A stretch of DNA of 40,929 nucleotides, from NCBI GenBank assembly GCA_016786485.1, contig JAEUWD010000016.1, positions 1 to 40,929 of the forward strand, in the 5' to 3' direction. The notes below the pieces were generated by a model. It did no database searches and had not been told where the DNA came from. It saw only the letters and a program-made list of their open reading frames with translations. This document shows positions 1-40,929 of the stretch, in pieces (position 1 is the first letter of the stretch; the number at the start of each line of letters is the position of its first letter). This DNA is from Bacteriovoracaceae bacterium (lineage in GTDB: Bacteria > Bdellovibrionota > Bacteriovoracia > Bacteriovoracales > Bacteriovoracaceae). Both the position numbers and the translations under genes were made by a program.

Positions 1-89
1 TAAAAATCACGGGACTCATTCTAAAACCTTTCTCGCGCGAACAAATTCTCACCACCATTAAATTGGCATTAGGAGAAGTTAAGCAGTGA
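1..89 (+). CDS. C-terminal end of a response-regulator receiver domain (partial)
   Basis: The window opens inside a reading frame that ends with TGA at 87-89. The visible 28 residues contain LILKPFSREQI, which matches the last strand of a CheY-like receiver: the invariant Lys followed by Pro-Phe, then the final helix. Nothing else of the protein is visible, so any output domain upstream is unknown, but nothing follows the receiver. The stop overlaps the GTG start of the next receiver gene (GTGA at 86-89), which implies translational coupling and one transcript. Confidence 0.75.
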   Translation, partial: KITGLILKPFSREQILTTIKLALGEVKQ

Positions 90-532
90 ACGCAGAGGCA
101 GAAAATATTTCTAATGGATTTAACGTCTTGATCGTAGATGACGAACAAAAGATTTGTAATCTGATCAAGGTGTTTTTATCTATGTCGCCTGAGTTCGATA
201 AAATCGTAACTGCCAATAATTCACTTCAGGCGATCCAAAAAATACAAAATCAACGCTTCGATTTAGTTATCGCAGATTTTAAAATGGAAGGAAGAACAGG
301 GATTGAACTTATCCATCAAATTGCGAAGGCCTATCAGAACAACCCAATCAAATACATGCTCATTTCCGGAGCTCTTCAAAAAGAAGATGTTCAACTAGCG
401 ATCAACAGCGGTATCAAACACATCGTGGTAAAACCTTTTTCACGTAATCAATTGCTCTCGAAAGTTTACGAGGTCATGAATATTACTGAACCAGCAGGTA
501 ATCACAGTAAAGACGAATCAGAAGATCAATAA
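86..532 (+). CDS. Single-domain response regulator (CheY-like receiver)
   Basis: A 148-residue protein made almost only of a receiver domain (about residues 13-132). The acidic pair is D18-D19, the phosphoacceptor is D64 in VIADFKMEG, the switch Ser is S94 in LISGA and the conserved Lys is K116 in VVKPFS. No output domain follows, only a short acidic tail, so it probably acts by protein-protein contact in a phosphorelay. The start is GTG with AGGAGA about ten bases upstream. It overlaps the end of another receiver gene, so two receivers are produced in tandem. The cognate kinase is not in view. Confidence 0.9.
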   Translation: MNAEAENISNGFNVLIVDDEQKICNLIKVFLSMSPEFDKIVTANNSLQAIQKIQNQRFDLVIADFKMEGRTGIELIHQIAKAYQNNPIKYMLISGALQKEDVQLAINSGIKHIVVKPFSRNQLLSKVYEVMNITEPAGNHSKDESEDQ

Positions 533-801
533 AAGCGTGATGGTTTTTTACGGCTTGGGCCTAACATCTTAAGTAGATTAAGAAAATCATGCTCATCACT
601 ACCTACAACGTTGTAGGCAAGATAAGAATATTTATCAACGAAGCGATACTGACCGATTTTGAACAACTCAATATCGTGTAATAAACAAAGCTTTATTTTA
701 TGTGAGCGACCTTCTTCGCGATAAACAAATGCATCAAAAACAGGGACCGTTTCAGGTAGCTGGAACAAGTGCTTACAAATAACACATTGATGTTTGCTCA
801 T
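526..801 (-). CDS. Small CxxC/CxxH putative zinc-binding protein
   Basis: A 91-residue protein of unrecognised family. C6-x-x-C9 near the N-terminus and C39-x-x-H42 further on could form one zinc site of treble-clef or zinc-ribbon type; this is inferred from the spacing only. There is no signal peptide or membrane segment, so it should be cytoplasmic. Its 3' end overlaps the convergent receiver gene by seven bases. It is divergent from the ArsC-like gene at 912, and the 110-base gap between them contains a perfect palindrome. Confidence 0.6.
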   Translation of the reverse strand: MSKHQCVICKHLFQLPETVPVFDAFVYREEGRSHKIKLCLLHDIELFKIGQYRFVDKYSYLAYNVVGSDEHDFLNLLKMLGPSRKKPSRFY

Positions 802-858
802 GCCCTCTTATCGGTCCTTGCCCAATTATTATTTACTAATTCCCAAAATTCGTTTAAA

Positions 859-870
859 TTAGCTAGCTAA
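859..870. promoter_or_regulatory. Perfect 12-bp palindrome in a divergent intergenic region
   Basis: TTAGCTAGCTAA is a perfect palindrome lying between two divergent genes (starts at 801 minus and 912 plus). A related, less symmetric TTAACTAGCTTTTTAA follows about ten bases later. The position fits a repressor operator, but no regulator can be assigned. Confidence 0.3.
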
Positions 871-911
871 GTATTTAATTTAACTAGCTTTTTAAAATCA
901 AGGACTTAGCG

Positions 912-1277
912 ATGATTCGAATGTATGGGATACCTAATTGTGACACGGTTAAAAAGGCCAAGGCGCATCTATTTCAATTAGGTGTGAATGACTTGGAATT
1001 CGTGAATCTGAAGACCGTAATCCCTACTGAAGAGCTTATACTCCAATGGAAACGTGCCTTTGAAGGTCAGTGGCCAGTAAATACCAAAGGTCCAACCTAC
1101 CGTAAAATTAAAGAGAAATTTGAAGCTGCCAACGATAAAGCAAAAATCAAAATACTCCAAGAAAATACCTCGGCCATTAAACGTCCTATTCTCGAAGTGC
1201 ATGGAAAAATCGTGTCTGTTGGTTATAACGAAACGAAATATTCTCAAGCGATTCGACTCAAAAACAAGGATGACTAA
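912..1277 (+). CDS. ArsC/Spx-family (YffB-like) reductase-type protein
   Basis: A 121-residue thioredoxin-fold protein of the ArsC/Spx/YffB family. The N-terminus has the family signature GIPNCDTVKKA with a single Cys at the active-site position. The middle WPVNTKGPTYRK and the RPILE segment near residue 90 match the substrate-side loops of the family. Length is normal for the group. YffB members are presumed glutathione-dependent reductases of unproven substrate, and Spx members bind RNA polymerase. The single Cys and the NCDTVKKA context fit YffB better than Spx (CxxC). AAGGAC lies upstream of ATG. The gene is convergent with oxyR, with only four bases between the stops. Confidence 0.8.
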   Translation: MIRMYGIPNCDTVKKAKAHLFQLGVNDLEFVNLKTVIPTEELILQWKRAFEGQWPVNTKGPTYRKIKEKFEAANDKAKIKILQENTSAIKRPILEVHGKIVSVGYNETKYSQAIRLKNKDD

Positions 1278-1281
1278 TAAA

Positions 1282-2235
1282 CTAAAGCTTAATCACTTGG
1301 ATTTTTTTGCGTTCAAATGATTTCTGAACCGACTTCGGTAACGAATCTAATATGGTTAAGGCCATCCCACCTAATATATCCGCTTTCCACTGTTCTCTTC
1401 GGTAAACTAAACTTACTTCTCGCGCCGGTGCTGGATTCTCAAATTCCCGAATATATTTTTGTGTTTCGTTATGACCTAATTGCTCAACAAAAAGTTGTGG
1501 AACGAGAGTATAGCCTCGGCCGCTTTTCACTAAATGACAAAGCGTTTCGAGATTACCGCTTTCAAATTGAATATTACGATAGACACCCTTATTCTTTCGA
1601 TTGAGTGAGCACACTCTCACCACTTGATTGCGCAAGCAATGCCCATCCTCCATTAGCCACAATTCAGAACCGTCTAATTCTTCTTCTTTGATTTTTTTTC
1701 TTTTCGAAAGTTGATGTTCTTGGCTGACATAAACTAAAAAATTTTCATAGAAGAGCACCTGCTCGATTAAACCACTCTCCCCTAAGGGTGTAGCAAGTAT
1801 TCCAGCATCCAATTTATCTTGATTGAGATAATCAATAATTTCATTTGTTTTAAGTTCATTAATTTTAAGATTTACCTTGGGGTATTTTTCAGAAAAATCT
1901 TTTAAAAATAACGGTAAAACGTAAGGCGCTAGAGTGGGAATAATGCCTAATGAGAATTCTCCGCTGATTTCATTTTCTGATTTTTTTGCTAGGTCCATTA
2001 ACTTATGTTGTTCGCGCAAAATAATTTTGGCCTGTTCAATAAAAAGTAACCCCTTCGATGTTGGCACTATGGGTTTTTTGATGCGGTCAAAGAGAATAAA
2101 ACCTATCTCATCTTCAACCTTTTGAATTTGCATACTTAAGCTGGGTTGCGACACATGACAAGCTTCAGCCGCTTTCCCAAAATGACGAAGCTCTGCGACT
2201 TTCACAATGTATTCAAGTTGCGTAAAACTGGGCAT
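1282..2235 (-). CDS. oxyR: OxyR, LysR-type peroxide-sensing activator
   Basis: A 317-residue LysR-type regulator. The N-terminal winged helix-turn-helix contains LRHFGKAAEACHVSQPSLS, very close to E. coli OxyR. The regulatory domain has the redox pair C200 and C209 in MEDGHCLRNQVVRVC, matching the C199/C208 disulfide pair of E. coli OxyR in position and spacing. H2O2 oxidises this pair and switches on target genes. The start chosen is ATG at 2235, where GAGG precedes by four bases and the protein begins like other OxyR proteins. A TTG nine codons upstream is in frame but would put the ribosome site inside the gene. It is divergent from ahpC, the expected target. Confidence 0.95.
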   Translation of the reverse strand: MPSFTQLEYIVKVAELRHFGKAAEACHVSQPSLSMQIQKVEDEIGFILFDRIKKPIVPTSKGLLFIEQAKIILREQHKLMDLAKKSENEISGEFSLGIIPTLAPYVLPLFLKDFSEKYPKVNLKINELKTNEIIDYLNQDKLDAGILATPLGESGLIEQVLFYENFLVYVSQEHQLSKRKKIKEEELDGSELWLMEDGHCLRNQVVRVCSLNRKNKGVYRNIQFESGNLETLCHLVKSGRGYTLVPQLFVEQLGHNETQKYIREFENPAPAREVSLVYRREQWKADILGGMALTILDSLPKSVQKSFERKKIQVIKL

Positions 2236-2244
2236 AAAACCTCG

Positions 2245-2259
2245 ATAGTTAAATTCTAT
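2245..2259. promoter_or_regulatory. oxyR operator: Candidate OxyR/LysR operator ATAG-N7-CTAT
   Basis: ATAGTTAAATTCTAT is an inverted repeat of the form ATAG-N7-CTAT, the half-site form described for OxyR (ATAGNT elements). It lies ten bases before the oxyR ATG and just upstream of the ahpC -10, so one bound dimer could repress oxyR and activate ahpC. A second pair of ATAGNT elements expected next to it is not well preserved. The regulatory role is inference from motif and position. Confidence 0.6.
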
Positions 2260-2276
2260 CAATTCATAAATATAAT
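2248..2276 (+). promoter_or_regulatory. Candidate ahpC promoter
   Basis: A perfect TATAAT at 2271-2276 stands in front of ahpC. At 17-bp spacing, the -35 position (2248-2253, GTTAAA) is poor and falls inside the ATAG-N7-CTAT palindrome. A weak -35 overlapped by an activator site is what an OxyR-dependent promoter needs. No transcript data are available. Confidence 0.5.
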
Positions 2277-2342
2277 ATATTTTATTTATATATCAAGATC
2301 AACGAATATGGGAAAGTCAAAACTTAATCAAAGGAGATACAC

Positions 2343-2879
2343 ATGTTAGGTATTGGTAAAAAGTTCCCAGAATTTAAAATGAAAGCAACAGTTTCAAACG
2401 ACTTAAAAACCGCATTTGAAGAAGTAAGTAATAACACTTATCGCGGCAAATGGCTGGTGGTTTTCTTCTACCCTAAAGATTTTACTTTCGTTTGCCCAAC
2501 CGAAATTAAAGGCTTTTCTGAATTAAACAAGGAATTCAAGGATCGTGATGCCCAGATTTTAACTGGTAGCGTGGATTCCGAATTTGTTCACTTAGCATGG
2601 AGACAAAGTCACGAGGATCTCAAAAAACTTCCTTTCCCAATGCTAGCTGACGTTAAGAGAGAATTGACTAGCGCCCTTGGTATTCTAGATGAAAACGAAG
2701 GTGTTGCTCAACGTGCGACATATATTGTCGACCCTGACGGTATCATTCGTTTCGTTTACGTCACAGACTTAAGTGTCGGAAGAAACCCAAAAGAAGTTCT
2801 ACGTGTACTCGATGGATTACAAACTGATGAACTTTGTCCATGTAACTGGGAAAAAGGTAAAGAGACGATTAAAGTCTAA
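2343..2879 (+). CDS. ahpC: AhpC-type peroxiredoxin
   Basis: A 178-residue 2-Cys peroxiredoxin of the AhpC/TSA family. The peroxidatic Cys is C51 in FTFVCPTE, and the C-terminus carries C165-Pro-C167 followed by Asn-Trp. That pair matches the resolving cysteines of the mycobacterial AhpC type, which is reduced by AhpD instead of AhpF. It should reduce H2O2 and organic hydroperoxides in the cytoplasm. AAGGAG at 2331-2336 sets the ATG. The next gene, ahpD, starts nine bases after the stop, so the oxidant-scavenging enzyme and its reductant partner are in one operon, divergent from oxyR. Confidence 0.95.
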   Translation: MLGIGKKFPEFKMKATVSNDLKTAFEEVSNNTYRGKWLVVFFYPKDFTFVCPTEIKGFSELNKEFKDRDAQILTGSVDSEFVHLAWRQSHEDLKKLPFPMLADVKRELTSALGILDENEGVAQRATYIVDPDGIIRFVYVTDLSVGRNPKEVLRVLDGLQTDELCPCNWEKGKETIKV

Positions 2880-2888
2880 GGAGTTGTT

Positions 2889-3416
2889 ATGAGTTTAGAT
2901 TTTTTTAAAGATTCACTAAAAGATTATGCCAAAGACATTAAACTTAATCTTTCATCTATCTTAACACCAGAAGGTGCTCCTGGTTTAAATGAATCGCAAA
3001 TCTGGAGTACGGCCCTGGCTTGTGTTTACGCGACAAATAATCAGCCATTAAAAGAAGTTTTTGAAAGCGAAGCTGTTACCCATTTAGCGCCAGAATATAT
3101 AGAACCCGCTAAGGGTGCTGCAACGTTGATGGCGATGAATAATGTGTATTATCGTTTTTTACATCTCTCTGAGAATAAAGAATTTTCAAAAATGCCAGCG
3201 CGCCTACGCATGAATTTTATTGGAAAACCTGGCATTGCCAAGGTGGACTTTGAACTGATGTGCCTGGCCGTTTCGGCAATTGCAGGTTGTGGCTTATGTA
3301 TCAACTCCCACATACATGAGGTCACTAAAGCTGGTTTAAGTTTAGAAGGCGCCCAATCGAGTATTCGTATTGCAGCTGTGGTCAACGCTAGCGCTCAAGC
3401 TCAGTGGCTTAATTAA
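2889..3416 (+). CDS. ahpD: AhpD alkylhydroperoxidase-family reductase
   Basis: A 175-residue protein with the AhpD signature. E122 is in the VDFELM segment, C134-G-L-C137 is the redox pair and H141 follows in CINSH, matching the Glu/Cys-x-x-Cys/His proton-relay arrangement of mycobacterial AhpD. In that system AhpD passes electrons from lipoylated proteins to AhpC. The SD AAGGAG overlaps the ahpC stop codon, which implies coupled expression. A strong hairpin terminator follows the stop. Length matches the family. No lipoyl donor gene is in the window. Confidence 0.93.
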   Translation: MSLDFFKDSLKDYAKDIKLNLSSILTPEGAPGLNESQIWSTALACVYATNNQPLKEVFESEAVTHLAPEYIEPAKGAATLMAMNNVYYRFLHLSENKEFSKMPARLRMNFIGKPGIAKVDFELMCLAVSAIAGCGLCINSHIHEVTKAGLSLEGAQSSIRIAAVVNASAQAQWLN

Positions 3417-3424
3417 ATTGACTA

Positions 3425-3458
3425 AACGCCGAGAACCTTCGCTCGGCGTTTTTCCTTT
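3425..3458 (+). terminator. Rho-independent terminator of oxyR-regulon operon ahpC-ahpD
   Basis: AACGCCGAG (3425-3433) pairs perfectly with CTCGGCGTT (3442-3450) around an eight-base loop and is followed by a T-rich run. It sits about ten bases after the ahpD stop on the same strand. Confidence 0.9.
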
Positions 3459-3494
3459 TTAAAATAAAGAGGAGAAGGTCCTCACCCTCTCCTC
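3459..3494 (-). terminator. Terminator of the small peptide gene (minus strand)
   Basis: Stem arms at 3485-3494 and 3469-3478 pair over ten positions. One pair is G-U when read as minus-strand RNA, but A-C (unpaired) when read as plus-strand RNA. A T-rich stretch (TTTATTTTA on the minus strand) follows. Both facts orient the terminator to the minus strand, ending the 28-codon gene at 3503-3589. It lies back to back with the ahpD terminator. Confidence 0.75.
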
Positions 3495-3502
3495 CCAGGC
3501 GT

Positions 3503-3589
3503 TTACTGATTCATTAAATCTAATAAGCTCAATACCAGATTGAGAATAGCTTCAATGATTTTCAACGCCTTGATCAGCTTTTCATCCAT
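3503..3589 (-). CDS. 28-residue amphipathic helical peptide, candidate type I toxin
   Basis: The sequence encodes MDEKLIKALKIIEAILNLVL followed by SLLDLMNQ. Polar residues recur every three to four positions (E3/K4, K7, K10, E13, N17, S21, D24, N27/Q28) with Leu/Ile/Val between, which gives a long amphipathic helix. Size and pattern resemble the type I membrane toxins TisB and ZorO of E. coli (compared from memory, not aligned). AAGGAGG stands seven bases before ATG, a near-ideal ribosome site, and a minus-strand terminator follows the TAA. In the mRNA, the leader CCUUCC-UUU-AUGG can pair with CCAU-GGAAGG, so part of the SD is masked. An opposite-strand RNA candidate at about 3702-3784 carries antisense copies of its SD and codons 3-8. 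Toxicity is inference. Confidence 0.7.
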   Translation of the reverse strand: MDEKLIKALKIIEAILNLVLSLLDLMNQ

Positions 3590-3599
3590 GAATTTTCCT

Positions 3600-3626
3600 C
3601 CTTCCATGGTGAACCATAAAGGAAGG
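3600..3626 (-). promoter_or_regulatory. SD-masking hairpin in the leader of the 28-residue peptide mRNA
   Basis: In the minus-strand RNA, CCUUCC (3621-3626) pairs with GGAAGG (3600-3605), and AUGG pairs with CCAU around a UUCA tetraloop, with three U left bulged. The paired GGAAGG overlaps the AAGGAGG ribosome site at 3597-3603. Such leaders, which keep translation low until processing, are typical of type I toxin mRNAs. The pairing is seen by eye and no energy was computed. Confidence 0.55.
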
Positions 3627-3651
3627 AAATAGGAATCAAGCTAAGTTCTTA

Positions 3652-3657
3652 ATAATA
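3652..3657 (-). promoter_or_regulatory. Possible -10 element of the small peptide mRNA
   Basis: TATTAT on the minus strand, about 63 bases upstream of the peptide ATG. It would place the RNA start near 3645, just before the SD-masking hairpin. No convincing -35 is visible, so this is only the best candidate. Confidence 0.3.
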
Positions 3658-3686
3658 TTCTCATTTACCTAAATAGATGATTTTTG

Positions 3687-3695
3687 TGCTAGTAT
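3687..3695 (+). promoter_or_regulatory. Extended -10 promoter of the candidate antitoxin RNA
   Basis: TGCTAGTAT fits an extended -10 (TG-N-TAGTAT) and would start RNA near 3702. The -35 region is poor, which extended -10 promoters tolerate. The same TG-N-TAGTAT form precedes the other small-RNA candidate in this window. Confidence 0.45.
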
Positions 3696-3701
3696 TAGCT
3701 T

Positions 3702-3784
3702 ACCTCCTTCCATGCATTTACTTGGAAGCGCCTTGATTAGCTTTTATTCCAAAAATCCTCGCTCTGACGAGGATTTTTATTTTC
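3702..3784 (+). ncRNA. Candidate antisense RNA (antitoxin) to the 28-residue peptide mRNA
   Basis: A roughly 80-nt RNA is predicted between an extended -10 and a strong terminator hairpin. Two segments are antisense to the peptide mRNA: 3703-3714 (CCTCCTTCCATG) repeats 3597-3608 exactly, so it complements the peptide SD region over 12 bases, and 3729-3745 repeats 3566-3582 with 16 of 17 matches, so it complements codons 3-8. CTTCCA/TGGAAG (3707-3712/3723-3728) could form a 5' stem-loop that leaves the second segment free. The two segments lie in the opposite order from a simple full-length antisense, so they cannot pair at once in one continuous duplex. Divergent antitoxin RNAs with partial complementarity are known from zor/orz and tisB/istR. 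Confidence 0.55.
3751..3784. terminator. Strong bidirectional terminator
   Basis: AAAAATCCTCG (3751-3761) pairs perfectly over 11 bases with CGAGGATTTTT (3768-3778) around CTCTGA. T-rich flanks lie on both strands. It can end the candidate antisense RNA on the plus strand and the SpoU methyltransferase gene on the minus strand, insulating the small peptide gene from read-through. Confidence 0.9.
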
Positions 3785-3799
3785 TAGCTATACTGAATT

Positions 3800-4540
3800 T
3801 CATTTTTGAATTTGACGATAGACTTCACTCAGAATAACACTGGTGGCACTCGCGACGTTGAGACTCTCAACTAAACCGGTACCGGGAATAACTAAACTTT
3901 TAGGGATTTTTTTTAAGAGCTCCGGGCTTAAACCATAACGTTCTTCGCCCATAAAAATCACTACTCGATTTGGAAATTGCGTTTTGTACAATGATAAAGC
4001 ACCACTATGTGAAGAGGTGGCATATAACTCAAATTGATTTTTCTTGAACAGTTCAATCGACTTCATGAAATCTTTTTCAAAAATAAATTTAAGCCCTTCT
4101 CCCCCACCTTCAGCGGTTCGAAAAGCTGCGGAAGAAAAAAGCTGTTCTGATTCATTCACCATCAAAGCATCCACTCCGAAGTGAGCGGCTATTCGCATGA
4201 TGGCCCCTAAATTATGCGGATTCTTGACCCCTTGTAGCGCGACCACTAAACACTTGGCCGGAAGTTTTTTAAGATATTCTGAAAGCGTATAAAGTTCTGG
4301 CTTAACAAATAAGGCACAAACCCCTTCATGATGAGTCGAACGAGAAATCTTCTCCACTTTTTCGGCTTCAACGATATGATAAGCGAGCTTATTTTTTACA
4401 CAATAATCAACTACGGGCTTCATGGTCTTAAGTAATTCTTTCGTCAGGTGAATCTTAATCAGTTCATTTGGACGTTGTTTAAACGCACTTAAGACGGCAT
4501 GGACACCTACAATATTCATTTCGCTTTTATCAGTTCTCAT
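3800..4540 (-). CDS. SpoU/TrmH-family RNA 2'-O-methyltransferase (RlmB-like)
   Basis: A 246-residue SPOUT enzyme. The N-terminal part MNIVGVHAVLSAF resembles the L30e-like substrate-binding domain of RlmB. The catalytic trefoil-knot domain has motif 1 (LQGVKNPHNLGAIMRIA), motif 2 (IFMGEERYGLSPELL) and motif 3 (IPGTGLVESLNVASATSV), with the motif 1 Asn and Arg in place. It should methylate a ribose 2'-OH in rRNA or tRNA; the exact target cannot be read from sequence. ATG at 4540 is preferred because AGGAAG lies nine bases upstream. A TTG at 4576 in the same frame would overlap the divergent RlmM-like gene. Confidence 0.88.
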   Translation of the reverse strand: MRTDKSEMNIVGVHAVLSAFKQRPNELIKIHLTKELLKTMKPVVDYCVKNKLAYHIVEAEKVEKISRSTHHEGVCALFVKPELYTLSEYLKKLPAKCLVVALQGVKNPHNLGAIMRIAAHFGVDALMVNESEQLFSSAAFRTAEGGGEGLKFIFEKDFMKSIELFKKNQFELYATSSHSGALSLYKTQFPNRVVIFMGEERYGLSPELLKKIPKSLVIPGTGLVESLNVASATSVILSEVYRQIQK

Positions 4541-4557
4541 CTTAAGTGACTTCCTAG

Positions 4558-4563
4558 TATAAT
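4558..4563 (+). promoter_or_regulatory. -10 element placing a leaderless start for the RlmM-like gene
   Basis: TATAAT ends seven bases before the ATG at 4571. Transcription would therefore start at or next to the A of ATG. No SD is visible upstream, which fits a leaderless mRNA. Confidence 0.4.
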
Positions 4564-4570
4564 CAATTCT

Positions 4571-5476
4571 ATGCAAGTCTATTATGCTCCAGAAAATTAT
4601 GCTCTTGAACTAAAAAAAGAGCTGGCACTCAAAAAGGTGAAAATCCTTCACGACCACGCCACCCTTTTTGTCACTGATGACGTTACTGACCAAACGATTT
4701 ACTGGAAACAAGACTACGGCTTGGACGCACAAATCCTTCATTTTAACTCTGTTGGTGATGCGGTAAAATTACTGAAGCAATACAAGGTGAAGTGGACACA
4801 CTGGTCGCTCACAAATCACCGTCGCGCAGAACTGATTTTATCCCAAATCAATACACCAAAAGCTAAGATTCATGATTTTCCGGCCCGCGCGGACAAAACT
4901 AATTATGGCTGTTTTTCATTAGTCGATCAAAACACCATGATTGTGAGTGCCCAATTACAACATCCTTTCCCTTTAGGGGTGGTTGAATTCAGCGCCACCA
5001 AAGAACCACCATCGCGGGCCTATCTCAAGCTTTGGGAATTTTTAAGTCTAAGCCAGGCCTCACTCTCCGATATTCAAAATACTTTGGATGTGGGATCGGC
5101 CCCAGGTGGATGGACTTGGGTCTTAGCTGATTTTAGTCAAAAAGTTTTTAGTGTGGATAAAGCTGATCTGGATGCATCAATTTTAAAAAATAAAAAAGTG
5201 AAATACCTTAATCAAAGCGCCTTCGCACTCAAGCCAGAAGAGATTGGCCCAATTGATTGGTTCTGTTCCGATATCATCTGTTATCCAGATAAATTGTATC
5301 AGCTCGTTCAAAATTGGATGGCATCAAGCCTGGTTAAGAATTTTGTTTGTACGATTAAATTTCAAGGCGAGACGGACTTTGAAGCAATTGAGAAGTTTGC
5401 AGCTATTCCTGGTTCAAGCGTCCAGCATCTCTATCATAATAAGCACGAGTTAACTTGGAGCTTACAGCAAAAATAA
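4571..5476 (+). CDS. rlmM: RlmM-like 23S rRNA 2'-O-ribose methyltransferase
   Basis: A 301-residue protein with a divergent N-terminal domain and a C-terminal RrmJ/FtsJ-type methyltransferase domain. The SAM loop LDVGSAPGGWTW is clear. The catalytic K-D-K-E set is present: Lys in RAYLKLWE, Asp in WFCSDII, Lys in CTIKFQGE and Glu in HELTW. E. coli RlmM methylates C2498 of 23S rRNA, so the same reaction is likely here, though the protein is somewhat shorter than the E. coli enzyme. It is divergent from another ribose methyltransferase gene. No SD is visible and a TATAAT sits just upstream, so the mRNA may be leaderless. Confidence 0.82.
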   Translation: MQVYYAPENYALELKKELALKKVKILHDHATLFVTDDVTDQTIYWKQDYGLDAQILHFNSVGDAVKLLKQYKVKWTHWSLTNHRRAELILSQINTPKAKIHDFPARADKTNYGCFSLVDQNTMIVSAQLQHPFPLGVVEFSATKEPPSRAYLKLWEFLSLSQASLSDIQNTLDVGSAPGGWTWVLADFSQKVFSVDKADLDASILKNKKVKYLNQSAFALKPEEIGPIDWFCSDIICYPDKLYQLVQNWMASSLVKNFVCTIKFQGETDFEAIEKFAAIPGSSVQHLYHNKHELTWSLQQK

Positions 5477-5477
5477 A

Positions 5478-5508
5478 AAAGGCCAGCTTTAAGGCCGGCC
5501 TTTTCTCT
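5478..5508 (+). terminator. Terminator after the RlmM-like gene
   Basis: GGCCAGC (5481-5487) pairs with GCCGGCC-type arm 5494-5500, with one mismatch, and TTTTCTC follows. It lies directly after the stop, between convergent genes; the A-rich 5' flank means it may also act on the minus strand. Confidence 0.75.
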
Positions 5509-5524
5509 TAGTATTCTTTAAAGA

Positions 5525-6043
5525 TTATTTTTTCTTAGCAACTTTTTTCTTCGCCACTTTCTTTTTAGCTGGCGCTTTTTTAGCAACTTTCTTCTTCACC
5601 GTTTTCTTAACTGCTTTCTTCGCTACTTTTTTCTTCACAGTAGTTGTTTTCGCTTTCACAACTTTTTTCACTGCTACCTTTTTAACTGGTTTCTCTACCT
5701 TATGCATTTTCTTTTCTAATTTCTCTTTTTCCATTTCTTCTTTTAGCATTTCTTTCTTCTCGGCCTGACGTTCAGGATTGATATACTGAACAACATGGAA
5801 CTCAACTGGCTTCTCTGGTTTTACTGGACCCATCTCTTTCCAGTTGTTGTCTTGTAATTGCTTATATTCTTTTAGTAGTAATTGATAAAAATCAAACGAA
5901 TCTTCCGGTAGAACTGTCTCAAATTTCTTGTGAAGTCTTGCATAGACTTTTGGGTTCTTGGTTTTAATCAAATTGATTAAGTAAAAACACTTTGGTTTGT
6001 AGTTATGCTCTTTCTTATCAAACGCTTCACCTGAAAATGACAT
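5525..6043 (-). CDS. Lys-rich protein with histone-H1-like C-terminal tail
   Basis: A 172-residue protein in two parts. Residues 1-95 form a compact-looking region containing YLINLIKTKNPKVYARLH and DFYQLLLKEY; I do not recognise its fold. Residues 95-115 are a charged helical stretch, and from 115 to the end the sequence is nearly all Lys, Ala and Val in KKVAKK-type repeats, like the tails of eukaryotic histone H1 and bacterial H1-like proteins (HctB, AlgP). Such tails bind nucleic acid without sequence preference, so nucleoid binding is the likely role. The SD is GAGGGGG just before ATG. It is separated from the yqeY-like gene upstream by about 107 bases carrying two palindromes. Confidence 0.75.
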   Translation of the reverse strand: MSFSGEAFDKKEHNYKPKCFYLINLIKTKNPKVYARLHKKFETVLPEDSFDFYQLLLKEYKQLQDNNWKEMGPVKPEKPVEFHVVQYINPERQAEKKEMLKEEMEKEKLEKKMHKVEKPVKKVAVKKVVKAKTTTVKKKVAKKAVKKTVKKKVAKKAPAKKKVAKKKVAKKK

Positions 6044-6122
6044 AGATTTCCCCCTCTTTAAAATGACTAATAGACTTATCGGCAGAACAGTCGTTTAAAT
6101 TAAATGAATTTATAAGGGGTTA

Positions 6123-6145
6123 CAAGTACTTGATAAGACTAGTCT
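6123..6145. repeat. Two adjacent 10-bp palindromes upstream of the H1-like gene
   Basis: CAAGTACTTG (6123-6132) and AGACTAGTCT (6136-6145) are each perfect palindromes, separated by three bases. They lie between the yqeY-like stop and the H1-like gene. They could be an operator pair or part of a 3' UTR structure; there is no T-run, so a terminator is unlikely. Confidence 0.3.
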
Positions 6146-6150
6146 ATTTT

Positions 6151-6561
6151 CTAGGCCAGTGCTGCTTTAACTAAATCATTGGCCTCTTTCCCATCAAATT
6201 TACCTTTAATTTGAGGTGAAAGTTCCTTCATGATAGTTCCCATATTAGGATTGCTTTGCTTGGCCTTAATCGAGTTTATCAACGCTACCACATCAGCTTT
6301 ACTCATCTGAGTCGGTAGATAGTCTTTTAGGCAAGCAATCTCCGCGATGATTTTCTCACGTTGCTCATGACCTTCAGGATAAGTGGCAATCGAATCTTTC
6401 AGTTTTTTAGCATGGGCAATAACCACGTCCTGCTCTGGTTTTGGAGCACCTGAAGTTTTATTCTCAATCAGCATCGCTTTCAAATATCGAAGTGCTTCAA
6501 GTTTTACTTTATCTTTATTCTTCATCGCTGTTTTAATATCTTCATTAATTTGTTCAAACAT
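6151..6561 (-). CDS. yqeY: GatB/YqeY domain protein
   Basis: A 136-residue protein matching the YqeY family end to end. It has an N-terminal helical part (KDKVKLEALRYLKAMLIENK) and the C-terminal domain with YLPTQMSKADVVALI, GTIMKELSP and KFDGKEANDLVKAAL. The fold resembles the tRNA-binding tail of GatB; an amidotransferase-related or tRNA-related role is assumed but unproven for the stand-alone form. GGACC lies seven bases before ATG. It follows the lipase-like gene on the same strand by 39 bases, so the two may be co-transcribed. Confidence 0.9.
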   Translation of the reverse strand: MFEQINEDIKTAMKNKDKVKLEALRYLKAMLIENKTSGAPKPEQDVVIAHAKKLKDSIATYPEGHEQREKIIAEIACLKDYLPTQMSKADVVALINSIKAKQSNPNMGTIMKELSPQIKGKFDGKEANDLVKAALA

Positions 6562-6600
6562 AAAATGGTCCTTAGTTATATATTGTGTTCTGGATTTACT

Positions 6601-7473
6601 TTAGACGATTGTATCGATTTCAGCAAGGACATGGGCCTGAACATCGATGTTGTCATCGAGTTTAGTATGATCAACAGGGAGAAGGTTATTTTCAACCTCG
6701 GTCTTCTTCTGATTTTCTGCCCAGTTTGGACCATCGTTTAAGAACCAACTCTGGTTTCCAAAATAGTGTATATTTTTTTTCACATTCGAAGGAATGATGT
6801 CATTATTTAATCCGACTGAATCAATGGTGAAAAGCAAATCAACCTTTCTAAAACCATTCTCTAGCGTATTTAATTCTTGGGCAATTTCAACCGCCGTATC
6901 TCCACCTAAACTATGGCCCACAATGATCACCGGTGCATCGGATTTACGTTTCTGAATTTCTTCAATCATTTCAGATTTTTGATCCCAACCATAGTAGCGC
7001 GCTCCATTTACATACTCCGACATATCTTTAATGCCCTTGTAGCTACCAGAGAGAATATCACTACTAAAAAGTTCTAAGCCACCGACAAAAAAGATGGCAG
7101 GTTTATCGACTGTACCCTTGAGAGATTTCTCTTTCACTTCAGCAATTTTTTTCTCATCCGCTTTGGCAGCGTCTTTAATTTGTTTTGCTTTCTCTACACT
7201 CTCTTTCACTTCTGAAGAATTGATCACGGGTGAAGATGGCGATGGAATATCAACGCTCGGGGCTTCGATTTTTATTTCTGGTGCTTTGATTTCTTTAACA
7301 TCCGTTGGTTTAAGATCGAGTGTTGGCTTGGCGAGGGCCTTGGATGCATCGGAAATATCTAATAAATAATCAGGTTGAGACTTCAAGGGTACCTGACCAC
7401 TTTTTAGGAAGTTTTTGTTCTGCTCAATAATCTGGTTGGCCTGGGCCAAACTTGCGGGCGCACTTGCTTTCAT
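6601..7473 (-). CDS. Alpha/beta-hydrolase (lipase-like) with Lys/Pro-rich N-terminal region
   Basis: A 290-residue protein. Residues 50-120 are rich in Lys, Glu, Pro and Ser (KAPEIKIEAPSVDIPSPSSP, then a charged helical stretch), and look like a linker. From about 124 the chain is an alpha/beta-hydrolase: strand AIFFVGG, nucleophile elbow G186-H-S188-L-G-G, acid candidate D218 in TIDSVG and base candidate H269 in PVDHT. This arrangement fits a lipase or thioesterase. No signal peptide is evident, so it may be cytoplasmic or exported by a non-Sec route. The substrate is unknown. The ribosome site before ATG at 7473 is weak (AAGAGA). Confidence 0.72.
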   Translation of the reverse strand: MKASAPASLAQANQIIEQNKNFLKSGQVPLKSQPDYLLDISDASKALAKPTLDLKPTDVKEIKAPEIKIEAPSVDIPSPSSPVINSSEVKESVEKAKQIKDAAKADEKKIAEVKEKSLKGTVDKPAIFFVGGLELFSSDILSGSYKGIKDMSEYVNGARYYGWDQKSEMIEEIQKRKSDAPVIIVGHSLGGDTAVEIAQELNTLENGFRKVDLLFTIDSVGLNNDIIPSNVKKNIHYFGNQSWFLNDGPNWAENQKKTEVENNLLPVDHTKLDDNIDVQAHVLAEIDTIV

Positions 7474-7527
7474 TCTCTTATTAAATCAAATATTGGGAAG
7501 GAAATCGCTCTGGGAAAAAGCTACTCG

Positions 7528-7559
7528 ATAAAAATAAGGCCGACTTATTCAGTCGGCCT
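7528..7559 (-). terminator. Rho-independent terminator (small RNA and/or SUI1 gene)
   Basis: AGGCCGACT pairs perfectly with AGTCGGCCT around a five-base loop. The U-tract (TTATTTTTAT) follows only on the minus strand. Confidence 0.88.
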
Positions 7560-7631
7560 GTAGACCATTTAGCATAAACAACGTTGGTCGCGTAAGTACT
7601 GTCAATTGGGTGCAAAAGACATTACTCACGC
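7528..7631 (-). ncRNA. Candidate structured small RNA
   Basis: The 210-base gap between the SUI1 gene and the lipase gene has ordered minus-strand signals. An extended -10 (TGATAGTAT, 7636-7644) has TTTAAA as -35 at 17 bp (7659-7664). Hairpin 1 has arms 7623-7631 and 7590-7598: nine pairs, with one G-U only on the minus strand. Hairpin 2 has arms 7585-7589 and 7563-7567. A perfect nine-pair terminator hairpin (7551-7559 with 7537-7545) is followed by TTATTTTTAT. The result would be an RNA of about 100 nt. It does not resemble 4.5S, 6S or tmRNA by eye. It could instead be the 3' UTR of the SUI1 gene. Confidence 0.5.
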
Positions 7632-7635
7632 AGCA

Positions 7636-7664
7636 ATACTATCATCAGACATGTACAATTTAAA
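7636..7664 (-). promoter_or_regulatory. Promoter of the candidate small RNA
   Basis: On the minus strand TTTAAA (7659-7664) and TAGTAT (7636-7641) are 17 bp apart, and TG one base before the -10 makes it an extended element. Transcription would begin around 7629, at the first base pairs of hairpin 1. Confidence 0.45.
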
Positions 7665-7683
7665 TTAGACATTTAAGGAACAA

Positions 7684-8004
7684 CTAACCACCGGCGATTT
7701 TTATTTTAAAACCCTTTTTTTCCAGGAAGGCTTGGCATTTTTGCTTATGATCACCCTGCAACTCAATGCGTCCATCTTTAAATGAACCACCTGTGCCGCA
7801 ATGCGACTTAAGTTCTTTGGCCAAATCTTTAAAATAAGTGGGATTCTCTGGCAATTCGAATAGGACCGTAACCGTTTTTCCACCCCGACCCTGTTTTTCC
7901 AAACGGATTTTCACCTTTACTTTTGTCGGATCAATTTCAGCGTAGTTTTTTTCCTCTTTTTTGATGGGACCTTCACTACTATAGACAAGTCGATAATCAC
8001 TCAT
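7684..8004 (-). CDS. yciH: SUI1/eIF1-family translation factor (YciH-like)
   Basis: A 106-residue SUI1-domain protein. The start MSDYRLVYSSEG matches bacterial YciH proteins, and the core has RGGKTVTVLFEL, LAKELKSHCGTGGSFKDGRIELQGDH and a final LEKKGFKIKIAGG. The family resembles eukaryotic eIF1 and in E. coli has been linked to fidelity of translation initiation. ATG at 8004 is chosen over the ATG at 8016: the latter would have its SD only a base away, and the shorter form fits the family N-terminus. The gene is divergent from the membrane protein gene at 8020, with 15 bases between start codons. Confidence 0.9.
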   Translation of the reverse strand: MSDYRLVYSSEGPIKKEEKNYAEIDPTKVKVKIRLEKQGRGGKTVTVLFELPENPTYFKDLAKELKSHCGTGGSFKDGRIELQGDHKQKCQAFLEKKGFKIKIAGG

Positions 8005-8019
8005 TAAAACTATCATCCT

Positions 8020-8892
8020 ATGGCAAAAAAATATTGGTATCTTTTAGCATTTATTATTCTGGGTGGCATCCTGATTTTCTATTTCTCGCCATCAAAAAAG
8101 ACCAAAACGGCCAATCCTGAAAATCAGCCCAAACCAAAGCTAGCACTGAAAGAGTTTCAAGGACTTGAACAGACAAATCCAGCCGACAGTGGAGCGACCA
8201 AAGAAGCTCAAGCCGAAGAAAAAAATGAAAAGCGCACATTCAACCAAGTTAAGGCCGTGCTCGAAGAAAGTATCATGGGTTGTCGAACGGTCATTAACGA
8301 AAATTTTCCCGGTGAAGATAAAGACGTCGAACTTCCGACCGACTTAGATAAATTAACCGATGTCTTTAATGTCTACCAAGGCATGAATGATAAACTCGCC
8401 ACTTTTAATACCACCATGGTCGAAACTGATTTTGATCGCACTGAAATCTCGGAATACTTAAAAGATCAAAATGAAGATAAACAGTGCTATCCATACATTG
8501 AACAAGAGCTGATGATGGAAGCGCTCGATGCTCTGACCGACGAAGAATTAGAAGCTCCTCGAAAGAAAAAGTTACTTAAAATTTTTGTTCATCACCTAAC
8601 CGCGAGTGCCATTCGTCCACAATCGGTTTTTCATATGGCCTCATACCTAAATATGATGCAGGTTCTAGGCGAAAACAATTTGGTACCCAATCACATTACT
8701 CCGGAATTAGAACGAATGAAGACAGAGATCATGCAAGTGGTTTCTGAAACAGATGAAAGACTGTTGCGTTCTGCTCAGGAAAGCGATGTGGATGTCTATC
8801 TCGAAGTGCAAAGGAAAAGACAGGATGTTTTGCAAAAAACCAGTGAAGAATTTGCCAATAATGTTCGAGAAGTACTTATAAATGACAATTAA
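8020..8892 (+). CDS. Single-pass membrane-anchored protein, family unrecognised (paralogue 1)
   Basis: A 290-residue protein with an N-terminal membrane anchor (residues 5-22), then a Lys/Pro/Glu-rich linker to about 72 and a helical domain. Cysteines C88 (in MGCRTVINENFP) and C156 (in KQCYPYIEQEL) recur at matching places in the next gene (C85 and C156), and surrounding patterns also agree. The two are therefore probably diverged tandem duplicates. The domain should lie in the periplasm, where the cysteines could form a disulfide. The downstream gene begins inside this one (8882), so they are co-translated. No function can be assigned. Confidence 0.7.
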   Translation: MAKKYWYLLAFIILGGILIFYFSPSKKTKTANPENQPKPKLALKEFQGLEQTNPADSGATKEAQAEEKNEKRTFNQVKAVLEESIMGCRTVINENFPGEDKDVELPTDLDKLTDVFNVYQGMNDKLATFNTTMVETDFDRTEISEYLKDQNEDKQCYPYIEQELMMEALDALTDEELEAPRKKKLLKIFVHHLTASAIRPQSVFHMASYLNMMQVLGENNLVPNHITPELERMKTEIMQVVSETDERLLRSAQESDVDVYLEVQRKRQDVLQKTSEEFANNVREVLINDN

Positions 8893-9766
8893 AAAACATT
8901 ATAAATCTTTTCTGCTTATTATCAGTCTTTCCGCTCTTACGATAGGATTGATCTGGTTACCGTCAGACACTCTGATTAAACGTATTTTCAAAAATAATAA
9001 CAAACAGACTAAAAATTCGATCACAGAAGGCTTGGAAGAAAATGATCCTTATGCAGTCGAGCTTGAAAAAATTTATAACTATCATCACAAATTGAAACGT
9101 TTTAAAGCCGACGTTAAAATGTTAACTCAACGGTGCATGGAACTTATCGATATTAGTTTTCCAAGAAAGAAAGCGATGTTTCCTAAAAATCATGAAGGAC
9201 TTGAAAAATATTTCCGCATATTATTTGATGCCGTTGAAATTCATGACTACAATTATCGCCGTTATGATTTTTATCATATGGCCTTCAATCCACCAGAAGG
9301 AATTAAATACGAAAATGCGGTCAATATTCTGATTGAAAGAAATTATTGCGAAACCTATCAAGCGGATTTAATTAAGCACGCCATTGCTAACATTCGAGAT
9401 CCCGTCAATGTGATAGCCAATCGTAAAGAATTATTATCAAAAACTTTAAAGCGCTTTCAGGCACACCTACGCACTATTACTTCTTCGCAAGAATTAAAAA
9501 AGAGTAATCAAATTTTAAAAAGCTTAAGCGAATTACAAATGATTGATTCTTCTTTTCATTATCCAATTTTGGGCCTAAACGATGAAATTAATTTTTATTT
9601 GGAAGAAATTGATTTTGGCGATGCAGATTTTATGATCGAAAATCAAAAAAATGGAAAAGAAATTTATAATTTATTAAAAGCTGAATTTGATATGACACGA
9701 ACTTACGCACTTAAAATCGAAGAACTTATTCGAGATATTAGCTTAGAACTCAACTACCCTATTTAG
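8882..9766 (+). CDS. Single-pass membrane-anchored protein, family unrecognised (paralogue 2)
   Basis: A 294-residue protein with an anchor at residues 10-26, a basic/Asn-rich linker and a helical domain. It shares with the upstream protein the order anchor, linker, Cys, F-P motif (C85 ... ISFP), a helix like GLEKYFRILFD and a second Cys (C156 in NYCETYQADL). It overlaps the previous gene by 11 bases and the convergent CBS gene by eight. Likely a periplasmic partner of the upstream protein. No enzyme motif was seen. Confidence 0.7.
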   Translation: MTIKKHYKSFLLIISLSALTIGLIWLPSDTLIKRIFKNNNKQTKNSITEGLEENDPYAVELEKIYNYHHKLKRFKADVKMLTQRCMELIDISFPRKKAMFPKNHEGLEKYFRILFDAVEIHDYNYRRYDFYHMAFNPPEGIKYENAVNILIERNYCETYQADLIKHAIANIRDPVNVIANRKELLSKTLKRFQAHLRTITSSQELKKSNQILKSLSELQMIDSSFHYPILGLNDEINFYLEEIDFGDADFMIENQKNGKEIYNLLKAEFDMTRTYALKIEELIRDISLELNYPI

Positions 9767-10190
9767 CTTCAATAAAAGCTTTAAGCAGTTGACTGCGTGT
9801 CAGAATACCTTCGAGATTACCTTGCTCATCCACCACTAAAATACGACGAACTGGATTCTGCAAAAATTTAATAATAATTCTTTTAAGCGTATCAATTTTT
9901 GAAGCAACAATAAGATCTTCAAATTTCGTTAATTTTCCAATGAATGTCATAAGTGGCTTATCTAAGCCGCCAACTGCAGCGAATTGAATGAGATCTTTTT
10001 GGCCAATTATAGAAAGAACTTTTTTAGTATTCTCTTTTACTATAGGTGCACCACCAACACCTTTTTTAAGAATCAATTCAATACACTGGCGAATGGTTAA
10101 GTTCGGAGATAAAGTAAGAACATCAGTAATCATTAATTCATCTATTGTCTTATCTGCAAAATCATCTTTTACTTCTGGTTTATCACTCAT
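9759..10190 (-). CDS. CBS-domain pair protein
   Basis: A 143-residue protein consisting of two CBS motifs. The first has DELMITDVLTLSPNLTIRQCIELILKKGVGGAPIV; written in parts, LMITDVLTLSPNLTIRQ and GVGGAPIVKENTKK. The second ends RRILVVDEQGNLEGILTRSQL. CBS pairs bind adenosine nucleotides and regulate partner proteins. There is no fused effector domain, so the partner is unknown. It is divergent from the serine hydrolase gene, and its 3' end overlaps the upstream membrane protein gene by eight bases. Confidence 0.88.
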   Translation of the reverse strand: MSDKPEVKDDFADKTIDELMITDVLTLSPNLTIRQCIELILKKGVGGAPIVKENTKKVLSIIGQKDLIQFAAVGGLDKPLMTFIGKLTKFEDLIVASKIDTLKRIIIKFLQNPVRRILVVDEQGNLEGILTRSQLLKAFIEAK

Positions 10191-10230
10191 ACTTTATCCT
10201 TAAAAAATAGATTTATTTACTTGCTCCTAT

Positions 10231-10236
10231 TATAAT
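10231..10236 (+). promoter_or_regulatory. -10 element close to the serine hydrolase start
   Basis: A perfect TATAAT ends 11 bases before ATG at 10248. RNA would start about 10242-10243, leaving a leader of roughly five bases with no room for a normal SD. Confidence 0.4.
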
Positions 10237-10247
10237 AGCTTAGAGAA

Positions 10248-11372
10248 ATGAAAAAAACGATAATCAATTTTATTCTATTATTTTCCATGGTTTTCAACTC
10301 ATGGTGCTACCCAGCCGATGATTGGGAACTTACAAGCTTGACCGAATCACAAATTGATCAAGAAAAATTTACAAAACTCATCAACTATGTGTTTGATGCT
10401 AAATACAAAACAAATTCACTACTGATTATTCATCGAGGAAAAATTTTAGTTGAACAATATGAAAATGAATTTTCGCGCGATGATCTCCAAAGACTTTGGT
10501 CAATAACAAAAACGATAAGTGGATTACTGCTGGGAATTGCGACGCAGGAAGGTTATATCAGCGTCGAACAGAAGATCGAAAATCTTATTTCACAAGCACC
10601 TAGCGATTACAAGGCCATTGGTATTAGCGATCTTTTTCAAATGAGTTCAGGCATAGAATTTAATGAAGATTATCAGAATCCTCTGACTTCTGATACGATT
10701 CAAATGCTTTTTGGGCCAGCTTCCCATGATGCCGGAAAATATGTGTTATCACTTTCGACTAATTTAAAACCTGGTCAGCAATTTCATTATTCCAGTGGAG
10801 ATACCAATCTACTGATGTACTTACTTAAAAATGCCATCATTGGTAAAACCGGTGATATACAAAATTATCTCGATTTTCCATGGAAAAAATTATTTGAACC
10901 TATCGGTATTAAAAATGCGGTTTTTGAAACCGATGAGAGCAAAACATTTTTAGGCTCAACTTACCTTTATTTAAGTGCGAGGGATCTGGCACGCATCGCC
11001 TATCTCATTATGAATCAAGGTCGTTGGGAAAACCAGCAAGTGGTTCCGGCCGAATGGATCAAACAAACTTTAAACTTAGCACCAAGTTTTGCTGAAACTA
11101 AACTAAGTGAACGTGAAGAAGATGATACTTATGGCGGGCAGATTTGGCTTAATCGAAGCTATTACTCAAATGCCAAGCAAAAACAAATTTCCAAAGGAAT
11201 ACCGACGGCTTCTGAGGAAACTTTTCTAATGCGAGGTTATGCTGGTCAATACGTCATTGTCATTCCTGAACGAAAATTAATTCTTATTCGTTTGGCGACC
11301 GAAGATAAGCATCGCATGGACAAAAATAAAATGGTCGAACTCATGTTAGATTCATTTAAGGCAGTCCCATGA
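10248..11372 (+). CDS. Exported serine hydrolase, class C beta-lactamase/penicillin-binding fold
   Basis: A 374-residue protein with a signal peptide (hydrophobic residues 5-19). The catalytic S85-I-T-K88 tetrad is in LWSITKTISG, the Tyr motif is Y181-S-S in FHYSSGDTN, and RGYAGQ near residue 333 takes the place of the KTG strand motif. This is the class C beta-lactamase/esterase/DD-peptidase superfamily; true AmpC enzymes have KTG, so an esterase or peptide hydrolase is as likely as a lactamase. It acts in the periplasm or on the envelope. The stop overlaps the ATG of a small Cys-rich protein gene. Confidence 0.85.
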   Translation: MKKTIINFILLFSMVFNSWCYPADDWELTSLTESQIDQEKFTKLINYVFDAKYKTNSLLIIHRGKILVEQYENEFSRDDLQRLWSITKTISGLLLGIATQEGYISVEQKIENLISQAPSDYKAIGISDLFQMSSGIEFNEDYQNPLTSDTIQMLFGPASHDAGKYVLSLSTNLKPGQQFHYSSGDTNLLMYLLKNAIIGKTGDIQNYLDFPWKKLFEPIGIKNAVFETDESKTFLGSTYLYLSARDLARIAYLIMNQGRWENQQVVPAEWIKQTLNLAPSFAETKLSEREEDDTYGGQIWLNRSYYSNAKQKQISKGIPTASEETFLMRGYAGQYVIVIPERKLILIRLATEDKHRMDKNKMVELMLDSFKAVP

Positions 11373-11659
11373 AGAAAAAATTTTATCTTTTCATTTTATT
11401 CTCACTTATTGCTCTCATCTACCCATCGTATGAGTTATTTGATCGAATCTCGCGTTTTTACGCTCGAGAATTTTGCTCGTGTTATTTTGTTCTAAATCGA
11501 AGTGCTAAATACTGTGAAAATGAGCAAGCTTCTAAAGTACCCATTATGACTTATTCTATCGATGAAGAATTCAAAATGATTTCTGCGACCTTTATTGTGA
11601 CAAGAACAGCTATTCATACTGGTGGTCGCTTTGGTTGCCAAAATCAATACAATCACTGA
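11369..11659 (+). CDS. Small exported or membrane-anchored Cys-rich protein
   Basis: A 96-residue protein with a hydrophobic N-terminus (residues 4-20). CSCYFVLNRSAKYCENEQ holds three cysteines and GCQNQ near the end holds a fourth. A beta-rich middle (SIDEEFKMISATFIVTR) lies between. It overlaps the serine hydrolase gene by four bases (ATGA), so the two proteins are made together and may interact. Even numbers of cysteines suggest disulfides in the periplasm. The family is not identified. The 3' end overlaps the convergent ankyrin gene by seven bases. Confidence 0.65.
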   Translation: MKKKFYLFILFSLIALIYPSYELFDRISRFYAREFCSCYFVLNRSAKYCENEQASKVPIMTYSIDEEFKMISATFIVTRTAIHTGGRFGCQNQYNH

Positions 11660-12273
11660 ATAAAATCTAAGTAAGTATCGGCTTCAATTTCTTTGAGTAT
11701 TTTTTGATAACTTTGATAGAGTTCGGGCGATGCTAAGGTTTTCATCATTTCGCTCGGGGTATAAGTCTTATGGTTCATAACGTCGCGTTTGCCACCGTAC
11801 TTGAGTAAGAAATGGGCCGAGGTTGTCATACGATTAAGCGCAATTGATTCACTCAGTGCCACGTGTAATGGTGTATCTCCAGTCACTTCATTACGCAGAT
11901 TTTTTTCCGCACCATATTTAAAATAAATTCGCAGCAATCGCGCAGTCAACTTATCACCAAGCAAACTTTCTTTTTTGATGGTTTTTGTTAATAGTGTTTC
12001 ACCTTCATTATTTTGAAAATTAATTTTCGCACCTTCAAATAATAAATAACTAACGACATCTTCGAGATCCGTTCGGCGATAATCAATCGCCACCATTAAC
12101 GCCGATTCATCATTTTTCACTTCATTGATATCAGCTCCATCATCGACTTTCTTTTCGATATCCGAAAACGTCGATAAAGGCTGTTTAATCACATCAATTA
12201 ATGTGTCTTGAAAAAAAATCGGACCAGAACTACAAGCGACAAAAAAAATAAAAAACAAGAATATCTTATTCAT
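11653..12273 (-). CDS. Ankyrin-repeat lipoprotein
   Basis: A 206-residue protein with a lipobox (FFVAC, Cys14 followed by Ser-Ser), so it should be lipidated. Ankyrin-like units are visible as DGADINEVKNDESALMVAI, EGAKINFQNNEGETLLTK and KNLRNEVTGDTPLHVALS, the last with the classical TPLHVA. Ankyrin repeats bind proteins, so an envelope scaffold or inhibitor role is likely; in many bacteria such periplasmic proteins neighbour catalase or hydrolase genes. It lies 32 bases after the HD-domain gene on the same strand. Confidence 0.8.
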   Translation of the reverse strand: MNKIFLFFIFFVACSSGPIFFQDTLIDVIKQPLSTFSDIEKKVDDGADINEVKNDESALMVAIDYRRTDLEDVVSYLLFEGAKINFQNNEGETLLTKTIKKESLLGDKLTARLLRIYFKYGAEKNLRNEVTGDTPLHVALSESIALNRMTTSAHFLLKYGGKRDVMNHKTYTPSEMMKTLASPELYQSYQKILKEIEADTYLDFIQ

Positions 12274-12305
12274 TTATCTATTATGGACTAGTTTTTAGGT
12301 AAAAA

Positions 12306-13643
12306 TCAAATTTCGCCTAGCGAATCAAGGGTTTCGATGATCTGTTTCCATTTTCCCTTGTCAGGAAACTTGCGTCGAATGCGGGCCATCGACTCTTCGA
12401 AGTTAAAATCATTACGGTTTTTTAAAAAGATATGCGCGAACTCTTCCGCAACCATGAAAACAATGGTCAGAGGCGAAAGACTTTGAGAAAAGTCGCGAGG
12501 GAAACCAACACCGTTATGTGAGCCATGATGTTGACGAATAATTTGGTCAGCACCGATCGGCATGTCAGGAATTTTGCTGACAATCTCAGCGGAGATCTGA
12601 GCGTGATGCATAATATTTTTGACATCTGCTTCTGTTAATTTAAGTGAATCGAGATCGAGTTGGCTATGTACTTTCACATGTTCTTCCTCAAGCAGAATAA
12701 TATCGTGAAAGAAAGACACAAAAGCTAATTTACGTTGTTGTTCTTCGGAACCCCATTCCATCTTGGCAATCATGTGGAAAGCTAAATATGTTGTCATCTG
12801 ACAATGTTGAAAAGCAAAACGTTGCGTTTGGCTTAAAAGATTTTTCATAAAATGTTTAAGTGCTTGCGAAGAGTTAATCATATTCATTGTTTCTTGAATA
12901 CAAACGTTGGCGACTTTAATTGTCTCTTCATCCATTGATAATTGTCTGCCGATATCTTCTTGCACTGAAGTCATCGCCGACTCAATCAGCATTGCTTTCT
13001 TTTCAGGCTCAGAGGTATTTTGCAAGCGATGAACTAATTGTTTAGTATAAAAATTGGTAAACTTTAAACGTTCCGTAGATGGAATATAAAGATTTTTAAC
13101 TCCTGCTCTTTGCAGACCTTCAATTTCTCTTGGTGAAAATTTCTGATTACGATCAAAAGCTTTAAAGTACATGCTGTTACCATTGGCTTCATTAGAACGT
13201 TTGAAAACATCACATTGAGTATGGTCTAGGTTTTTAAAATACTCTAAAGAAATCGGAAAAAATTCTGGAACGAGACGGTTCGCAATATCTTTAGCGGTAA
13301 TACCTAAAATTCGAGCAACAGATTTAACTAAAGCGCCCACTTCTGCGCGCGGATCAAGAATCATGGTGAACGGATGCATTTTTCGGTTTTCACCCAGCAC
13401 GATGATGGGAATGTGACCACGATCAGTATCGTGGAGAAAAACACTTAGATCATCCGCAGTATTTTCATCTCCAATCTTTTCTTTGGTGATAATAAGATCA
13501 ACCACTGGTACGTGTGAAAATAAATTAACAACATCTTGCTTATTTTTTTTAATGAGCGAATCAGTATCAGCATACATTTTAAGATTGAGAGAATAAACAT
13601 TCTCCAAAATAGGATCGTCCACAATAAGTATACAATGTCCCAT
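12306..13643 (-). CDS. Degenerate receiver plus HD/HD-GYP-like domain protein
   Basis: A 445-residue protein. Residues 1-110 look like a receiver (CILIVDDP at the start), but the phosphoacceptor position reads IITKEKI, with Lys instead of Asp, so it cannot be phosphorylated in the usual way. The C-terminal half has HD-GYP-type features: SFFHDIILL, IMHHAQISAEIV and QHHGSHNGVGFPRD, close to the HHE-DG-GYP signature. HDIIL replaces HDIGK, so activity on c-di-GMP is uncertain. ATG at 13643 is chosen because the protein then starts like a receiver, a G-run gives an SD, and an extended -10 upstream leaves a short leader; an in-frame ATG at 13679 would be almost at the RNA start. Confidence 0.78.
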   Translation of the reverse strand: MGHCILIVDDPILENVYSLNLKMYADTDSLIKKNKQDVVNLFSHVPVVDLIITKEKIGDENTADDLSVFLHDTDRGHIPIIVLGENRKMHPFTMILDPRAEVGALVKSVARILGITAKDIANRLVPEFFPISLEYFKNLDHTQCDVFKRSNEANGNSMYFKAFDRNQKFSPREIEGLQRAGVKNLYIPSTERLKFTNFYTKQLVHRLQNTSEPEKKAMLIESAMTSVQEDIGRQLSMDEETIKVANVCIQETMNMINSSQALKHFMKNLLSQTQRFAFQHCQMTTYLAFHMIAKMEWGSEEQQRKLAFVSFFHDIILLEEEHVKVHSQLDLDSLKLTEADVKNIMHHAQISAEIVSKIPDMPIGADQIIRQHHGSHNGVGFPRDFSQSLSPLTIVFMVAEEFAHIFLKNRNDFNFEESMARIRRKFPDKGKWKQIIETLDSLGEI

Positions 13644-13692
13644 GACCCCCCCGCCTACGTTCCACTTAACCGATATCATTGGACTAGCTTAT

Positions 13693-13701
13693 ATTATAGC
13701 A
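13693..13701 (-). promoter_or_regulatory. Extended -10 promoter of the HD-domain gene
   Basis: On the minus strand TGCTATAAT is a consensus extended -10. RNA would begin around 13686, about 43 bases before the chosen ATG. Confidence 0.6.
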
Positions 13702-13759
13702 CAGATTTAAGGCCTAAAACTGCTTATTTTGTGAATAATTTCAGTTAGTTATGGGTTAA

Positions 13760-14614
13760 TTATTCTATATTTAACTTAAACGGAATTTCGAGGATTTCAC
13801 TCTCATTATTGAGTAACAGAATGAGGTCTTTGGATTTAATGTATCGCAAAGTATTAAGCTCTTTAGGGGCTGAGCTTGGAATCGCAAAATTCTGATCAGC
13901 TTGCGTTTTCTTTTCTAATGGTTCTTGGAAGGCATAAAGATTGTTACCATCGGCCGACAAAACCAAGAGGTGTTTTTTCACGAAGGCCAAAGTCAGTGGT
14001 TGTTTACCCGTAATATCTTTAAAATTAAGTGAAACAAGAATCGCTGGTTTCTTATGAGGCATACGCGAATCAGCTTCAGAGTGAACGGCCGAAACAATTC
14101 CGTCTCCACGGGTGAACCAAATTTCTTTATTATCTGAATGATAAAAAATGGCACTGGCCGTTTGAATCTCATCCATATCGAAATAGTGACTCGGAACGAC
14201 GTTACCACTCATACTGCGATCAAAAACACGAATTTCTTGTCGTCCTAGATTATTCTTATTTAAAACCGCCACCATATTTGAATACGGACTTAAACTGACA
14301 CTTAAAATTTCATGCAACCCTGACTTCTCGCCTGAAATAAGATTTTGTTTTTGAATTTTATCTAAACCTTCGATTTGAATATAAAGCAAATTCTTTAAGG
14401 CCGTGACTTTAAATTTTTTGCCTTTCACATCTGTGATTTCATCGCGTGATTTTTCTGGCGCATGATTAAAAATCAACTCAAAACATTTTTTATCAACTAG
14501 ATTTTTACCTTTATAATCTTCACCATCTTGGATACACCCCTCTAAACTCACCTTCTGCGCCATGAGTGAAGTGTTAAACAGAAATAAAATCATTATGACA
14601 TATATTTTTATCAT
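13760..14614 (-). CDS. Secreted protein with propeller-like strands
   Basis: A 284-residue protein with a clear signal peptide (MIKIYVIMILFLFNTSLMAQ, cleavage after Ala-Gln region). Downstream are repeated blocks that look like WD/YVTN-type beta-propeller blades: LSVSLSPYSNMVAVLNKN, IFYHSDNKEIWFTRGDG, LTLAFVKKHLLVLSADG and LNTLRYIKSKDLILLLN. C27 and C44 may pair. The ATG overlaps the stop of the giant Ig-repeat lipoprotein gene (ATGA at 14611-14614), so the two are coupled; it may help secretion or assembly of that protein, but this rests on context only. Confidence 0.7.
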   Translation of the reverse strand: MIKIYVIMILFLFNTSLMAQKVSLEGCIQDGEDYKGKNLVDKKCFELIFNHAPEKSRDEITDVKGKKFKVTALKNLLYIQIEGLDKIQKQNLISGEKSGLHEILSVSLSPYSNMVAVLNKNNLGRQEIRVFDRSMSGNVVPSHYFDMDEIQTASAIFYHSDNKEIWFTRGDGIVSAVHSEADSRMPHKKPAILVSLNFKDITGKQPLTLAFVKKHLLVLSADGNNLYAFQEPLEKKTQADQNFAIPSSAPKELNTLRYIKSKDLILLLNNESEILEIPFKLNIE

Positions 14615-17600
14615 GGTTTCGATCCTGATACGGTTATTGTTATATCTCCACCAGTATCACCAGTGACTTGTAAATCAGCATTATGCGGGCCTGAAGCTGC
14701 TGGCACTCCACCAGTACCTGCTAAGAAAGTAACGGAAATTGTACATGTACCAGCAACTGGAATGGCAGCGCCGTTACAACCATCAACAATTGACCAATAT
14801 ACTCCTACCACAGGCGTGAACGTCGTTGTGGCACTGATAATAGCTACGTCACCAGTATTTCTAAAAACATAATCTTGTGAAGTATCAATCGCAACTGAAC
14901 CAAAACTTAGTGGGTCGGACGTACCATCTAAAACCAGACGACCACCACTGACAGCATAAGTATCTGTGTCTGTATTAGTCACAGCAGCACTATCAAAAAC
15001 TTGGAATGTATCATTCATACCACCATCAGCACCGACTTGAATGTCATAACAAATATCTGGAGCACAGGCATAGGGACCTGAGGTGATTATTGCGCCTGAA
15101 TTATTCGTTGAAAAATTAGCACCTACGAGAGGAGGAACACCACCAGCAACAACATAAGTGAAGGTGTCGTTACTGTTCATGCCACCCGGAGGTAAAATTT
15201 GAAGGGTATCGTAAACCACAGTCGTGCCCGACATACAAAGGGCCGGAGCCGCCATACCAGCGTCACGTGCTTGGAAAGAAACTGTACCGGCCGCGCTGTA
15301 TTGCAAAGTAGTGAATGTCGCGACACCAGCTACCGCGGCAACAGAACCACCAGCGATTGCTCCTGGACTTGTACCACCTGCACAAGCGGTATCCGTAATA
15401 TTAATGGTCGATGTCGCCTGAACGCCAGTTGTAATGCGGTTGTTATCAGCATCTAATAATTCAACCACAGGCTGAGTCGCAAAGTTTTTATTAATAGTTT
15501 CGTTGGATACTGGTTGAGTGGTCCAACTTAAATGATCTAAGACCCCGTGAGTAACATTAAAGTTTGCTGAGGTATCTGTGAAACCTCCTGAGGTGGCCAG
15601 TAAATTATAATTTGTTCCGACTTTATCTAAATTAATATCGTTAAAGGTTGCTAGACCTGCCACTGCAGCTTGCATTGCTGTACCACCCAGTACTGAACCA
15701 CCAGGGTTGGTATTAATACTTAAAGTAATATTGTCTGTATCAGCTGTGCGGTTACCATACACATCGATAATTTCGACGGTCATACTTGGTGCAATATTAT
15801 TATCTGTTGTAACATTGGAAGGTTGAGTAATAAATCGGATATCTGATTTGGCCGCAGGTGTAACATCAAAGAAGGCCGAGAGATCAATGGTTAATACACC
15901 AGAATTAGCTTCTAAGCGATAGCTTGGGAAAGCTTTGTCGATATTAATATTATTAAACGTCGCAAGACCTGCCACTGCAGCTTGAGTCAAAGTACCACCT
16001 AAAGTCGCTACTCCCGCAGATGGGTCCGTACTAAAGACTAAATTCACATTCGAAGTTGAAGTGGTACGGTTTAAATCCGCATCGAGAATCTCAACCGTGA
16101 TACTTGGAGCGATATTTGCGCCGGCCACGACGTTAGTAGGCTCTTGCACAAAACTTACACGATTATCGGCACCTGGTGTAACGTTAAAGGCAGCTGAGTT
16201 GACGGCACCGACTGATGGAGCTCTATCAGCTCTCAAGACGAAACCATTTCCGATTTTATTAATATCAATATCATTAAACGTTGCAACACCACCAACTGCA
16301 GCGCGAGTCACTGTCCCACCAAGCGTTGCACCAACTGAAGGGTCAGTGAAAATACTAAGTGTTACGTTGTTGGTGTCAGTCGTTAAATTAGCATTTGCAT
16401 CCAAGATACGAATCACCATGGATGGAGCAATCATGTTATCAGTTGTTACGTTACTTGGTTGAACAAACCAAGTTAAACTTGCTGCTGGTCCCGGAGTAAT
16501 ATTAAAGGTACTCGAGTTATCATTGAAAGCACCGTTAACCGCACGTAGGACAAAACCGGTTCCAATTTTATTGATAGTAATATCATTAAAGGTAGCAAGG
16601 CCCGCTACCGCTGCACGCGTAAGTGTTCCACCAAATGTGGCCCCAACTGATGGGTCAGTAAAGATTGAAAGCGTGATGTTCGCAGTCGAAGTCGTACGAT
16701 TTGACCAGGCATCGATATGTTCAACTGTAATGTTAGGTGCAATAACAACTCCCGCCACTTCGTTCGTTGGTTGTGAGACAAAACGCACATCCGCATTAGC
16801 TCCTGGAGTGATATCAAATGTATTACTTACATCCATCACCATGGCAGGTGAAGTTGCTCTTAATCGATAACCAGTGGCCGCGTTACGTAATCTTGCATTA
16901 TTAAAAGTCGCTAAACCTGTTCCGGCCGCTGTTGTCCGTGGATTCGTCACCACTAAATTGGCCGCATTTGGCACACCACCAGATGGGTCAGTATCAATCG
17001 CCAAAGTAATATTCACTCCACCGGCAGTATCAACGTTTCCATAAATATCAGTGATTCTGGCCGTAATACTTGGAGCATTATTCACATTAACAACCGCATT
17101 ACTTGGCTGAGTCACAAAATGAACTTCAGCATTAGCGGCTTTAGTAATTGTCTGGGCCGATGTGTTTTGTTGAAAAATCACACCATCATTAACATCAATA
17201 TGTCCTATGGCAACTGTGGCAGAAGCGTTATAAAAATTAAATCCAGTTACATCGACAGTCCCAGCGGCAGTCCATAAGAGTGGTCCAGCAACGGGAACAC
17301 TTGCCGTGTTACCTGCATCTGGCGCGTCTTGCACGCCCCCGTTATAATTAAAAGTAAAAGTACGACTGATTAAGAAACCCTGGTTACCAGAACCTGTATC
17401 ATTCATAACGTTGTTAGCAGCATCACGCGCAGTTAAGCGCCAAGTATGAGTACCAGCTGCTTCTGATGCGTTGACTGGTGCAAATAAATAATTATTAATC
17501 GTTCCGACCGCAGAGTTCCAAGCTAAGTTTTGCGTATCAGCTGCGGCAGTTGCAATACCTGCACCAGTGACACGAATTTCACAAATATGACCAACGTTAT

Positions 17601-20600
17601 AACCTAAGTCGAATAACTGATCGGTACTACTTGCGCTAAAATCTAAGGCCAATCCCGTAATATTTGCCGTTGCTCCACCGTCAGTCAGTGTTCCTGTCAT
17701 GGTGCCTGTGGTTGGAGCGGTATAACCATTATTGGCAACAAAAGCTAATGACATGGTAACCGGCGTCGCTGTTGTCGTTGGGTTCCCCCAAGTATCATGC
17801 ATAGTAAAGGTCACGACTGAATCTGCATCGGTTGTTCCGTTAGCACTTTCTGTTCCAGCAAAACCAACATGGCTGGCATGCACGTGATTGGCAGTACCTG
17901 GACTCATGACAACTGCATTCGTATTTGTCACAGAAACAGTTCCATCAGAAATGCGAATATTTCCTGCCAAGACGTTGACGGCAGCATCATAGAATGTGAG
18001 CAAGTTTGTGTAAGTAAATGTTCCTAGGGCCGTCCAAGCTTGTGTTCCAGCACCAGGTAAACTTGGCGCTGTACCTTCTGGTGAATTAAGTGCACCAGCA
18101 GACATATCTGTAATCGTCATAGTTAAAGCACTAAGGACAGTTTGATTAGCTGCACCGGTCATTATGTTTCCGGGAAGATCGTAAGCCGTTACCGTCCAAG
18201 ATTGTGCTGTCCCGGCAGTTCCAGTTAGTGGTGCATCTTTTTCAAAGGTATAACTCGCGACTGTTCCCGCAACTGAATTGAAAGTTAAATTTGTCGCCAG
18301 TGCGCCAGTTGTTGTGATCGCACCATTAGTCGCAATAATTTCCACGACATTACCAACAGTATAAGAGAGATCATGAATGCGTTGCACGGCCGTGGCACTA
18401 AAATTTAATGGAATGGTCGTAATATCTTGAGCTAAACCACCGCAACCATCACCATTGGCCGGTGAACAAGCTCTCAGTGTTCCATTTAATGCTCCGTAAC
18501 CACTCACTTTATTGAGAGCAAGATAACCAACTCCGATAAAAGTGGCATCGGTTGTATCGTTACCATAAACATCTTCGAGCGTGATATCAACCGCAGTCGT
18601 TGTTTGATTGGTTCCATTGGCACTTCCAGTAGCTGAAAAACCACCAGGCACCGTTGTCGTAAAATGATCAGCAACATTTGGTATAATATTAAAACGTGCT
18701 GTCGGATTAAATGGTCCAAGTGTATTTGTTGTATCGGTATAAGTGACATCACCAACAACATCATTACATAAACCCGATTCTGAATTATAAAAATTCCAAG
18801 TTAAGGTCGCAGTACCAGCAGCATTATAGACAACTGTACCGTTGGCCGGATCATTGGCCGCAGCAGTAAACGAAGCATTAGGCGCATCACACTGGGCATT
18901 CGTCGTAAAAGTATAATTGATGGTATTAAGTATCGCTTGTTCACCGATAAAATTATTGCCTGCACCGTCGAAAGCGGTAAGAGTATATGTTCTTGCAGTT
19001 CCTGCCACTAAATCCGTCGTAGCTGAAGGCACTAACGTATAGGAAGCAACTGAGCCTGTACTCATTTGCCATGCCACAACGACTGAAAGCGCATTATCAA
19101 TGGCAACTGAAGATGCTGTTGTAAATCCCCAGCGAACTGTATGTGGAACTTGATAACGAATATCATTAATCGTCACGGTTGCATTATTTTGTAAATCGAT
19201 AGTGGTAATACCAGTACCTGTGAGCGGTCCAACGTTAACTGCTCCAAAAATTCTCACTGGTAATAAATCCAAACTAGCATCGGCTGCGTTCCCAGTTGCG
19301 ACAGGGTTACCAAATTGATCGCGTGACTGAATTGTAAGCGCATAGTTTGTGGTATTGTCAGCTGTGCCCGTATTATTTCCAGTAAAGACGATATGATCCG
19401 CGGCATCCGGATTAACAGTTAAAGCAATTGTACTCGTGCCTGAAATAGCGCCACTATCAATAATGTCAATATTTCCAATCGCAATCACTTCTGCTAAACG
19501 CGGTACCACGTTGAAAGTTGCAACACCGCCGGCAAAGGCAACAGAAGGTGTGGTTGGTAAAGTTGGAGTATCGCCTTCTTGAGATGTCCCAAAATTCGTA
19601 ATCGTAAATGTTCGCGCATTTAAAGTTGCATCTAAACCTGTCAATGTATTGTTTGAAGCATCTTTAGCTGTCACCGTTAGCGCCAACGTATTACCGGCCG
19701 TCACAGGTGAAGCAAAAGTTATTTCATAATGATCAAGTGATCCAATCACCGCATTAAAAGTATAATCGAAAGATCGAACTGAGTTCATCGTCACCGAACC
19801 ACCCGTGACTCTTAACTCCATCGTTCCAAAAACATCATAAGTTAAATCACTCACGGTATGAGTACCACTGACTAAATTTAAGTTGGTGGTTGAGCCACCT
19901 AAGTTACCAACGGTTTGAGGTGTAATATGGAAAGGAATTAAATCAATATTTGAATCACCTGTTGCTATATTTCCGTAAATATCTCGTGCGGTAATCGTCG
20001 CGCTAAAAGTTGAAACACCATCAGCGTTAATAGCTCCTGGTGAAACTAAATTTGCATAATGATGAAGCACATCTGCATCGATAGTAATTGAGCCTGCGCC
20101 ACCATTACCACTATCACCTAGACCATCATTAACTGTGATCAAATTTTTATTAATACTTTCTTCCGCAAAAAAATTAAAATTTATTGGGTCAGAAACACCA
20201 CTGGTAAATGGAATGACGCCCGTATGATGCGAAGGTGCAATCGAATACGGCACAGGTGTGGTGGCAGCGGGAGAAGCAGTTGTAAAATTATATGTTCCAA
20301 GGAGCGCGTCTAAACCAGTTATCACGTTACCTGCAATATCATTGGCTTGTATGCGCGCTGTAAAACCTGCGCCGGCCGTCGCTGAGTTTGGAATATTGAT
20401 TAAACTATAACTTGTAACGGTATTAGCAACTGGTGTGAAAGTGGCCGTGGTTCGTTGGGCCGCAGGTGTCGTTACGGAACCTGTATCAGTTGCCACAATT
20501 TGAACCGCGTGTGAAACACCATAAGTTAAACCTGAATATGTGGCCGAAGAACCTGGTCCAAAGACTAAAGCAGATCCTCCGCCAATCGTTCCAACCAAGG

Positions 20601-23600
20601 CTTCATCAGCGGTACGAACCATACTTAAATTAACATTGGCACCGATCCCCGTTGTGGTTGGGTTACCCCACTGATCGCGCGCTTGAACTTCAACTTGAAA
20701 ACCACTCGCACTGTCTGCCACATACGGACCGACTGGATTGCGAGTTGCATAGTGATGAAGTGTATTTGGGTTAACGGTTAAATTGGCAGAAGTACCTGTG
20801 ACTGCACCACCTGTCGCGGTAATCGTAAAAGGCGTTGTCGTAACAGCATCGTAAACCGTGACGTTAGTCACTGTCGCTTGACCCGATGACCAGTCAGCTG
20901 TGACTAATGGAAACACACTTGGCGCCGTTCCTTCTGGAGAAGCACCGTTGGTGTGCGTGAAGGTATAAACGGCCAGTGGTGTATAATTGAGAACTTGATT
21001 TAAATCCGCATCACGTGCCGTGATTCTCACATTAAATGGAGTACCGGCCGTAACTGTGGTTGAGCCACCAACTTGTTGGACTAAGAAGTTAGTCGCTACA
21101 CCGTTGGAAATAGTAATAGCACCAGTGTTATCTGAGACAGCGCCAATTTGAGTTGTAATCGTACAAGTTCCAGGAGCTGTATCAGCATCAAAGTTCACTC
21201 TTTGAGTCGCAGTAATTGGCCCCGGAACTGGAGTTAAATCTCCCGCCACACAGTTACCGACTGGGGCGACTGCAGACCAATTTGAATTTTGATCACCTAT
21301 ATAATTTCCGGAATTATCATAACCAGCAGCATATAAGGCCAACGCTGTATCAGTCGTCATTGTTGTTGCAGCTGACACAGGAACACCACCATTATTATTG
21401 GCGGTACGAATTGACATGAAAGCTAATGGGCCCTGATTGACTGTGATGAGACCTGATAAGGCGGTTGTTATCACAAATGACGGATCGATTAGAACTAAAC
21501 GTGGCTCATCAGCAGCTTCCGTGTCATTAATTAATAAATTGTTTGCAACAGTTGCTGTTCCTGAAACAATATTTAAGTTCGTCGCTTTAAAAACACCAGG
21601 CGTGGTTTCAATTCTTGGCTGGGTATACGTTGGAGTAATTTCACTTGGAAGACTCGAATCCAGCACCGTCGAACCAATATAATTTAACTGAACCGGATAA
21701 GCTGCGTTGGTATAGTTGCTCGCAAAATTTCCATCCGAATCGTAGAGATTCACATTAAATGACCAGAGCGTCCCAGCGGTTTCGGTGAAGGCCAATCCAT
21801 CTCCACTACCGCCATCAATGCCCCATGATTTTGGAGCTCCTGGGACAATCGTAAATAAACCTGTGTTGTCACTAATTGCGCCCACGGTACAAGTTAGAGT
21901 TCCGGTACCAACTAAGGTTGGAGCAAACGTTACCGCGGAGACAGGACCAGCACCAGGAGTTACGTTACCACCTAGTACCATCACGGCCGCAGGTGCAGAA
22001 GTTTCGCTCCAGATAGCAGCTGCGCTATCAATTAAATAATTTCCGTAAGAATCATAGGTCGCACAATATAAATTATAACTATCATCCGCCGTTCTTGTTG
22101 CGGCAGTCGCCACGAAAGTATTCGCATCGCCACCTGCTCCGGCCGCAGCGGAACGAACTAAGTTATATGTATGAGCCGTATTATTAATCGTAAGGGGACC
22201 AGAATTTCCAATGAGTACTCCGTCATTTACCGTGAGGTCAGGATTTTCACTCGTTCTAAAGAATGTTGTGGTTGGACGAGGTGGAATTAAAACGCCTTGA
22301 GAAAAATTATAAAGTGCTCCGTTAGTAGGAATAGAAGGAGCATTCGCTGCCACTGGTAATGCCGCAGGTGGTACGGTGGCGGTTCCGGTGGTTGACCAGT
22401 TAAGTGGAAGGTTCGAACCATCGTAAGCCGTTGCTACGTTACCGCGAATATCGCGCGCTTCCAGTCGCACTTGCAACGGAGTACCAGCAGTGAAAGTGAA
22501 GTTACCTTCAGTTCCAAAGCCAGTAATAATAAAATGATCTGGAGAACCATCATCAATTGTCACAAGACCGGTGGTATCAGTGAGAGCATTGTAAGGTGGA
22601 TCGCCGACAACACTGATTGTTCCAGTATTAACAACATAGGGATCTAAACGAATAGTTTGCGTGTTTGTAAAATTAAATGGCGCCATGAAATTTAAGCCGC
22701 CATCAGGAAATGTTTTGCCCCAATCACCGGTAGCAGCAATACCTTCAATACAGTTATCCCAGGCATCGTAATAAAAACTGTACATGTACTCTGGATTTGG
22801 AACTGTGATGGTAAAGGTGGTGATCTCAGTCGAGTTACAAACGTTGGTATCAACGATGCGAATTTTTGTTGGTACGTTATCGAGAACTTGTAAATTGGCT
22901 GTATTATCAGCCACTAGACCTGAACCAGAAACATTGACGACAAAAGTGTCAGCACCGTTTTCTGAAGAGTTAAAAAGTGTCACAGGAAAAGTGGCAACAC
23001 CCGCGACAAAATTATGCAGCCCATCTGCCGGTAAACTCGCGGCCTGCGCAACTGGTGCGGGAGAACTTCCGTTGGTGGAAGTAAAGAAAAGTTCCATGTT
23101 ACCGTTGATGGTTGCATCAGGTAACGCCGCTGGCATAATCAACGCTTCAACTGTGATGGTGAATGGTACACCGGCAGTTGGCGTCGCCGTACTGGCAGTG
23201 ACTCGCCATTGAGTCGCTGTCCCGGTCACGAAAATGTTAAAGAAAACTTCTACCGTTCCTGTTGCCAAAAAGACTTTGGCCGAGATAACAGAAACACCTG
23301 AAGAAGCTCCCGAGTTAACCATCGTCTGAGCAAAACCACCCACATCAGTATTTGCAATTGGCGTTGCAAACGTGACGCTGGTTCCAGAGACAACTTCAAA
23401 ATAAACCGGGATATTTTCGACGTCAGCTAAACCAGTAATTTGCACTCTAAGCGGTAAGGTGAAGGTGGAGTTAAGAGGTGCAAATTGACCGTCGCCAGAA
23501 TTGACTGTTAATGTGACTGAATCGAGTTCGTTTGTGTCTTGATCGAGATTGATACCTTTCGAGCAAGAAGCGATAAAAAGGAGGATGAAAAGTGATGAGA

Positions 23601-23694
23601 AAAAAGAATCAGAAACCCGGCCTAAGTCATGCGACTTAACTCTTTGGTTGTACCAAAAATTTAACCAGTTCTTAAATTTCACTCTCTTATCCAC
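14611..23694 (-). CDS. Giant Ig-like repeat surface lipoprotein (about 3,027 residues)
   Basis: The N-terminus ends in a lipobox (LFIASC, Cys44), so it should be lipidated and shown on the surface. The body is a string of beta-rich units of invasin/filamin-like type: I count 22 places with a D-x-x-x-N motif such as DQWGN, DIYGN or DVYGN preceded by alternating hydrophobics, one per unit. The C-terminal third includes a run of near-identical units with TDPS, AAVAGLATFN and FNITPG. The last about 90 residues (LSFGSVAIDTSQDYVFRNTG) resemble an ASPM/HYDIN-like 'choice-of-anchor D' domain. Likely an adhesin or stalk. The start could be GTG at 23694 or, with a better SD, GTG at 23682. Confidence 0.88.
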   Translation of the reverse strand: MDKRVKFKNWLNFWYNQRVKSHDLGRVSDSFFSSLFILLFIASCSKGINLDQDTNELDSVTLTVNSGDGQFAPLNSTFTLPLRVQITGLADVENIPVYFEVVSGTSVTFATPIANTDVGGFAQTMVNSGASSGVSVISAKVFLATGTVEVFFNIFVTGTATQWRVTASTATPTAGVPFTITVEALIMPAALPDATINGNMELFFTSTNGSSPAPVAQAASLPADGLHNFVAGVATFPVTLFNSSENGADTFVVNVSGSGLVADNTANLQVLDNVPTKIRIVDTNVCNSTEITTFTITVPNPEYMYSFYYDAWDNCIEGIAATGDWGKTFPDGGLNFMAPFNFTNTQTIRLDPYVVNTGTISVVGDPPYNALTDTTGLVTIDDGSPDHFIITGFGTEGNFTFTAGTPLQVRLEARDIRGNVATAYDGSNLPLNWSTTGTATVPPAALPVAANAPSIPTNGALYNFSQGVLIPPRPTTTFFRTSENPDLTVNDGVLIGNSGPLTINNTAHTYNLVRSAAAGAGGDANTFVATAATRTADDSYNLYCATYDSYGNYLIDSAAAIWSETSAPAAVMVLGGNVTPGAGPVSAVTFAPTLVGTGTLTCTVGAISDNTGLFTIVPGAPKSWGIDGGSGDGLAFTETAGTLWSFNVNLYDSDGNFASNYTNAAYPVQLNYIGSTVLDSSLPSEITPTYTQPRIETTPGVFKATNLNIVSGTATVANNLLINDTEAADEPRLVLIDPSFVITTALSGLITVNQGPLAFMSIRTANNNGGVPVSAATTMTTDTALALYAAGYDNSGNYIGDQNSNWSAVAPVGNCVAGDLTPVPGPITATQRVNFDADTAPGTCTITTQIGAVSDNTGAITISNGVATNFLVQQVGGSTTVTAGTPFNVRITARDADLNQVLNYTPLAVYTFTHTNGASPEGTAPSVFPLVTADWSSGQATVTNVTVYDAVTTTPFTITATGGAVTGTSANLTVNPNTLHHYATRNPVGPYVADSASGFQVEVQARDQWGNPTTTGIGANVNLSMVRTADEALVGTIGGGSALVFGPGSSATYSGLTYGVSHAVQIVATDTGSVTTPAAQRTTATFTPVANTVTSYSLINIPNSATAGAGFTARIQANDIAGNVITGLDALLGTYNFTTASPAATTPVPYSIAPSHHTGVIPFTSGVSDPINFNFFAEESINKNLITVNDGLGDSGNGGAGSITIDADVLHHYANLVSPGAINADGVSTFSATITARDIYGNIATGDSNIDLIPFHITPQTVGNLGGSTTNLNLVSGTHTVSDLTYDVFGTMELRVTGGSVTMNSVRSFDYTFNAVIGSLDHYEITFASPVTAGNTLALTVTAKDASNNTLTGLDATLNARTFTITNFGTSQEGDTPTLPTTPSVAFAGGVATFNVVPRLAEVIAIGNIDIIDSGAISGTSTIALTVNPDAADHIVFTGNNTGTADNTTNYALTIQSRDQFGNPVATGNAADASLDLLPVRIFGAVNVGPLTGTGITTIDLQNNATVTINDIRYQVPHTVRWGFTTASSVAIDNALSVVVAWQMSTGSVASYTLVPSATTDLVAGTARTYTLTAFDGAGNNFIGEQAILNTINYTFTTNAQCDAPNASFTAAANDPANGTVVYNAAGTATLTWNFYNSESGLCNDVVGDVTYTDTTNTLGPFNPTARFNIIPNVADHFTTTVPGGFSATGSANGTNQTTTAVDITLEDVYGNDTTDATFIGVGYLALNKVSGYGALNGTLRACSPANGDGCGGLAQDITTIPLNFSATAVQRIHDLSYTVGNVVEIIATNGAITTTGALATNLTFNSVAGTVASYTFEKDAPLTGTAGTAQSWTVTAYDLPGNIMTGAANQTVLSALTMTITDMSAGALNSPEGTAPSLPGAGTQAWTALGTFTYTNLLTFYDAAVNVLAGNIRISDGTVSVTNTNAVVMSPGTANHVHASHVGFAGTESANGTTDADSVVTFTMHDTWGNPTTTATPVTMSLAFVANNGYTAPTTGTMTGTLTDGGATANITGLALDFSASSTDQLFDLGYNVGHICEIRVTGAGIATAAADTQNLAWNSAVGTINNYLFAPVNASEAAGTHTWRLTARDAANNVMNDTGSGNQGFLISRTFTFNYNGGVQDAPDAGNTASVPVAGPLLWTAAGTVDVTGFNFYNASATVAIGHIDVNDGVIFQQNTSAQTITKAANAEVHFVTQPSNAVVNVNNAPSITARITDIYGNVDTAGGVNITLAIDTDPSGGVPNAANLVVTNPRTTAAGTGLATFNNARLRNAATGYRLRATSPAMVMDVSNTFDITPGANADVRFVSQPTNEVAGVVIAPNITVEHIDAWSNRTTSTANITLSIFTDPSVGATFGGTLTRAAVAGLATFNDITINKIGTGFVLRAVNGAFNDNSSTFNITPGPAASLTWFVQPSNVTTDNMIAPSMVIRILDANANLTTDTNNVTLSIFTDPSVGATLGGTVTRAAVGGVATFNDIDINKIGNGFVLRADRAPSVGAVNSAAFNVTPGADNRVSFVQEPTNVVAGANIAPSITVEILDADLNRTTSTSNVNLVFSTDPSAGVATLGGTLTQAAVAGLATFNNINIDKAFPSYRLEANSGVLTIDLSAFFDVTPAAKSDIRFITQPSNVTTDNNIAPSMTVEIIDVYGNRTADTDNITLSINTNPGGSVLGGTAMQAAVAGLATFNDINLDKVGTNYNLLATSGGFTDTSANFNVTHGVLDHLSWTTQPVSNETINKNFATQPVVELLDADNNRITTGVQATSTINITDTACAGGTSPGAIAGGSVAAVAGVATFTTLQYSAAGTVSFQARDAGMAAPALCMSGTTVVYDTLQILPPGGMNSNDTFTYVVAGGVPPLVGANFSTNNSGAIITSGPYACAPDICYDIQVGADGGMNDTFQVFDSAAVTNTDTDTYAVSGGRLVLDGTSDPLSFGSVAIDTSQDYVFRNTGDVAIISATTTFTPVVGVYWSIVDGCNGAAIPVAGTCTISVTFLAGTGGVPAASGPHNADLQVTGDTGGDITITVSGSKP
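15195..17140 (-). repeat. Tandem Ig-like repeat units within the giant lipoprotein gene
   Basis: Six consecutive units of about 100 codons share opening FVTQPSN or FVQEPTN, the D-x-x-x-N motif, TDPS, GGT, AGLATFNDI and closing FNITPG. The four central units are most alike in both protein and DNA, which suggests recent duplication or recombination; the last unit is divergent. Such repeats can change in number between strains. Confidence 0.75.
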
Positions 23695-23884
23695 CTTAAC
23701 TAACTTCGTTTTCGGGTTTTTAAGGCCCTTTCATTAATATTTTGTTTATCTACCTGTCCTAAATTACCGACTTTGCGCAAATGGCCCATACCTTTTACAA
23801 TAAAATTAGACCCTTAACGCTTATATCTATTGTATTCTGAAACCTAGTTTTACGAGTTTTCAGAGACTTAGATGGGATTTAAAA

Positions 23885-26083
23885 GTGAAGTTGTTCTTAG
23901 GCCTACAACTATTGTTGCTAGCTGCGCCCGTAATGGCCCAATATAATCGATTTAGCTCGAAGTACGAAAGCTTTGGGCGTGTCTTTTATGATGCTAATAA
24001 AAACGGACAAAAAGAAGATATTGAGACGGGAATTGGCAGTGTGACGATTCATGATGAGGAAGGAAATAAGGCCGTTTCTCGCCCGGATGGAAGCTTTAGT
24101 CTCTACACCGATCGTAAAGAAACCTTTATACGCATCAAGCTTGATTTAAATACTCTTCCGCCCGGATCAATTCTCACCACTCCACCCGAACATTATGTGA
24201 ATTTGGATGGATCACAATTAAGCCAACTCGATTTTGGGATGACATACCCAGAAGAAGAAACAATTTTTGGTCGCCCCCATCACGAAAAATATCAATATTA
24301 TTTTAGTCATCCCTATTCTATCAAACACACTTTCACGCTGAAAGAAGATGGAATTTATTTTAACGATAATCTTTGGTTGCAGTTTAGTAGCACTGAAGGT
24401 CGCAAAGAAATGCAAATTCGTTTTGATACAAACACATTAATTTTCGACGAGTATATTCTGAAAGACTACTTACGTTTTTTAGATTTAAACGCCCACCAAA
24501 TTCGCCAAATCAATTTACTCGTTCCAGATACGAGTGACAAAAATATCGATCTGCTTTCACGTGAACTTCGAGTCAAAACCATCCGCTCAAAAGTCGAACA
24601 ACAGAAAATCTTCTTCCGTAAAACCAACCGCAGTCTGGATCCGGGAGTGATGATTGCACAAATCGAAATGATAAAGCGCGACCTTCTCTCTGAAGCTTGT
24701 ACGCTTAATGTTTTAGAGATTTCTCAAAAAGTGGGATACCGTGATTCTTTTGTTTTTGAAGCTGACCCTTTTAAAGAACACAAAGGGAAAGTCCTGTGTG
24801 ATGGAGTCGCGTATTCTTTTGTGATTCCAAAAGCTAAATTGCAAAAAGCAGTACATGGATTAAATCGCATTTCCGATTTTGTTTATTATAAAGATAAAGA
24901 ATTTATGCAGTTGGATTTTGAGACGACTTACAAATCAGAAGTCTATCACGACAATCAATTGCTTAAAAATAATCGCTTCTTAGTCGACATGGAGGACTTG
25001 GATGATGAGCTCCAATTCTTAGTCCAAGGACCAGATGGATATAAGTATAAAATCCCACTACAAATCGGCATTCCAGATATCTTAAAAGATAAAGTGGAAG
25101 ATCAAACACCGAAAGAATATCTTTCACTTTTTGAATCAAGATATTTAAAAGAGGCCCGCGATCGTCGCCTCTTTTTTCGTTTCAAAGGCGAAAATCTACA
25201 TAACGTGACTATTAACGGTCATACTTATACAGGTGAGGAAACTTCGCACATCGGATTTAATTTCGATGGAACACGAGAAGATGAATACAACTTTATGAAA
25301 GTGGAATACAAAACCGCTTCAGGCAGCAAAGAGATTTTCCGTTATGACTTTCCTGTTCTTTATGAATCTCGTTATTTTTTGCAGGCCAGTTACGGAACAT
25401 ACAACTTTAATCGTAACTCAAATAATATCTTCTCAGTAAACTCAGAAGCTAAAAATGTTCGTTATGCTGATGTTCGTTTCCGCTACTATCCAAAACGTTG
25501 GTGGGGACTTGGACTCTCTTATGCCTGGGACGTAGATAAAATTATTCTTACTCAGTTGGCTGCTCCCAATGCCAAAATCCAAACTCGCCATAATGATCTT
25601 AAGATCGATTTATTAAGACGCTTCTATCAAGATGTGAATGAATTCAATACACTTAAATATACTGGCTTCTTTGGAATTGGTTACAAATCATTCGACCCAG
25701 GCACTCAGGTTTTAAGTTTTGATATCCCGGAAGATATTCTGGGACCACATCTTGGTGGTGAACTCTTGATCGAAGAAGCTTTTGGTAAAGAGTATATTGA
25801 TCTCTCGACTCAGCTACATTTCATCCTCGGAATTAATGATACTAATAACTATGCTCTTCAAGCTTCACAAGAATTGCATGTGAACTTAAACAAATTAGGT
25901 AAATTCTTTGGAATTACACCCTATTACAATCATCATTTCCGCTATGGATCGACTTTCCAAAAATTCCGTTTAGTCTTTGGCCTTCACTTCAAATTAGACA
26001 ATGCTGTCCTGGCAAATGCCAATCGCGGAGAAGTCCGAGAGAATCAGTATGCCGGAACCGTAGGCCTTAACTTTCAATACTAG
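23885..26083 (+). CDS. Outer-membrane beta-barrel protein with N-terminal SdrD-like domain
   Basis: A 732-residue exported protein with a signal peptide ending VMAQ. Residues 30-115 match the SdrD B-type or Cna B-like repeat: GRVFYDANKNGQKEDIETGI followed by RPDGSFSLYT, with the acidic DxNxNG calcium-type loop. The central part is unassigned. From about 500 the chain alternates aromatic and polar residues in strand-like blocks (VRYADVRFRYYPKRWWGLGLSYAW) and ends in Phe-Gln-Tyr, as outer-membrane barrels do. It probably exposes or exports an adhesive domain. The start is GTG with GGGAT upstream. It is divergent from the giant lipoprotein gene and may serve it, but that is inference. Confidence 0.75.
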   Translation: MKLFLGLQLLLLAAPVMAQYNRFSSKYESFGRVFYDANKNGQKEDIETGIGSVTIHDEEGNKAVSRPDGSFSLYTDRKETFIRIKLDLNTLPPGSILTTPPEHYVNLDGSQLSQLDFGMTYPEEETIFGRPHHEKYQYYFSHPYSIKHTFTLKEDGIYFNDNLWLQFSSTEGRKEMQIRFDTNTLIFDEYILKDYLRFLDLNAHQIRQINLLVPDTSDKNIDLLSRELRVKTIRSKVEQQKIFFRKTNRSLDPGVMIAQIEMIKRDLLSEACTLNVLEISQKVGYRDSFVFEADPFKEHKGKVLCDGVAYSFVIPKAKLQKAVHGLNRISDFVYYKDKEFMQLDFETTYKSEVYHDNQLLKNNRFLVDMEDLDDELQFLVQGPDGYKYKIPLQIGIPDILKDKVEDQTPKEYLSLFESRYLKEARDRRLFFRFKGENLHNVTINGHTYTGEETSHIGFNFDGTREDEYNFMKVEYKTASGSKEIFRYDFPVLYESRYFLQASYGTYNFNRNSNNIFSVNSEAKNVRYADVRFRYYPKRWWGLGLSYAWDVDKIILTQLAAPNAKIQTRHNDLKIDLLRRFYQDVNEFNTLKYTGFFGIGYKSFDPGTQVLSFDIPEDILGPHLGGELLIEEAFGKEYIDLSTQLHFILGINDTNNYALQASQELHVNLNKLGKFFGITPYYNHHFRYGSTFQKFRLVFGLHFKLDNAVLANANRGEVRENQYAGTVGLNFQY

Positions 26084-26179
26084 ACTGATTTACTCGCACA
26101 ACAATTAGCAAAAAAATCACTAATTATTTTTAACCAGAGTTCGAAAAGAAACTTAGACGAGCCGTTTAAAGGAGTCGTT

Positions 26180-28399
26180 TTGTACTTGAGAATTTTATCT
26201 ATTATCATCATTTTCGAATTGGTTGTACCAATGGGCGCTATCTCACAGGAGATGGAAGGCGATTGGAGCGTTGATTGGAAAGATGAGTTTTACTCTGAGT
26301 TAAAACAACAAAAGAAAGTAAAGCCAGAAATTAAGATGAAAGAGCTTGCTCCAAAGAAAGCTTTTAAACCGAAAGAAGATTTCGGCGAAGAAGTTTATAC
26401 TGAATCAAGCCAACCAGCTACGAATCCAGGTAAAGAACAAGACCAAGTTGTTCATATCGTCCAAAACGGTGATGAACTTATGCTGCTTTCAATTCAATAT
26501 TATGGAACACATCGCAAGTGGCAGCAAATTTTAAATCACAACCCAGAATTAAATCCTGGCGATTTAAAAGTAGGAACAAAAGTTGTTATTCCAATGGGTG
26601 CGACTGCTATCCCTATCGCTCACAAAAAATTTACAAAAAAAGAAATGGATTCTGGCAAAATTGTTTTCACAACTATTACTGGTAAAACCATTACCATCCC
26701 GGTTGCTGGTGACAAGTATCAAGTAGTAAAAGAAGCTGCTGGCCAAGGGACCATTACATTTATTTCAAAAGAAGGAAAACAAACGGTATTACCACAAGCT
26801 CAAGTAGCGGACCGTGCTCCAGCTTCTGCCAAGCCTGGTAAATATGATGAATACTTTGAAATGAAACACCCAGTTGGTAATGGTAAAATTAGCTTTATCT
26901 CAACTAATGGTGACCATGTTCAATTCAAAGTCGATGACAGTGGTGAACAAGAAGCTGTTATCCGCGAAGCTCTACAAAAAGGTCGTATTCTTTATTTATC
27001 TTCAAATAATAAGAAATATGAATTTGATTTTAATTCCGCTGAAGCTAGTCGCTCTCCAGCGAGTTTTGCCGCTGCAGAAAATGGTGGCGCTGTTCTTGAC
27101 GTAAAAGAAGATTTCGAAAAGTTAAAAGAAGAATACATTAAGTTAAAAGAAAAGAACGTCAAACTGGAAGAAGAACTTGTCACTAATATGGAAAATTCTG
27201 ACAAGTTAAAAGACTGGAACACGGAAAGACGTTTATTAAAAAGCGAAATTGATAAATTAAAAGAAGAACTAGCACAAAAAACTGATCAGAGTCGTAAAAT
27301 GGAATCTTCTCCAGCTTATTACATGCCTTCAATGCTTTCATATACTGATGATCAAGTCATGAGAGAGAAAACACAAATTTTAAATAAAAAACTTTGGGTT
27401 TATAAAAACAAAGATTTTAATAAGTGTGAACTACACTTTCCTTCAACAGAAGCAAACAAAGAAAAATCTTTCCGTGAGTTTGTGCTTTACTTAAACGAAC
27501 AGTTTGGAACAGATAAAGTTTTTGGTGACGCTGGCGAAGGCCGAGTTATCTTTGAATTACCAGGACGCGCGATTTATGGGGTTGATGCTCCGGGCGTAAG
27601 TCCAAACTATCAAGGCGTATTGGCCAAAATTTCAAACTTTTTAGAACAATTGCCAGTTGAAAGTATCCACTTCTCAGGTCTAACACGCTTTAAACGTGTA
27701 CAAAATGATCGTGGAGTTTATGTTGATGGAGATATTTTCACGATGAAGCAAACGATGGTGCTACAAGATCATTTTATTAATGAACTTGGATGGAAGCCAC
27801 AAGTTGTTTCTTCGGGAACAATGGGATTTTTAGAATCGCGTGGTGGAAATGACAAACGCTTTGATGTTGTTGTCACTTTCAGCCAAAAACCAAAAGAAGG
27901 TCGCTCAATTGCTAGCACCATTGCAGGAACAGAAGTTCTTCGTAATATCACGGATGAAATCTATCAACGCTTAAGTGAACCCAAATACGGCAAAGTTATG
28001 ATGACAGAAGATGGGCTAGAGCTTCACCTTGCTCGTCAGTACTTGTTTGCTAATGATGGTTTATCACTGACTGATGATGGAAAAAAGAAACTTGAAATTA
28101 TTATGAATATGTTCTCACTGGTAAACGATGCTAAATTCCAAGTAGCATGGGTGCCAGGTATGTTAGAAAAAGATGAAAAGAAAAATGAAAACCAAGCTCT
28201 ATTTGGAACATACAAATTGAAGCGCTTCTTAGAAGAAAACTATGCTTGGTCACGCGACCGTATTGAAATTGCTTATGTTAAACGTCAAAAGAATTTAGTT
28301 GATACCTACGAGTACGCTGATGATACTTACAATAAAAGAATCATCTTTAAATTAATGCCGCTTTCGATTAGTGTGCGTCAGTTGGGTGACCTGAAGTAA
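26180..28399 (+). CDS. Exported LysM protein with coiled coil and two OmpA-like regions
   Basis: A 739-residue protein with a signal peptide (about residues 1-22). Residues 90-139 form a LysM peptidoglycan-binding domain (VVHIVQNGDELMLLSIQYYG ... LKVGTKVVIP). Residues 308-370 are a Lys/Glu/Leu coiled coil. Two C-terminal regions look like OmpA/MotB domains, the first about 460-575 (ending GGNDKRFDVVVTF) and the second about 615-725 (beginning LFANDGLSLTDDGKKKLEII). It should bind the cell wall at up to three points. The start is TTG, supported by AAAGGAG five bases upstream. A receiver gene follows within 20 bases, so this envelope protein may be under phosphorelay control. Confidence 0.75.
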   Translation: MYLRILSIIIIFELVVPMGAISQEMEGDWSVDWKDEFYSELKQQKKVKPEIKMKELAPKKAFKPKEDFGEEVYTESSQPATNPGKEQDQVVHIVQNGDELMLLSIQYYGTHRKWQQILNHNPELNPGDLKVGTKVVIPMGATAIPIAHKKFTKKEMDSGKIVFTTITGKTITIPVAGDKYQVVKEAAGQGTITFISKEGKQTVLPQAQVADRAPASAKPGKYDEYFEMKHPVGNGKISFISTNGDHVQFKVDDSGEQEAVIREALQKGRILYLSSNNKKYEFDFNSAEASRSPASFAAAENGGAVLDVKEDFEKLKEEYIKLKEKNVKLEEELVTNMENSDKLKDWNTERRLLKSEIDKLKEELAQKTDQSRKMESSPAYYMPSMLSYTDDQVMREKTQILNKKLWVYKNKDFNKCELHFPSTEANKEKSFREFVLYLNEQFGTDKVFGDAGEGRVIFELPGRAIYGVDAPGVSPNYQGVLAKISNFLEQLPVESIHFSGLTRFKRVQNDRGVYVDGDIFTMKQTMVLQDHFINELGWKPQVVSSGTMGFLESRGGNDKRFDVVVTFSQKPKEGRSIASTIAGTEVLRNITDEIYQRLSEPKYGKVMMTEDGLELHLARQYLFANDGLSLTDDGKKKLEIIMNMFSLVNDAKFQVAWVPGMLEKDEKKNENQALFGTYKLKRFLEENYAWSRDRIEIAYVKRQKNLVDTYEYADDTYNKRIIFKLMPLSISVRQLGDLK

Positions 28400-28415
28400 C
28401 TAATAAGGAATCTAA

Positions 28416-28820
28416 GTGGGCAATGATGAAGAATCAAAAAAATTCGTCCTGATTGTCGAAGATGACCCACTAACTGTCGTTTACGTCCGAACCCTACTTG
28501 AGCCTCACGGCTATGAAGTCTATAGCGTCACCAATGGAAAAAATTGTTTGCAGGCATTGGCACAATACCAATTTGATCTACTGATTATTGATATGTTAAT
28601 GCCAGTTTATGATGGGCAATCAACCACAATCGATATTAAAAACAATAAAGATCTCAAGGATATTCCCATTGTCATTATCACGGCATCGGAAGAAGAAAAT
28701 GCTAAAGACAACGCCCTCTTTGCTGGGGCCGATGCTTTTTTAACTAAGCCGATAAAAAAAGATGAGATGTTAAAAACCTTAAAGCAAATGATTCAAAATA
28801 AGCCTATGAAAGCTGCCTAA
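28416..28820 (+). CDS. Single-domain response regulator (CheY-like)
   Basis: A 134-residue receiver with no output domain. It carries VEDDPLT (acidic pair), IIDMLMPVYDG (phosphoacceptor Asp), VIITASEE (switch Thr) and FLTKPIKKDE (conserved Lys). The start is GTG, with AAGGA seven bases upstream, 16 bases after the LysM protein gene, so it is co-transcribed with an envelope structural gene. That pairing recalls motility or polarity systems where a diguanylate-independent receiver controls a machine, but no kinase is present. Convergent with the amine oxidase gene. Confidence 0.9.
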   Translation: MGNDEESKKFVLIVEDDPLTVVYVRTLLEPHGYEVYSVTNGKNCLQALAQYQFDLLIIDMLMPVYDGQSTTIDIKNNKDLKDIPIVIITASEEENAKDNALFAGADAFLTKPIKKDEMLKTLKQMIQNKPMKAA

Positions 28821-28822
28821 AA

Positions 28823-30325
28823 TCAGATCGACGCTGGAGCTTTCGATGGAGCATTGGCTTTGAATTGTTGTGCTGAACTCACGGCCGCTTCCATAAAACC
28901 TAGCGTTTCATATTTGGTATGTTCACCGATAAAAATCCATTTGTGATCACTTTTTGCTTCTTCAAAATTCGAATAAATATGTTCGTAGTGCCCGACTGAA
29001 GGACAAGCATAACTTCCCTTCACAAATGGTGACTTACTCCAAGGCATATAAGTGTGCTTGATTATTTTGTTTGCATAACGATCAGTAAAATGAGTAACAT
29101 CTTTTACGAGATCTTCTACTCTCCGTGGAGTCTTATCCACAAAAAATTGAGTCATAATCGCCGTACTACCCGCTTGTAATCTAGTCGTATCCCATAAATT
29201 TAAATTTCCTTGGGCGACATAAATCGAACCATTACTTACCGGCTTATCTTTCGCCGCTTTTTTCCACCAAGCACTTTCAAAACCTAACATCAATTTACTA
29301 TTTTGGCCGTAGGTCATCCGCTCAATTGCTGTTTTCATATCTGGTGTAATCGAACGACTTTTTTTAATACCATCGACTTCCCTTAAAACACTGAATGGAA
29401 TAGAACAGATCACATTTTCTGCCGTCACCGTTTTACCATTGGCAAATTGTAACTGAATGCTATTTGTTTTTTCGCTAACTCCCACTAAAGTGTGTTCTAA
29501 ATGGTAATTCACTTTGTTTTTTGTTTTCTCAATCAATTTATAAATCAATTGAGAATTCCCGCCTTTAATCCGTGAAGCTTCATCACTTAAACCAAAAAGC
29601 GGAAAGGTTTTATTAGTTACTAAATCGGCTTTAAATAAATCTAAAAAATTTAATGAAGTTTGTAACTCGGCACTCTGACCATACTCAGCTTCATAGGCAA
29701 GGGTCAATAATGACAATAACCATTCAGGAGCTGCGTCTTTTAATTTCTTTTGTGCGAAATATTCAGCGAGAGAAATTTTATCCCATTTAAGTCTTTTTGT
29801 TTCATCACTACATTCAGCAATATCTCCAGCCACCATCGGTGCAATCGGCTTGAAGGCCGCAATCACCTCAGCTTCTGTATGTGGCAAGCCTTGTTTATCA
29901 TAGAAAAGTAACTGCTCTTCTTTATGATTGACTGGAAAGTATTCTATTTCACAACCCAACTCGCTCGCTAACGCAATCATCGAACTGTGATTCGTATCAA
30001 TTAGCTCCGCACCTAATTCACAAAATTGATTTCCAAGAAAATTTTCGCGAGTATAGATTCGTCCACCTAAACGAGTTGAAGCTTCATAAAGATCAACGAT
30101 ATAACCCTGTTGTTGTAGATAATAAGCGGAAGTTAAGCCAGCGACTCCTCCACCTAAAATAGTAATACGTTTATTAAAAGCTGAACCTTGTGACCATAAT
30201 TTAGTTGGAGATATTGTTGCTACAGCAGCTAGCTTGAAGGCGTTCATGAGTAACTGTCGACGTGAAAGTTTGAGTTCTGCTTTGACTATATTTTGGAGCT
30301 TATTCAATCCCTGATCGCGCGCCAT
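28823..30325 (-). CDS. Tat-exported flavin-containing amine oxidase
   Basis: A 500-residue flavoprotein. LSRRQLLMNAFKLAAVA (residues 20-36) is a twin-arginine signal, so the FAD-loaded protein should be exported folded. ITILGGGVAGLTSAYYLQQQ is the dinucleotide-binding Rossmann motif, with E81 as ribose-binding acid in DLYEAS, followed by RLGGRI. The C-terminus has FIGEHTKYETLGFMEAAVSS, the FAD-binding end of the monoamine oxidase family. It should oxidise an amine or amino acid and release H2O2, ammonia and an aldehyde or keto acid. The substrate is unknown. No terminator was seen between it and the receiver gene. Confidence 0.88.
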   Translation of the reverse strand: MARDQGLNKLQNIVKAELKLSRRQLLMNAFKLAAVATISPTKLWSQGSAFNKRITILGGGVAGLTSAYYLQQQGYIVDLYEASTRLGGRIYTRENFLGNQFCELGAELIDTNHSSMIALASELGCEIEYFPVNHKEEQLLFYDKQGLPHTEAEVIAAFKPIAPMVAGDIAECSDETKRLKWDKISLAEYFAQKKLKDAAPEWLLSLLTLAYEAEYGQSAELQTSLNFLDLFKADLVTNKTFPLFGLSDEASRIKGGNSQLIYKLIEKTKNKVNYHLEHTLVGVSEKTNSIQLQFANGKTVTAENVICSIPFSVLREVDGIKKSRSITPDMKTAIERMTYGQNSKLMLGFESAWWKKAAKDKPVSNGSIYVAQGNLNLWDTTRLQAGSTAIMTQFFVDKTPRRVEDLVKDVTHFTDRYANKIIKHTYMPWSKSPFVKGSYACPSVGHYEHIYSNFEEAKSDHKWIFIGEHTKYETLGFMEAAVSSAQQFKANAPSKAPASI

Positions 30326-30410
30326 AGTTGAATCAACGATATCAATGGAAAGTTCACTTGAAAAGACGAGGAGCGGCCTGCCGATACCTAAATATTTTCG
30401 TCAATTAATT

Positions 30411-31862
30411 TTAATTAATAACGTTGATTAGATCGACTTCTAAACGATCACTGCCACTGCTTCCAACTCCTGGACCACTCACAGCAGTGCCACCAAAGTG
30501 GCCAAAATTCTGTATCCCACCTTGAAAAGTACTCACTCCATTTGCATTGGGAGTTGTTTTAAAATTATTATTTCTCAATATCGTCATAAAATTAAAATCA
30601 TGGAGTCTGACTTGATTACTCAGACATCCATATTTTCTATTTCCATCTGCATCTTCAAATTTCATAAAACTGACCAACCAATTATAACCATAACTCATAT
30701 TATCATTGCGGCTTGGTACCATCGGTACACTGACATAATTAGTAGGAGCTAAATTCGAAGTATCTGTTTCTTCCACACTCGCAATTGATCGCATGGCATT
30801 TCCAGTAAGTGTGTAACCTAAATTTTCTGCTAAATCGGTACAGGTCGATGAAGTTGGATCTGTCGTACCAACATTATAAGTAAAATGAGAATACCCATCG
30901 GCGCCAAAGGCCGTTGAGTTCACTTGTAAATACAAATGCGCTTCTTGCGTTTGTAACTGCACAATCATTGGAGTTGAATATAAATTAATTGGTACAGCGG
31001 TATCATCGACGACGTAAGTAACGTTCTTAATACTCGTCGCTTTACCATTACAAACACCATAATAAGAAACATAAAAGGTTCCATTGTCTTGTACACCTGG
31101 AGTTGTGGTAATTTCGAAAGCAGTTGAATAAGCATTACCATTTTCAACGGGATCACAAGTTGAACCTTTATTTTGACAATAATAAATTTCACTCACATTT
31201 GTTCCTGTAATTTCGGCAGTAGGATTAACGACAAATGAACCATCTCCAGGTGAAATACTTAATTCACAGTTTACAACAGGCCCGCCACCGGTAGTTGTGC
31301 TTGTTGAGGACCCACCTGTTGTGGTTGGTCCACCGCCTGGTCCACCTGAAGTAACTATGCATGAAGATGAACTTGGATACTTTTCACAGTATGAAAGCTC
31401 AGGAGGAACATCTGGTGTATTTTGAGGTGGTGGTCCATCATCCTCAGGGCCATCAGGTCCATCAGGAATATTATTAACAATTTCTTCCGGTTCAGGAGTA
31501 TAGCTATCTGAAGCACCAGAATCATGTTCAGCGATGCCGCCATAAGAGGCACCACCTGCTTCTGAACCTGCGCTGCCTGATCCGGATGAAGTAGATGTTG
31601 ATGTTAAACCACCGCCGCTCTCATCGAGTGCGATCATATCTTGAGATTTTTTCATTTTACGTTTTCGAGAATTTATTTTTTCTTCATCGATATCGAGATC
31701 TGAAAAATTTCGATACTTTTTTGATTTATTGCTCGCTGGTTCACGACTGACACCATCTACAGTTTCAGGTCCACCAAAATCCAGCAGTAGGGCCAGCAAC
31801 ATAACACCTGCTACCGTTACTGGGACGGGATTATCCTTAATAAAGTCTTTAATAGGCTTCAT
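30411..31862 (-). CDS. Membrane-anchored Gly/Ser/Thr/Pro-rich surface protein
   Basis: A 483-residue protein. A hydrophobic stretch (residues 13-28) acts as anchor or signal. Residues 80-200 are low-complexity: Ser/Gly/Thr tracts, then Asp/Pro-rich (IPDGPDGPEDDGPPPQ) and Gly/Thr-rich segments, typical of a flexible stalk. A Cys-containing Ig/FN3-like domain follows: SISPGDGSFVVNPTAEITGT ... FYVSYYGVCNGKATSIKNVTYVVD, reminiscent of chitobiase/hexosaminidase C-terminal domains. The C-terminal 170 residues are unassigned, with more Cys pairs and a final beta-rich region. Probably an exposed binding protein. Confidence 0.65.
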   Translation of the reverse strand: MKPIKDFIKDNPVPVTVAGVMLLALLLDFGGPETVDGVSREPASNKSKKYRNFSDLDIDEEKINSRKRKMKKSQDMIALDESGGGLTSTSTSSGSGSAGSEAGGASYGGIAEHDSGASDSYTPEPEEIVNNIPDGPDGPEDDGPPPQNTPDVPPELSYCEKYPSSSSCIVTSGGPGGGPTTTGGSSTSTTTGGGPVVNCELSISPGDGSFVVNPTAEITGTNVSEIYYCQNKGSTCDPVENGNAYSTAFEITTTPGVQDNGTFYVSYYGVCNGKATSIKNVTYVVDDTAVPINLYSTPMIVQLQTQEAHLYLQVNSTAFGADGYSHFTYNVGTTDPTSSTCTDLAENLGYTLTGNAMRSIASVEETDTSNLAPTNYVSVPMVPSRNDNMSYGYNWLVSFMKFEDADGNRKYGCLSNQVRLHDFNFMTILRNNNFKTTPNANGVSTFQGGIQNFGHFGGTAVSGPGVGSSGSDRLEVDLINVIN

Positions 31863-32013
31863 ACTCTTATTTTAAGGCATAAAACCTGAGTGAAATAATC
31901 AAATAACTTTAGCTATTTTTTTATGTGTTTATGAGGACTTGGCCGATAAAGATCAAAAATAAACCCGGTAAATTCCGATTGAATTCACAATAATTGCCAA
32001 AAATTTATGCTAG

Positions 32014-32367
32014 TTAGGCGACTTCTTGATTGATATCAAGCACTTTAAGTTCTTCGGCCAATTGCAGACAAGTCGCTTCAAATTTTTTTAACTTCTCTTG
32101 AATTTCTTTATCAAATTTTCGCTCTTTGCCAGCAAGTTCTAAATAGAGTGCCATCAGACGAAGATCTTCAGCGAAGAAGTTGGAAATTCCACCTTTCATC
32201 GCATGAGCAATTCGCTCAAACTGAGCAAAATCGTTTAGCATAAATGCTTTATTGAGCTCGGCCAATTGACCAGGATAAATATCAATATAAGTTTTGGCCA
32301 TCAGTTTAAAAACCTTCTGATCACCTTCATAATGTGAGATTAAATCTTTGCGATTGATGAGATTCAT
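32014..32367 (-). CDS. Hpt (histidine phosphotransfer) domain protein
   Basis: A 117-residue helical protein with the Hpt signature: IAHAMKGGISNFFAEDLR around H55, followed by the second helix (LMALYLELAG). It should carry phosphate between a hybrid kinase and a receiver in the cytoplasm. ATG at 32367 is chosen, with TTGGAG upstream; an upstream ATG at 32451 in the same frame would add 28 residues that match no Hpt protein. It is a stand-alone gene with no kinase nearby; the isolated receivers in this window are possible partners. Confidence 0.82.
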   Translation of the reverse strand: MNLINRKDLISHYEGDQKVFKLMAKTYIDIYPGQLAELNKAFMLNDFAQFERIAHAMKGGISNFFAEDLRLMALYLELAGKERKFDKEIQEKLKKFEATCLQLAEELKVLDINQEVA

Positions 32368-32552
32368 AAACAACTCCAACTTACGTACTGCTCTTATTAG
32401 TTTATTCGTCTTGGTATAATTATAAATCAAATTCATTCTTAACCGGACCAAAATTTTATTTAATCACATAAGTTATTAAAAAAACATTCGTTGCTCAAAT
32501 TTATGAGGCACGGACAAGAAGAAAAATGCCGAAATAATGGGCAGAAATAGAC

Positions 32553-34922
32553 CTATTTTCCAGGTATCGGGATGTTGGCTGATTTAAGATGATTAATCTG
32601 CGGATTTTCAGCCGGTCCTTTAAGTTCAAATTCTTGTTCAAAGATTTTTCCCACCACTGGTTTTGAAAAGTCTTTAATAATTGGAATATAGGTGGAAGCC
32701 GCGACTAATGCTGCCAAAGGATTCGCTGCCATAGCGACGAGTCCATAAACAGAAATAAGTTTTTGCAAATTGACTTGAATGCGGACTCGAACATTTAAAG
32801 TTTTATCCGTTAAAAGCAAAGAACCTTTGGGATATAAATCCATCGCAGGTAATGAGATAATAAAGTCTTTGGTTTTGAGGACTGAATCTTTTAAATCAAC
32901 CTCACCAGCGAAGCGATTAATTTTATCGTCTTTTTCCGTGGCACTTAGAAAACTCAACGTCATAATATCTAAAAATTTGCGAAGCTTTGAACTGGTTTTT
33001 TTGATAACTGTAAAATCTAACCACTCAACATCAAACTTCCCTTCACTAGTAGCAATCGAAAAATCTGAAATCTTACCTGGCCAATGTAATTTTCCTTTAA
33101 TACTGCCTTTACCACCTATAGTTGATTCCGTTAAATTCTGATATTTAAGCAATTCACTTAATTGATTAATTTTTAAAAAACAAAGAAGATCGGTTTTCAT
33201 TTCTTTGCCTAAAAAAGTTGAAAACTGGCAATCTTGTAAATCAAACATTTCTGATTTTAACTTTTTGATATGAACGACTGATGTTTGCTGTTCAACTCGA
33301 TCAAAAATCACCGCCACATCTTTAAAGTCCATTCCGAGATAATTGAGTTTTTCGATGTTTACAGCTACCGGTTTCGATTTAATAAAAGCCGGTTCCTTAT
33401 ATTTTTTACCTTTCTTAAATTCGATCTTGGGTAAATTCAAATGGGTAAACTTCATTAAATTTTGTGTTTCATCAAAAATAAATTCCCCACCCGCTTGCAC
33501 TCCTTCCAGTTGCCAAAGTGTCGGTGTCACAACTTTAAACTTGAATCTTTCTTCGCCGTAGCTAGCTTCTACTTCTCCACTAATGAGTCCACTTTCATTA
33601 AAATTCACGCCGCCCGACAAATTACCTAAAACAATATTGGTATTAAAAATGCCTAATCTCGTTTCTGGAGTGAAAAGAGTCGAACCATAAATGGTAAATT
33701 GATCCAAGTCATCAAAAGGAAGCGACAAACGTAGTTGCATCGAAGCTTCATTTTCTAATTGAATAATATTTCCCAGAAAATTAATCTTGGACCAAATAGG
33801 CGTTTGCTGCAGATAAATGGGAACATCCGCCCCCTGAAATTTTAAGATAGTATCAACGGTCAAAATATTTTTTTTAAATTCATACTCAACCAAACCTCGT
33901 ACGACATCCACTTTTTCCGTTTGTCCTGAAACGACTTTGGCCTGAAGTTTTCCATTTTTAACTGTAATGACAGCTGCCACTTTTTCAACTTGTGGCCACT
34001 TCGGTGCAAATTTAAGTTTCACATCGTCTACATTCACATGCCCCTGCAAACTTTCCGTCTCACCTAGCTGACGAACATTTCCTCGCCACTCAAACTGCCC
34101 ATCCTTAAGTACACCATTTTTTACCAGTCTCATCCAACGCTTTAAAAAATCTGAGTTATCCCAAAATTTTTGAATCGATGCTACCAATTGAACGGCATCC
34201 AATTGCTGAATGTTCAGACTTAGATAATCATCATTCGTTGCTGCTTGGGCCGTGGCCGAAAACAAACCACGACCAGTCATTTCTGTCGCTGGCCCTTTTA
34301 AACGAAAATGGGGAATGACCATTTTGTCTTCCAACTTAGTGAGACTAAATTCACCTTTGATATTATTCTTATAAGAAATATCAAAAGAATATTTTATCTC
34401 GATGTGATTAAGTTCCGTTTTGAGCTGTAACTTAATATTCGAAACACGATTTTGTACTGCTTTCTTTTCTAAAAAAATGATAGTTGAGTTCTGAACCGTA
34501 AATTTAAGTTCTAAGTTTTTGATTCGGTCATAAATCTCAATTAAAGATAAAGATTCACTATCGACTTGGTTTTCTGAAATATTCAGATCTTCTTTATTTA
34601 AGTAAAAATTTAATTGGCCGATTTTGATTTCAGCAATTTTAAAATCAAACATGATAAGTGACATTAACCAGTTGGGGCGAATTTCTAATTCTGAGACTTT
34701 AAAATTTTTATCTGCGAATTCAAAATCCTCTAATAATAGTCCGGGTCCCCACTGTGACCACTTCACTCGAATTTTTTCTAATTTAACTTGGGTTTGCACC
34801 CGGCCTTCAATCGCGGCACGTAAATCATTGGTATGTTTACCAACGAAATAAGACAATAAAAAGCTGGTGAAAAAAAAGAAAATAAAAATTGAAAGTGAGA
34901 TAAATACGAGCTTTTTTTTCAC
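32553..34922 (-). CDS. YhdP/AsmA-like (DUF3971) envelope lipid-bridge protein
   Basis: A 789-residue protein with one N-terminal membrane span (residues 5-24) and a long beta-rich periplasmic part. The N-terminal VQTQVKLEKIRVKWSQWGPG and the C-terminal FDVEWLDFTVIKKTSSKL, DLYPKGSLLLTDKTLNV and final PAENPQINHL match the AsmA-like YhdP/DUF3971 family. These proteins form groove-like bridges that move phospholipid between inner and outer membranes. It is shorter than E. coli YhdP (about 1,266 residues). It follows a small lipoprotein gene by only three bases, so the two form an operon. Confidence 0.78.
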   Translation of the reverse strand: MKKKLVFISLSIFIFFFFTSFLLSYFVGKHTNDLRAAIEGRVQTQVKLEKIRVKWSQWGPGLLLEDFEFADKNFKVSELEIRPNWLMSLIMFDFKIAEIKIGQLNFYLNKEDLNISENQVDSESLSLIEIYDRIKNLELKFTVQNSTIIFLEKKAVQNRVSNIKLQLKTELNHIEIKYSFDISYKNNIKGEFSLTKLEDKMVIPHFRLKGPATEMTGRGLFSATAQAATNDDYLSLNIQQLDAVQLVASIQKFWDNSDFLKRWMRLVKNGVLKDGQFEWRGNVRQLGETESLQGHVNVDDVKLKFAPKWPQVEKVAAVITVKNGKLQAKVVSGQTEKVDVVRGLVEYEFKKNILTVDTILKFQGADVPIYLQQTPIWSKINFLGNIIQLENEASMQLRLSLPFDDLDQFTIYGSTLFTPETRLGIFNTNIVLGNLSGGVNFNESGLISGEVEASYGEERFKFKVVTPTLWQLEGVQAGGEFIFDETQNLMKFTHLNLPKIEFKKGKKYKEPAFIKSKPVAVNIEKLNYLGMDFKDVAVIFDRVEQQTSVVHIKKLKSEMFDLQDCQFSTFLGKEMKTDLLCFLKINQLSELLKYQNLTESTIGGKGSIKGKLHWPGKISDFSIATSEGKFDVEWLDFTVIKKTSSKLRKFLDIMTLSFLSATEKDDKINRFAGEVDLKDSVLKTKDFIISLPAMDLYPKGSLLLTDKTLNVRVRIQVNLQKLISVYGLVAMAANPLAALVAASTYIPIIKDFSKPVVGKIFEQEFELKGPAENPQINHLKSANIPIPGK

Positions 34923-34925
34923 TGA

Positions 34926-35285
34926 CTAAATATCGATTTCAGAATAACGGCTTAATAGGTTTTCTGGACATGAAAAATACTTACCCTTCAATCTCGGTGG
35001 TACACCATAAGTTTTGTAACTGGTGAGCACAAGATTCCCACCTTTGCGGGCCACTTTATTTTTCATATTGATTTCTAAACGCTCAAGATATGAAGTACTG
35101 CCAGGTGTTACACCGGCCGACAAATCACCTTTATACTCACAGCCCTGTTTAAAAAGATGATCCATTTCTGTATTGACCAAGTCTTGTCTTGGTTCGACTT
35201 TTATTACTTTTACCAGGTTTCCTTTCTTCGTTAATTTGGCACAGGAAAAAAGTAAAATAAAAATCATCAAGTATAACTTTGTCAT
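34926..35285 (-). CDS. Small lipoprotein, DUF4156/RcsF-like
   Basis: A 119-residue protein with a lipobox (LLFSCAK, Cys15). After it comes a compact domain with a Cys pair: FKQGCEYKGDLSAG and KGKYFSCPENLL, and a helix-strand segment NKVARKGGNLVLTSYKTYG that matches the Ala/Arg-Gly-Gly-Asn pattern of DUF4156/RcsF-type lipoproteins. An envelope-sensor role like RcsF is possible but not shown. The stop is three bases from the AsmA-like gene. GAAGGAAG provides the SD. Confidence 0.72.
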   Translation of the reverse strand: MTKLYLMIFILLFSCAKLTKKGNLVKVIKVEPRQDLVNTEMDHLFKQGCEYKGDLSAGVTPGSTSYLERLEINMKNKVARKGGNLVLTSYKTYGVPPRLKGKYFSCPENLLSRYSEIDI

Positions 35286-35343
35286 ATTTTCTTCCTTCGT
35301 CTTATTTCTTTAACTATAACTTATTTGTTTATATGATTCTAGA

Positions 35344-35904
35344 ATGAAAATAAGTCACTTTATTCTCATAACTGCCCTTTTACTTCTGATACCGAAGGCG
35401 CACTGTGCATTTTTAGTCGAGCCCTATTTTGGACACACTGCCGGGAAGTATAAGGAAAATAGCAATCGTGGTGATGCTGATGGTTTTGTTCATGGTTTCA
35501 GACTGGGTTATATTGGCACTTTGTTCATTTCAGGCCTCGATATTTCACTTCAGTACCCTGAATTCTCCTCTTCTTTTCTCAGTGAAGGCGAAGAAAAAAC
35601 TTACCGAACTGCTAATGTCGGGTTATTTCTAGGCGCAATTACGCCAAACTATAAAATCACTTTTGCCTACATGGCTTCATCCCTTCAGAAAAAAAATGGA
35701 AACCCTCAAAAAAGAATCTATTTTGCCGATACCCTCAAGTATACGGTTGGAGTTCGTCTGTTCTGGCGAGTCTTTTTCAATGTGGAGTACTTACATAGTG
35801 TTTATGACGAGTATGAAGAAAATAGAGATCTTACCTACGGTATCACACCATACAGCACAGATAGTTTACAAGGAACTCTCAGTGTGGTTTGGAGCATTTT
35901 ATAA
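35344..35904 (+). CDS. Small outer-membrane beta-barrel protein
   Basis: A 186-residue protein with a signal peptide (hydrophobic residues 5-17, cleavage near HCAF). The mature chain is a run of short amphipathic strands (FLVEPYFGHTAG, GFRLGYIGTLFISGLDISLQ, RTANVGLFLG, YTVGVRLFWRVFFNVEYLHS) ending GTLSVVWSIL, as in eight-stranded OmpW/OmpX-like barrels. The role is unknown. A TATATG nine bases before ATG and the absence of an SD suggest a leaderless or near-leaderless mRNA. Divergent from the DUF4156-like lipoprotein gene. Confidence 0.68.
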   Translation: MKISHFILITALLLLIPKAHCAFLVEPYFGHTAGKYKENSNRGDADGFVHGFRLGYIGTLFISGLDISLQYPEFSSSFLSEGEEKTYRTANVGLFLGAITPNYKITFAYMASSLQKKNGNPQKRIYFADTLKYTVGVRLFWRVFFNVEYLHSVYDEYEENRDLTYGITPYSTDSLQGTLSVVWSIL

Positions 35905-35931
35905 CAAAGACATTCTACAAAGGAGAATTTT

Positions 35932-36375
35932 GTGAATGAAAAAAGATTTTGGTTTTCCATCGGCTTAGTATGGACGACCCTTATGTTAACTGATTGGTTC
36001 TTCCATGGTTATTGGATGCAACCAACTTACCAGGCCACAGCTCATTTATGGCGACCAATGAATGAAATTGCGAGCAACTCATGGGCAATGTGGGTAGGTC
36101 ATGCTTTCTTTGCATGGTCATACGTTTGGATTTATACCAAAGGTATTAGTAATCACCACCCGTGGCACCAAGCTTTCCGTTATGCTGTAGCGGTGTTCTG
36201 TATCACTTCTGTGCCTTACCTATTCATGACTTGGGCCGTAACGCCAATGACAACTGATATTATTTTCCGTTGGTTCATGATTGAAGCTTTCCAAGTTTTT
36301 GTTTGTGGTTTCGTTGTGACTTGGTTTTATCGTGCGAAAATTAAGTGGACTGAAACTGCTCATCACCACGCTTAG
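35932..36375 (+). CDS. Four-helix inner-membrane protein of unknown function
   Basis: A 147-residue membrane protein with four predicted transmembrane segments (about 7-24, 50-68, 84-104 and 116-134). Conserved-looking polar residues lie at helix ends: DWFFHGYWM, HAFFAWSYVW, MTWAVTPMTTD. The chain ends in ETAHHHA; the His-rich tail might bind metal. It begins with GTG 27 bases after the barrel gene, with AAAGGAG upstream, so it shares that transcript. I do not recognise the family. A strong terminator follows. Confidence 0.68.
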   Translation: MNEKRFWFSIGLVWTTLMLTDWFFHGYWMQPTYQATAHLWRPMNEIASNSWAMWVGHAFFAWSYVWIYTKGISNHHPWHQAFRYAVAVFCITSVPYLFMTWAVTPMTTDIIFRWFMIEAFQVFVCGFVVTWFYRAKIKWTETAHHHA

Positions 36376-36401
36376 AAATTTTTTTGATAATTGAAAACGA
36401 G

Positions 36402-36430
36402 GGCCTAGACGAGAGTCTGGGCCTTTTTTT
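36402..36430 (+). terminator. Rho-independent terminator of the 35344-36375 operon
   Basis: GGCCTAGAC (36402-36410) pairs with GTCTGGGCC (36415-36423), one G-U, around GAGA; a run of seven T follows. Confidence 0.9.
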
Positions 36431-36956
36431 AAAATCGCATTTCCACTGCTAAAGAGTGATTAGTAATAATGGGAGTTAAGACGTTATTTAATTTAAGTGA
36501 CCACATATTTCGGCGAATCAAATGCACACCCACCTCAATCCCCAAGATCGGAACAAATTCAAAACCATCAATATTCACGGCCACTAAATCAACCGTGTCA
36601 TAGCCATTCGGTTTATTTTCATTTCGCGCGTCCCAATTCTCTTCCACAAAACTATAACCACCCATAATAAAAGTGAATTCCACATACTTGGTATAAGCGA
36701 AACCATAAGAATAAAAGACACCTTCAATCGGTGAACAGATGGAATCCTCACCTTGCATATAGGTAAGCGCATGTCGTGAAATACCTAAACGAATGTATTG
36801 GGTACGATTAAAAATAATTCCAGTATCATTCCACTGGTTACAATAATTTTTTTTAGAATTGGTCACGTGCGGAGTTAAACCACCAGCACCATACATCAAT
36901 GTCCAAGCTTGCACAGATTGAAGCGTGAGAAAAAAAAGAAAAACAAAAAGTTTCAT
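36429..36956 (-). CDS. Exported beta-rich protein, probable outer-membrane barrel
   Basis: A 175-residue protein with a signal peptide (MKLFVFLFFLTLQSVQA). The mature part alternates strand-like blocks (YIRLGISRHALTY, YSYGFAYTKYVEFTFIMGGY, FVPILGIEVGVHL) and ends EMRF, with a terminal Phe as in barrel proteins. Two Cys (CNQWN and SICSP) could pair. Its ATG directly follows the TAA stop of the upstream gene (36957-36959), so translation is coupled. Family not recognised. Confidence 0.65.
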   Translation of the reverse strand: MKLFVFLFFLTLQSVQAWTLMYGAGGLTPHVTNSKKNYCNQWNDTGIIFNRTQYIRLGISRHALTYMQGEDSICSPIEGVFYSYGFAYTKYVEFTFIMGGYSFVEENWDARNENKPNGYDTVDLVAVNIDGFEFVPILGIEVGVHLIRRNMWSLKLNNVLTPIITNHSLAVEMRF

Positions 36957-37730
36957 TTAAAATAATCCTATCGAAGGCAGGATATTCCAAGTCAAGCCAC
37001 CAACCGCAGTGAATGAAGCCGATTTCAAATGAGACTCAAAACCACCGGCCCCGAGAAAAAAAGAGCCGCCACTAAAGCCTCTTCGAAAGTTTAAAGTATA
37101 TGTTCGCGCTCGATGTTCTGAATCCAGTTCTTTAGTATATTGACCTAAAACGAACATACTCCATGCTCCACCTAACTTGGTTCCAAAAATACCGCGAGTG
37201 TTTTCAATATGACCACCCTCCATCGGTAAACTAATTCCGTATTCAGGCGCGATAAATTCTTGATCTTCCACATCTTGTTCATACGTTTCTTTTAAAAAAT
37301 CCACATTCAAAAAAACCGGACCAGCCGCCAAACTCATATTGGCACCAACAAATTTGCGTTCAAAAGAGTTTTCACATTTGAGCGTCGTACAATCATAAGG
37401 TGGTAAATCATCATTACGGTTTTTCGCATCTGAGTAACCGCCTCTTACTCCAATAAACGATATAGGAAAAAATTCGAGTTGCGTTCGATAGGCAGTAAAA
37501 CCCGTTATGGCCGAACCAGTCACCGAAGGTCTGATGTAACCATACCAAGGTTTTCCACCACCCGGTGCTCCCCACAGAAGGATGCCGTAACCTAAATCGG
37601 CATTGATAACACCCGCCAAGGGATAGCTTCTCGAGACGGCATTAAGCTGAAAATCAAAGCCTGCCAAAGCACGGCCGAAAAAAAAGCTTAAAACTAAACA
37701 AAATATGATTAAATTTTTGGTAAAACCCAC
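36957..37730 (-). CDS. Exported beta-barrel-like outer-membrane protein
   Basis: About 257 residues with a signal peptide NLIIFCLVLSFFFG ending ALAG. The mature chain is Gly- and aromatic-rich in strand-like blocks (INADLGYGILLWGAP, LEFFPISFIGVRGGY, NMSLAAGPVFLNVDF, FFLGAGGFESHL) and ends GLTWNILPSIGLF, a Phe-terminated barrel signature. C in YDCTTLKCENS may form a disulfide. The start is uncertain: GTG at 37730 gives a normal signal peptide but has no good SD; TTG at 37766 is the longest form. TTGACT...CATGAT upstream (18 bp apart) may be the promoter, which favours the shorter form. Confidence 0.65.
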   Translation of the reverse strand: MGFTKNLIIFCLVLSFFFGRALAGFDFQLNAVSRSYPLAGVINADLGYGILLWGAPGGGKPWYGYIRPSVTGSAITGFTAYRTQLEFFPISFIGVRGGYSDAKNRNDDLPPYDCTTLKCENSFERKFVGANMSLAAGPVFLNVDFLKETYEQDVEDQEFIAPEYGISLPMEGGHIENTRGIFGTKLGGAWSMFVLGQYTKELDSEHRARTYTLNFRRGFSGGSFFLGAGGFESHLKSASFTAVGGLTWNILPSIGLF

Positions 37731-37830
37731 GGAAGTATCATGGCATAATCTGATTAACCGAGTCAAATCATCAGCTTAGCAACTCATTAATATCCTTTAA
37801 AATTATCCCGTATTTGTCGATAAGTTACCT

Positions 37831-39876
37831 ATGAGTGAAAAATTAAATTTGAACGACCTCAAGCCTAAACTAAAAGAATGCCAAGTTTTTACGGGTGAAA
37901 AAAACATTGTCATCGAGGATAGCAAAACTCGCGCACAAGTTGTTTTACTCAAAGAGAACGAAGTTATTCTGAAACTGCTTGATGGTGAAAATACAGTAAA
38001 GGACATCTCGACCTATCTTTATCATCATCACGGTGGGGTGAATTTTAATACGATTATCACGACCATTCGTTTATTAAGTGAAGCTAATCTCCTCGAAGGA
38101 ACCAAACATTACTTCGAAAATCTTCGAGATGAAAAAAGTCCGCATGAACAAAAGCCTTCTTTTTTTAATCGCAGCTTGTTTGAATTTCCTCTCGTTAGAA
38201 AAATAGAAATGAATATCGCTCGCCCAGAATTGTATTTTGGTTTGCTCGGAATGCTAGTCATGATGGTTGGGATGAATCTCGATGCTTTTGATAATATTCA
38301 TATGGCGCGTTTCCTAAAAAATCAAAGTGGTTATAGTGAGGCCCTTCCAAGAATTTTTATTTTCAGCTCGATTCTTTTAAGCATGAAAACTTTATTCCAA
38401 GGTCTGATGTTACTTTTCTCGGTAGGTTCATTTTATGCACCATCCATCAAAATTAACCTCTATTCAATTTCGCTTGGATTAAATGATAACACGATTTACT
38501 CACATCCGAAAAAAGCTGTGATTATTAGTTATGGTGTAATGTCAGCCTTAATGTACTTAGTGTGTTTTGCACTGATTGATTATTTTCCACAAGCTAAAAT
38601 GTATCGCCATGATTTCGCCGTACTCGCGATGATGTTAACTCTGATTGAATTAAATCCTTATCGTCGTAGCGAACTAACCAAACTTTTTTATTTCTTTTAC
38701 GCCGCTGAACAACTAAAAAGTATTATGCCGTATCTGAAAAACTGTACACTCACTGGTTTGTGGGAAGATACGGGGGCAAAACTGTCTGATGAAGTGAGAT
38801 ATGTAACGTATTCACTACTAGCGATTGGCTGGGCGATTTTCTTCAGTGTCTTTAGTCTTGAACTGATGTTCAAATGTTTTTCAGGACTCTTTTTACAAAT
38901 TCAAATGGGAGAACCTGTCAGCCGCATTTCAGCTATTTTAGTCGGCATGGGTCTTTTATTTATCTCGGGATATCTCTCAATCGATCTGTTCCACACATTG
39001 GTAAAAAACATTGTGTCGCCTATTCTTCTTCCATTGATGAAATTGAAAGCACGTCCAAAAGATTATACTCAACCAGATATCGCACTTGAAAATATTCGTA
39101 AGAACCTGCAAGCGAATATGATCTTTAATCAATTGAGTCCTGAAGCTCTGGACTACGTGCTTAACAATGCACGACTAAAATCAGTCAAAAAAGGTACACA
39201 TCTTATTTTACAAGGTGATACAGCGAAAGAAGTTTTTTTCTTGGTAAAGGGTCGCGTTGATGTCAATTCTCGTGAGAAAACGGGACGTATTAAACATATT
39301 GTTGAATTAGGTCCAAACTCGGTGATTGGAGAAATGTCAATTGTTGAAAAACGCAAGCGCGCTGTGAACGTGACTGCTCTGGAAGATCTGGTTTTCTTAG
39401 AATTTAGCGCCAGTGTTTTTGAGAACCTGATGAACAAAATGCAATTTAAGGAAGATTATATAAAGCTTACAAATCGAATTAAAATTTCTCAGTTCGTGGC
39501 CTCAGCTAACCTCTTCCGAGATTTCCCACCAGAAATTATGAACGTTTTTGTGGAAGCAGGAGACCTCGTTTTGTTTCCGGGCGGACATAATATTGTGGAA
39601 GAAGGCGAAAGTGATAAAACCTTCTATCTGCTTATCAAAGGCAAAGTCGATATCAGTAAAGGTGGGCACCATATTACAGAATTAAAACAAGGTGATTTCT
39701 TTGGTGAAGTGGCCTTAATTGCCAATGTTCCAAGAACCGCCACCGTTACCACGAAAGAAGAAAGTTTATTTTTATTTATTGAAGACAAACGATTTTGGAA
39801 TATTTTATCCAACAATATCGAGCTGGCCATGTATATTGAAAGTGTTGGCCGTAGTCGTATGAACGAGGCCGCATGA
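37831..39876 (+). CDS. PqqD-like / inactive M50-like membrane / twin cNMP-binding fusion protein
   Basis: A 681-residue protein in four parts. Residues 20-95 look like a PqqD-type winged domain (VVLLKENEVILKLLDGENTV ... LLSEANLL). Residues 130-400 form a membrane domain with at least six spans; the order of segments (LMLLFSVGSFYAPS, then LIELNPYRRSELTKLF) follows M50-type membrane proteins with NPLL-DGYY, but the HExxH position reads SMKTLFQG and the NP-x-x-x-DG Asp is Ser, so a protease is unlikely. Residues 431-540 and 560-675 are cyclic-nucleotide-binding domains; the second has a near-consensus FGEVALIANVPRTATV, the first GEMSIVEKRKRAVNV. It overlaps the GspG-like gene by four bases. Confidence 0.75.
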   Translation: MSEKLNLNDLKPKLKECQVFTGEKNIVIEDSKTRAQVVLLKENEVILKLLDGENTVKDISTYLYHHHGGVNFNTIITTIRLLSEANLLEGTKHYFENLRDEKSPHEQKPSFFNRSLFEFPLVRKIEMNIARPELYFGLLGMLVMMVGMNLDAFDNIHMARFLKNQSGYSEALPRIFIFSSILLSMKTLFQGLMLLFSVGSFYAPSIKINLYSISLGLNDNTIYSHPKKAVIISYGVMSALMYLVCFALIDYFPQAKMYRHDFAVLAMMLTLIELNPYRRSELTKLFYFFYAAEQLKSIMPYLKNCTLTGLWEDTGAKLSDEVRYVTYSLLAIGWAIFFSVFSLELMFKCFSGLFLQIQMGEPVSRISAILVGMGLLFISGYLSIDLFHTLVKNIVSPILLPLMKLKARPKDYTQPDIALENIRKNLQANMIFNQLSPEALDYVLNNARLKSVKKGTHLILQGDTAKEVFFLVKGRVDVNSREKTGRIKHIVELGPNSVIGEMSIVEKRKRAVNVTALEDLVFLEFSASVFENLMNKMQFKEDYIKLTNRIKISQFVASANLFRDFPPEIMNVFVEAGDLVLFPGGHNIVEEGESDKTFYLLIKGKVDISKGGHHITELKQGDFFGEVALIANVPRTATVTTKEESLFLFIEDKRFWNILSNNIELAMYIESVGRSRMNEAA

Positions 39877-40481
39877 TCGGTAGACTTCTAAGACTCGCTA
39901 TTAAAATTCTACCACTGATTACCATTTATAAAGGTATCACGAGTGGTGGTGCGCGCTTAAAACCATTTATTGATATGGGCAAAGTTGCCTTAACTCAATA
40001 TGAAGTGGCCGAAATTACCAAACTGGTTGTGAGTGACTACAAGAGCAGCAATGGTCTACTCGTTTCACCACAAGACTTTAGTTACTTCGTAAAAGATCAA
40101 TTTAACAGTCAATATTCAATTCTTGCGCGGGAAATTCGTGGTGACCGCAGTCATAATATGTCGGTCGATATTTGGGGTAATGCTTTTATGCTTATGCCTA
40201 ATAGTGATGTTAGCAATGTAAAAATTGTTAGTTCTGGCCCTGATCTAACTTATGATACCAAAGATGATATCGCGATGGATTTCAATATCAATCGACGAGG
40301 ACCTGCTTCAGCGAATAACGAGATGGAACAAAACGATTATCCAACGGACCAAAATGCTGGTGACTTTGATGAAGAAGGCTTTGATGTGGATGGATTTAAT
40401 CGAGCCGGCTACGACCGCGACGGTTACGATCGAAATGGTATTCACCAGTCCGAAAAAGAAATGAGTCAAAACGATTACTAA
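39873..40481 (+). CDS. GspG-like protein with C-terminal pentapeptide repeat tail
   Basis: A 202-residue protein. The N-terminus (residues 3-22) is moderately hydrophobic but lacks the GFTLIE pilin signature. Residues 95-135 carry DIWGNAFMLM and SSGPDLTYDTKDDI, the Asp-x-Trp-Gly-Asn and Ser-Gly-Pro-Asp...Asp-Asp-Ile signatures of the C-terminal part of the major pseudopilin GspG (calcium loop). Residues 169-190 are four copies of a five-residue repeat (GFDVD, GFNRA, GYDRD, GYDRN), rich in Asp and Tyr. It overlaps the PqqD-cNMP gene (ATGA), so the two work together. Its 3' end overlaps the convergent SDR gene by four bases. Confidence 0.7.
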   Translation: MIGRLLRLAIKILPLITIYKGITSGGARLKPFIDMGKVALTQYEVAEITKLVVSDYKSSNGLLVSPQDFSYFVKDQFNSQYSILAREIRGDRSHNMSVDIWGNAFMLMPNSDVSNVKIVSSGPDLTYDTKDDIAMDFNINRRGPASANNEMEQNDYPTDQNAGDFDEEGFDVDGFNRAGYDRDGYDRNGIHQSEKEMSQNDY

Positions 40482-40929
40482 CGACTTAAAACTTTCATAG
40501 CATCATTTTCAATAATATGACGACCGCTACGAGGGTGTCTGACTAATTTCATCATCGCTTCAACCACTGTCTCGGTGGAAATCGGCATGACTTTTGGGAA
40601 GTATTGGTCAAGAAGCATCAATGGTCCTAAAATTTTCTGTGCGATTTTTTCAAAAAACCTTTTTTCACTTCGTTCACCTAATAAAAGTGACGGCCTAAAA
40701 ATATAGAGTGATTCAAACTTAAGCGACTGAGCAAAGACTTCTATTTCTCCTTTGATTTTATTATAAAGCACAAAAGATTTTGAATTTGCTCCCATGGCGC
40801 TAACTAAAAAAATGCTTTTAACTCTGCCACGCTTGGCCATCAAAAGAATTTTTTCTGAAATATGCTTTTCAATTTCAATAAATTCTTTGATACCGCCTGC
40901 CTTTTTTAAAGTCGTGCCAAAACAGAAAA
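40478..40929 (-). CDS. HTATIP2-like atypical SDR protein (5' end cut by window)
   Basis: The reading frame is open to the right edge, so the N-terminal NAD(P)-binding part lies outside the window. Visible residues start CFGTTLKKAGGIKEFIEIE and continue to FLVSAMGANSKSFVLYNKIKGEIE and IFRPSLLLGERSE, which match the HTATIP2/TIP30-like branch of atypical short-chain dehydrogenases, including the YNKIKGE (Tyr-x-x-x-Lys) pair. An internal ATG at 40840 or TTG at 40843 could be taken as a start, but the upstream codons match the family, so it is not the true start. Bacterial members have no firmly known substrate. Confidence 0.82.
   Translation of the reverse strand, partial: FCFGTTLKKAGGIKEFIEIEKHISEKILLMAKRGRVKSIFLVSAMGANSKSFVLYNKIKGEIEVFAQSLKFESLYIFRPSLLLGERSEKRFFEKIAQKILGPLMLLDQYFPKVMPISTETVVEAMMKLVRHPRSGRHIIENDAMKVLSR

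Follow-up and report, generated by a model that had tools for sequence, protein, structure and literature searches.

A PqqD-like, M50-like membrane protein with two cyclic-nucleotide-binding domains is paired with a GspG-like protein in Bacteriovoracaceae and related bacteria

The PqqD-M50 ‘putative peptide zinc metalloproteases’ of the YydH type combine a PqqD-like N-terminus with a following M50-like membrane domain. Here we describe a two-gene locus whose first product (A) shares this domain order, with an NP..DG-type motif kept in three of its relatives (L109, L203 and L209). Unlike the YydH-type proteins, A has no HExxH motif, carries two additional cyclic-nucleotide-binding (CNB) domains, is accompanied by a GspG-like partner (B), and has no recognised precursor or RiPP enzymes nearby; no bona fide PqqD-M50 family was seen in this phylum. 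EGY3 of plant chloroplasts, a membrane protein related to S2P/M50, has been described as a pseudoprotease (PMC9355673). The likeness to A lies in a probable S2P/M50 relationship together with a probable loss of protease function. To our knowledge, EGY3 lacks PqqD and CNB domains and has no partner resembling a pseudopilin. The iRhoms, pseudoproteases of the rhomboid family, lack key catalytic residues and regulate protein trafficking or fate (PMC3149277). They resemble the working principle proposed for A, an intramembrane protease fold from which key catalytic residues are gone, but their fold family is unrelated, they are eukaryotic, and they have no nucleotide sensing. Like PKA-R and PKG, A has its CNB domains in tandem and keeps their phosphate-binding cassettes intact, with Z 20.5 to PfPKA-R, although in A these domains are fused to a membrane domain and there is no kinase. 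The bacteriocin-type transport-associated cyclic-nucleotide protein family TIGR03896 gives a double CNB match in 36 of 36 A members (best E 3.3e-21), yet the architecture is different and A of the locus studied here reaches only 54.9 of 161 bits, far under the family cut-off. The counterparts of B are GspG, PulG and EpsG (PDB 3g20, 1t92, 5o2y, 3fu1), with which it shares the fold (Z 8-9) and the calcium loop; B differs from them in lacking the prepilin peptidase site and Glu5, in lying outside a gsp operon and in being coupled to A.

The window, by which we mean the whole stretch of 40,929 nucleotides that was analysed (contig JAEUWD010000016.1 of assembly GCA_016786485.1, Bacteriovoracaceae bacterium), is one contig of a draft genome of 2.98 Mb. 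The gene pair lies near its end:
37831..39876, + strand: gene A, 681 aa, PqqD/RRE-like domain, degenerate M50-like membrane domain and two CNB domains
39873..40481, + strand: gene B, 202 aa, GspG/PulG-like protein
39873..39876, + strand: ATGA overlap of 4 nt between the stop of A and the start of B; the -4 gap recurs in most GspG-type pairs
Translation of A and B is likely coupled through the ATGA overlap. We assign the domain content and the A-B pairing with high confidence, and the pair gives the impression of a signalling or export device that has not been described before. Relatives are known for each part; neither the PqqD/M50/CNB combination nor the A-B pairing was found in the open literature, a search that covered few subscription journals and is incomplete to that extent. 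Used alone as a query against genome contigs, the window sequence gave no match; a family alignment was needed, and profile searches with it identified close relatives among Bacteriovoracaceae and Bacteriovoracia MAGs of the Bdellovibrio group. Plasmid records gave no match to the membrane part of A, and their matches to whole A covered the CNB part only. Elsewhere in the window, an ORF of 3027 aa (14611-23694, - strand; G+C 0.41-0.46 versus about 0.37 around it; no Pfam match) probably encodes a large protein that is secreted or lies at the surface. At 8020-9766 (+ strand) two ORFs, 290 and 294 aa long and without a Pfam match, overlap each other and are possibly a tandem duplicate or pair, and a YhdP/AsmA-like protein is encoded at 32553-34922 (- strand; Pfam E 1.2e-52).

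Conservation of the A-B pairing had been set beforehand as a test of the first-pass annotation of this DNA, and it was passed strongly. Full-length A occurs in 13 genomes of the same family, with the 12 relatives 34-61 percent identical to the window protein, and B lies immediately downstream of A at all 13 of these loci, while further neighbours differ between most of them. Profile searches of 369 genomes of the phylum found A-type matches in 48, then 60 genomes. A GspG-like gene is directly downstream of A at 28 of 55 loci with full-length or near-full-length A (27 recognised by motif; the other is L085, in whose loop Phe replaces Trp), and many of these pairs share the 4-nt overlap. Since these 28 pairs span eight families and fall on both sides of the midpoint-rooted tree, with other neighbours changing, the pairing is most simply ancestral, with losses. 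The converse search of the phylum with a B profile returned 27 matches. Of these, 25 adjoin A, so that the pairing is nearly exclusive; the other two are an orphan and a true T2SS GspG, which belongs to a gsp operon. Two of the A proteins beside B matches had escaped the first A search. The association of B with A has a Fisher p of about 4e-20, which is overstated because genomes were treated as independent. The orphan (L201:3287-3679, + strand), a GspG-like homologue of B, has an N-terminus resembling a signal peptide, and there is no A in its vicinity.

Some A proteins occur in other contexts. Clade f10 has A without B, except at the outlying locus L085, and soluble relatives consisting of a PqqD-like wHTH and two CNB domains lack the membrane part altogether (L113, L115, L116, L217, L218, L219); B is therefore not needed for every A. 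In clade f10 a PilZ-like gene usually lies upstream of A, often with a 4-nt overlap (L090, L091, L094, L103 and others), and genes for a lipoprotein-like S8 subtilase or M14 carboxypeptidase lie downstream. From these contexts and the relatives without a membrane part, A is read as a modular nucleotide-sensing unit able to change partners. Because B is replaced in f10 by PilZ-like, subtilase or M14 neighbours, peptide or protein handling by A is something that we infer; should A handle anything at all, B itself is the probable object. As a c-di-GMP/cNMP/protease cluster, the set of PilZ-like, A, S8 and M14 genes is conserved in the clade, and at L115 an S8 gene still adjoins the soluble relative.

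The N-terminal part of A contains the first of its domains:
37879..38097, + strand: A residues 17-89, PqqD/RRE-like beta3-alpha3 winged-helix domain, from predicted secondary structure and hhalign versus PqqD
The predicted elements (E17-21, E25-30, E36-40, H41-49, H56-67, H72-84) follow the beta3-alpha3 winged-helix topology by which RRE domains are defined (PMC12710340). Compared with 30 PqqD sequences by hhalign, the A-family N-terminus gave Prob 87 with a score of 33.9, versus 12.7 for the best of 60 column shuffles and 9-12 for control pairings. An RRE has been defined by a PqqD profile match of at least 80 percent (PMC7470986), a level that the A family exceeds with our own hhalign profiles in place of HHpred. 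The Pfam PqqD model matches only one of 36 A members (E 0.011). The PqqD-like N-terminus proposed in the first-pass annotation is thus borne out. For the radical-SAM or peptide precursor gene that was to be looked for along with it, the outcome in the window was negative: none of the ORFs scanned there was recognised as a radical-SAM, YcaO or precursor gene, and PF05402 has no match in the genome itself, so that a RiPP pathway is not indicated.

The membrane part of A is where resemblance to M50 proteases has to be weighed:
38218..39045, + strand: A residues 130-405, membrane domain with six predicted TM helices; its M50/S2P-like core has beta strands following TM2
38386..38400, + strand: A residues 186-190, KTLFQ, probably replacing HExxH; K/R at 186 in 32/35, K/Q/R at 190 in 28/35
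38653..38673, + strand: A residues 275-281, NPYRRSE, equivalent of M50 NPxxxxDG; Pro276 invariant in 35/35, acid at 281 in 30/35
Hydropathy and predicted helices give about six TMs in residues 130-405, a number with which the PqqD-like and CNB domains would share one side of the membrane. The predicted order is a helix at 171-197, strands at 200-218, helices at 228-249 and 259-273 and the NP at 275-276; two strands thus stand between TM2 and TM3 and TM4 ends in NPYRRSEL, the same order as TM2, strands, TM3 and TM4 of the S2P core. The DG is retained in L109 (NPFVKSDG), L203 (PFLPFDG) and L209 (PFFRGDG), and an unguided alignment places the first two of these on the NP motif of the window protein. 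Against S2Ps of the phylum, A scored 22.5 by hhalign, while 60 shuffles that keep hydropathy reached at most 17.4 and the reversed sequence reached 14.6; the score exceeds the shuffles only with the larger S2P set, earlier sets having given marginal scores. As the alignment is confined to the NP..DG motif, homology is likely and unproven, and we regard an M50 origin of the membrane domain as probable. The family gave nothing against RseP by hhalign, Pfam M50 (PF02163) matches neither L202/L203 nor any of the 36 members at E up to 10, and NCBIfam never reports M50 for the A family. The fold search with whole A (VIA) lists only CNB-containing proteins and for that reason is no test of the membrane part.

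The first-pass annotation had read an M50-like part that lost HExxH and the NP-DG Asp and is no longer a protease. As a domain reading this was accurate, with homology graded as likely: HExxH is absent from all 35 aligned A members, which supports the loss of protease function for the whole family, and for this reason A is not classed as a functional M50 member. The loss of the NP-DG Asp needs correcting: the window protein has neither the Asp nor the Gly, but an acid is kept, as Glu281 here and as D/E in 30 of 35 members (the exceptions being L098, L111, L117, L118 and L202). A polar or salt-bridge cluster may now stand where the zinc site was. One could suppose instead that A has kept an enzymatic activity, as a protease or some other hydrolase whose centre has been replaced, for example by Lys186 and Glu281, given that the spacing of the conserved basic and acidic positions resembles that of the zinc ligands in HExxH and NP-DG. 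We consider this highly improbable: the acid is missing in the five members just named, and a structural salt bridge accounts for the pattern equally well. We also know of no precedent for an enzyme with such a replaced centre, and we count this against the idea.

The C-terminal half of A is occupied by its nucleotide-binding domains:
39118..39438, + strand: A residues 430-536, CNB1, phosphate-binding cassette VIGEMSIVEKRKRAV
39508..39810, + strand: A residues 560-660, CNB2, canonical cassette FFGEVALIANVPRTATV
The assignment of two cyclic-nucleotide domains holds by Pfam (PF00027 in two stretches of A, E 4.7e-37) and by the fold match to the tandem CNBs of PKA-R (VIA Z 20.5). The cassettes are intact in nearly all members, with E501 in 34/34 and R510 in 30/34 for CNB1, and E626 in 36/36 and R635 in 35/36 for CNB2, and class III cyclase genes are present in 16 of 16 genomes tested; cyclic-nucleotide gating of A is plausible on these two grounds. 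In Bdellovibrio, the CNB-type sensor domain of Bd1971 binds cAMP (PMC6717892). A membrane domain followed by C-terminal CNBs is also the layout of CNG/HCN channels, and A might be a ligand-gated channel or transporter for an ion or solute, gated by its CNBs as in those channels, with B as a periplasmic calcium-dependent accessory subunit. The weak Pfam SK_channel match of the window protein (E 0.018) and the HCN, CNG and AKT entries listed by VIA point in this direction, but the former is found in one of 36 members and nearly all of the latter match by way of the CNB part. Inspection by eye showed no pore-loop signature, the strands in the membrane part, the invariant Pro276 and the NP/PF..DG of the relatives suit M50 better, and a PqqD-like domain would be out of place in channels of this kind. 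We therefore think a channel or transporter unlikely.

The product of gene B has the following features:
39894..39947, + strand: B residues 8-25, hydrophobic segment at the N-terminus, conserved as K-x-[LI]-P-x-x-T-x-x-x-G, no prepilin leader
39963..40292, + strand: B residues 31-140, pseudopilin globular fold, VIA Z 8.8 to PulG 1t92
40230..40271, + strand: B residues 120-133, GspG-type calcium loop SxGPD......DDI, invariant in 13/13 apart from I/V/L133
40362..40439, + strand: B residues 164-189, tail of pentapeptide repeats G-[YF]-[DN]-x-x, in 9/13 close relatives
Structure models were built on 11-sequence alignments, and that of B has a mean pLDDT of 79, with about 85 for the repeat tail. 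Its six best VIA matches are the T2SS major pseudopilins GspG, PulG and EpsG, at Z 8.0-8.8 (next 5.9), and the calcium-loop region (D99, W101, G102, S120, G122, P123, D124, D131, D132) is invariant in 13/13. B accordingly has the globular fold and calcium loop of GspG. The prepilin leader G|FTLxE is absent from B in all 13 close relatives, as anticipated by the earlier reading of a GspG-type loop without a pilin N-terminus, and in the absence of this motif B is not classed as a functional GspG member. Among the B proteins a prepilin-like leader was found in L209 alone (L209:4552-5010, + strand), a divergent B with NRG|SFIFVFVLILIII and a long TM helix, lacking Glu5. This leader and helix suggest that B descends from a pseudopilin. 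The A adjoining it is the one that keeps PFFRGDG, and L209 is a possible evolutionary intermediate for both A and B.

Should B still belong to type II secretion, the pair could be a T2SS accessory, B, as a divergent pseudopilin, entering the pseudopilus or regulating it, and A acting as a release gate controlled by cyclic nucleotides. We assign this a low probability. The fold and calcium loop of B, the leader and helix of the L209 protein, and a true GspG elsewhere in 15 of 16 genomes tested agree with it, but B lacks G|FTLxE and Glu5 and is in no gsp operon, adjoining A while the true GspG lies elsewhere. Co-occurrence with T2SS was rejected as a link to A-B: 112 of 125 genomes in the order have T2SS GspG, whether or not they carry A-B, and a system that is near-universal there is uninformative.

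The best-conserved stretch of B is its N-terminus. Residues 8-25 have a mean pairwise identity of 0.54, versus 0.40-0.47 for the domain, and K11 (Arg in one), P14, T17 and G21 are conserved in 13/13; shorter related forms of the segment recur in distant B proteins. Such conservation is unusual for a plain signal or anchor and is as expected if a partner reads the segment; it is a candidate ligand for the RRE-like domain of A. The hydrophobic stretch is short in several lineages, leaving the sidedness of B uncertain. Conservation like that of a leader, together with a PqqD-like domain that fits the RRE definition and the secreted proteases downstream of A in clade f10, could also be expected of an exporter or maturation platform in the style of YydH-type RiPP systems, where A would serve a peptide from the B N-terminus or another precursor and a different protease would cut. 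This we hold to be improbable, since the scanned window ORFs and the genome itself offered no RiPP enzyme, precursor or PF05402 match, and since B is a folded protein of 202 aa rather than a small precursor.

The explanation that we favour, tentatively, is that A is a cyclic-nucleotide-responsive pseudoprotease of the inner membrane, a receptor or anchor that holds B rather than cutting it. B would be translated directly after A, and its hydrophobic N-terminal segment would dock on the cytosolic PqqD/RRE-like domain and in the groove where the former protease took up its substrate. With the zinc site gone, B would be left uncut, and its calcium-stabilised GspG-like domain would face the periplasm. 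A would change when cAMP or cGMP binds in the cytosol to its two CNB domains, and by this switch B may be held, released or made accessible. An RRE-like domain and a dead intramembrane-protease fold, together with a partner whose N-terminus is hydrophobic and conserved, are most simply accounted for if A binds that N-terminus uncut under cyclic-nucleotide control. Against it we count that the M50 assignment consists of a single motif, a topology that is predicted, and profile scores that are marginal, that the A proteins of clade f10 and the soluble relatives occur without B, and that the hydrophobic stretch of B is short in several lineages.

The broader proposal, which we put forward as doubtful, is that of a phylum-wide membrane signalling device of predatory-type bacteria in which an S2P-derived pseudoprotease would act as a CNB-controlled gate for a dedicated, non-polymerising pseudopilin. 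It would link cytosolic cAMP/cGMP, and in one clade c-di-GMP via PilZ, to a calcium-loaded periplasmic protein, and would reuse an RRE outside RiPP biosynthesis. If true, a bacterial intramembrane-protease fold would have been reused as a nucleotide-controlled receptor, an RRE domain would operate outside peptide natural products, and a pseudopilin fold outside type II secretion. The setting is a phylum whose predators depend strongly on cyclic-nucleotide signalling, and A-B is a defined two-gene unit, open to deletion and testing.
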